The position numbers and the translations under genes are program-made. Of a DNA stretch of 64,000 nt, positions 1-64,000 are shown one piece after another (positions within the stretch are counted from its first letter, which is position 1; each line of letters begins with the position of its first letter). This DNA is from Anisakis pegreffii. Lineage: Eukaryota; Nematoda; Chromadorea; Rhabditida; Anisakidae. Under the pieces are notes generated by a model, which was not told where the DNA came from, did no database searches, and saw only the letters and a program-made list of their open reading frames with translations. The stretch spans positions 62,001 to 126,000 of the forward strand of contig JAPYMA010000351.1 of NCBI GenBank assembly GCA_035041965.1, in the 5' to 3' direction.

Positions 1-153
1 TTTTGTTTTCATAACTCTTCCACATTTGTTCAATTACGTCTTCAAAATGCTTCTTTCATCGTAGGGAACTGATTCCTTCGATGCAGACAGTCAATGCTAT
101 GGTTGCGACGAATTCAAAACTATAACTTGAATAAAATCTGTGATTTTTTTCAG

Positions 154-3100
154 CACAAATTGCTAGGAAGCCAAGTTTACATCACAGAGGAAAACATCAA
201 TCACATTCAAGTGAGTGTTTGGCTCAACTGAAATCGATGCATGATTGCTATTTCACTGTGAGTAAAAATGGGTTCAGTGGAAAAATTTTGCATCCATCCT
301 TCTCAAAATGATTGAAATTAAACTTCTTTACTTTCACCAGGAGTCACTGAAACGAAACTTCCCCACCCTTAACCAACTTTCTTGTGACAAAATATGCCAA
401 CGAGACGGTTTGAAAGTCACGAATCTACATAAAAAAAGATATATGTAACAAAAAGGTTCACCTGTTCTTGATATTGAGCTTGGGTTGATCTATGCGTCGC
501 ATTGCTCCGATGGTTTCAACCCTCTCACCCCCTACCCCCTACTTCCTCCACCAACTTTCATGCTATGATGAAAGCGAGTTCTAATTTATGACCTAACCAA
601 GAATACAGAAATGTGAATTTTTTTTTCAGAGCATGGACACCATTCAATGTTGGAACGTTTCGGAAAATATCGATCACAATCAGGTGAGTGTTTGGATCGG
701 TAGAAACTGATGCGTGATTGCTGATATGCACTCATGATATCTCATAAATTCATCGCCTCTAGTCTCTTACAATCCGACAAAATTGATCAAATTGGAAGTT
801 TAGCACACGCAAAAACGGGTTTACTTGAAAATTTTGCAAAATTTTGCATCAAATCTTTCTAAAACAGGCTGGAATTGAAATGTTTTCATCAACAGTCAAT
901 AAAGAAGGAAATTTCGTTACTTGCACATATACGAACATTCCAGTTTCACCTCAAAAACTAATACGCCATTAAGGTCATGGCCGTTTTTTGAAGTAAGCTT
1001 GAGTTGAGGTGCACATTCACTCACTTCTGATGGTTCCAATCCTCCCTCTCCCCTCCCTTAACCAACTTTCATGCTAGGATGATAGAAAATTGTGATTTAT
1101 CACCTAACTAAGATAAGTGAATTCTCTTTTCCGAGGAGGAAGACGATCCAATTTTGAAGCGTTTTGGAAAATATCGATTTAATTCAGGTGAGTCTTTAGC
1201 TCAGTAGAAATTGATGCGTGATTGATGATACGCAATCATGATATTTTATAAATTGATCACCTCTAATCTCTTAGAGCCCGTCAAAATTGATTAAATTGGA
1301 ATTTGTTAGCATCCGGGTTTACTTGAAAATCGTTTCCAAGAAATTTTTTCAAAACTGGTCGGAATTGATCTGTTTTCATCGACAGTCACCAATAGAAAAG
1401 TCTTATTTCTTATGCAAATGCCCAAGTGACAGTTTCACCCCAAAAAATTAGCATGCCAGCAATGTTCCACACCTTTTCTGAACTGAGCTTGAGCTGAGAG
1501 GTACGTTCGCTCACTTCTGATGTTTTCAACCTTTCTTCTCCCTTACCTTCACAAAGCTTCATGCTATGGGGATACGAATGGGAAAGCGCTTTTCAGTGGA
1601 TGAAAGAGATCCAGTCTTGATGAGACTGACTGTGTCTAAACTGTTTTCATCAACAGACACTAGAAGAAGAAATTTTATCTCTTATGCATGTGCCAATGTG
1701 CCAGTTTCACCTCAACAAACTAGTATATCAATGATCTTCCATCTCTTTTGTGAACTTAGCCTGAGATGAGCTGCGTACCATCATCATCCTTCATGCAATG
1801 ATGACAAGAATGTGAAACCTCTTTTCAGGAAATGAACAAGATTTTGGTTTCAATCCTTTCGGAATATATCTACCAGGAGCAGGTGAGTGTTTGGCTCAGT
1901 TGAAATTGATGCGTGACTGGTGAAGCCTCTATTCTAATTAAACTATTCTATTCCTGTTCTATTCCAAGGAATAGAATCGAGCAGTTCGGACATGAAGAAC
2001 GCACAGAATAGAATAGAATAGAATAGAATAGAATAGAGCCTTTTTGAGCTCGAAAGAACAAAACAGAATAGAACAGTTTCCAACAGATTTGAAAGTTTTT
2101 GTATGAACCATTTCAAAACTGATTGGTATTGGTGTTTTCATTGACAGTCACTAAAAGAAGACGTTTTATTTCTCACAATTAGGCATATGCCTGCCAATGG
2201 GCCAGTTTCACTTTAGAAAGCTAGTATATCAACAATGTTTTACCTCTTTTCTGAATTAAGCTTGAACTGAGCTGCACATTTGAAAAGATCTGATGGTTCC
2301 AGCCCTCCCTTCCCACCCCATCCACTAACACTCATCAGCCGTCCTGCTGCAATGACAGGAATGTGAAATCTCATTTCAGGAGATGAACAAGGTCCTGAAC
2401 TCAATCGTTTTCGTAGATATCGATCACACTCAGGCGAGTGTTTGGCTGTGTTGAAACTGATGCGTGATTGCTGATAACATGCACGATTTGCTATGAGTTT
2501 ACTCTCTTCTATTTTCTTGCGCCGCAGCAAAATTGATCGAATTGGAACGTGTTAGCTTCCGCAACAATGGACTGAATGAAATATTTTTGCAGCGAGTCTT
2601 TTTAAAATTGGCTGGAATTGAGCTGTTTTCAACAATAGTCAATGAAGGAAGGAATTTTTAAGTAGATGCCAACTTGACAGATCCACAGCACGAGTCCAGC
2701 CCAGTATACCAACGAAAGTTTACTCATTCGCTTTAATCCAGTTGTTTCATTTTCTCAATCACTTACGACCGACCATCAATATGAAATCTGTGAATTTTCT
2801 TTTAAGGAAACGACGAATTTCCAATGTCGAAGCATTATCGAAAACACCGAATGCATTCAAGTGAGTGTTTGACGCAGTTGCACTTAATGCGTGGATATCA
2901 ATAGAATCATTTGACTTCTTATCGAGCTTTTGGTCATTCTTTATTTCCTTTATTGTCTGGTACAAATTGGTTCAGACTATCCTATCAAAGTGTTTAGTTG
3001 GAAAATATTGCATTTGGTAGCACAGCAACAAGAGTTCGTGCGTTGCTTCAAAATGCGTTGCATGTAGATTTACTTCAATACTATAAAATTCGTCATAACG

Positions 3101-6100
3101 CGAAAATGTGTTCATAAGCTGAAACCAGTCGATATCAGAGCAGAATTGATCGTGAGTAATATCAGACTACATCAGGGTGGATATCACAATTCAAAATACA
3201 ATGGATGCATACTATATGTTAAAAGTTTTCTCGTTAATAGCCAGTCATAAGCACATCCGTAAAATGAATATGAATGAATGTCTATGAATTAAAATCGATT
3301 TCAGCTGGACCAATCGACCAATCCAACAGAGCATTCTCTGAGCGTGGTGAGCCAATCACACTTTTCCTATCTATACTAAGTACTGACGAATACTGGAGAC
3401 TGTTGAATGCATCGGAAATTTGCAATGAAAATGTGCACTTTGTTCGAAATAATGTTCATCCTCTTGGCACTTGCACTCGACTGATAAGTTTCAATGAACG
3501 ACCGATACTGGACAGATTTGTAGTTCAAAAAAAGCGTTTAAGTGAGAGAGGAAATTCTTTTTCTCAATTATTCGCCGATGAAAGAGCTTCGATCCAATCA
3601 AGCAAACTGAAAAATAAGCCAGTGAGTATGAATGAAATCTACAAGCTGAATTCCTGATTTATTGCTGCTTTGCAAATTCACTTTAATCCAGTTGTTTTAT
3701 TCTCTCAGTTCCATATGACCGATTGCCAATGTGAATATGCGAATTTTCTTTTTAGGAGACGACGAACTTCCAACGTCGAAGCATTTCAGAAAACACCGAT
3801 CACATTCAGGTGAGTGTTCGTCGCGATTACACTCAATGCGTGGATATTAACTGAGTCATTTGACTTCTTATCGAGCTTTTAGTCATTCTTTATTTCCTTT
3901 ATTGTCCGGTACGAATTGGTTCAGACTATCCTATCAAAGTGTTCGCTTGGAAGATATTGCATTTGATCAGCATAGCAACAGAGGAGTTCACGCGTTATTT
4001 CTAAATACGTTGTGGTGTAGATTTCCTTCACCACTGTACAATTCCTGGCAACGAGAACAATATGTTCATGACCTGGAGTCAGTCAATATCAGAGCACAAC
4101 AGAGTAATATTAGAGTATATTAGGACGGATATCACAATTCAAAATAGAATGGATGCATAGTATACGTTAAAAGTTTTCTCATGAGTAACGAGTTCGTAAA
4201 GTATAATATGAATGAATACCTCTGAATCAAGACATGTTTTCAGCTGGACATACCGGCCGATCCAACAGAGCATCATTCTTTGATCGTGGTGAGCGATTCA
4301 GTTACCAATTCACGCTTTTTCTGTCTAAATTAAATGCTGACAAATGCTGCAGATTGTTAAACACATCGGAAATTTTCATGCAGTGCGCTTAAGATAATGT
4401 CCGTGTTAGTTCATCCACTGAGCACTAATACTCGACCTATAATTTTCAAGTATCTAACTGATACTGAACAGAACAGAACGTCAAAAAAGCATTTAAGTGA
4501 GCAAGAGAAAGTTCTTTCGCTCAAAATCAGTTATTTGTCGACGAAACAGCTTCGATGCAATGAAATAAAATCAACAATAAGCCAGCATATATGAATGAAA
4601 TGTGCACTCACAAGCCTTTAGTTATAGTTGCTCTGCAAATTCATGTTAATCAAATTATTTCTTAAATACCGCCATCATTATGAAATCCGTGAATACTCTG
4701 TTAAGATAACGGCGAAGAGGCAATGCTTATGAGTGGTCACAGACCGTATCGATCACATTCCTGTAAGTGCTGAAGTGTTTGACTCAACTAAGCCTAAAAC
4801 ACAAAAATCGACAGGAGAACCTCGTTCATGATAGCACAAATATTCAATATTTGTTCCTTTCTCTTTCTCTACTATACGATGAATTTGGGACAGTGAAATT
4901 CTTCTCATGGTTTACTTATGAGAACAATTTGAAAATGCAGTACTAGAAATCATCTGGCTGCAATTCTCCTTACCATCTCGAACCACTCTGAACTTTTGAC
5001 TTATCCTTGTATTGATGCTCACGCTGAGGCTCATGCCAGGATCTGAGTTCACGATGGGACTAGGCACTGATTAGGTTAACCGATAAGACTACTACACTAT
5101 GCCAAGATACACATTTCGCCATCCTCTGATAAAAATTCGCCTTCGATTCACGTCAACGGCAAAAACTCTTTGAAAACAAAAAAGTTATAATATTCGACGA
5201 TGCAAACACTTCCCCAGTAGGCCAATGCAGCAGAGACGTATCACACCTTACGATGGATCGAGATCAACATATTCAGAATGTGAAATTTATCAAAGCCAGC
5301 ATTCTCAAAGTGTATTCTCAGATGGAACTGTTTATTTATTTTTTCTAATATCGCTCGAAGCATGCATGTACAGTGTCAAAACTAAGCCTTGTTCATTTTT
5401 TCTCTATTTTTCAAACTTCTCCAACAAGACACCGGATTTCAATTAAGAATGGAACGCAGACCCTCTAAGCTGACCGGATCCTCAGAGCCCAGCGTGATCT
5501 CAGCACACCACCAGACCATCGCACAGTAATTTCAAATCTATTTACGTACTCTTTTCTCTGAACTCACAACATCTATGCATGCCGGCTTTTTCGATCTAGC
5601 TGTGATATACGAATTGATAGAAGTGCAATGTAACAGAATAATGCTGAATTGAAGTTGTTTTCAGTGGATTCAGATGAGAACGATTTGCTACGTCATCAGG
5701 GTAAGTGATTCAACTGAATCAGCATACTTTCCTTGCTGTGATTCGGTGGTGTTGAGAATCGTTGGTGATTTATTAGAGTGAATGTTCACAGTTAATGTTT
5801 TTAATTCGGAATAAACCAAGAATTGAGTGATTATGAGTTGCGAATGCTCCGTTCCTTACTTGCTCATCGATAAGGCACTTTTCAAGTAATTGGATCCTTC
5901 CAAAAATTAGACGCAGTGTCAACATAATATCACGCCTTCTGAAGCATGAGCTAAAGCTGCCTTGCGTGTTGATACTATCGTGATCGATTCGTCTGTTATT
6001 TTTTATGTTGCCATTGGGGATCTTTCAAACTACAAATTGACTGAAATGTTTTTCTTGGAGCGCAGACGATTTCATACTCCGATACCCTACCCTATGATCG

Positions 6101-8223
6101 CATATAAATGAGTGTTTTCTTAGAGTGAAACAAATGCGAGTTGTCACTTAAATGTTCACTTATAACGTGTATATATAACCTTCATTTTTAAATTACCTGA
6201 CTAAAGACCGCTGATTTGAAATGTCAACGATCATATCGACACCAACATTTCCACAATCTCCAACCCATAAAAATTGATTTTTAAAGCAACGCTGCCCAGT
6301 TTCTCGTGAAGGCGTTCAGTGAAAATCCTCAGTGTGGCTGAGAACCTGTCATGGTCATCGTCATTGAAATGAAACTTCGATTTCACAACTGAATCATTGA
6401 CCTTGACGACTGACTGCAGTTTTACTGGTGGCACTTTTATTATTTTAGTGTCATTCGAAGAATATCGGATGTGATTAAAACATCCTCTTACAAAATTGAT
6501 CTCAGCTAAATCCATCACGTCAACCAATAAAATTCGTCAAGATGACTGATTTAGTTGTGCAGTCACACTTTATTCGTAGCATTTCAATGGTGATAACATC
6601 GCATATTCTCTATTTTATTGGATTTTTAAACTGAATGACTTCATGTGAGAGTGGATAGTCTAGCTGTTGTAAGAATATCAACAGAATTATGAACTGATAT
6701 TCGATATCCTGCATGTCCCACATTTTGAATATTTAAACGTCGATCTAAACCACAGAGCAATCGCTGATATCAGGCCCAACCCGCAAGCAGAAATATTTTT
6801 TGATTTCTGCCACAGCTAGATCAAGATAATTTTGGCCTATGCAGGTAACTTAGAAACGATGTTTGTTTCACATTTTAGTCTCGACTTCCTTATATTTCGC
6901 TTTCTGAATATAGGGAGGTCGAGACCGAAATGTGAAACAAACATTAACTCACACTCAATATTATTCTCGTTTTGAGTTCCAAATTCAGTAATATTTATCA
7001 AGCTCTTCACTACGAAAGGTCTGTCAGAACTCAGTTGCTTGGTGATATATTTTTGAAAAGGACCTTGATGTTGTGAATGTGACAGATTAGTTGCACAGGA
7101 TCTTCACCCTTTCAGATAACGATGATTTCACTGGTAACGAGGGGATCTTCCGTGTTCCTTTAACTCGCCATACTATTGGTAAGTAATATGTCATGAGTGT
7201 TTTTTAGTCATTTGCTAGACATTGTGATATATTTCAAGAGCTGATGATATATTTTCGAAAAGGATTTTAATGTTGATGCTGTGAATGTGACAGATTAGTT
7301 GCACAGGATCTTCACCCTTTCAGATAACGATGATTCCACTGGTAACGGGGGGATCTTCCGTGTTCCTTTAACTCGCCATACTATTGGTAAGTAATATATC
7401 ATGAGTGTTTTTTAGTCATTTGCTAGACATTGTGATATATTTCAAGAGGTCATGATGTATTTTCGAAAAGGATCTTAATGTTGATGTTGTGAATGTGACA
7501 GATCAGTTTCACAGGATCTTCACCCTTTCAGATAACGATGATTCCACTGGTACCGGGGGGATCTACCGTGTTCCTTTAACTTACCATCCTATGTGTAAGT
7601 GATATATCATGAGTGTTTTTTCAAATCATTTGCTAGACATTGTGATATATTTCAAGAGGTCATGATATATTGTCGAAAAGGATCTTAATGTTGATGTTGT
7701 GAATGTGACAGATTAGTTTTACATAATCTTCACCCTTTTAGATTTGGATGATTATTCCACCCGTACCGGACGATTCTTCCGTGTTCCTTTACATCGCGTT
7801 CCTATTGGTAAGTGATATATCATGAGTGTTATTTTAAGTCATTTGCTAGGCACTGTGATATATTTCAAGAGGTCACATTATCTGTAAAGCAAGCACAATT
7901 ATGATTCATTTTGATGTATGACACACAATTCATTTTGATATATGACACACAATTCATTTTGATGTATGACACACAATTCATTTTGATATATGACACACAA
8001 TTATGATCACTATGGTTGTGACATTTATCAAATTCGAAACACACTGCTGAAATTGCGAAAAACTTCTTTTGGAACTGAATGAAGACTCATGCATTTTTGT
8101 GCGTGTTCGCGATGGTGCTGAATGTGAATGCTTTGGTCTAGAACAGCAATGATGATTGAATTGCAATCTTGGTTCATTTCAGACGTACGACCACCATCAT
8201 TCGGCGGAGTAGGACCATGGTGA
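154..8223 (+). CDS. Mini-exon array gene A (3' part), repetitive basic protein
   Basis: No known family recognised. Fifteen short exons join in one frame: 154-210, 630-683, 1829-1882, 2380-2433, 2807-2860, 3305-3346, 3756-3809, 4244-4288, 4706-4762, 5665-5700, 7116-7178, 7324-7386, 7532-7594, 7742-7807 and 8183-8223 (stop TGA 8221-8223). All internal exons are multiples of 3, begin with two codon bases after AG and end with one base before GT, so any subset stays in frame. At least 266 residues are visible; the start codon and any signal peptide lie left of the window. The modules fall into types: an acidic start followed by a basic end with YRSHS or RKHRSHS, a short SNRA type, and four near-identical IFRVPLTRH modules. 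The exon at 2380 uses a GC donor. The end could differ, because TGA overlaps a possible donor at 8220 that would leave phase 2. The exon structure is seen in the sequence; secretion is inferred from gene B next door. Confidence 0.68.
1131..1187 (+). pseudogene. Decayed type-A mini-exon
   Basis: This segment matches the neighbouring type-A exons up to a good GTGAGT donor at 1188 and would read DDPILKRFGKYRF in the family frame. Its acceptor has changed from TTTTCAG to TTTTCCGAG. Using the available AG gives a 52-bp exon, not a multiple of 3 and in the wrong phase. It is probably skipped. Confidence 0.5.
1591..1640 (+). pseudogene. Truncated type-A mini-exon lacking its donor
   Basis: After TTTTCAG at 1591-1597 the sequence resembles the first half of the exon at 1136 (GAT-GAA-AGA-GAT-CCA-GTC-TTG). 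It then runs straight into the intron motif ctgttttcatcaacag at 1641. The second half of the exon, its donor and the first part of the intron are missing, so this copy looks like an internal deletion of one module. Confidence 0.45.
2005..2037. repeat. (AGAAT)n microsatellite
   Basis: About six uninterrupted copies of a 5-base unit lie in an intron of gene A. Just upstream, 1957-1965 and 1968-1976 form a perfect 9-bp inverted repeat (TTCTATTCC-AA-GGAATAGAA) built from the same words. Confidence 0.85.
2807..4762 (+). repeat. ~950-bp two-exon module, duplicated
   Basis: A block holding one type-A exon and one type-B exon is repeated head to tail: A at 2807, B at 3305, A at 3756, B at 4244, A at 4706. 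Spacing is 949 and 950 bp between A exons and 939 bp between B exons. Introns are also similar between copies; for example, ttatcgagcttttggtcattctttatttcc at 2921 recurs at 3871. A faint third B-like remnant may lie near 5219. Confidence 0.75.
6859..6944 (+). ncRNA. 86-nt near-perfect hairpin in an intron of gene A
   Basis: Arms at 6859-6896 and 6907-6944 are 38 bp long, with a 10-nt loop. As RNA on the plus strand they pair throughout except for one A-C mismatch, with three G-U wobbles. Size and shape suit a pre-miRNA-like or hairpin-siRNA precursor within the intron between 5700 and 7116. It could also be a small inverted-repeat element. I do not recognise a known miRNA seed. Confidence 0.4.
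7080..7830 (+). repeat. Four tandem 208-bp exon-intron modules, type D
   Basis: The exons starting at 7116, 7324, 7532 and 7742 are spaced 208, 208 and 210 bp apart and are 63, 63, 63 and 66 bp long. Introns of about 145 bp are nearly identical, including the gtaagtaatat donor region and the cttcaccctttcag acceptor. The first two exons differ by two or three bases; the fourth is the most diverged. This looks like recent unequal exchange of a whole exon plus intron. Confidence 0.85.
7905..8003. repeat. 24-bp minisatellite
   Basis: About four copies of a 24-bp unit (tatgacacacaattcatttt plus gatg or gata) start at 7917, 7941, 7965 and 7989, with gatg and gata alternating between copies. They lie in the last intron of gene A. 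Confidence 0.85.
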
Positions 8224-8387
8224 GGTTCGACCTTTGTTCGACGCAGGCAAAAGTGAGCGAGTGTCGCGCTACCAGTTAATGCAACCGTGATCCATATTTT
8301 AACTCATGACGACTATAAATTGTTGAAATTCTTGTAATTGAATATTCTCTGGATTTAAACAAGTTCCAATATTTTTTCGATGAAAGA

Positions 8388-8393
8388 AATAAA
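8388..8393 (+). terminator. Candidate polyadenylation signal, gene A
   Basis: AATAAA lies 165 bases after the TGA at 8221-8223. It fits a 3' end for gene A, but the genome is AT-rich and the match is short. Confidence 0.35.
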
Positions 8394-11300
8394 TTGTCGA
8401 AAGCAAATCATTGTTCACAGTATGAATCATCACATTGTTTCATTCAAAAGAAATCATTCCGTGTGTGTAAGATCGGCGGAATTGGAAGATAGCAGTGGTT
8501 TCTGTTCTTGTGTGAAGACTGTACGGTTTCCGTATTCAACTCACTTCACACCGAATTCACCACAGCATAATGAAGACATTGCACAAAAGATAGTGAATTG
8601 AACTGCGGTGATAGTAGAAACGTTTCCTTTGAATTTTGGACCTTGAGAAGGAGTTTTTTCCACACCTTCAAGGCCACTTGTTCAGGCCGGAATGTGTAGT
8701 CTCGAGCTGATGAAGAGAACCCCACAGATTGATTTTGATATGAGTGAGAAGATTTCTTTGATGAAAGTTTGTTTTGAGTGAGTGGTTGACAGAGGTTGAT
8801 GCGGTTAACGAAACTGTTAACGGTGATGTTCGATAACTGATCAATCAAAAACTTAACATGAATAACTTGCAATTCTCAAACCCAGATAGAATTAGCGGCG
8901 TCTACCATAAACGATAGTGGCTAATTTTCACTTCACACTGATTCATTAGGTGGACAAGGTGACTGAAACTGATGAGTGCATAAGACATAAGCTAGAACCG
9001 GTTGTTTTTACACGCAAATGAACAGAGATTATCGTATCATTTACGTTTGGTATGAAAATCTCTTGTCAAATTCTGCTTACCACAATAAAATGCAGTCCTC
9101 ATCGGATTTTATTGATTTTCCGGATCCTTCCTCTTCACATGTCGTCTCATGTCGTTGTAAGAAGTGTTATGAACCCTGACAATTATCATCGTCGGTCGGT
9201 ACAAAGTGGAACGAAATATTATCACATTGGAGTGTTTACTATCTATGAGCCAGAGCACAAAAAAATTGACAAAACAGAAATACATTGAAATTTATTAATT
9301 CTTCTTCCGTCGTATACATACAAAAACGCTGCTTAACGCGGTTGCCAACAACACAGAATGGTTGTAATTAATGAGTAAGAGGACAGTAATATACAACGTG
9401 GTTTCCTTTTGACATTCAACGTGATTTTTCCAAAACCTGCTAAAAATGAATGCGCCCTAGCAAGACAATCGTCACCAAGAAATTCCTTCGAATTCAGTGC
9501 AATCGTTCTATCGTTGTCGAAAAATCAACGACGATAACTGACAAAAAAGGACTAACGAAACGATGCACTTCTCTGGCTATCCGCTGCATAAAATTCGATG
9601 TGTCGAGCACTCGCCGCTGAAATTGACATATAAGAGCAAAGTCAAGCAGAGGCATTCTCCGAATTATGACACTTAGAATTGAGAGTTTCGTTTTGAATCA
9701 CATCAAGTCATAAATCTGACCACAGTTATGACTTACCACAAAACATTCATTATCCTACATTGAATATGAATAAACTTGCTTTGCTAAACAATTACTCATT
9801 AAGCTACAAACCGTTGAAACACAACTCATAATGGATGCAAAATTATTTAGCTGGCACCAGCCAACCCAAATCACCACATTGTAAACTTAACCAAACAAAA
9901 TATCAACAATATCACTGTCAAACTACTCCAAGAATTCAGAGCATAGGAGAAAATTGAGAAGGTGGTGTTTGATTAGAATTAGAGCCGTCACCGCTGGTAA
10001 ATGACGGAACGTGACCTGACGATTTGCCTAAGAACTTTTGTCTAACGACAGTTTGTCTAAAGACACGTTGCCTAACGGACGGTTTTTCAATGGATATTTT
10101 GCCTAATAGGCAAACTTTCCTTAGCCAAAACGTCGTTAGGCAACATGTCCGGATATCATGACAGAAGTGTATTTGAATTTGGAAACCATGTATCTCCTAG
10201 TCAGTATCGATAATTTTCAAGTCACCAATTTCCTGAACCACCTAGGACTCACCTGATGGAACCTGATCTTTGAGAAGGTGGTGTTCTCATGATCACTATT
10301 TCGAGCCTCCAATTCATTACGGATCAAACGACTTTTTCGTTGTCATGGCAGAAGCGTCAAGCGATCTTACAAGAACACATTTTTCTGCCATTAGGGAAGA
10401 ATAGCTCCAGTTCAGTTAGCAAAAATCGGAAAACGTTTTTCGCCGAAAATTTTAAAAAATTGATTGAAACATTTGATGAACGCAGTTCAGCCAGCCCAAG
10501 ACTAACAAGAAAAGAACGTGACTCAGTGACTAGAGATCTGTTGGGTCCTCTCATGAGCTTGCGCGCTCACTGCTCATTGTTCAACTCATGGTTGCACTAA
10601 ATAAATATTTTGCTCGTGCTCATGCTGAATGCACCAGTTCATGCTCATCGACCAGCTCATGCTCAGCAATCTTGTCCTGACCGCACAAACTGTCATCTGT
10701 CTCATGTGATTTGCGACACGTGTACGAGCAGAGCACTTGATTATTCGCGAGCACTTTGTTCGCAAGTCGCTCATCGCCGCATTCACAGTCGCCTAAGGAA
10801 CAGACAGGCGATGAATCCATTGCAATGAAATCTTTTTATGTTCGCTAAAAGGTGAAATTAACGCAATAAATTTGAGGAATGGCGCATTAAAAGCAATGAA
10901 TTTAAATGCATTCAACGTGCAATGCATTCAAATCTGTAAGTTCGAAGAGAAGAGGAGTGTTCACCTATGAAATTTATTCTTTTCTTCAGCAAACATAAAA
11001 AGAGATATTTTAAAGTCAAGTCGTATGCAATATGTACCGTGTGATCTATCTGGCATTTTCTTGAATTTGAATACATAGCAAAATTCAGGACCAAAAGCGA
11101 AACAGTTGACTGATCAACATGAATAAATTCCCTCTGTCAGTTTGGGAATTAAGCTCATAGTTCTCGTTTCAATCAATTCATTTCACCTTTTTCTCGAACC
11201 ATGATTTTATTTTCTTGGGACAACAACGCATATAAACGTGTCATAAAACGAACACAGGTCACATAACGGGCCGCCTGAGCATCGTTGAAATATTCCAACA

Positions 11301-11720
11301 TCCCAGAACATATTTTTTCGTTTCCTTACAACTTCGTCGCAAAAAATCGAAATTTTCATTTACGTCTCTTTTTGTGTGTACAAAAGCACTGGATCAGGAT
11401 CGGTGATATCTCTGTTGCACACCTTTGGCAAACCGTTCCGTTGGGTCCTTCAGCCGTTCTGTTCCGTTCTATTCTGCGCGTTTTTTTTTCTGAATCTACT
11501 CCTTGGAACGAAACATGAATAAAACAGTTTGACTGCAATACAAACATCACGAATCAGGGCGTTGGTTCGACATTTTTTGAAATCAAAACTGAGCAGTGAT
11601 TCTCCTTCTTAATTAGCAAGCGTTGGCTTTTCGAAGAACTACGCTATAGACTATTTTATCACCCAACAAGACATATTGATATGGTGAAATTTCTTGAACT
11701 GAGAATATCTTGGATTCAAT
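8394..11720. other. Intergenic region between the two mini-exon genes
   Basis: No supportable gene was found. The open frames here (for example 9052-9288) lack splice context and coding character. The region holds the GCCTAA element at 10018-10150. It also has a 16-bp direct repeat (ttgagaaggtggtgtt) at about 9956 and 10271, bracketing that element at a distance, and a GCTCATG-rich low-complexity patch at 10550-10700. Confidence 0.6.
10018..10150. mobile_element. GCCTAA-rich inverted-repeat element, short copy
   Basis: The left half has several copies of TTTGCCTAA or GTCTAA spaced about 15 bases apart with GGACAG-like linkers; the right half carries the complement (TTAGGC, TTAGCC). It therefore folds on itself. 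The same words occur at 22535-23003. It encodes no protein. A non-autonomous element is the likely reading. Confidence 0.45.
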
Positions 11721-11725
11721 TTCAG
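11720..11725 (+). promoter_or_regulatory. Candidate trans-splice acceptor, gene B
   Basis: TTTCAG ends exactly at the ATG at 11726. An in-frame ATG exists upstream at 11681, but the perfect nematode acceptor and the signal peptide starting at 11726 favour a spliced leader, or an upstream exon, joined here. Confidence 0.5.
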
Positions 11726-14523
11726 ATGCACATCACTCCGATCGTTGTTTTGGCTTTGCAACTCAGTTGTCTTTTCGCCAGCGCTTGGGTTTACGACCTA
11801 GCACCTGGTACTTTAACCACGCGTTTACAACCTCCTAACTGGTACTCTAACCGCGCTTGGGTTGACGGCCTACTACCTGGTACTTTAACCAATCATTTTT
11901 ACTTTCCCATGGATGTTCCGTTGTGGTCTTGTTGTACCACTGACGAGAGTTTAAAGAGTCATTTAACATACCAATGGCTATGAACCAATCATAATCAGAC
12001 GCAAAACAGCGTTCCTGGAGACCCGAATTAGTAAATATGTTGAACCGACGTTGAGCATTGCTGAGAGTTACAATCATTCACATTGTGGTGTCAGACCTGT
12101 TGCTTGTAAATGATCGTGCAGAATTTGACTAAATTGGAATATAGTATCAGCTTCAGTCTATCTTCACACGATACAATGGTCGTACCGATTCAATGTTACC
12201 TTTGAAGCATAAACTTGATGCTCCGCTAAGAGGAAATTTTGAAATGTGACCAAATTAAAATCTGAGAATCCTTTTTTTCAGGAGAACTAATTCTCTTTGC
12301 AAGATATCGGCAACAATATCGTAAGTATTTCGTCTCAATTAAATTTTATTCGTTAACGTCAGTAATAACATTTCCAGCTTTATCTATGCACATAAGGCAA
12401 TGTTTTGGATCATACAGTGGAGAATTATACACACACCTCGATACTCTTTATATGCACAACACTGGACAAATCGCTTTTATAAACTATACATTCTACGATT
12501 ATTTCTTTCTTCTTCATCATTCCGACAAATTTGAGTGAATTAGAATATATCGGCTAATCCAACAAGGCGTTCAATAAATTTTGCATCTATGACAACGCTA
12601 GAACAAAACTATCAGTTCGACGAAAAAACTCGGAGAGGAAGCAAAAAAGAACTTCATTTCAAAATGCATCACATCTTACCTCACTCGCAATTCAGTAGTT
12701 GTATCGAGTTAGTATTACTTCTCAAGCATTTGCTGTTCCATGACGATAGAGAATTGCGAAAGATGACATCACTAAATGCTGTCACACTATTTTCAGCAAA
12801 TGACCGTTCGTATACAGATTATCAAATACAACGCGGTGAGTATTTGGCTCCGTCAAACTTTAAGCGTCCAATTCACCTGTGGCATATCACTTCATTAATG
12901 CTTACATTCTAATTTCATCCCTCTTACTTTCTTATTATCCCACAAAACACAGCTTCAGCAGTCGAAAAAAATCAGGTGATCGCAAGACACAACGAAAACA
13001 ACTAGTTGAATATGCGTTATCACTTGCGAAAGATAACATCATTAAATATTAAGGTTTTGTGATTAATGCTGTAGCGTTGCATCAGCAGCTTATATCACTT
13101 CAGTAAATTCTACTTCTTTTTTCACCGTTCAAAAATATGAATAAGATAAAATTAGGAATCAACATCAGCAATGCCACACAAAAACCATTTTCATATTACT
13201 ATGAATGTATACCGTATATCAGCAATGTAGTGCTTATTGTTAGAGAGGTACCTTTGGAAATGTTCCTAAAATGTTCACAAGTTTTCGTTATGATCGAACA
13301 CAAGCATAAATGCTCGAATTTCTGAAAATCATTGCTTACGCTAACTTTAAACTATTCAAATTATATCTTCTTAACTCCCTGTTTAAATTCCTCGAACTGT
13401 ACATAACGTGATGGAATTACAATGTGACTCGAGATTGCTTTCAGCCGATTCCACCGACCCAGCTGTCAGCATGCGATATATTGAACGAAGTAAGCAGTTT
13501 AACCATAAAATCATTTCGTTATCCACAAGAATCGCGGATTTTTTTTCGTAAAATCGCGATTCATCTGAATGCATTTACACGGCACTGTATTGTGGGCTCA
13601 GGGAAATGTTATCTTTCCTTCATTGAGCACACGCATCAGAGCAAGCTTTTAGACATCGACTCATTTTGAACTGATGTACATTCAAAGAAAATGGCCGAGA
13701 GAATAAGCTCCGTTCTTTACGTGTTTGCCGGAATTATGCTTTCCAGGCCACGAATCAAACTCAAAATAACCCAATATATCGTCAAAGATTCATCCCTTCC
13801 CAGAGGGCAGCGTTGCGCTATCACATTGCTTCAATCGTTTCTTTACCTCAAGCAATGCTCAAAAAACCAATTCTGAGTTTTGATGCATTAGATGAACTTA
13901 CTTTAGCATCTTTTCAGCTGAGCCTATAAACCCATGTATCTTAAAGATCACAAGTCAACGGTACAAAATTACGTAAATGAACTGAGCGCTCTCCCAAGAA
14001 TTTTATTAAAGTTCTGAATTCATATTTTATATCTTATATCTTTCATATTTTATATCTTAATTATAAATTGTAAATAAAGTCAATCCCCAATTGTAAGCAG
14101 TTAAATGTCCACTGGAACCGTCAAATAACCGTCCATCGCGCATTCAGTCCGCAAACAGAAAGATCTGTTGGTTCTGTCATGTGTATGTACATTTTTGGCT
14201 TATGCAGATAGCTCAAATATTGTGTTCATTTCAGGCAATGGCCCTGGCACTTCTTCATACAGCTGTAAGTGATTCACCCGCAAAATTTCATTTTATATTC
14301 TCAACTTTACGGTCGTAAACAATTTGTTTAGTGTAAGGGGGATACTGGAACTGACAATTATCTGCAAGGGAGTGTTTTTAGAAGACCTCTGGATGCTCTT
14401 CTCGGGATGTTTCTACTTTGTCTAATGTACATTATCATTACAGACAAGTATGAAACAGTCGAGCAAGGCGCACCTGCCAGTGAAACATTTTACTCGTCAA
14501 ACAGTGAGACTATGTTCGATTAA
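11726..14523 (+). CDS. Mini-exon gene B, small secreted protein
   Basis: No known family recognised. Six exons join in frame: 11726-11807, 12282-12320, 12797-12835, 13445-13489, 14235-14264 and 14444-14523 (stop TAA), giving 104 residues. Exon 1 encodes a signal peptide (MHITPIVVLALQLSCLFASA) and ends in phase 1. The four middle exons are 39, 39, 45 and 30 bp, all phase 1-1. The last exon encodes a Ser/Glu-rich tail ending ETMFD. Exon 2 (LFARYRQQY) resembles the RFxxYRSxS ends of gene A modules. The intron after exon 3 starts gtgagtatttggctccgt, like the type-A introns of gene A, so the two genes are related. Exon 1 can also end at 11879 in the same phase. The product is inferred to be secreted; its role is unknown. 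If exon 16 of gene A were skipped, its array would splice in frame into exon 2 here. Confidence 0.7.
11781..11892 (+). repeat. Duplicated exon-1 end of gene B with three donor-like sites
   Basis: GCGCTTGGGTT..GAC..CTA..CCTGGTACTTTAACC occurs at 11781 and again 72 bp later. A third GGTACTCTAACC lies between them at 11841. The donors at 11808 and 11880 are 72 bases (24 codons) apart and leave the same phase, so the exon could be extended in frame. Confidence 0.6.
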
Positions 14524-14629
14524 GTCGTTTATCAGGTCGGTTATTTATTGTCTCATTTTCTATTCATAAGATGTGCATCTGCTTTAAATTTGAAAATGTT
14601 CTGACCTTATCGACCAATAAGTTTAATGG

Positions 14630-14635
14630 AATAAA
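14630..14635 (+). terminator. Candidate polyadenylation signal, gene B
   Basis: AATAAA lies 107 bases after the TAA stop at 14521-14523, a normal distance for a short nematode 3' UTR. Confidence 0.5.
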
Positions 14636-14983
14636 TATTCTAAAGCTCGAAATGAAAAACACGCCTAACTTCTATTGTTAATTCATGAACGAGAAGAAGA
14701 CGCATGCATGCTTACGGCGTGATCCATTTCTCATTAAATATCATCACGCCTTAGTACCATTTCGAATCATATTTTGCGTGAACATTTGCCTTTCGATATA
14801 AGATGCTCGATTAGGAGGAATTTCATCATTTGAAAATGATTACTGCGCCCAGGAATTCACTGCATTGCCGCAACTGTGCCGCGCACTAGCTGACTGAAAA
14901 AAATTTAAATTGCATGTGATCAAGAGTCACGACGAAAATTCGTATTATTTCAAGATGACATATCAATACATATCAACAACGTG

Positions 14984-15087
14984 CAACTGTAATTCATTAT
15001 TCATTACAACTGTAATTCACTATGTAATTCATTATCAACTGTAATTCCTTATTCATTATCAACTGTAATTCAACATCCAACTGTAAA
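14984..15087. repeat. Imperfect tandem repeat of caactgtaattcattattcatta
   Basis: Four to five imperfect copies of a 20- to 25-base unit containing caactgtaattc lie in non-coding DNA. Confidence 0.7.
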
Positions 15088-16141
15088 CAAATTCAGAAAT
15101 TATATTCTGAAATGGCGAACAAGTGATTCTGCTGGGAAATTGGTGACTTTTCACTCACTTGCGTGCATGCTCTCAGCGATGCTAAATAAAAAGGCTTTGA
15201 TTTGTAACAGCAATGACAAATGAATCCCATGGCACAGCTGAAATTCATTTCAGAGCAATACTGAGAAGGACAACAGTGGATATCTTATTGGCACTTGGCA
15301 CGTTTTCGATGTCGAACTCATGATGATCGCGAACTTTTCATGTTGATTCAAATGAATATTCTCAAAATCCTAATGTTTATTCGGTGCAAGAAACAAACTC
15401 TTAGAAGCAAATTATCATTCATGAAATCATTCAGCAAATTGCGGTATTCACAAGAACAGTTTGGATATAAATTACCGTTCAGTGTTATTGTTATGGGAAG
15501 ACAGAAACGATTTTCGTTTGATCAAGCAAACGCAGCCAAATGAATGAAACAATTTCTCAGAATTTTGAGCAAGTGAGTGAAGCTGTAATTAAATTCTACT
15601 GCAACTGTTCATTAAGCGTAGCATCGGGAGGAATTCTTGTTCCGGACTGCGAAGTGAGCTTTGAAAACTGAATCGAGAAATGTCCAATCGATAAGCCAAG
15701 CCCCTTAGATCGATTCTCAAGTGAATGGAACAATTTCATTGATAAAGTTGTGTTCGGTCGCAATTGCTAGTTGCAAGCAAGTCAATATATTGAGTGTATG
15801 TCAGCTGATTTGAGTTATCAGCTGCACGATTATGGAATTGTTCTGATCAAAAGAGTTCATTTGTGATACAACTCAGATTTCTGATAATTCATTGGATTGT
15901 ACTGCATTCGAGTTGGTTGGCACATCGTTCGACGGCAGTTGATAGCGATTTAATTGCGATTCAAGAAATTCGATCCTGCGTAATAATTTCGACTTTGTAC
16001 TCGTAAATTCGGCCACAAAGCGTGCCATCCTGTAAAAATGATTGTCTGAAGGGTTGTTAATTCTTTTGACTCCTTCAAATCTTTATCGTCCCTTTACAGA
16101 ATTGTCAATTCGTTTCATACTGAAAGCTCTTTAACTGTAAA

Positions 16142-16147
16142 TTTATT
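16142..16147 (-). terminator. Candidate polyadenylation signal, channel gene
   Basis: The minus strand reads AATAAA about 260 bases past the TGA stop of the channel gene. Confidence 0.45.
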
Positions 16148-16405
16148 CGTTCGAGACAGCAACAGCGACGGACCGATTGCGAACAATCGATGTTTGGGTA
16201 AATGCAGCCGCAGAACGCGGGATTCAGTTATCCCGAAGTTGGACATTAAATCCCTCACAATATGGAGTGCTGATCACAGAGCAAGCATGCTTAATTTCGT
16301 CATGTATTCAAACGCATCAATGTAAAAATTGAGTGTCATTGCTGTCTTAGCATCCACTTCTCTTCAATGAGCCAAGAAGTCGTTATGAAGCGGAAGATCT
16401 TCAAA

Positions 16406-19400
16406 TCAATTATAAGCTATGTTAAAAATTGCTCCCGGATGCTCTCTATGAAGCTGTTTTAGCACAAGGGCGTGAATGCGTTGTAAAAATACACAATTCA
16501 ACTGATCTAACCGTATTTGAACGTTTCGAAGTGAATTTTGCAAGTTCTCAGCTATTTCTTCAGCGCTCATCTGTTCTTCGGGCGCATTCTCGTCAAGCAA
16601 GTTATCCTTTCGTAAGATTTCCCTTCCCTTAAAACTTATCTTAAATGATGGAAGAGAATAAATGAGTGATTCGTTGATGTAATACAATACTTTTATGGCT
16701 GAAATAAAGGTTTATAAGCAGAAATTATTAAAACAAAACAGTCACTATCATCGAGTCAGTAAACGTATGTGAAATAATCTCAAAAAAATCTTAATCAAAT
16801 TTTATTCTTTAATGAAATCAGTGAGACGAACCTTTGCGATAAGCAGTTTTCTAGCATCTGGATATTCCTTAAGAGCGCTCCATAGATCATTTTTATTCAA
16901 AACAAACAGATCCGTGTACCCAACTGAGCGGACGTTGGCAGTGCGACGATTACCGTTTTTACTGCCTGATTATAAAAGCGATTTAAAAAATAAAACAATT
17001 CAGCATCAAATAAATTTGAAGTAAAAAGAGTTATTATAACAAATTATTAGCAATAATATTCGTTTACTCAGTCGATGTAAATCAATATTACGATTTTAAA
17101 AAGTGTCATAAACGATGAACGAGGGTGGCCATTTCTGATTAATGTACCCGTTGCTACATACGAGTGAAATCGGAAAATACTCTGTCGAGCCTTGCTGAGA
17201 GCAGAATAGAACAAAGTAAATTGAACTCATAGTCCCAAAACGGCAAATCGTTACGTTTTAGGAATGTTTTATTTTTCATTTTGTATCCGCTGTTAAATTA
17301 AACAATTTTTGAGCTAATGGAAAGGCTCGATAAAAATGATCAATCGCTTCGCTCCTCAAGGTGCGTTATGATTGACATGCCTTACCAGCAATATTAAGGA
17401 TGCTGAGTTCCCCAAAGACGGCACCCTCTTGAAGAGTAACAAACACTGTAACACCGTCATCAGCTACCACCTGTAGTTTACCCCGTTTTACAATGTACAT
17501 TTCCCGTCCAATGTCTCCCTTTCTGCATATATAATCACCGGGCGAGAAGACCTAAAATAACTTTCATTTATTCACAATCAATCAGCAGTTCAATCCTCTA
17601 CTCTCGTTCATTTCTTATGATCTATCATTGATCATTGTGTTCCATTAAAAATTAGGACTTCAATATGACTTCTTCACTATTTACATCACACCTCTTCACA
17701 ACTTATGTCAGTCACAAATCTCGTGTGTTCATCGGCTCACTGAAGTATGGATTTAATGCTGCACTAAATCGCTAATTTCGTTTGGTTCAGTGTGTTGGCC
17801 TGATGATGACATCGTTTGGAACCGATCTATTTTAGCAAAACACTGACGTTGTAGAGTTCACCAAAGTCAGACTTTTAGTCTGATGGGAAACTTTTCAATA
17901 CGAAGGAATTTTCATAGTTGTTCTGCAGTGGCTTGATTGGACGAATTCGTTTGATTACTTTTAATGAAACGTTTTGAATCTTCACAAAAATTATTTCCAT
18001 AAATAGATGAATAAGCACCTGCTGTTGTAGTTTCAGTACAAGTTCCGCAAGGAGACCAGCTTCACAATCCTGCAAATACTCCACTTTTTTGACACATCAA
18101 ATCAAACAGTTTAATGCATCGCATCTGTAATTCTTTTCTTGTTTCCAGCAACATTAAAGGTTTCATTGGTACAAAATAATCGGTATTGTTGAAGAAATTT
18201 TTCAAATTGCGTATCGAATTTACATTGTCAGTCTGAATCGCACATAAATGGACTTCATGACATCTGGGGAACTTTTACAGTTGATAAAAACTCTGAGTAT
18301 GCTCGTCGAATCGTATGGCAGTACATCTTTCCCCTCGTTTAGAGAACCCAACAAAAATTATACCATAACCAAATTTTAATGTGACGGAATCTCTCTCGAG
18401 CATCCGTAGTTTATTTCGCGATTGGCTGACAATAAGTTCACGCATTAACGATTTATCTGAATTTCTATCGAATTGAATTAGTTTGTTGACTCACCTGGAA
18501 GATTCTGACTTTACGTAGGGTTTCGAAGTGGACCTGCATTGCAATTTCAGCTTGTAATTTGTCCGGTAAAACCTTCAAAACCTGCTGATCGCTGAGTGTT
18601 TGTTTGTTCGCCCAAAGATAGTCGAACCATTTTATGACCCTCGTCTCCAACTGAAATGCAAAATCTGTGAATGGAAGGCATCGTTTTGAACACGCTGTTT
18701 TTGACATCGTTCAGAAACTTAAGCGAGGAAATTCGTGCTGAGGAAATTTTGTGCTCATAGAATACGTAGCATTGGAGAGTAATTTCATTAGAGAGTATCA
18801 TGGAATGATGATCGTACTGTTAAGTTCTCAGCCAGTCATACTCCGAAATTTTTAAATGTTCGGAGTCTTTGTTTTTTTCTTAATCTTCATTTCAAACTCG
18901 TCGGTTTTATTGATCAGTCATTCTTATGAATTTCATTGGTATCATGACTTCATATCCTAGAAGGAAGCTTTTCATTATGTTTTCATACGAATCTGATCAA
19001 TTGCAGAGATCAGCTGGTAATGCTAATACCTCGTTAAGAATTTTTTATAATCAGTAGGAGTTATGAGGGACGGTCGATATGAGGTGCTTTAAAGGAGATG
19101 ATTCGATTGAATATGCTCACTGAATAAAATTTTCACTCACCTGTTTACTGACTTTTCGCAATTCCATGTACTGTTTAATGCCGTCCATTCGATTTTGAAA
19201 CTCCGTTCTAGCTGCACTCATATTCGAAATCATACTGAAAGAAAGTCACCATTTAATCAGCAAAATTCGAAGAATTTTTGGGCAATAACACGATTGTTTT
19301 CGTTTCACCAACAAACTGATGATAATGATGATCATTCACCTGCCAACATTACCGACGATTGTTGCGAAAATTAAAACGCCGCACATCAAATCCATTGTAA

Positions 19401-22400
19401 CGAAGACAAATTCAATATTTTGTACCGGTCCCGGCACTTCACCGATCGTTGTTAAGATCAGTGTTGACCAATAAAAACTATAGATGTAACGTCTTGCCAG
19501 TGTGTCTTCAACACCGCTAAATATCACATTGCACATTTAATTTGCGCTACAATACTTTTTTGTATCCAATTAGACGGAAAAAACTGAGGTACTGTAACAA
19601 CAGCAAAGGTTTCATCTTGAAATTCCTTACGACACATACAAATAATAGGATTTAGAGTTTGGTCAGTCACTACCTTAAATCGAACGTTAAAATGAAACCA
19701 GTTAGGTACACTGATTGTGAAATTTTCTTATTTAATGTCAAATACCGCTGTGCTGGAACTTGAAAACATTGATCTGTCAATTGTATGGATCATCTTGCAG
19801 CAATTAATGCTGAAGTTATGCTTTTAAGCTCTTTTTAAGCAATGACAACCTTGGACCATACATATCCATTTTTGATTAATGCTCTTTTCAGTATCATAAT
19901 TTTGATGTGAATTTTCCGAAGACATGTTTTCAGCTAGAGCCAATCATGGTGAAGCATTCAATTACAATAAAAAGTCTATGCTTACTCTGGAAGACTTTGT
20001 TTATTGAGCACCCCATATACCCAACCATCAGAACCAAGTCCTATTAATTCACTAATGAAAAAATATATACATGCATTCCAATGAATAATAATGATTATAT
20101 TCACAACAACACACAATACACGGAACGCATTTGGCATCGAACTCCTGAAAGTATTTGAAGAGTTAATCAGTTAAAGTTATCAAGTCACTCACAATCAGAA
20201 AATTTCTCAGTTGCACAAAGAGTGAACGAACGAACCTTGTTTCAGTTCGCTCAATGAAGTCTGACAATCGTGGATAACGAATCATTCGATTGAAACGAAG
20301 ATAAGGCATTGGGCGTAGCAAAGCAACCGAAATAGCCAAATCCAATGGTAATACGCTGAACAAATCTAATTTGAATTGCAATGACGTTATGTACAGCTTC
20401 CTGATTCGCGGTATATCTCGCACCAGGAGACCTTGTTCAAGAAAGCCTGAAATTGGACATCAACTCAATTGTACCCACTGAGAAAATGCAAATATCGTAC
20501 TTCATACATTATACAATGAGGGAATGCATAAAAGTAACCTTCGGAGGCCCCGACCCTACTCTTGAGAACCCCAAAAGTCGCGGGCTTCCCCACTATGCCG
20601 GTACCCTCCAGCATTAACTCTTGCTTTCTGGAATTTTGCTCACCCGACCCAACACCAATATTCATCCCAAATGACTCTCCACTGATCTAATCGAGCAGAT
20701 ACCGAAATCTAACACAAATAAGTATTCGTAGACGTTATCGCACAGTAACTTTAGCCAATGTCTAGCAACAAGGAATTCCGTGACCGATAGCAACGCATAA
20801 TACTGTAAAGAGAGTTGAATCGCTCGCAATCATTTCAAAGTGAAAGTAAATAAAAATCTAACGTGTACTTCCGACAGAGACCTCAACTCGATAAGAAATT
20901 CTCAACAAAAACAACTCGAACTAACCAGTTCGAGATCGAATGAACATATCAAAGAGATATATACTATCGGCAACCACGTCAAGAATCGCCCATAAAATCC
21001 ACAGAAGACCAGCAGCTAAATCTTTAAAAACACTCCGAGCTGAAATTACGATCGAACTTATTGACTGTGAGTAAAGATTCCATTGAAACGACGTTTGATT
21101 AGTACTGCATAAAGGCATTGTGGTATTTGAATATTGAATGAAGTTTGGTGAAGATTCCGGTATTATTCGCTAATGAATATCATCAGTCATTAACATAAAC
21201 GAGGTATTTTACGTAAGAGAACGAAGAAGTTGCGAATGTATTAATTGAAAGAGTTGATTGTGAGTTTAAATTATGATCAATAGACAAGTGCACTCACCAA
21301 TTACAACGATAAGATTATACGTGAAGGCACATGAGACAACACCCAACCAATAGTAATAAAATTCATCCTTTGTATCGACCACATGTTTTTTAAGTAAATA
21401 CTCAAATCGGTTTCCATTCGATTCAGTTTCACCGTGTGCATCAGCATCAGCACGCGATGTGTGTTTGCTGTTATCAAGACCGAATCTGTTCATGAAGACT
21501 GAAGCTTCCGCGTTTTCCGGACTCACTTTGTTCTTATGGAAGAGTTTGAAAGCCTGAAAAAGTTCTATTTCAGGAGGCCTTTTACGACAACAATACTATA
21601 TTTGCTTGCAGAACAGCATCATCTCCTTGCCTATCAGTACAGGAAAATTATTCATTCCAGTGGAAGCGTTACTTTCCGAAATCTCCCGACAAAAGCAATC
21701 AGTACCAAACAGTGAATCGATTAATTATTGAATTGTTTTATGGGTAAAATGAATTATACAAAAATGAATTAAACTACTCTCGTGACGATATTAATTTTGC
21801 TCTGATTCGCATTTTGACTCTGATTCGGAGCTGATGTGCTCGGTCCAGGGTCGTTGCAATTTGCACCTGTACCAATTCTTCCGTTTGCGTCACTTTTCCT
21901 CTTCTCGTCAGACACTTTCGATGTTTCTTCAGAATTGTTCTAAACAATTGCAGGTTTGTGCTCGGATAGTTTTCTTATCATTCCAGCAATCGGAATTAAC
22001 ACCAACAAATGAACACTTAAATTCCGTTCACAAACAATAACAACAATCAATCATTAATTTCTTCAGATCTCTATCGCCGAGCAACATTGTGTTCTGCTGT
22101 CATACATTCCGTTCTAAATGCAAAAACATCGCAAATGATATTACTTCAGATAATCTCTCTTTATACGGTTCGTTCAATCTCCTAAAAAATAAACTTCTTC
22201 TCAATGACTGTTAAATGTTCGTGTGGAATTTTCAGCTGTTTGCCTTTGCTATGACAACTCGCCATTTGTAAAATCATTAATACGACCACTAACAACGGAA
22301 ATTTAACCCATCCTTCCGCTAATCACTTACTGAAATTGCAATGCATTAAAATTTAATTACATACAAATTTGATCATTGCATTGCCTCTGAGAAATTTTCG

Positions 22401-24544
22401 TTGCTTTCAAACACATCCTCGATTCATTGCTTTATTGCATAAGTTGTTTAGAACTAATTTATGACTTCATTTGATTTCGAAATTTTTATTGATATGATAT
22501 TACCTGATTGTCAGTGTAGCAACGTAACGGTACCCGGACAATTTGCCTAAAAACGTTTTGCCTAAGGACAGCTTGCCTAACGGACAGTTTGCCTAACGGA
22601 CAGCTTGCCTAATGGCAATTTTGCCTAATGTCATTTTTCGTAATTGGCGTGCGAGATTGTTAGACGCACCCGTACAGAACGTGCTGGGCATGTTCATCTT
22701 GTGGCTGTTATTAGAATATCTCTACATATCGAAGTTGGTGATTTTGATGGCTTCAATCAAAGTCAAGTTTTGACCAATGCAGTGATCAAAAGCAATCAAC
22801 GTGTCTAGTTTATCTTTATCACAAGGGATGGACAGTTTGCTTCAGCAGTCTCCTTCAAGGAACCATGTTTGGATTCATACACAACACACTTCCCATGAAA
22901 ATAAAAGATGATATCTATAATTATAATAATTATGCATGTCAAAATGAAATTGGGCAAAATGACGTTAGGCAAACTGTCCGTAAGCAAACTGTTCGTTTAT
23001 CGGGGATAGTGTACTGAAACTGTAAATAAATTAGACTGCTCATGGTTCTGTCGAGAAAGCAGTGATCTGTTTTCATCACGGTTATGGATAGTCCGTAGAG
23101 TTTGTTTTAGTTCAAAGAATGCATTTTAAGTCCTTTAGTCCGCTGTATACAATCCATCAACTTGTTCTCCCACCCGTTCATTACCCGTTGAGCTGCTCTT
23201 CCATCTATTTGTTACCCAGTTGCTTGCTCTCGCACTTTCGGACCTCTTTAATCCGTTCTCCTACCTGTTCAAAATCCGTTAGACCATTTTCCGGCCGATT
23301 CAGGACCCGCTGACCCATTCTGACGCCTGCTCATAACCCGCTAACTCATTCCCTTACCAGCACGTTACCCATTATCCCGTCTCCCTATCTTTTGCCAGTT
23401 CGTTGATGTATTTTCCCACATTTGACAATCCGCTAATCCAAGTACAATCATTAACTGTTATCAACAGGTATAACAACGTCAATTCAAACAAATCACGATT
23501 TTCTTTCATTCATCCTTGCTACCTTGACTTTGCAATGTGAGTGCCAAACTGTTCATACGAAATCGTGGTCCATCGTTCATATTATCAATTCGACTTCTTT
23601 ACTAATCATTCACTTCTTAAACTCATTATGTGTGGAGGAAAACTGAGACAAAAACGAAGCGTACGAACATGATTACAGTCAAATTTTGAATTTAATATTA
23701 AGCAAATTTTACTGATGATGTGCATTAGCAATGGGAACTCACATCATCTATTGTCCTAATTTACGTTTATTATTATTATTTTGTAGAGCATAATACCTCT
23801 CTGATTAGTCATTCGTAAGTGAGCAATTGATGACCCCAAATATCATTTTGTAATATTTCATTCGGGTATGGAAAAGAAATACATACTCTCATTCCTGATT
23901 AAACGAAGAAAAATTCGTCTGATGATCAGGAAATGAATTCAACATAAATAAAAACCAATGGTTCTTTTTGATCACGGAGACAAGCGAATGAGAGAGTGGA
24001 GAGCTTGAGCAAAAATAGACATAAGACTAATAAGACCTCATTTGAGTGAACTTTCAATAACTCAAACCTTGATTTGATCGACCTTTAGCGGTTGTAACTT
24101 TGTTGGTTTGCTGGCTTCGTTCCTTTTCAGATCACCGTTTATCATGCCATTCGGAGTGTTTGACTGCTCCTTACGAGCCGCACTCAGTTTACGATTCGTA
24201 TGGCGAGCTCTCACCTTGCCTTCATCGACCGAATTGCGACCCATTTCAAATACAGTATCTTCCTCCTTCGTTGAATTCAACACAGGAGGATTCCTTTGAC
24301 GAACAGTGGTGACCTCGTCTGATGGAGATTCATTTAGATGATCTGATTGATGCGGCAGAGATTGGCTGATTATATTAGCTGGTTCATGGGATGCACATCG
24401 TTTGCCTGATGCGGTATTAGAATGACTGGCGGATGGTGTTTGGGCATCACATGAAGCACGAGGTTTTTGTTGGTGTAATTGGGACGACGTTTTTCGTTGT
24501 TTTCTTGAAGATGCAATTTGTTGATCGTCATCATCAAGGGTCAT
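16406..24544 (-). CDS. Cyclic-nucleotide-gated cation channel subunit (CNGA/TAX-4 type)
   Basis: Pore-forming subunit opened by cGMP or cAMP in sensory-neuron membranes. Twelve exons in coding order: 24544-24068, 21553-21298, 21039-20926, 20446-20236, 20144-19986, 19516-19340, 19234-19141, 18650-18495, 18069-18019, 17551-17386, 16965-16832 and 16627-16406, giving 738 residues in frame. An in-frame stop lies just upstream of the chosen ATG. A disordered N-terminus covers residues 1-200; S1 is near 223-244, S2 near 252-275, S4 near 327-350. The pore filter TIGE is at 429-432, S6 reads [11 protein letters not shown], and the C-linker is near 465-548. The nucleotide-binding domain has FGELSIL and RRTA (627-630); the Arg and Thr there contact the nucleotide in CNGA channels. 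A short coiled-coil tail follows. The S1-S2 loop is very short. Orthology to tax-4 or to cng-3 cannot be settled here. Confidence 0.95.
22535..23003. mobile_element. GCCTAA-rich element with long inverted ends, in channel intron 1
   Basis: The left end (22535-22650) carries six GCCTAA words about 15-16 bases apart, linked by CGGACAG. The right end (about 22945-23003) carries the reverse complement (TTAGGC, CTGTCCG). About 300 bp of unrelated AT-rich sequence lies between, with no transposase. It is probably a non-autonomous foldback-type element. A shorter relative lies at 10018-10150. Confidence 0.5.
23140..23440. repeat. Degenerate pyrimidine-rich tandem repeat
   Basis: About seven degenerate units of 35-45 bp built on CCGTT-A--C--TTCTCC-ACC-GTTC are found in channel intron 1. 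The local base composition (C and T rich) differs sharply from the surrounding AT-rich intron. Confidence 0.55.
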
Positions 24545-26019
24545 CACCGAAATTCAGGTGGCAGGTGGTGGTATATGGGTAGAGACAGATGGCTTTGGGA
24601 TTTCTTCGTTCCTTTTCAGAGAATGTGTGAGACGAAGTTTTGTGACATTGATAGTTGGACGCTTGACTGATGGAATGTTGTTAAATGGATTTGAGCGATA
24701 CGGATGATGAATGCCGCAGTTACTTCAAAAGAGCGAACATGACGTGTTGTCTTGGAAACGAACCATCAGCTTGCTCATCTTTATCATTATTTTACTTGTT
24801 ATCGCATGAATCAATGCATTGCAGTCATGATTATCATCATTAATTCACCTCTCCACTTTATTATGCATCTCTTCAAGCACAATTCAGAAACACATCTGTG
24901 AATGCACCTTCTGACATAAAACTAATCAATGTCTCATGCATACACGAACTGCTGCTTCATTCTGAACTCTTCGTTCATTTATTCGAGTACATCGATTAGA
25001 GTGCATCATAGCAATGAATACTGATTCATTCATTTATCCCTCTACGCTTGCCAAATCAATAATCGATGTTAGCAACTCATGATTCTCTGCGCTATTATCG
25101 TTAGCTTCACGTAAGGACGGATGTAAGGAAAGGGAGAATGCGACTCATTTCTATGGAATTTTTTAAACAATTTATACCCGTATTCCATCAGTGGAGTTTG
25201 AATCGTTTCATCGATCAGAAAACTGCAACAATTTATGTTTATGATCGAACTGAACATCATTAAATCCCAGAAGAAGGTAACACGTCTACCCTTGTCAATT
25301 CAACAATGAAAAAAATTTCATAATGGTTCCAGTTTGTCGACTTTCGGATATTCAAAAACACTGAATTTCATAACGGGTCTGTTTATACAACCCGCAGGAA
25401 ATTGTCCATTCATTCGAACGGAACAAAGAAAGGAGTCTTAGAGATGAAACAAGAGTTTAACTGTTTGTTGTGTTATGAAAGGAGATGGAAAATAGTAGTC
25501 TTGGAGAATTTATAGGGGAACAACGTTGACAGAAGAAAAATTCATGCGTTAATCCTCACTTAAATATTGAAAGGGTAGAGTTTTCATATGTTCCAAAAAT
25601 ACATCAAAAACGATAATTTTTAAACAAACTTTCATTCTTTATATCAATGTTGAGAGCACAACAACGAACATAAAACGAACAAAAAAGCGAAAATACACAA
25701 CAACAATAACAACAGCACCGTAGGGCTGAACTTAACAATTGCATACAATTTCTTACGCTGAAGAAGATGAAAGAAAGAATAATTTTAAACAACGATAACA
25801 TTAACTTGCACACACCATTATATTATTATCTGTTAACACAACGAAATAATATTCATAAATGAAATACGGACGCATGTACATAACAAAACACAACAAATAA
25901 ACAATTTCAACGAAATCAACCGAAATATAAACTTAAGTGAAACTGAATGATCAAAAACAAGAAAATGATTACACAATAAAATCCAAAAATTAGTTGAGCA
26001 GTTAGTCACATTCAAAAAT

Positions 26020-26180
26020 AACGTTAGTCGAACGAGTCGACATTAGTCAAAGAGCGATTCCTGAACGGTTCCTCATCCGAATGCAACACGTTGGATAGAT
26101 AGTCAAAAAATGCTGCGGAAAGTTTGAAGGTTAGAAGGTGTAACGGTGTGAATGTTCCCTGAGTCAGTGTTAGAAAAATT
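26020..26180 (-). repeat. Direct repeat, distal copy
   Basis: Shares with 26830-26975 the words gttagtcgaacgagt, cgaatgcaacacg-tggatagat, ttagaag and ttccctgagtcagtgtt-gaaaaattc, in the same order. Divergence is about 20-25% with small indels. The other copy sits in the presumed integrin 3' UTR. Confidence 0.7.
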
Positions 26181-26829
26181 CATTAATTCAGTAATTCAAA
26201 AATGACAATCAGTAATACAAAAGCGTAGTGCATGAGGAAATTTTTTGAAGATCTCAATTTACGATTTTTTTTAAACAGCATATTCTCTGAAGATCTCTCC
26301 AACAAATCGACGATGCAACAAAAAAGAACTTCAAAAGCGAATAAAAAACACTTTTCACTCGCAATTAAGGAGACAACAGGTCGTTCAATGGAAACGAATA
26401 TAACGAACAACGAAATCGTTGCCTACGAGGAAGCTAACCTCGAAAATAACATTTATCAAAGACACCGATAAATGTTCCAAACTTAACCATTTCGATGGCA
26501 TTACACAAGCAAATAAATAAAATATTCAGCAGCATATCTATGGCACAAATCGTTTGTTCAATGGCATATATGTTAAATTGAACAATGTATTTCAACTGAA
26601 CAGTACGCATCGCTATACAAATAGCGATATGCAATCATAAAGCTACTTCAAATAGGTTAACATTATAGAACAAGCACAACCAATAATGGACTCGAGCACA
26701 GCGAATATTATCAAGAGGATTTTGAAACAATCGCAAACTTATTTTGGATAGATCGAAGAACAGTTCTGCAAATTATCGGAAAGTCTCGCAATGATAGATG
26801 CACCTGTAATAATCCATAGATTCAGGTGT

Positions 26830-26975
26830 ATAACGTTAGTCGAACGAGTAATTCTCATTCGAATGCAACACGCTGGATAGATGTTCAAAAGATACCGCGG
26901 CCGATCAGAGAAAATTTTAAAGTTAGAAGTGATAACTGTGTGAGTATTCCCTGAGTCAGTGTTGGAAAAATTCTT
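26830..26975 (-). repeat. Direct repeat, copy beside the integrin stop codon
   Basis: Partner of 26020-26180, lying 50-200 bases past the integrin TGA at 27028. The 3' flank of the gene appears to have been duplicated about 800 bp downstream. Confidence 0.7.
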
Positions 26976-27027
26976 CGATCTAGCGATATGTATAAAATTT
27001 GATAAAACAATAAAAAATTCGAAGTAT

Positions 27028-30000
27028 TCAGCTTTCAGTCCATTCCTCTTGTCGAAATTGATATTCTGCTTGATGCAACGTTGGATGAGAGGGACGATTC
27101 CGTTTGAAGAATCCACATTTCCAGAATATCAAAATTAAGATGACCAATATCAAAAAACCCAGCGCTGCAGCAACCGCTATAATCCACCACGGAATCGGTG
27201 CCATCTCCTGGATTGCAGGTCGATCTGGATAAGCATGTGTTGATGCATAAGCAAAATTATTCGACGTGTCATCCTCTTCGATGCCTTGTTCAGGATCTAG
27301 TATAAGACGTCCTGATGAGCTGATCTCGACGTAAGTTACATCGTAGTAATCCTTAAATAAATTGTTGAACTTGAACCAAACAACTGGTAGATTATCAGTT
27401 CTAACGGAAATAAGACCACGATTAACAATGCCAAACGAATTGAAAATCAGATGGGGAATAGCAAATGCACTTTGGATTATTTTATAATACGATAGACTTT
27501 CTCGCTGTGACGTGACTTGGATTACTACATGTCACAGTTTGTATAAGTTGAGTCATGAAGGATGATGTTCAAGTAAAAGGTGATGCTCACCTCAACAAAA
27601 GTAGCGTTCCAAAGACGTGCACGAAACTCCATCAGTGCAGATGCATCGACATCCAGAAAATCGAAGTGACACGTTACGGTGAAGCATTTCGCCGTTTGAT
27701 CGGCACAATTCTGCAAAGCGATAGATTCATCTGAGCAGTTCTTTACCAAGACAAAAATCACATATTTCATACACAAGAAGCATATTTCACGGCCCAATCG
27801 GGTTTGACAAATGATGTATCATAAAGTGTTTTGCGTTATTACCGCGAGAATTCTTTCTTATGGTTGAGCAGTTGGATATCAATGTTTTCAATTTGAATTT
27901 AATTTCATTTATTACGGTGGTAACTTCAGAGCTTGGAACGTTGAAGGTTATGATGTTTAATGCTTGAATCTGTACTCACTCATTAAAGTAAAGAAATAAA
28001 ATGCGTGCTGTGAACAATGATCTGTTTCGAAGGTTTTGCAGCAGGCTACTGAACGTAATCATAAAAAAAATACTTAAATACTTACGATACGAACGATTTC
28101 CACTTCTTCACCAGATTTCTCCTTGATTTTAGTCGTTTTAATTCGAAGCTCTCGCGATGGTCTCGCTTCTGCTTTTTCTTCTTGAGGCGTTCTCTGTAAC
28201 GATGTGAGCATTATTCAATGAAGTCAGCAGTTAATGTCTTAATGCAATAACTCGGATTTCATCATTAGTTTTCCCCGCATAATTTGTTTGCGTGTCATGG
28301 AAGAACTGTATTTTTTGTTGCCATATAAAATGGATTCACAAATAGTCAATCAATGAATAAACGAATGAATCTTCTGATGAATACTGATACCTTAACTCGG
28401 CGACTGATGGCATCTTCAGACGCGTCACTGTAATCAGCTTCTGAATCAAAGGACGTTCCTGAATCCAAATACAATTTCAGCTGCAGTGGATTAACCCACT
28501 CAGTGGGTAATGCCATCGAACATTGTTTGACAATGTTCTCGTTATCTGTGTTCGTCGTTTGTATTGTTGGCATTTCCATCAGATATAACGCCCATTTGCC
28601 CTTTGAGAACACACTGGCTACTTGGTATGGCCAATCCACCTAGAAAATAATGCCACGGTGATATATTTCAATTGCCCATGCCAACAAATAAACACTCCTG
28701 AATTGTACATTTTCCTCGAATTCTGTGACCTTGGCCAAAATGAGTCAAATTGAAAAAAACGGTCATCAAATCTGAACGTAAAAATTTCGTTCACCTGAAC
28801 CGTTACGTTGTTAACAGACCACGGTCCTTGATTTGTGATTGTGTATTTATGTACAACCAACGGACCAATATCTTCATCAAATTCCATCCCGGTTTCACCT
28901 TTCAAATCACCACCAAACCTTCAAATTTTGATTTGTGAGAAAATACGATAAACTGCTTTCGGACTCTAGAATTTTCATCCAGATTGCAAAAATTATTTGC
29001 AGAAAGCATAAAGTTATGTGTACATTTGCTGTGAATAGCAACTAAGCCTGTTGGTGTTATTTTGTAGGCATTCATTTAACATCTGTGCTGAATACTTTAA
29101 ACGAATTTGTTGCATTTCAAGCTGAGCATTCCATATTAGTGTATCGCACTGAAATGCACCATTTGACTGTGGTGCATAAGAAAATGTGAAAAATTTTGTT
29201 AACTGATCTAAGCTAAACGTAGTATATTTAATCCTAAACGATGGAAAATTTGGTTTTAAAAATGCTAGATATGTTGGAAAAATCAAATTACCTAACAATC
29301 GGAGGATCCGAAACAGCGGTCATATCGAGTTCAGCTCGTTTAATCACGCGAACAACCGCCTGCCAGTCATTATCGTCAAGGTTGTTCTCTTCACTTGTAC
29401 TATTCACATACGCACGGAATTCAAGTGGCTTGCCCAGTCCTTCTGTTTTACCACGAGCAAGTTTGAAGCTCAATTCGAATTTCAACTGAAATCAACATAG
29501 GTTAACAAATGAAGCATGAATTTCTGACGGAAAAATTAGAGATTTCTGCAAAATAATGAATTTGGATTTATCCAATGAAGCTGATAATTTTTGAAATACA
29601 TCGATGTGGTTGGCAGTTCCATCTCCCCTTGATCTGTACTTTCAGTCATTACTGAAGGAAACGATTCAAGTGATATGGTGTTCAACTTGTTTAACTTAAC
29701 TGATAGAGATGGACTATTATAACACTTGTTTTAATTACTGTCCTCCCGCACAGCTAGTTGAAGAGTACAACTGGCTGGTTTTGTTACATTCATCGCATCG
29801 TTTAATCGATATTGGTTTCATGAAAGCAGCAAAACGCTTACCTTTTTATTTGGTTCCATTGGATTACCAAGCGACAGAACTACGAGATTATCAAAGAAAC
29901 CCTTCAGATTCACAGATCCACCCTTCTTGCTCAGAACGGGTACATCCAATTCATCTGAGTTATACTCAATGAATAACATCGCTTCATAGGCACGTTCTCC

Positions 30001-33000
30001 ATTGTTCGACACCACAAACGAAATATCAATGGACGCTTTTTCACCAACTTGAGTCACATACGTACCATCGTCTTCTTTCCTGCATTCAGTCTCACATCTC
30101 AGCGCAAACTTACAAACAGTGAATCAACGGTATTCGCTACTGCATTAAGTTCTGTAAGCTTTTCGAGCAGAAGCGCACAATTTCGGTTCTTCAAACAGTG
30201 ATAAATTTCAAGAGATGACTCGTCGAAAACTTTTGGGTTTGAAGACGATTCTGAATTGTTTATGTAACCGACTACCGGTAATTTTCTAGAATGAGTCTTG
30301 AAATCGTCTTCTTTTTCAACAATCAGTGAGCATTCACATCAGTTCAGAATCACTAGTGGAATAACAGATGAATTCTTACGAGATGCCTGGAAGGACGGGT
30401 TGTAGTTGCAAATCGCACGTGCAGATATTATCTGAGCCACACTTTTTGTTGAACGGTATCTGAAAGGCAACAATATCTCAAAATTTAGTGAATAGATTTT
30501 GAAAACTGATAGTGAACAAACTAGCTGAGGGGATTTGAATGAATTTCACTTATTGCGGAATTTGAAGAAATTCACGAGGAATCGCTTCTTACACCGAAAA
30601 TGAACACATTACTGTTTGAAAGATTAAAATGTTGTTGAGACGGTGAGAAATTTCCAGAAGAGAAAGAATGCAGCACTGACTGTGAATGTATGTTCGGAGC
30701 CGAACTTATGCAGAACAGGATATTTGTTCAAGTCGACGATTCTGCCACCGTTTCGTGGCATTTCCGGTGGACTGTCGTCGCGAATTTTTACCGAGAAACG
30801 GAATTTCAGCGAATTAATCCAATCGTTGTTTTTATTCTGAAACAATTTACGGAGACTGGTGAACGGATCTCACTGATAGAATCGCATTCCTTCTTCGACA
30901 ACAATGAATGGAAGCGTCCGAAACAATGAACGTGCGGAGCTGTTTGATTAAAACCAATTCTTCCTCAAACCTGAACCGATCACGCAATTCACGCGGGATT
31001 CTTTTTCACCTCTTCGTAAAATAAATCAAAAATATGTTATTGAAACGAAAGTTGAGGAATTACTGGAATATAGAGCTGGTGTCTTCTTGTTTGCGGTCGG
31101 ATATTTGCGTTTCGCCCACAAGCCCAAATATATTTTTCTTCCCTCGAAGCAACAATTTTAGCACGGGTGCCAACACCGGCACTCAGTGGTATAACCTAAA
31201 AATAAAATATTGTTCGATTACTTTGGAAGCAAAGCAAATGAATGAGGAAACACATATAACGAATACTATCAAACAGCAATCGCTCACTATCGGAGGATAT
31301 TGAAACAAAACACACGAATATGAGCGATTCAGTGGAATGAAAACGAAACATCGTTCGTATGTAACAATTTAAAATGGTTTTCCAAAAGCATCGTTTGAAG
31401 ACTAGTAAACGTTCAAAAACAGTCATATAATTTGGCGGAAGAAACACGTAGATGGATCTCATCACTCGCATTTACAGACGACCAACAATAAATAGATTGC
31501 AGAGTTCATTTTGTATTAATAGTACAAACCTCGAGAGTACATTGAAAGACATCCGAATCAAAATTAAGTAATTGCTGTGACATTCTGGAAGTGCTTGAAT
31601 CAACCAACAATTCAGTTGTTATGTAAAAGCTGAAATAAGATAGTTGAATTTGAATTCAATCCAGCTTGAGCAGAAACTCATAAACATTATTCACACTCAT
31701 CGAAAAGAAATTCTGATACAATCAATTTCTATTCGATGTATCAAACAACTAGCTGCAAGACACATGGAATTTAATTTGAATTCACTGGTCCATTGGTTTG
31801 AATAAATTCCCCGAATGTTTTAAGTCGGAGATGAGGAAGTTCTTGAGAAGAAGAAAAAGAAATTTCCATCCAGAGCAGTAAATGGTTTCGGAAGATGTAC
31901 ACACAAATTGATGAGCGCTCACCAAGTCTGAGCGCCTCTTGTACACGACGAATCGCCATCAATGTCAACATTGAGATCGCTTTCCAGATGCTTCGTCTGA
32001 ATATTAATGACAGGTCTTGCTCGTAGAACGATCACCGAATCAGAGTCGAATGCACCCACCACCAAATCGTTATATCCATTTCCATCCAAATCAACTCCCC
32101 CGGACAACGAAAAACCAAACGTTCGCAAAGTGGACTTCGATGGATACAACTCCCCAAGCTCATCGGCTGTTATCGTCTTAAATCTCGATTATATTTTAGT
32201 TTAAATGACCCTTATGATCACATGGAATAATTTGTTCAGTCATCAGAAAAAAATTTCAACTGGGACAATATCGAATCTTCATGGAAACAATGCGTATATA
32301 TTGATGAATATCAGAAATTTGGGATAATGGAAATTAAATCAGAAATTTTTTTGTTTCAAACGATCGAAAATATGAGCACGGCTTTAACGTTTGCCCACAA
32401 TCAGCAATACAGGAAGCGGAAATTCGTGAATTTTCAGTGAGCCTTCCGATCACCTAACTACGCGATTTCATCACAATGGATGATCAGCATACGAATTTAA
32501 AACCGCCACTTGCGTCAAAATTTAATGAAAGAAGAAACGTGCGCACTTGAACTGGTTCAGTTTTGATCACATCTGGAGATTTAGCGCCGTGGTAAATGTA
32601 AACTTCTCCTTTACCATCGTTCGAATACGGTGCACCCACCGCAAAATCTGTAATGTATACGAATTCACTATGAGAATGTTCATGACAACGGTTCGAGTTG
32701 TAGCTGAAGGATTGTCAGTCTCAGAATCGTAGTGAATGTTGAGAAATTCCCTTTCGCAATTGACAACTTTGTAAGGGCAATAAAGAAAATCAACAAAATC
32801 TCATCGGATAACTGAACGAGTTTTTATGTGAGCTAATGAGATGATGTGAAATAACATTCGAATTCGATTGTTTATCACACTTCGCGGTGGGTAAATTCGT
32901 TGAGTGACAACACATAAATGTGTTAATTTCACTTCGATGCATTCTCATTTTCAGTGCCATTCATTTTCAATAACAAATCGTCGTTCCCTTTCACATTAAA

Positions 33001-36000
33001 ATACAACCATTAATGTGGTTTTTTGATGTGCTTAATGGATGATAATGACATCTTAAGAATGTGTGAATTGATCGCTTTCATGTTCCGCTGAAGAATAATT
33101 CGTTTTGAGTTGCACGGAGGAGCACGTGATCTATCACAAAAACAAGAGGCTTACGACGATTGATGCATAGGACAAAATCAAGTGCAAATGTGAAAGGCCA
33201 TGAGAATCAATGAAGCAATGCTTTGGAGTGGGTCGCTTCATTTTTTATTTGTGTTGAACGTTATGATGACCTCTGAAGTATGAAGATGCGATCATCACAA
33301 AAGGATCAATGAAACATAAAAAGCAAATGTCAATCTGAAACGCATTTCTTTAAAGAATGTGAATTCGTACCGTTATATTTATGACTATCGCCGTCAACAT
33401 TACCGAGATGTGCAATCGAAAGACCGAATTGTGAATATACGCCAGGACCACGAATTTTGATCGGTTTCAAAAAAACTTTCGAATTCTCACGACGTTTCCT
33501 TTTTTCGCCCGATGAAAAATAGATGTAAACGGCACCACCGAAAGAACCCTCATCATCTTCGACGTACTCGAATGGAGCACCGACCAATAAATCATCGAAA
33601 CTGAAACATTTTGATAATTTATTTCGAATAATCTATTTCGAAATTTGATAATTATTAATTCAGGATAATGTTGCTTACAAAGAGACGCATTTCTGATTTT
33701 GTCAGCTATGAAATTAAGTAATGAAATTCGCATAAGTAATGAGTAACAGCTCATAAGACGAATGCTCAAAAATAGTGAAAATTTAATGAACAAAAAGCTC
33801 ATGACATATGCAGTAAAAATAATCAATGACTTGATTATAACGTATATGGATAATAGTAAGGTATCACGAACCCATCATTGTTAAGATCGATAACTTCGAT
33901 GGCATAACCGAAAGCTGAACCAAGCTGGTTGCCCAACAGCATGAAACTATCTTCAGTGAGAGTCAACTGATGTGATGATGTACTTCCAGATGTATAACTA
34001 CGTTTGAATGGTAAGAATATTATTGCCCCAGTTTGATTGTATCGTGTTGCACCTGATACAATTGTTGAATTTCGTGAGTCTTCATACCTTAACAAATCAC
34101 TGATAATTGAATGTATCGAATGAAAAAGCAACGCTTCAGTGCTGCTGATTCATACCTCATTATTATGTTTCGAATGATTACACGAACATGAATGAATTCC
34201 ACAAATCCAAATGCGATATCAAAATGATTATTAAATGAATAATTTCAAGCAAACTTGTCCACTTTTATAAATACACTAATATAAACACAGAAAATTTGCA
34301 AAATACGATTCAAAAAGTTGACTGCAAAAAACTGTTATGATTTAGAAACGAACCAGAATCCAAAACGACCATGTCGTACCGAATAGCCGAGATAGTCATG
34401 TGCCTGCAACTTCGATCGCACGCCGTGTGCTCGTGGTTCAACACCCATTGTCCAGCGATCAACGTTCATTGCGAACATATCCTTTGGATAATACCTACTG
34501 AATACACCTCCAGTCCATTTCTTTGCACCTGGTAACCCTGAAAAGTCGAACCAATGAAGAATAATCTGAATGTTATTCTGCCCGTCTCACACCTTTAATT
34601 TTGATAAGCAGTACGGTTACAGGCGAATAATACTTTCTCACAAGTACTGAATCGACTGACAGCGATCAAATATACCTTGAGTTAATATCTTGAGCACGAT
34701 GTAAGACATCGGCAAAACTTCACGCAGAAATACTCAAAGAGATCGCCCAGTGAATGAAAATGGCCTGTGCAACTCCCTACGGAATAGTTTCCGCTTCTTT
34801 ATTGCTTCACTAATGACGTGGTGAAATGATAAATTGAGTTCATGCTTAACAAATGCTTAACTATTGATTCAACAAACATCCACAAAATCCATCCTAAACT
34901 AACAGAACAAATCAGCCGTCATGGAATAACTACGACAACCGGAAGGCTTCTTTCCTATTCTTAAAGTTTGATGTTTTAACGATTTGCACTCAATCGCTTA
35001 AGAGAAGTGGTCAATTGTTGGGAAGAAACTTATGAGAAACATTCACAACGAACATAACCATAATTATACTCTAAGTCTTTTAAACAGAACTTCTCCCCTC
35101 GAAATAGAAACCCCCTCTGAAGCGAAGCCCCTCTCTTGGATTGTTGTGAAAATTACGATTTCTCTTCATCTTATAAAGATTCATGTCCCCGAGAACCGCG
35201 AGAAGCCCCGACTTGCATTCAAGAGGATTTGAGATTATGATGAGTGATCAATTTCTATCTTACCGGTGATAACAAGTGACTCTCCAACGTAACCACTAAA
35301 ACCTTCCATACATGAACCAAATTCATTATGACGATCCGTCCGCGGTAATCCTGGCTGTGAACACGAGACGAGCATTTCCTATAATGTTTTGCATGTTCAA
35401 TATCACTTCAAAATTTTCAGAATGTTTCCCATTCTGAATAATTTGACTTCACCCATCGAAATGCTTCCACTTTTGTCACTTTTGTTCAAGAATGCTCATT
35501 GCAATCGCTTCACAATGTAAACTGCTCACATGCGTTATCCAAAATGAATATTCATTCACTCGATTATAACTTCCATATCCATGCGACACTTCAGTATTCT
35601 ACATAAGAACTAATAAGGGACTACAAAAGATACTCTGTCTCTAAAAATTGCCCTGTATGAATGAGATCGGATATTAATCCGTTGATTTATTCACTTTCAT
35701 TAACGCTTTCTCTCGAACAATTCCGTGGACACACGCTCTCTGGTTATCGCTCATTTCTCTCTATCCACTTGATCGCAGATGTTAATTGTAAACATCTTAT
35801 GTTGCATTTCAACTAATTCATTATACAATTCATGTTCATGTCACTCATATAACATAATTAGAACATTTCCGATCGTTCGCATAACATTTCTCAAAACAAA
35901 ACTCGCAGTTTAATTCGGCATTTCATAGAGGATCTATTTCAAGACTGTTGCAATCTACTTGTGATCTGCTCATTTATCGATGATCATCATTCACTGTTGG

Positions 36001-39000
36001 GAATGGAAATGGAATGAGACATTATTCACACAGATGATCGTAGCATTTATACAACCTTCATCAGTGTAACTTCATCCACATTCGGATCACTTGAAGAGAT
36101 CGAGTGAATGTGAAAGCTCAAATCCTTTACAACCCTATGTAAACAGTATGCGATATGCAAACAAAATTTGATGAAGATATTCGCATTCAAATGTTTATAG
36201 ACGTAAAGGCACCAATTGCAGTGCGCATTGTTTCTGCGCTATTTTGATTATTTTTCATCGAATGTTTCGCATAAATACTGCCACTCATATGCATTTTGAT
36301 GGAAATACGAGTGTACAGTGATCGTATACATAAATAAGCGAATGACACTCGAGGTCAATGTGTCATTAGTCATTACGAATATGTAGACAATAAAGCTACA
36401 TCCTTCTCTGCTCTCGTTTCGAGATTAAACTGAACGTAATCAATGTTTAACGGACACTTATGCAGATGGGTCCCATCTACTTCAGTATAAGAACATTATT
36501 TCATTACGATGCTCAAGTGATGCCCAACAAAGCAACTAATCAGCCATCTCATCAACACTTCCGGAACAACGTAAACTGATGAAAACAGTGTGAATTTTAA
36601 CAATTTTTTGTAGCAAATGATTTGATGTTGCCTAAAAAATCAACAATTGGAAGCGTTCATAAATTCCCTTCATCCCGGTCACTATAGAGTTTGATTTCAT
36701 CTCACTACTAATCAACTGAAATATATTGGCAGAAGAAGTCCCTTGACTCGAGTGTGATGTAGTCCGCATCATTGAAGTGATGTGCAATTGTTAAAATACG
36801 TTTTGTGAATTGCAAATTCACTGAAACATACAATGTATGAATGAATTTGCATAAATTATACTTTGACGGATAGGAATATTTCAGCTTTATAAAATGAACG
36901 AGCATGCGATGCTTTGATGTATGATCAAATGAATACTGAATGAATTAGATGGAATCGTTGGCACAAGGGAATGAAATTGAGAGGAGCCAATAACATAAAA
37001 TGAATACTGTTACCTCCAATAAATGACCACATTTGAAAGATGGGTTAACTTTAACGATGCAAACAGTCATTACCGCTTCATACTTACTTTTTATGAGCAC
37101 TCAACGACCATCTCGTTTTTAAATGTTTATGCCGAACTCAATTTGATTACAACTCTTTTTTCAGCGAATGGTCGTAAAAACTTCCCATCTGATTATTTCA
37201 AAACTCTTGCAATAGTTTTCAATCCAATAAGGACTTTCTAGGCATTTTGGAAAACCAACTACTTTTAAGCTTATTCTTATACATCCTTTCATAATTAACT
37301 GGCAATAACCTTATTCTGAGAGTATCATTCTCGAATACGACCAAAAGCTAATTTATCTGGGACAACGGTCGAACATTTTTTCTCGGTACTGTTCACCAAT
37401 CATAGACTTTAGTAGGAATGAAAATAGACATTTTTCTCAGAACAGATGGACAGTTTTTTCGGACGTCACTCTCATATGACATTTTCGATCGGAAGTTGAC
37501 CGCTATATGTATGGGTTTAGAAAACCAAAGAAAGGAGAGTACCTTTTGAGTGAGGTCATTCTCAAGAACGAAGCACGTCCCATCGGTATACGCCGAAGTG
37601 TTATGATACCTCACAAGTGGTGCACAAGCCTAAAATTATGTGAACAATTTCGGTTTGAGGTTCTACAACCTTTGTTGGTATCAGAAGAAATCAACTGAGA
37701 TTTCGGCTTACCATAGCGATTCCATTCCGTAATCCGGAGGATGCAACAACCGCACCGAGAAGTTGTCGATTTTTGCCTTCGAAGTGGAGTTGTCTTCCGT
37801 GAACGTAACCAACTGGCTCTTTCATCCTTTCTGAATCTGCATACTCCACGACTATTTGCTCGCACCATTGTTTACCCCTTAAGTGGTTTTGATTTTATGG
37901 TGAAGATCTCATGTTTATTCCTTCGAACCTTCCGAATTATTCAAACCCTTCATTACGCATACTTATTTCACGAATGCATATTTGTACAATATGAAATGGA
38001 ATCGAAATGACATCAATTGTAAACCTGTTCGTATAAGTAGCCGTTATAGGGCATGAGTAGACAGCACCGGCATTCACGGTACCTGGTTGGCCGGAATCTG
38101 CTCGAGGTGCACCCACCAAAATTCTGAAACATTTGTCTTTGTGAGTCTTTATGATAATACTCTTTCCCTTTCATGCTAAGATTCAGTTGTTTTCATTGAG
38201 AATTTCATTTGTTTGCACATGCATGAGTTAGAGTACTACGGCCAAAAGCAAACAGATCACATATCGCACACAATATCCATTCTTAATCGCATTAACGGCT
38301 TAGCGTTTTTGTTAGTGTCCATTATGGAAATATGATACATCCATTCGTATTCCCCTGTTTGGTTGCGCTCATTAAATGATGAATATGGATTCGAGAACGA
38401 ATGACACACAGAGACTCCGAATTGTTTGCTATTGATGTGCGAAATTTTAAATGTAGGCAAAAAGTACGCGTTTTGCAAACGAGAAAAATTAGACTGACAG
38501 TTTGAATGGGATATCGAGAAGAATGGCAAACAAATTCTGCACAATTAGATTCACATTCACAACTATAAACGCTTGATGATGTCCAACAATAGAAATAACA
38601 AAGTTATTTCAAAGACGTTCAACGAAAAGAATAGAAAAAAAATGGGTGAATACGAGCAAAATTTTCGTTGATTCGATGAATAGACGAAAATTGAATACGA
38701 ATAAATCAATGCAGAAATAACTTCAATTCAATTTAACGTTCGAACAAAATCGAATAAAGATCTTTGTTTGGTAGGAAAACGATTATTTTTTGAGAACGAT
38801 ATAAAGCAATAAATGAATGCAATATTTATGCTTTATGCTTAACGGTATAAACGCATCAAAGAGTGAGTAGTGCATCCAATGAAAATACATATTTTTTCAT
38901 CACTCGAATGAAATTATCTATCTCATTACAAATGTTTATGATGATTCGTTGAACGAATCTGGACTGCACACGAGTCAAAGCAATATTTCATCTTCAGTGA

Positions 39001-42000
39001 ATCAGCTATAAATTTTACCTGATAGTGAGTTAATGAAATTGTTGGAGATGTAATTTATAGCTTGAACTTAGAAACCGCGAATGCTGAAGCGATAAATTTA
39101 CTCTGAATTTATAACTCCGTGATTTTAGTCACTTTAGTTAATACATTTTCCAAAGAACACTTTTAGTGTGGGTAAATATTTCTTTGCTCTTCAACTCTCT
39201 GATTTCCAATGATGAAATGAATTCGTGTGCTCTTATTGAGCATGCAGATGGAACTACTATTTATGGTTTCCTTTTTCTGTTGCGGAACATTCAACTGGAA
39301 AGTCATTTCTTTGAAATGAATCATTTTGACGACTATTCAACATTGCAATTATTTATTGTACTACCAATAAACATCTGCTAAGAGTGTGAAAAAAACACTG
39401 TTTTGGTGAGCGAATTACGCCAAAAAAAAACAAACATTTTTCAAATATTACAACAGAAATTCTCAATCAGCGATCACAACTCACATGGTAATGTCAGGTG
39501 GTCATCTGAGAACTCTCTCAATTCACTAAGAACTAAAGCGAACAATGGAAAAGATTGAAGTTGAATTCAAAATATTTTTGTTGCAATCAGTATGTTTAAA
39601 TGATGAAAATTACAAGCTTTACATCAAAATTTTGACTAAACGGCTCACTGCAGTTGCATCTACGAGACATTATGCTAGGGTGATGTTACCATGATGCGGA
39701 ACCTAATCCTTTCGACATTGTCAAAACAACTTTTCCCTACTATTGTGAGTTCCCCAAGCAGTTTCATTTGCTCTAAGTTTGTTTCCTTCAGAACTCAAAA
39801 TCACACTCTCGTCAATACCAAGTGCGCTCTGATCTGTTTTTGCTTCATTACGAATCCCAACGGTGATTGACGCGGGTGAGATGCATGAATTTTAAACTTT
39901 ATTCGAATGCATCATCAATCGATCATGCATTCCTTCTATTGGTTGGCTATGCATGCTTAATTTTCTTAAGACGTTAAGTGCAAAGTTGCATTTGTTCATA
40001 TTCGATCATTTGTGACATTTCCATTTCGAAAAGGTTCGTTACAGATTCGTGAATGTTGAACGCATATGGCAAGTGCTCTTTATCCACCAACTCATTTTTC
40101 ATCAGTTTCAATGGTGAAGTTGTAGGTGAAGCACTTGTAGAACATATGAAGTAACGTACTCAGAACGAACACACTCTCAGAAAGTAACAATCATATTCCA
40201 GTAGTACTGATTTATTGAAGCAAATGATGTGGAATTTTGATGAAACAAGTACTTAGAAACAATTTTCAACAGTAGTTTAAATTTTGATTTCAGGAATTAA
40301 TTTCAGGAATTTTGATTTCAGAATTTAAATTTCAAAAATCTACGAAGATTTTTTGAGAGTATAAGTTCATCGCCAATTCTTAGCGGTGAGTAAACAAACG
40401 AACAGCCTATGAAACTTCAAAAGTTCAGCTTCACATCCCTACAACAAGAAAAAAACAAACCAAACTCATGTGAATCGTTAAAAATGAGAGAAAATCGTCA
40501 AATAAAGTTAAATGACTTTCTGAACTCACTCAACTAACTTCATATGCATAAAATGTGGACGTCAATCAATGCGGTTCATGGTTGGGATACAACTGCCGGA
40601 AGATGTACATGCACTCGAGTTCAAAACTGCGCTATTCGCATGGTACTAATGATGCAATTGAATTCAGAATGCGAAAACTTCTTGATGAACTCTGGAAATA
40701 TTTTTGCCTTCATGCAAGCAATCCTTCTTTGCGCATACACACTTCTCACTAAACGCGAAAATACAGAGGCGTAATTCAATCGAAAACGAAAATTTTTGCT
40801 GCTGACAAAACGGCACCATGAAAATTGGACGCTACGAACGGACATCTTCAGTAATACGCTAAAAACAGCATTAACGTAACGAATTCAGTGTGATTTACCA
40901 AAAAATGGCTTTTTTTTAAATTGACACCTAACAAATGCTACCCAATATCGTCCATTCAATCATTCGTTGCATCAGTGATACCCCCCCCCAAAAAAAAATC
41001 CCCACCAAAAAAGCTTCAAAATGGCTCAATAAAGTGAAAACGAGCCCTGCATTGTGCATTTCTTCAGCTAATTTTACGTATTCATAGCATGCAATAACAA
41101 ATGCTTGATTAGAACGTAAGAGATAAGCTCTGGATGCGTGTGTGTGATGAATTAGCACCTTGAATATTTGATAAATTACACTTCGAAGAATATCTCCCCC
41201 AAATAAAGCTCAAGAAACGCATAAAAACAGCACGCATCCTTCGCGTTTCGAACGAACTCAATGTGCACTCATCAAAATTCATTTCGTTCATGTAGCACCT
41301 AAATAACAACTCAACTAAATGTGTGCATGTAATTGCAAATGAACAAAGTAATTTTTGAAGTTATGATCAACTCAGCATGCAATATTGTCAATAATTTTAG
41401 GCACTTGAATGACTCTTCTCTGTCGGACGTTTTAAAATGAAGAATACGATGAACCGCTTGGATTTCTTTGACTAGATTATTAGATGTTCGTTGCTTAATG
41501 ATTTGATGTTGAATAAAGCAACTAGATCATTAAGTAACACTTCCATGCAGAAAAGGAAATTCATTTCAATCCGACTATGGTGTAAAATCAATAGAAACAA
41601 AAGATGTGGACTTTGTCATGAAATACTTCCTCTTAGATATTCGCGTTCAATTCACTTCACTTGATACGTCGAATTCGTTGAAGCATATATCCTGTTGTTA
41701 TACGCCTATTTTCCGTTGTGTAAATCTACTGAACCATGCAGCCCGCAATAATGCTCTATTCCAATGGAACAATTCGTTTCATTCAAATAATATTTTCCCA
41801 AATATTTCGAAGTATGTATGTTATTGAACTGAACTGAACAATCCATTTTCTGTTGCTTACCAAGTAATGTAGATAAAGGCTATATTTCAAGTGAAATCTA
41901 TTAACATATGCACTGAAAAGCAATTTGAGATAATACAGACAGAATTACAATTTTTTGATTCCTCATTCCCTTTTGTGTTTTGGTGAGTGCATAACAGGCC

Positions 42001-45000
42001 ATGAATTGCGCATTCCGATATTGCTTTTATCATCCAACAATTTTTTTCTGACTTAAAATTAATGAATCATCAAATTTGAAATGATTCATTGTTGACTCGT
42101 AATCATCGATGTTTTCATAAGAGTGACACTTCCGGTGTGGTTATTGACATGACGAAATGAAATTCCAAACACTTGAAAATTCATCTGATAGTGAGTGCTT
42201 TTTCTTCGTTTGAAGGATGTGATGAATATGAAATGATGATTAAGAATGAAACAGCAGAAAATCTGGAAATGACAAATTGATTTCATAGCAGAAAAAGAAA
42301 ATTTCGCAGCGATTCATATCGCTTTAATTGGCAAAACAATATTTTCATTGTGTATTCATGATACATGAAACTTTTCAATGCATCTTGCAAAATTTTGTTT
42401 TCAAACTGCAAATCGGGGTAATTTGTTGAAATATTCATCAAAATGAATGAAGTGCCAGTGCAACTGAGGGTTAAGTTGAGTTCTATGAGCAGCATTCTAC
42501 AATGATATATCACTGGGCGGTGTACACATCAACATCACGCCCGATCATATCAATATTCAATTTGATTAATTGCGTCTATCTGATCGCATTTCATCGACTC
42601 ACAATAAGATGTGTTTCGGTGCGATACGCTTTGAAATTGATCTAATTAGGCACTGAATCGATCAAATCGCAAGATGAAGAGTCCACGCAGCATTCATAAT
42701 TTCAAAATGAACATTTTAACAATATCACATATTCAACGCATATGCTGCGTTTCACTTGTCAATCCCAACAACTTCCTCTGTCTAATTCAAACAAATTTCC
42801 GCTCATGAAATGTTGCATAACGTATCGTCGGCTTGTATTTTTCAATTGATCAGAACGCTTCGGAGTATATTTCTCCAGAGGAATCTTTCAACCAAACAGA
42901 ATTGTTTACATGTGATGGGAAATATTAGCATAGCAAGATGACTAGAGCAGTGTTTTGACAGTTCATAAGAAGCTGGTTTCTTTTCATCGCTAACTCTAAG
43001 TGCTATCTTTATTAGCATTTAGCAGTTGACCTTTACTTTTATGAGCTGCTGCTCATATTTACTCTTTGTGACAATAGAGCTTCCTGAATTCTACAATACG
43101 AATGCGTAATACAAACACTTCATTCTCAACAAATTATTCTCTTCACAAAGCATTATAATAATCTTATTTGAGGTACTGGCTTGAAGTTCGTTGGGGAAAT
43201 GAAATTAGGAACGATATGATGTTCTCAAGATGGAGATCAGTAGATTGCTGTTGAATGCTCAGCGATCATTTAGTAAACGATTATTTGTTAATGAGGCACT
43301 CTGACAAACTTTCAGATGATTTTCACACTCAACTTTCTTGTGATATAGGCATAAATGATGCAGAAGCCGTTGAGCCGTTCGATTGTCTCATTCAAATTTC
43401 TCCTATATATCTTTCTCGTGTTTTCACAGCTCTTTGTTTGGTCCTTGGAGATAATGCCTGCCGAAAAAACTGGAGAAAAAATCGAGCATGAAAATTCCCC
43501 GAAGTCAAAGCACGAAGATTTTTCGAGAATGATCGATAGGAGCCAGATTAATATAGTTGCAATAATGTTGTGTGGTTGCAGTGAAATGCTGTGTGCTTGT
43601 TCGCAAAAATCCGAATGGTCATCGCATCAACGATGTGAAATAAATGAATGCAAAATGTAAAATGCAAACTGAAGAAATCCAACTTTTCACATCGATCTCT
43701 TCCTTACGAACCATCAAATCCATCCAACTAGATTTTCACTTCCGAACCGAAAAAAACGAACCAAATCAAAAGTCTTTCAAGGATATGAAGAATTTTAGAA
43801 AGCGTCAAACAGGCACTAATAACAGGCACTGAGAATGTGTTGATATATGATCGATTGCGTATTAGATCTGATGTGAGCTGACTGTGGTATAATCAATCTA
43901 TTTTAGTGATCATAGTCGACATACAATATGAGAAGAAGCTATATTCGAAAAGGATATAAACCCAGAAAGATATTGCTTGTTACTAATAGATGTTTGTTTA
44001 TTTGTTTGTGTGAGGTAGTAGTGGTGGTGGTTTGATAGCGGCAGCAAAAGCCCAGTAATGCGATGGGCCGAGCGATGTCCTTTGAAACAAGCTATTCGCA
44101 GCGATGAAGATCGGCTAAACAAATATTTGCCGTTGTGCTTCTTTTGCCCTCCGATCAGTCATTTTCACATTCATCACTTACTTTGATACTCACCAATCTA
44201 CCCGACTACCTACCTGCCCATATCGTACAAAATGATACACACACACAAGAAATATTCTCATATAAAGAGAGAGCATAATTTTGTTCTTTTCACATTTCTT
44301 TTTGTACATGCAAAAAAATTACCCGCATTGAATCAATTATTTTAATGGGACGATGGAATCATCGAAATGAGTAGTTAAAAAACTGAGAAATTAATTTTGC
44401 TGTGTGTTTTCTACTACATAAATTTATCGGAAATTGTTCGTCAATTGAAATGATGTCATCTTGGGATTTAAGAGTGTAGAAATTTTTCATTGTTGTCCTG
44501 GTGATGGGAAAATGAATTTGATGAAATGAGAACGAAACTTATCGCATCACACATTTCTCGTCCATGCAATTTGTTTTTCTCAACAGGCGAAAAGCAGAGA
44601 AAAGTTTTTGGCATGGTGAGTGGGAAAGTTCAAATCAGTTAAAAACAGTTAAGAACTGCAAACAGGTTTTGTAAGATTCTCTTGTCGCAATTCAATTACC
44701 AATTAAATTATGCACATTCCGGTGCTGCTATGATTTTATTAAAAAATTACGTGACTTTTCTCACGATTCATAATCAATGTGCCTTCTTCTTCTCATAATT
44801 CGTTGATGCGTGATGATAGTAAAATGAAAAAAGAAAACATTCGAACAATCGCCCAAAAATTCAATTCTCATAAACATATCACCAAAAAAACACAACGACA
44901 AGCTTACGCTCATCGATTCTGCAGTAGCAAATAATCTCGAAATTGTTATTGCTGCTGTGAACGAAAGACAAATTAGTGATGAATCAACATGGATGTTGAC

Positions 45001-46702
45001 TGACAGAATTGCGATAATTAAAAATTATTCGGACAACGCTGTCACTTCACCGAATCAGACAACTAATTGAACCCCCTTTGCTTAGATCATTTTCCAGTTA
45101 TCAATAATTTTTGAATGGATGATACTGACTAAGCTGCTACAGAGGAAACGCTGAGGAAAAAAGACCTGAAGACATTTCAGCCCTCCATGAGACATACTTT
45201 TGAACTCTGTCCTTGTTTGATACATTCTCATGGAGGTTTCAAGCTATTCCAGAATTGAAATAGTGAATACGACGAACTTCAAACCTCCGTAATGAAGTCA
45301 GCATTTCAGAACATTCTCATTTTCATAACTTTACATTATCTGTTATTCATGAACCAAATTTAAGGTTAATATTGTAATAATACGTTGAACAATGATGGCA
45401 AAAAATCACATTGTAGGTGCTCAATTCAACGATTGATTTGCAACTGCGAATTTGCAACAAAAGTTTAAGAATTTTGTTTTGGCGACAACTAAGACGAAAA
45501 AGAACGGGAATGATCTTTATTAAGTCAATCAATCACCGCATTCCAACCAAATACACCCAATTTTATTCGATCAACAGAAAACAACTCAAAAGTGTCATAT
45601 TAAATTTCAAATGTTATCGTCTTCACGAAAGACATACGTATTTGTATGTTGCAATTGTGTTTCGCTTTCCTTCCTCTTTCATTTCCTTTCCTTTTCTCAT
45701 TTGATACGTCTGCCATAATCAAAGATATTCTTACGCTCAATTTTTTGTTTTTAATTTTCGTTTAAGCAACTTTGCGGTTTCATTTAATGCATAAATCATT
45801 CTTGAATGTGAGTCGATTGATTGCTCCTTTTTATCTTATCAAATAACATCATCTCATTCTGTTTTGTAGAGTCACTAAAAAGATTTGATGAAACGATGAC
45901 CAAAATGGCAGAAACAATTTAGAAATTATCCATGATTATAAGACATTCGTGTTGGGCGGCGGCTCATAATGGCAAATTCGAATGTGATTATTCATGGAGA
46001 ATATATTCGAATGAAGATAATGCACTTGCAACGGAAGCAAAACAACTGTTCAGTGAAGACGACACTTGTTTGAGGTAACAATTGACCTTTCGATTCAAAA
46101 CAACCACAAACACTCATCGATGATTTCGCGATAGCAGGTAGCAGCATGGCGCAAGAAGTGTAAATAAAAGATTTCAAAATGTTTTCATTTTTATCATCAA
46201 ACGGATGCTGTTTGAATAGAGGGACTCGGATGTGATAGGAGGTAATAAGCTGTTAAGCAATCATTTCCGGAAGGGAAAAGGACGCACTGCTGAATCGATA
46301 GACTTCAATTATCAGTACCGGAAATGATTCGCATTTCCTTAGAGATAGGAGGATGAGATGACAAGAAAATCGCTCAGCCAAACTGTCTAGTTATGAAAAC
46401 ATCTTCCATTTATTGAAACAATTGAAAATCACTGCTCTGTGACAGTCACTTGGGTTCATTCAATCTCAATCGCAATTCAATTCAACAAAATTCAAATTCA
46501 GACATAGGAAATGAATAACTTACACAGGCTTGTTACCGTTGAAATGTTCGGCTACCGAGAAGCCGAAATATGAGCCATTAGGGCCGATTTTGAATATAGG
46601 TGCATGAGTGTCAATATTGAACGCACTCGCGGCACAAACAAATAAGACGATTAACCTCAGAAGTAGAATAAATTTTCGGAATATCAGCGAATATCGATAC
46701 AT
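27028..46702 (-). CDS. ina-1: Integrin alpha subunit, laminin-receptor type (INA-1-like)
   Basis: Cell-surface adhesion receptor that pairs with a beta subunit and binds basement-membrane laminin. Twenty exons in coding order: 46702-46524, 38123-38025, 37877-37712, 37629-37543, 35354-35264, 34537-34354, 34087-33872, 33600-33371, 32647-32547, 32176-31923, 31629-31530, 30836-30681, 30459-30380, 30079-29842, 29485-29292, 28918-28795, 28639-28391, 28193-28086, 27710-27591 and 27504-27028. All phases match, giving 1150 residues. Signal peptide is about 1-27. The beta-propeller FG-GAP repeats include [24 protein letters not shown] (about 335) and [13 protein letters not shown] (about 480); there is no I domain. 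The splice at 28391/28193 creates SRRVKR (912-917), a furin-type site. The membrane helix (about 1097-1120) is followed by KCGFFKR and a 23-residue tail. [10 protein letters not shown] and GFFKR match alpha6/alpha7 rather than RGD-type alphas. Confidence 0.95.
38124..46523 (-). other. 8.4-kb first intron of the integrin gene
   Basis: This intron is far longer than the others (mostly under 2.5 kb). It contains C9 followed by A9 at about 40981-41000, and a TTGTTTG/TGTGTG-rich patch near 44000. One plus-strand frame (43358-43660) has a hydrophobic N-terminus. No conserved domain is visible. Long first introns often hold enhancers, but nothing specific can be shown from sequence alone. Confidence 0.7.
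43358..43660 (+). CDS. Possible nested small secreted protein (weak)
   Basis: A plus-strand frame of about 100 codons inside integrin intron 1 begins [10 protein letters not shown]. It has a hydrophobic stretch ([19 protein letters not shown]) that could be a signal peptide or membrane anchor, then a charged Lys/Glu segment and a Cys-rich end with [11 protein letters not shown]. An AG (GATATAG) just upstream could accept a spliced leader. No family is recognised and the frame may be fortuitous. Confidence 0.2.
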   Translation: MQKPLSRSIVSFKFLLYIFLVFSQLFVWSLEIMPAEKTGEKIEHENSPKSKHEDFSRMIDRSQINIVAIMLCGCSEMLCACSQKSEWSSHQRCEINECKM

Positions 46703-46703
46703 A

Positions 46704-46712
46704 CTGATTAAA
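46704..46712 (-). promoter_or_regulatory. Candidate trans-splice acceptor, integrin gene
   Basis: TTTAATCAG on the minus strand ends one base before the integrin ATG. It would fit a spliced leader or a 5' UTR intron joined here. Confidence 0.35.
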
Positions 46713-49700
46713 GGCGTTATACGGTGATGAAACGGGAATGAATTTCTTGATAAATTGAGTTCGTGTTGATGATTCGATGTACTTCCTTACTGGTTTGGTA
46801 AATTAATGATGAGGGATGAAGTAATCGTTGATAAATAACACTGAATGTAAAGGAAATATTTCGCGTAGAAATGGTTAGCAGTAATGGTTCGTAGTAGGAG
46901 TATTGAACACAACGCACACAATGGTTTCGTTTAACAATTGTATCGAGAGTGAGTTTAGTAGAAACTGAACTGATGATGAGGAAATACGACGACCAGCAGC
47001 AGCATAAATAACCAATGAAAAAATGGAACAAATACGAGAGGCAGTTTTGCGAATAAAATGTGTAAATTATGTTAGACGGATGTGCTCGTTTGCAATCCTG
47101 AAGACAGTGCAAAAGATTGTTGCTGGTTGCATGTCTCGTTCGAATCAAATGCAGTCATAACATTGACGATTTAGCAAATGACTGCAACAACGCAATTGAG
47201 CAATGGCACGAATGAACATCAATTGATTGATTGATCAGTCTGATAGGTTATTGATTGATTTATTGACCATTCAACTAACCAATTGATTAATCCAGATTTG
47301 TGGTGTTTGAAAATCGTCACGTTTCAAATATCGACGATCAAGAAATGATTGACGGATGAATACGGCAGTAATGAACGAATATGGTGAGAAGGAAGAAGAG
47401 TTATCTGCGTATGGTTCGAATAAGCACTAAATGACGAAATAAATGTGTTGTCTGTTGATAATTGCAGTAGGCGAGGTTCAATGCTTAACGAATAATGTCG
47501 TTTGAATGGTGGCGGTAGTGCTGGTTGGTTCGTGTCGTGACTGGCAGCCTGGAATTTCGATTTGGTGTCTGGTCGTGAAGCAGCAACGGTGCGTATTTAT
47601 GAGGTATATCTGAGAGAAGTGATTGATAAAATTGATAACGCTCAACAACGATAACGATAACTATTAGTAATAATCAATTACAATCAAAAAAACGTCACAT
47701 GTTTACAGACACTCAATCAGCTAATCTCTGCTTATGACCAATAAACGATGAAAAATGACTGAATTTCATGTCCAGAATCGCAGTTACAATAACAGCAGTA
47801 CTATGAATGAGTGAATGTACAATAAGTAAGTACTGCATACTTAACTAAAACATCTCTCAAAAAGCCAAACCCACCGCAAACTCATGTCAGCATTATTCTA
47901 CTCCCACCTAGAGCGCTACGTGTCTATAACTCAAATACGAAACGATCCATCCATCGATCTTACTTCCTTTTTTCCTTCATTCTTTTCTTCTTCATAACCA
48001 TCCTCCTGAACTGTCGACAGAGAGAACATTCTAATCGAATGAATCGCCGTTATAAACCAACGAACGCAAGCAACGTATAATTTCATCGCTAAACGCAATT
48101 ATTATGCTCTTCTATGGAACATCGTCCATCCTTCCCCATAATACAGCAAATATTGTTATTATATTATACCTGCATAATAAGCAGTATAATGCAACAACAC
48201 ATTAAATAAGATCATACAATCAAATAGAATAAGAATGCGAAAAAGAAGGCTATGAGTGAATGGGAACGAAGCATTGATTCATTCATCACATCGCGATCAG
48301 CATACTGATCAATCGGTCCTTCAATCAGCGCAGTTCAACCACCACCACCACAAAGTGTATACGCACATGCATTTGTATTGCATGCGTTTTGTGACTGACT
48401 GTACACGCCTTCCTGATGTTTTATTTGAGTTATCTGTGTGTATGCACATATGCGATGATATATCATGCTCATTCAGTACATAAAATGACATGATCTCATG
48501 CATGGTTGCTTACTTGATCACAATACAGTGCTGAGATCGCGATCAACAAAAGACGTCATCCCAGAAGGAGAGATGTGAATATTTCACATTTATGCGTCGT
48601 TCTCAACCATCAGCATACTACATTTCACTCACAATAGCAATAGTAACTCATATGTGGCTTTAATGACATTTTAATCGCCTGCTGGTTGAATGATTACATG
48701 TCTGTGCAGAACATTTTTATGACATTTTGTATGAATCTGCAAATTTCGATTGGTGTTCATGATTTACGTTAGAGTTTGATGATATTTACTGTGAACAATT
48801 GTTCAGTGGAAAATACCTGTTACGACAGTGATATGCAAAACATCCATCATCACAGAAGCAAGAAGCTGCTCTCACGAAATAGTCTTAAACTTTGATCTGA
48901 TAAGTTCAAGGGTTTGTGCGAACTTGATTAGTCGGTTGCTATAAGTCTGTGCACTGTTCTACGAACGAATATTGGAATGAAAACATTGCACGTAATTTTT
49001 ATTCATCTGCACACTTCATTCAACACTTGAGGTTTGGTTAGCGATCTTCATAATGACTGGAATTTTCTGCGGTTTGAATTCTCAATTGTCATTTCATGTC
49101 AAAACATCTTACTCTGAAAAAATTGCCTAGCTTCTTAAAATTACATAATATCACGTACATAAGTAAATTTTGATTGGTTACCAGTATTATTCCTTGTTTG
49201 AGAAGCTCTGATCAATGCAATTCGATAGCATTTCTATAACGGTACACAAGGCCGAATAAACAAACTCAATGACCGCACCTTATGAAGACAACAACATATA
49301 TCATCAGCGAATAATGACGACCTTGACAGTTTTTAATGATGAGGAAGGAAGGAAGGGGAGAGATTTATTTTCGTTTCTTACAATGACAAGATAATCTCGC
49401 AAGACAAACATATGTCATATGAAGGAATAATGAATACATTATAGTAGTAAGAGGATTACTGAAACAATTCATGGAATATTAACGTTAGGAATCTTAGTCC
49501 AGTGATTATTGCTGAAAATGATCAATCATCAAATTATTCAATGATAATCGATTAAATCATCGAGTAACTGCATTTAGAGCAATTAGATATTTCGTGACAG
49601 TTACGTTCTGGCATTGCAGTACGCGCGCAGATAATATAATTGGTGTTTGTTTTTTGTTTACAGCACTGAATCCGATCTGGTGTCGGATCGGATTACTTAC

Positions 49701-52700
49701 TGCTAAATGAATTGCGTAAAATCAAAATTAGAGCCGTAAATCTGTACGGTGCGCGATGAGGTCACATGAAATTCGATCCGTTGTTTGATTTCGACTATTT
49801 AAACGATTGACCAATTTCAATGGATATATCAGTTTATCGCCGTTTATGGCACACTTTAGAATTCTAAACGACAAAAGTATGAATGTTCCAAAATTCTGAC
49901 TTTTTTCAGAGCATTTTTTGCTTGTGAAATACGATGATATGGTTGCATTTGGTAGCAAGAATGTAGGAGAGTGATGTGTGCAGAAAGGTTAGCATAACTG
50001 AGAATTGCGTGGCAAAAAGTCGCTTATTTATGATCAGATAATTCAGAAACGTGTTCGTTTAATCGAATATTACGACGAGCAATATTTTTCACCGATATTC
50101 ATCGTATTCATTGCGATACACATGGGATTAGGTCGCATTTGAAGAGAGACGTTTTTTTTTTTGTTTGGTTATTTTTCATTCGTTGAATGCTCATTTTTTG
50201 ATGAATGTTATATTTGGATCATATATCCAAAACAAAACAGCGCAACGTACCTAAGAATTTACTTAAGAGAGCCGATAAAAACATTCATTCAATATAAAAT
50301 TTTCACTTATTTATCGCTTTCATCATTTCCATTTTTCCATGACATATTCCCAGTGTTGTGAGGTGTTTTTTTTTTTTTTGAAAGATTCGAACGAATAGCA
50401 TTGATTCGCACTCGTAAAGAAACCAAAGATCTAGTAACAAATCCCAAAATGACTCGCATGACGATTTGACTCGCATATCTTTTTTTTAATTTACTGTCTA
50501 TCTGCGATTCCTCAAATAATTTATAACGCATCGTTTCATCAACATTTTGGTGGTTCCAAATGGGAGGGAGTGGTGGTACCACAGAGAATTGTTATCAGCT
50601 GTGATAAATTTTTACAGTCATCGATAAACGCATAATTGCGATCGTGCATTTGTTGACGAACCGTAAAATGGACCATAACATCTCAAGTCATAAGATGAAA
50701 TAAACACGGCTGTTCAAGTTCTGAAGATATCTCTAACAAATAATAACCTTTTGCAAATGCACCAAATAAGCGCAGCTAAATCTTCGTGCAACGTTCACGA
50801 ATTTGCAGTCGGTTTGTACGATAATCGCTGATTTTAAGTGAAGCATAAAATGATCCCCAATGAATCATTTGTTACAAAAGGTGAATGAACAATCAATCAA
50901 TGACAACAACACAGCTGATTTTCAGCGAAGTCATTAAAGAAGAAAGTAATACGTAAAAGGTTATCGAAGAAGGAAATTAATTCAATCTGACCGAAGAGCA
51001 CTCACAAATATGGCATAACAATTGTTCATGCAATCGTTGTGTTTGACGCTACTTGTTTGATGGTTACGAGTCATGAGTGGTGCTGGTGGCTGTATGGATG
51101 AATAGAAGGATGCATGAAGAATGCCTTCCTGCTGCCTACCCATTTGCTTTTGAGGCCACAATTCATTGCTTTTAATGCTCCTACGACAACTTATTTACCA
51201 AACGCCCATATTAACCCTCCTTCTTCTGACCAACAAGGGTTTCTTCCGCTCCACGTAAACATGATTAGTGCTGGTTGTTCAGCTCCAATTCTGCTATTAT
51301 CACAAATTAGTGTGCATCATTGAACACAACACTCTAGCAACATTATTCTATCTTTGATTCATTTCAAATCCTCTCTAATGCCATCACTGATCTCTGCTTA
51401 AAATTTACTCGAAGACTTACTTTATATTATTGCAGTCGTAATTGAGGTAATTGCTAATAGATGATATTGACTAGTTATGTAACAATAAAAGAGCAGTTGA
51501 ACTGAACAAATACTAGGCAATTGTAATGCAGCTGAATATGCGATCGAGTAATTCCAGCAATGCAAAAGACTAGTTCTGAGGTAATTATGATAATTGTTGC
51601 TAATGACGTGCCGTTATGCCGCACAATAACCATTGCTCGCAGTTTGCTTAGTCTCTTCTGAAAAATTCCTCGGTGCAATTTGAGCATAATGGATACACTT
51701 ATTTTTTGAACGTTGAGAGGAAAATTGAGTGGAAATTTCAGCGAGTAAACCAGTTATTTTGAATAAATTTTGAAAGAAATATTCTTCACAACTTCTCAAC
51801 GGTCTATTGTGATGATCTGACATAAAATATTTTCAAATCATATTTATCGTAGCATAAAGTAGTATAGATTTCAACTAAATTTTTTCTTACTATCAATTAC
51901 ATTGCAATAATTTTTCAACGGAAGAGTATTCGTTATGGAATCAAAATTCTTTCTCGAAACTAAAATTTGAAACTGTTTCATATCTGGAAACCATTACCAA
52001 CTGATTTGGTGGGACTGAAATTGTTTTCTGACTTATTTTTCTCGTTTACTTATGTGATCTATTCAACATTCATGTTGAATGATAATCAAACACTAATCTC
52101 GAAAAACTTTTCATCCAGGAGAAGATGAAAAACTCTTCATTCCCCTTGTGAGTTCCATTCATATGATATTCCAAATTATCTCATCCGCTCTAAATGATAT
52201 TCTTCATTAATTCAAGCAATTTTCATCAAACGATAACCTCAGTGGCTCTCAGCATCTGTCGAATGTTGAATTGTTAAGCGGGTTGTTAAAGTAAGCATAG
52301 GGGATGACAGAGTGCTGAACGGATTAACATTAAGCACACCTCTTCAACAATTGAAAGTTGATCGCGAAACGCACTCGAATTCTCAGTAGTAACATGATAA
52401 AGAGAAACAATTATATCTGTATGGTAAACTGAAAAATGCATGAGTGCATTTGCATAGTACAAATTATACGCGTGTTCTTTGGTGTTATTCACTCACTCAC
52501 TTACATATTCAACCTATTCAGCTTCAACTCCGATTCATCAATAAATCATTGAATATGCGCCCCTAATCTCGACTTAAGCCTTATCAACCATGCATCTTTC
52601 ACGATCCGTGCCACTAAACTGCGCATTGCTCGTTTCATATTCGTTTCCCTCAAAACCTGTTATTAAGAAGCATGCGTTCAACACGGAAAATAGCTCTTGC

Positions 52701-53248
52701 TCAAGATGAAAATAACATCTTTTCAAGGATGCTTGAATTCATGACTTCTTAATGAATGCCTATCAATAACGAGCTAAGATTAATGACCTTCCTCTAAAAT
52801 TAATGCCACTGCTCTGTTTCCACATTAACATTTCTTGCCCAATTCAAATCGGCGAACGCATATCTTATCGGATTTTTTCAAGCAATCACATGAAACGAAT
52901 TCGCCTCGTTTTGATGCATCTCGACGGTTGCGTGACTCGTTCCGAATGTGTCCATTAGACACGATAAATGATTCAACATAAACGAAGAATCACATCATCA
53001 AATCAACGCACATCGACGAAAGCATTCCAATTATTTTCTGCTCACAATTTTCTCGTCAGCATTTACGAAAATATGTATGCTTGCTGTGACAGTACATTAA
53101 GAATAACAGGAATTCATTTAATGCGGCAAAATAAATCAATTTTATAGCAACATTTAAATCGAATGTTCACATTCATAAGAGCACAAACAGTATCACAATT
53201 CGCAATATAACATAAATGATAAAATGCAGTCAGGTGTAACAATTCAAC
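46713..53248. other. 6.5-kb intergenic region
   Basis: Upstream flank of the integrin gene and 3' flank of the cysteine-rich gene. It is AT-rich, with short poly-T runs (50151-50162, 50366-50380). The 143-codon minus frame at 46717-47148 shows no domain and stops just before the integrin start. I see no gene, RNA gene or mobile element that I can support. Confidence 0.55.
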
Positions 53249-55248
53249 TTAAGAACACGCACAAAGTCCGCTATTACAAGGAAGTCCAAAGCATTTATCC
53301 GTGTTTGGTACGCCTCTTTTAATATTACAAAAGAACATCAACGCGTCGAAATAGCTCTTAAAACCATTCATTTTCAATCCTGAAATTGCACATCATTTAG
53401 CCACATCATCAAAACTTTTAATTGAAAACCTTCTAATCCAACTAAATCACTGATTATTTGTATCCGCACTATGTTTAAGGCATATCATAAGTCACCAACA
53501 ATGTCATCACGCATTCACTCATATGCACCAGCTATTTCCTCCAAAAAGCTCCTCGTATGATAAAAGAAGTTGGTTGAAATTCGAGAATGTGTTGAAACAG
53601 GAGAAATGTGGACAATAAGGAATTAGCGGAAATGTAAATTAGACGTCCGGTGTACTTCTTCACTCAGTCGACTCCATTCGGATTGAAGGATGGAAAATTT
53701 GTTACATTGAGCTGTGCGATTAAAAAGCGTGGCAAGAGCTGAATGAAATCAAGTGAATGCAAACCGCGTTCACAGTCACACTGCCCCGTTTGCTTGTTAC
53801 ACGCTCCTCTGAGCCCGCCGCAAACCGAGTCGTCCTGGCAGGTCACAAATGACGAACACGCAGCACAATTGCACGTACCAACTGCATCTCCCACACAACT
53901 TCCTGAAAGGATTTTTCGTTGCTGAAGATTATGTTCGAGAATGATATTATCAAATCTAGCTTATCAGTTTATTTTTATCAAATATCTAGTGGGCAGCTGT
54001 TCTATCCCATAGGATTGTTGACTACTGCATATTGCAGCCGGGCGTTTGCGGATGCCGCAGAATAATTTCATCATGTTACAGTATTTTGATTGCATGAAAA
54101 TTTTCAGCATAAACCAGCTGAGAACAGCTTCTTAGTTAGTTCAGGAATAAACACATTCCAACCTCCATTGCAGTCGTCGTTCGAATAACATACTTTGGCA
54201 GGTTTGCATACTTTATCGGATTCTGCACGGAAATGGTTGAATGTCACGGGACGATTGAAATTCGGATGGAAGTTTACTGAAAGGTATGCTGATGAAGATA
54301 TCAACAAGGATCCCTTTCTGGAACGTAACGACAGTTTTTACAAACAAATAAGGCTATGTCGTATTGCGTATGGGTAATGTATCAAGCGAACGAGCAGCAG
54401 CATCGAACCAAATCCGTATTTCCTCTATACTTTTATGCGACTGATTTAAAACTTTATTGAAGCAGTACAGCCGACTTAACAAGAACCGTCTCGTTATCAT
54501 AGAAATTCAGTGTCACCAAAGGAGGCCGATCATTTTACCATTGACAACTTTTTCTCCAGATCCTTCAAATTCATCGTCACTGCGATGAGAAATTTTCTTC
54601 TGCAATAATTGCTGCACTGGAATTTCTGAAACTGGAAATCATCAGCGCTGATCCGCAACTCTCCAGATATTTTCAGAACTACTCGAAATTGGGCGAAGGT
54701 TGAAGGCAATACTGCCCAACGAAGGTGTGTTCAAATCGGAGTTTTTAAAACATTGCAATCTCGTACGATTAGTGATCGTGTCACAGTTACTGTCAAGAAA
54801 TCATCATTTAGTTTATAGCAAATTATCTTCATGGAGCAAATTCTAGACCCAAAACGCAACTCAACAATAACGAAAGGAATGCAGTAACCTGTACCTTCAT
54901 CATGAGCACTACGATAGAATTCAAACTTCACTGTTCCATTGAACTGAGGAGAGAAAATGACTGAAAAGTGAACACCTCATATTTTACAGTTAGATTTCAT
55001 TGTTGTTCACTAATTGGCTTGTTATCTTTGCAACACAACAATTTGTCCTTCTTCTTACATAAAGTGCTGACATTAATTCGGTCATAAAATTCAAAGCTAT
55101 TGCCCAGAGTCACATTTCAATCGCTATGCTTACCATTAACCTCTTTATCCTCTCCAACTGATCCCGATGTTCCCGACCAATCGGCTGTGGATATCGATAT
55201 CGTAACAACAACCGCAAATAACTGAAGCAGTTCAGCTGTGCCAGTCAT
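53249..55248 (-). CDS. Secreted cysteine-rich protein, paralog 1
   Basis: Four exons in coding order: 55248-55134, 54276-54163, 53902-53765 and 53379-53249, giving 165 residues in frame. The N-terminus MTGTAELLQLFAVVVTISIS is a signal peptide. The mature part has repeated cysteine pairs (KVCYSNDDC, GTCNCAACS, VCGGLRGACN, QCDCERG) and ends CFGLPCNSGLCACS. It is an EB-like extracellular Cys-rich fold; no named family is recognised. The last exon was found by matching the paralog at 56705; without it the frame runs on from 53765 into intron and ends at 53664. A further exon (about 54945-54899, phase 0 in, phase 1 out) could join to an alternative exon-1 donor after GAT-AAA-GAG. TTTCAG at 55286-55291, 38 bases before the ATG, suits trans-splicing. 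Confidence 0.82.
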
Positions 55249-56704
55249 TTTCTCACTTGAATGTACCCAATGAATTATGTTTAATCTGAAACAATTGAAA
55301 CAATTTCAAGTCTTTTACGATAAAAAAGGAGGAGGATTAGATCCATCCGCTGAAGAATTCAATCCATTATCATCAAGACAGAAGGAGCCTTAAGTGGGAC
55401 AAAAGTTTACTGCATGGTCACATTCATCTCCAATTATTTTCATAGACTCTAAAGGGTGAGTGAACCTATAAATAGTGAGATCAGTTTCTAGTTACATATT
55501 TGGCTGCTTTTTGAGAAAAAGACGAGTTTGAGACAGGCATAAAGTCTTCTCAGTCGATATCGAAACTGACGCACGGCATCGAAGCTTGTGTTTCTCAATT
55601 AACTTGTTCCGTATCGAAGTTCAAATTATATTCATAGTGGAAAAAATCAAAATCTGACAATGGAACGAATATACGTAATACAAAAGAGAACCGTCGCAAT
55701 AGCACCATTTTGCGCAACTAAACCAGACTGAACGTAAGAAGTGTTTTCAAATGAAACGAGTATGGATGGCATCGACGAATAACAGAAATGAATAACACCT
55801 TTTTTGGCCTATTACCACTGAGTCAGATCTGAAGAAGACGACACCACCGAGACTATGTGATCGATTGATCAACTACATCGTTTCTGTGTGCCAAATTTTG
55901 ATCCAGTCAGCGTATGAGCAATATCCGAGCAGCATTTAATCTATCAAAAGTATTCCTACCATTAAAACTTAAAACTCTCCGCTATTCCATCAGAACCACC
56001 TATTTGCCATTTGTAGTTTTTCAGAATTATTCGTAGCTAGTCCTTATTTATCATCAATTGCCAGAGAATTCATAAACAATTAGAGACTAATAAAATTAGT
56101 CGAATCATCGTTGTTTGAAGTAATGTGAACAAATCTTCAGATCAATTGATTGTGTCCATTGTTACAGTTTATCATACAGATCACAACGTCATTTCATTGA
56201 ACGTTCAGATCACTTAGGTTAATGCATTCAAAAAAGAAACGAGATATATGACAATGTTTTGAAGTAGTTCGTTCCATTCCACCAGATTTTTAACGGTACC
56301 GTGCTGATGAGCGCTTGCTTCATCGAAACTTCTGTTCTTCATCGAAACTTCTCATCAAAACAAATTTAGCTGGTGATATTGATTTTAGTGGTTCAACCAC
56401 TGGAATCGTAAATTTTGGCATTGCTATACTACGTTCAAACTCAAGGACTCCAATTAAGCTTCAGTTCAAGCACATACTTATTTCGATAAATCCCGATGAC
56501 GGTTTAATCATTTGAACTGAATCACATGTGCCAGGAAGACTTGACTGTAACTCATGTTTATGTCATGAACAACTTTCGCTGTTCACCTGAATTCACCTGA
56601 ATCCATTCATTCCACGGTTGAAATCGATGTTAAAACCGAATGTTTTTTTTTGAAATTTATGATTGAATGATTTCAGATTCGCTCTACTGACAAACCAGTT
56701 CAAA
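55249..56704. promoter_or_regulatory. Shared divergent promoter region of the cysteine-rich pair
   Basis: About 1.45 kb separates two head-to-head paralogs. Each start is preceded by TTTCAG (55286-55291 minus; 56671-56676 plus), the likely trans-splice acceptors. The rest shows no gene; promoter elements cannot be assigned from the sequence alone. Confidence 0.5.
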
Positions 56705-58145
56705 ATGAACTTCAAGACTTTTAGTTGTGGTCTATGCATCACGTTTTTCATTCTTATAACTGTTTTGGGCAACAGTGAGGCTTCGAAGAAGTCGGCAGAG
56801 ATCGAGAACAATTCGAATGCTAAAGGTAAAAACACGCAATTCGCTTAAGCATCAAACGAAGTTAAATTATAGTATCCTTCATATGCAATCACACTGATGC
56901 CAGATATTTTCAATATATTTTCTTCAGAATATTAATGAATTGGTCTGTGATGATTAATCGCAACTCAGGTAAGAATGCAGTGGCGAAGAGACCGACGAAG
57001 ATTAAAGTCACGGAACTTCAATACGCCCAGGTGGTAATCGAACGTTCCAACTCCACTGATAATGGTACTACTGAAGAGCATGTAGAAACGACCACCTCTA
57101 AGAATGTAAGCAAGAAACCAACTGCTAAGAAATGTGTCACTGGAAAGGTTTGCTTCGGTGATCGTGATTGCGCTAAAGGTAAATTAATATTGCAAATCGA
57201 TTGCTTGAACTTACAATCAAATTGCAATCACATAAGTTAGGCGATGACTAATGATCTGATCAGATTGGAGAAATGATAATGTTCATTCAGTTAAGCAAGT
57301 CAATTAATTTATTGTGAACTGGTCAAATAAGGTTAATTTCAGGACGTTGTCTTGGTATTGCGGTCGGTAAATGTGATTGTACAGCTTGCTTGAATTTAGT
57401 GCCATGTAAGAACGATAAGGCGTGTGGAGGTCTGCTTGGTTCGTGCGATAAGAAGACAAATTATTGTAACTGTTTTGAAGGTTAGTAAGTTGAGGAATTT
57501 CGATGCGATTCTGTTTGGTCAGAAGAGATTCTGAACTATTTGAGGGGGCCGAATTCAAATGAATCCGAACTCAATCGCGAACAAATTTAATTTGAGGAAT
57601 CAAATTTTTGATTAGCCGATGAAATTGCATGGTTGTTTTTTTAATGGCTAGATCATTATGGTGCCTCCGAATGGGCAATTTGTGATTTTAAAGACATCAT
57701 GGATTTTTTTGAATAATTTCATTGATGAAGGCATTTGGAAGAAGCTCTTCCTATGGCAAAGGAGGCAGAAATTTAACTAAGAATATTGTTAGACAAGTAA
57801 TATTTTCGAGTTTTTGATAACACTAAGGCATTGAGAGCAGTCAACTTTCTTCTGAAGAAAACACAATAACATTTCTTGATCAATCCTTTTTCAGTCCGCA
57901 TTGAACTCATCTCTAAAACAACTCCTTCATGGGTTCACTACGATTGATGTGATCAATTTTTCTACTTCATCATAATTAGTCGTAATTATTTCCCTAATTT
58001 TGCTTTCGGTTGTTCAGGTTATAAGAAGAACGGGTTCGAAACATTTTTCGATGCACTCAATAAGTTCTGCGGTGTAAAGAAGTGCACTCAAAAGAGTGAC
58101 TCATGCTTCGGACTGCCATGCAAACCTGGTTTTTGTGTTTGTTGA
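56705..58145 (+). CDS. Secreted cysteine-rich protein, paralog 2
   Basis: Four exons: 56705-56825, 56969-57178, 57343-57480 and 58018-58145 (TGA), giving 198 residues in frame. A signal peptide (FSCGLCITFFILITVLG) is followed by a Lys/Thr/Ser-rich spacer with N-glycosylation-like sites, then the same cysteine modules as the neighbour: KVCFGDRDC, GKCDCTACLN, ACGGLLGSCD, NYCNCFEG and CFGLPCKPGFCVC. All introns are phase 1, and exon 3 is 138 bp in both genes. An in-frame ATG lies upstream at 56663, but TTTCAG at 56671-56676 falls between the two, so the second is preferred. Function unknown; the protein is probably extracellular and the pair arose by inverted duplication. Confidence 0.85.
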
Positions 58146-58771
58146 TCAGCCATAAACTCGGTTTCCATGTATGCGGATCACCCGTAATCCCGGTTTCTTG
58201 ATATATCGACCAACCAATGATCACTTATTTCGTTGCATTTGTGACTGTTTATTTGTTCGTTTTCAAGTTGTTCTGCATAAACATTTTTCATAATTTTCAT
58301 GTGCACCTCTTTTGTTGTAGTCTCGTGTTTTAATTTGTAAACGATTCGTTATCAACCATTATTTATGATGTGGATAAACATTTCATTCAATCGTTTCATG
58401 TGTTTCAGTGAAATGCTCTTTTATATGAAATTCAACTTCTAACTTTTCGGAACGGTGTTCTTTTATGCTCCTACTAATATTCACTTTCTGGCATGGGATA
58501 GACGAAGTTATAAAGATAGCGATCGGTGTGAGTGAAATGTATGTGTTTTATCTAAAGTTATTGAATCCTTTTTGCAAACCACGAGCATTTGAGCTTGTCT
58601 CACTTCATACTTGAATTGGGTCGGAGCCCTTTTTGCAGGAAGCATCTGAGCTTCTAGAGACTGAGAGTTGAAAATCGCATGGTATTCAATGTATGATAAA
58701 TTATCGTGCTTCTCTTTCTTCGCTTTCTGTTAGCCTGTGTCATGAGTTAATGCTACAGAACGAATGTTATT
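58146..58771. other. Intergenic region between converging genes
   Basis: The cysteine-rich gene and the astacin gene end toward each other here. Only short AT-rich sequence is present; I see no gene or clear repeat. Confidence 0.6.
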
Positions 58772-61457
58772 TTATCGATCAGATTTTTGAAATAACCTTT
58801 TGAAGAATGAAAATATTGACTCGAACAAATCAAAGTTGTGGTCTGAATTCGACGCTTCTGGTTTGGTAACTGAATTCTTTGCTGTAAATTCTGCATTTGG
58901 TGGTGGTTTGATTGTTGTTTCCATTAAAATATTTAACAGTGATCGCTGATGCGGGTCATCGGGTTGAACTCGACTGAACGTTTTCCCCATACATTCACCA
59001 CAATCATAGATCGAACAAATCTTATAATAATCACTTGGCGCTGCATCTTGGGCACGGCCGATTACATCCTTAAACACACTAACAAATGCGATTTTGTTTA
59101 GGTGCATTTGATGCTGATGCACTTTTGAATGTCATTTGATTTAGTGGCTGTCATTCACAACTACTTCATTTCAGTGCATTCGAACAATTTCATAGCAGAG
59201 AGTCTTTGATTTGTGATATTGAATAGGGCAAGTAGGTTTGAGTTGAATTTCATTGTTATACTTTTTCCTTCGATAAAGTTGGATTTTATTTGAGCATGTG
59301 AGTCTGAGATAGCTTACATGCGGGTCTTGTTAAGAATTAAATTAACTTAAAGCTAAATAGATCAAACTGCTCAATTTCGCGAAAGTGGCATTTCGCTATG
59401 AGGCAGGAAGTTATTTTTCGTGACTTTCCGCGTATTATCTTCAAAAGCAACATCGATGGACACATTGTCATCAATTCGGTGGCTAATAACAAACAAAAAT
59501 GGATAAACGACGAAATTCAAATAGCTCAAGTCTTTTATCGTATGCAAGTATTTCTTTCGACTCCGTATCTTGTTTCTGTTGCATTCACACTGCTATGATC
59601 AGTAAGCAAGGTTTTACCTGAAATGCTGGATCAATGGTTTCTATAGTGACTAATCCACGCCGTTTCGCGAACGCGTTCTTGCCATAATGCATCAAACTTC
59701 TGTAGTTGTATCGAATGCCGTACGTATCTGACTCACCTTCAGGCACTTGATCGAACTGAGAAAGATAGCCTAGAAAAGTTGGATTTACTTACAATTCGAC
59801 GACCACAGTTCGCTACAGCTCCCTTCTATAAAATCAATTTTGTTCGCGTAAATTCTGTCTGTTAGGTGTCATCACTCGAAATAAATCGATAGAAATTTCG
59901 CTATGCGATAGATAACTCTTAAAATGTCAGTGAATGAGTTAAACACGATGGAATTTGATTTGTGTGCAAAGCATCTCACGCGGCGCAACATTACTTGAGT
60001 GAATCTTGATGTACTCGTCTCTATCACGTCTCATGTGCTCATGCCACAAACCAATCGTATGCATCAATTCATGCACCACAATATCATGCTCGATGCATGT
60101 GGCCATATTGTTCGCTTCTAACATCAACACGTTACGACCAGGCATGCGTCCAACAGCCGCATAGCATCTTCAACGGAAACCGAATTACTTTAAAAGTATG
60201 TTCTTGTGACAGCACTGAAATTAGTTCAGCATCACCACTCTTTATTTGTTATTCGAGGTACTCATGGGACCTAGGCTTGAATTAACAGAGCGTGAAATAG
60301 GCAAAGTCACTCACCCATGACGGATTTTATTTTGTACTTCCACAAAATCTGCTTCGTCACTTTTTCGTACTTCAAATCGTATGCAAGTATTTCTTTCAAT
60401 GCCCTTCATCGCTCCCCATATAATATCCAGCTCTTCACCATCTTCAATCAATACCACTTCTCTACACGTATCAAGTTAACATTAATGCATCATTTTAATT
60501 AATACATCATTTTAATATATTCCTACACATCAGAATAGCAAAACAAAGTGTTCTTTGCAATGAACACACAAAAAAACTAACATGAAGTGAGTCATAATCG
60601 TTAGAAATTAAGAAAAGCCACTTGTGACTACATGCTATCCTCGATTCTTGTAATTAGATCGGTTTACGAATCATTCGCTGATCTAATCAGATGATGGATT
60701 TCTATGTTCATTTTGTTTCTTTCTGTTCAACTAACTACTCATTATTATGTCCTAACATCAGTGATAAGAAGGAATTACCATATTGACCGGTGATAACGTA
60801 TGGAATTCGAAACAGACCATCCGATGTTCTGCTCTGATCCCATTTGTACTCAGATTGCCTTGGCAGAGCATTTAGTTCGAACCATATATCATCATAACTA
60901 TATCAACAACAGCAGTGAAACATATATTAATATAAACAAAACTAGAAAAAGTTCCAGTTTCTCAAATGCACTCATTTTTTCCAATAATGTGGTGAAGGTG
61001 ATTGATTATTGAATGAGCAGTTCAATATCACCAATGGAACAGAAAATTATCCCGTCTATTTTTTAAAAAAATTTAATGACTGAACTTCAACCATAGACCC
61101 GTTTTTTTTTCACTCATGAATTAGCAGTTTTATTTTGATATCTTCAGTCGCTAGTATGGGCAGCATACAGCCGTTATGTTGAAGCGACAACGTTAAAAAC
61201 TGGTAAGAAATGTACCCTTGTTCAAGTGGTTGTTTGATATCGCCTCCATCTTGTTCTTCGATGTTGATTCGTTGACCCTTAACAAATCTCCCATAATAAA
61301 TTTCCTACGAACACATCAAAGGACAATTTGACTTGATGAAATTGTTTTAATTTGTTTGTATTGCCAGAAGCAATGCAATCGCCGAATAAAAGAGCACCTA
61401 ACGAAAATGTCGAACAAATCTTTTAAGTTGACAAGTCTGTTATATAACCGGTTAATG
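58772..61457 (-). CDS. Astacin-family zinc metalloprotease (NAS type), 5' end missing
   Basis: Secreted zinc endopeptidase. Exons in coding order: 61457-61403 (tentative), 61304-61216, 60897-60779, 60441-60315, 60167-59980, 59769-59618 and 59068-58772 (stop). The last six join in frame as 323 residues. The propeptide has GGDI, resembling the inhibitory FxGD Asp switch. The catalytic domain runs from FRIPYVITGQY through NTCIRFEVR and CYAAVGR to the zinc site HELMHTIGLWHEH. The Met-turn is SLMHYGK, and the domain ends ICSIYDCGECMG. No EGF or CUB domain follows, only an approximately 80-residue Pro/Ser-rich tail ending in an amphipathic FESIFSFFKRLF. This domain layout fits the simple nematode astacins. 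The signal-peptide exon was not found upstream. Confidence 0.88.
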
Positions 61458-64000
61458 CTGAAAATAACTCGCAACCGGTCACTTAGTGCATAATGTCCCT
61501 TGAACATTTGTTTGAATTCATTTTACACGATGTTTATTTTGAGAACAAAAAAAATGCTTGTAAACGAACAACTAAATGCAAATGCTCTATTTGCGAAATC
61601 AAAACTGAACAGATAACGCTTCGAAAAAAAATGTTAGAAATTGTACCATTTTTATATTTTCACCAACCCGTCATTTGATTTCGGTCAAGGAAACGAATTT
61701 ACCAGCTTGTGCTATCGTGTTTTACTTGCGAACATAATTTTTTCGTCAAGAAACGTCAAGAAATGCCTACTGCTGAGCAATTCAATCAAATTTTGTTCGG
61801 AGGAAGCGATAAAAAAACGAGACATTTCAAAGTTAGCGTTTAGCATTTGATTTCGGTCAAGAAAACGAATTCACAATACAAGTGAACGAACATTTTCCTA
61901 TAACTCAACGTCAATATGGTTTCTATAGGCAGATCAATGACAGCAGTGATGGCTGTCAAATTTTCAGATCTCATTGAGTGATGATGGATTGGTCAGCAAG
62001 TGCTGAACGGATCAAGGTTCATTGATGCTACATAATATTTGTAATAAACGTGAACATGTTGGTGGCTAAACGAAACGGAGAAATCAATGCAAACGATTTG
62101 AAACATGTTTATTGGATTGTTTCAAAATGATTCTGAAATTAAATTTTGAGATCAGTATTCAGAAACAAAGAATTACCCGTTTAGCGGATGTGAAACGAAT
62201 GAAGAAAAGTAATGAAACGATGATGGCCAATGGACAATACCAATACATCGTGCATCGATGCGTCAAATCATCGAGCATCGGCACGATAAATTGCATTCAC
62301 AATCGCTCAATCGAATAAACGATTTCAGCTCATTTCAGTTCTCAATGCGACATTTGAAGAGCAAACAAACAAAAAACATTCATTCATCCAGTGTGCACCA
62401 CCACGCCTTTTTGATGCTTGGACGTTGTTTGATTGCAAACAAACGTTGAGAAATGATTTTTGTCGAGTGCAAATGCAATTGTTCACTATCATGAAATTGT
62501 ACTGAACATCTAGCAAATCATACCTGAAATCAAACAATTACTTGTTATAACATGAACATAATGGTCTGCATCGTTTGAGTGACTTATCGAAAATATTAAA
62601 AACTTAAAAAAGACGAATTACTCACATTTCATAAAGAAAAAGAGTTTATATAAAAATAGACATTATCAATTCAACAAAATAAAAGTGTCACCGGATTCGC
62701 AGAGACGAAGTTTTTTGAGATTTATAATCGCGGAGCGTTGTTGTTCTATCTTCATGCAAGTAGAATTTTGTAAATTTAACGGTTCTTTTACGGTTCTAAC
62801 GGTTTTAACGATTTTTTCGTGATAATCGCAAAATGCATAGTTGTGAAGATGACTGCAGTTGTATTGTTGTCTATTTGAAAATCATTCGCTTTGCAGTAAA
62901 TCGGACACGTAGAATTTTATTAGCCTGATGTGAGTACAAGTGGTAGATAAGATAAGAACAACTGATTAGTTCTTGTAGAGGCGAATTCTTAAGATAAACA
63001 ATTTAGCAGTGAAAACGAACGGATCTATGATGATCATCAATGTTCACTTCTCACACGTACGAATTTGATGGACTCGAATCTGACGTTGATGAGTGAGCCA
63101 CCGTGATATGGATCACTCGGCACCATGTGAGTGTTTTTTTTAGCATTCTTTTAAGCTTACCGGAAAACACCTGCTTAATCACCTAAAAATACGCGAAGAT
63201 ATACACTTTGTGAGCCATTCGCTCGGTTTGCATTCCCAAGTTAAATTCTCTTGGACTCCTCTCTCTCTGATAACGCCAATGTCTTGGCTTCTACGAAAGG
63301 TACTTTTAGTTTCTTTATTTTTTGATCAATTACTTCTAAAGTGTCTAATAATTTATTGAATTAATGATTACCTTTAGATAATGTAAACAATTTTTCGAAA
63401 AATATGGCAAAAACAAAGAAATTGAGGTTATTTTTACGTTCAAATTTCATCATTTATCTATATTTTCCCGATTTTCTTCTCCTGCGTCAATCTCATCAGC
63501 ATAGTCCTTGAGTGGGCGATCGTGCAAGAAGACCATCTCATTGGATAAGGTCATTATTACTTGGATTTAAATGTTTTAGAATATTGCATTTTGGATGTTT
63601 TGATCTTCAGTACTCATGACTTGTACCCAATGATCTATATTCCGGCATAAATTAGCCCGTCTTTGAATTTCCTCATTGTCAGTGAATTTTGTTTCAAAGG
63701 GATCATCTTGCGAAGTTGGTGCGCATGTGACTGCATGGTGCCAGTTAGTATTCTGTTCTATTCCACCCTTCAGCTGTTCCATTCTGTTCTCTTCTCCACC
63801 TTTACTCTTTGAAAGCCGTTCCGTTGTCGCACCACATCTTTCAGCACTATTCTGTTCAGTCGTTCAAACTGTTCTGTTTCGTTGATCAGAAAAATAGCGC
63901 AGTAAAAACTCTGATAATCTGGATTGGAAACGAATTTTTTTGACGGAGATACTGCAAAACAGATGGAAATTGGGCTGGGAGAAGATTTTCCACGCAGGGA
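61458..64000. other. Right-edge region without a supported gene
   Basis: The first exon of the astacin gene should lie here on the minus strand, but I could not identify it. At 63750-63890 there is a patch rich in TTCTGTTC and CCGTTCCGTTG words. Similar words occur at 11433-11500 and 1940-2080, so this may be a dispersed repeat. No other gene is supported. Confidence 0.45.

Follow-up and report, generated by a model that had tools for sequence, protein, structure and literature searches.

The systems closest in layout to the locus reported here are the micro-exon genes (MEGs) of flatworms and the bicycle genes of aphids. In schistosomes, the blood flukes from which the layout is best known, MEG exons are described as mainly 36 bp or shorter (PMC8293314) or as 3-81 bp in length (PMC10526429). 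Under one published rule, a gene counts as a MEG when it possesses seven exons or more, half or more of them shorter than 70 nt and divisible by three, with a run of at least four, and the same report describes ten MEGs within one region of Hymenolepis microstoma chromosome 6, sharing a common amino-acid motif and expanded by tandem duplication (PMC7653826). Bicycle genes contain ~17 small exons on average, almost all internal exons starting from codon position 2, and encode putative effectors that evolve rapidly (PMC9168663). In a review of helminth genomes, MEGs are placed among the candidates for antigenic variation, with the conclusion that antigenic variation of the unicellular type appears absent in worms (PMC4413821). 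MEGs are reported to be difficult for both gene finders and RNA-seq aligners (PMC7653826), so that more may hide in published nematode genomes. No paper on a nematode micro-exon gene was recognised by title or abstract start among the open-licence PMC papers listed, and a Haemonchus paper, in the passage concerned, names microexons merely as an aligner option (PMC4054779). Among anisakid proteins, the Anisakis allergens Ani s 10, 11 and 12 are described as repetitive or orphan (PMC7397233).

The locus compared with these systems lies on contig C267 (186,088 bases), of which a stretch of 64,000 nucleotides (C267:62001-126000) is referred to here as the window; the letters A, B1, B2, C, D and E are gene labels given here. 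A first-pass annotation had described 14 consecutive exons of 36-66 bp, each a multiple of three and in phase 1-1, without a stop before a final TGA. All of these exons are present (window 154-7807) and constitute exons 4-17 of a longer sequence model, gene D, whose first exon resembles a signal peptide and lies 2.2 kb ahead of the window; the model joins 18 exons into an open frame of 325 aa without internal stops and ends at the TGA at window 8223 (Table 1). Each of the 16 internal exons measures 36-66 bp in phase 1-1, and every intron interrupts a codon behind its first base. The accompanying statement that all splice sites are good applies to most of them, but not to exon 7 (GC donor), exons 8 and 12 (AAG acceptors) or exons 10 and 17 (TAG acceptors). 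An open frame of 127 aa at 3274-3654, considered as a long exon, was set aside, as it has no Pfam match and its duplicate copy stops early (judged by eye).

Because every intron of gene D follows a first codon base, any ordered subset of its exons stays in frame, and by computation each such subset is also open across its joins. Stop codons arise at 0 of the 153 forward joins and would arise at 12 of the 136 backward joins, a contrast that rests on two T-ending exons and is given as a fact rather than a test. The encoded protein contains no cysteine past residue 20, is rich in G, R, D, S, T and H, and carries both acidic and basic stretches, features that together suggest a disordered protein, predicted to be secreted. 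The short repeated modules, the leader and basic stretches such as RFGKYRS and HFRKHRS also bring to mind a polypeptide precursor cut into short peptides of neuropeptide or antimicrobial type; by eye, however, the modules are not flanked by regular dibasic or amidation sites, and such a precursor is considered very improbable.

Table 1. Features of genes D and E and of the duplicated cassettes of gene D. Positions refer to the window unless prefixed by C267.
Feature	Position	Strand	Description
D exon 1 (leader)	C267:59792-59873	+	MRTTLIVVLVVQLSCLLAIARELPAKS; signal peptide by eye; directly after gtttcag
D exon 2	C267:60395-60451	+	upstream of window
D exon 3	C267:60759-60794	+	upstream of window
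D exon 4	154..210	+	57 bp, 1-1, QIARKPSLHHRGKHQSHS
D exon 5	630..683	+	54 bp, 1-1, HGHHSMLERFGKYRSQS
Decayed D exon copy (approximate limits)	1134..1187	+	donor and similarity to neighbours kept; outside D model
D exon 6	1829..1882	+	54 bp, 1-1, NEQDFGFNPFGIYLPGA
D exon 7	2380..2433	+	54 bp, 1-1, GC donor, DEQGPELNRFRRYRSHS
Duplication of ~970-bp cassette, two copies	2726..4660 (2726-3697, 3676-4660)	+	75% identical; two micro-exons per copy
D exon 8	2807..2860	+	54 bp, 1-1, AAG acceptor, NDEFPMSKHYRKHRMHS
D exon 9	3305..3346	+	42 bp, 1-1, GPIDQSNRAFSER
D exon 10	3756..3809	+	54 bp, 1-1, TAG acceptor, DDELPTSKHFRKHRSHS
D exon 11	4244..4288	+	45 bp, 1-1, GHTGRSNRASFFDR
D exon 12	4706..4762	+	57 bp, 1-1, AAG acceptor, NGEEAMLMSGHRPYRSHS
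D exon 13	5665..5700	+	36 bp, 1-1, DSDENDLLRHQ
Tandem array of ~208-bp cassette, about four copies	7040..7875	+	one exon each
D exon 14	7116..7178	+	63 bp, 1-1, first of four cassettes of ~208-bp array
D exon 15	7324..7386	+	63 bp, 1-1, cassette 2
D exon 16	7532..7594	+	63 bp, 1-1, cassette 3
D exon 17	7742..7807	+	66 bp, 1-1, TAG acceptor, cassette 4, +3 bp
D exon 18 (terminal)	8183..8223	+	VRPPSFGGVGPW, then TGA
Candidate D polyadenylation signal AATAAA	8388..8393	+	165 bases past stop
E exon 1 (leader)	11726..11807	+	MHITPIVVLALQLSCLFASAWVYDLAPG; directly after tttcag; donor weak, uncertain
E exon 2	12282..12320	+	39 bp, 1-1, ELILFARYRQQY
E exon 3	12797..12835	+	39 bp, 1-1, NDRSYTDYQIQR
E exon 4	13445..13489	+	45 bp, 1-1, DSTDPAVSMRYIER
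E exon 5	14235..14264	+	30 bp, 1-1, NGPGTSSYS
E terminal exon	14444..14523	+	phase 1 entry, KYETVEQGAPASETFYSSNSETMFD, then TAA

The claim that such an array lies beyond chance was borne out when AG..GT intervals of 24-100 bp were scored with simple, untrained nematode-like splice weights and no frame requirement. The plus strand of the 10.6 kb D region contains 14 strong intervals, 12 of which are multiples of three; all 12 are open in phase 1-1 (nine of them in 0-0 as well), and the remaining two begin at the acceptor of the terminal exon. By comparison, 300 dinucleotide-preserving shuffles of the region gave a mean of 0.19 phase-1-1 intervals (maximum 2), and nine control pieces of 10 kb from five other contigs, read on both strands (18 strands), gave a mean of 0.17 (maximum 1). 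At lower thresholds, multiples of three account for 18 of 25, 15 of 19 and 15 of 18 plus-strand intervals. The minus strand of the region yields two phase-1-1 intervals, five of its six strong intervals being multiples of three; overlapping intervals on this strand sit in a 24-bp tandem repeat near 7904-8002. Among the genes of the cluster described below, the shuffle test covered D alone.

Beyond what the first-pass annotation could cover, gene D is one of six plus-strand genes that lie within 72 kb of contig C267: A (C267:4620), B1 (34581), B2 (38982), C (48963), D (59792) and E (73726, window 11726). In each of these genes a splice acceptor immediately precedes the ATG, and the exon that the ATG opens encodes a leader that is hydrophobic by eye and related among the genes. 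The position of the ATG immediately behind an acceptor in six genes suggests a site of spliced-leader trans-splicing or, alternatively, an intron in the 5' UTR. A whole-genome search with a degenerate DNA pattern of the leader exon returned, at zero mismatches, five sites, namely those of A, C, D and E and one at C145:112503; at one mismatch it returned seven, one being B1, and with two mismatches the total came to 62 forward and 62 reverse matches, against 13 and 26 in the control. B2 was found by reading the contig and is absent among the leader-pattern matches listed. No promoter word common to the six C267 genes was found above chance.

The seventh leader, on C145, opens a gene resembling A, and C145 ends 7.5 kb beyond it; on these two grounds C145 may adjoin C267. 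From position 112488, C145 carries this A-like gene, with multi-exon units in tandem up to the end of the contig; a guess at its second exon was dropped, as it gave phase 0 and a stop. Compared with A, its upstream DNA differs at 10 of 299 positions, exon 1 at 18 of 67 and the next 200 bases at 57 of 196, so that exon 1 has diverged no faster than its intron, while the near-identity of the upstream DNA suggests that the promoter recently underwent duplication or gene conversion. Genome searches with the modules of D, one B2 exon, the modules of the gene A array, parts of B1 and C, and one D cassette matched C267 only, plus the C145 end for A; the D query recovered 14 of its own 18 exons, such that short modules elsewhere could be missed.

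Models of the neighbouring genes resemble that of D in phase. With hand-picked borders, B1 comprises four exons and 107 aa (two internal exons), B2 eight exons and 627 aa (six internal), and C ten exons and 230 aa (eight internal), the last with a terminal exon of only five bases; in each, all internal exons are in phase 1-1 and an in-frame stop closes the model. E has six exons, four of them internal micro-exons, and likewise ends at an in-frame stop, its first donor being uncertain. In gene A, an array holds 20 open exons, each with a length of 75 or 84 bp and divisible by three, and the gene has further exons besides. The exon search in A, B1, B2, C and E looked for phase 1-1, which makes the uniformity of phase partly an outcome of that choice; independent of it are the joins, which are open, and the closing stops of B1, B2, C and E. 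The 400 bases past the stops of B1 and C showed no poly-A signal.

Several further features were observed around the cluster. On the minus strand of the window, an open frame at 27031-27531 scores 26.6 bits with PF00357, the cytoplasmic region of integrin alpha (cut-off 20.2), and probably represents the final exon of an integrin alpha gene close to the cluster. Short tandem repeats at window 22557-22638 and 10037-10077 are composed of the similar units TTGCCTAACGGACAGC and TTTGTCTAACGACAC. At C267:180636-182883, six tandem units of ~437 bp each contain a 66-bp interval, VIKQHYKE(D/E)ILRVTNQRL(D/N)ST, in phase 1-1; this bin also holds six intervals in phases 0-0 and 2-2, and the repeat is possibly non-coding.

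The repeat structure of the array genes indicates how the locus has been built. In addition to the duplications of ~970 bp and ~208 bp listed in Table 1, older units of ~500 bp are found in D within 506-2658, and exon sizes differ between aligned copies in steps of 3 bases (63 to 66, 42 to 45) or 9 (75 to 84); the introns of gene A differ by 2 bases, too, between copies. Read from the DNA, the locus has grown by duplication of in-frame cassettes of exon plus intron. In gene A, divergence of exons is below that of introns in each size class (0.061 vs 0.089, n=10; 0.106 vs 0.149, n=9), and the variable columns are distributed over the three codon positions as 5/2/9 and 6/4/11, a combination of constraint and codon-position pattern that fits coding in phase 1.

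Divergence within gene D follows a different course. Between the copies of the 970-bp duplication, exons differ at 17 of 96 positions vs 105 of 558 in introns (Fisher p=0.89), and exon differences fall on codon positions as 5/8/4, without a third-position excess; there is no sign of coding constraint in this pair. Within the 208-bp array, exons differ more than their flanks in five of six pairs, with Fisher p below 0.01 in three pairs including copy 4 (the pairs not being independent). In the pairs involving copy 4, synonymous (0.26-0.27) and non-synonymous (0.25-0.29) divergence are alike, while among copies 1-3 the full-codon substitutions (2, 8 and 6) are all amino-acid-changing. Taken together, the parity of exons and introns in the 970-bp pair and the rates in the 208-bp array suggest that the D exons are weakly constrained in sequence at best, and positive selection on them is a possibility. 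Exons that diverge as fast as their introns are also what a decayed, untranscribed array would present, as are the weakness of some splice sites and the decayed copy at ~1134-1187, for which no acceptor usable in the frame of its neighbours was seen by eye. Set against this are the 12 phase-1-1 intervals, where shuffling gave 0.19, and the 18 exons that join into one open reading frame, complete with leader, stop and poly-A signal, so that decay, or chance alone, is regarded as a scarcely credible explanation. On the sequence evidence, we hold with high confidence that D is a real gene and that the cluster represents a real gene family.

The source of the DNA had been named as a nematode, in agreement with the 120 Col_cuticle_N matches in this genome and none in 14 control genomes. 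An exon of contig C50, used as a control in the protein database (listed match from ncbi, uniref, nr), is identical to an Anisakis simplex protein at 187 of 194 aligned residues; a 50-residue gap in that protein relative to the exon, set aside in this count, is read as an unspliced intron in the C50 sequence. The genome is taken as that of Anisakis or a close anisakid. Matches to COX1 with stops under table 11 occur on contigs C496 and C446, and one of these may represent mitochondrial DNA copied into the nuclear genome.

Searches for relatives of the locus returned little. The D protein had no homologue among 3114 candidates at E<=1, in a search that is weak for short diverged modules, and a gene A module query had no match at E<=0.1 among the best 7986 candidates. 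As gene finders have difficulty with micro-exon genes (PMC7653826), neither negative result demonstrates absence in relatives. Rfam gave no matches at the gathering threshold, NCBIfam and solved structures gave none for D, and Pfam gave D a sub-threshold match only: residues 1-76, covering the leader and a Thr-rich stretch, align with New_glue (PF21827) at 24.2 bits, below the curated cut-off of 31. New_glue is a family from Drosophila.

This match, sub-threshold as it is, bears on the question of whether the locus encodes structural proteins (mucin-, glue-, eggshell- or cuticle-like) from constitutively spliced genes that grew by tandem exon duplication, with phase-1 symmetry a footprint of duplication and no isoform diversity produced. 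Consistent with such genes are the Thr-rich exon of B2, the Pro-rich and GYPNGY repeats of C and the Gly-rich repeats of A, parts that would not need variation, as well as the lower divergence of gene A exons relative to introns. The modules of D, however, are diverse and irregularly spaced, with splice sites of unequal strength, and the New_glue score falls short of its cut-off; the structural account is given close to an even chance.

The alternative is a nematode micro-exon gene system yielding many secreted isoforms by exon skipping, as proposed for schistosome MEGs; that the array gives rise to protein variants had been offered in the first-pass annotation as a conjecture. Applying the rule of PMC7653826, D qualifies in every respect, with 18 exons, 16 of them micro-exons, in a run of 16. 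Among B1, B2, C, D and E it is the only gene to do so, which speaks against such a system: C (10) and B2 (8) have sufficient exons, but B1 (4) and E (6) do not; the share of micro-exons is sufficient in E (4/6) but not in C (4/10), B2 (1/8) or B1 (0/4); and the run is long enough in E (4) but not in C (2), B2 (1) or B1 (0). The array exons of gene A (20) all exceed 70 nt. Further support for skipping can be found in the openness of every ordered exon subset of D, in the non-standard sites of exons 7, 8 and 12, and in the genome being that of a parasite's close kin. Symmetry permits frame-neutral skipping without proving it, and a system of this kind is judged plausible at somewhat less than even probability. 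Because of their non-standard sites, exons 7, 8 and 12 would be the likeliest optional exons, and optional inclusion is the most likely behaviour of the poor-site exons of D.

It is considered highly probable that D is one gene of a single-locus family of predicted secreted, modular, low-complexity proteins, grown by cassettes, in an anisakid nematode. What can be read directly from the assembled bases comprises the exons of D with their phases and open frame, the duplicated cassettes of D and A, the cluster, and the relatedness of the leaders. In the proposed mechanism, each gene opens with a related leader exon at a 3' acceptor, probably a spliced-leader site; the locus has grown through duplication of exon-plus-intron cassettes; and introns placed after the first codon base allow a cassette to be gained by duplication, lost, swapped or skipped while the frame is kept. 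Transcription, secretion and optional inclusion of exons are inferred, as is a function on exposed surfaces or within the secretions of glands; secreted proteins of modular build, destined for such a surface or secretion, are the most likely product of the locus. The broader proposal of a system that nematodes invented independently, in which at least six genes with interchangeable phase-1 cassettes, together with skipping in D (16 exons, up to 2^16 open isoforms), would supply varied host-interface proteins, is advanced tentatively and at a probability below even. As anisakids are both zoonotic and allergenic, unannotated secreted proteins of this kind would be of practical interest.

Comparison with the described systems bears out part of what had been claimed for the array. 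The likeness to schistosome MEGs was upheld for layout: D shares with them a leader exon, many very small symmetric exons, the lack of a known domain and occurrence in a parasitic worm, and the accelerated evolution reported for MEGs is counted as a further likeness (PMC4015677, PMC4350168, PMC4413821, PMC8293314, PMC10526429). The internal exons of D are larger, just 2 of 16 being 36 bp or shorter, and no sequence relation to schistosome MEGs was found among the 3114 candidates at E<=1. The claim that no equivalent family has been described holds in that no relative was found in the libraries searched, but it overlooked two systems close in layout, namely the tapeworm MEG cluster (PMC7653826) and the aphid bicycle genes (PMC9168663). 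The tapeworm cluster is arranged like the C267 locus and differs in motif and phylum. The proteins of the locus are repetitive or orphan like Ani s 10, 11 and 12; the D and gene A module queries had no match in the protein database. Bicycle homologues are reported to carry CYC motifs (PMC9168663) and belong to insects, not worms, whereas D has no cysteine past residue 20, and the D protein query found no homologue; in common with bicycle genes, D has many exons (18) of the same phase, with 16 of 16 internal exons starting from codon position 2. D is thus akin to MEGs and bicycle genes in layout, and relatedness to any of them would be putative. As the layout has been described in flatworms, a nematode locus that shares it and for which no related sequence was detected would represent convergence, and the locus is apparently a convergent nematode form of the micro-exon secreted-gene kind. 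Considered together with the aphid bicycle genes, it would suggest that strings of small exons in the same phase recur in fast-changing secreted proteins of parasites.
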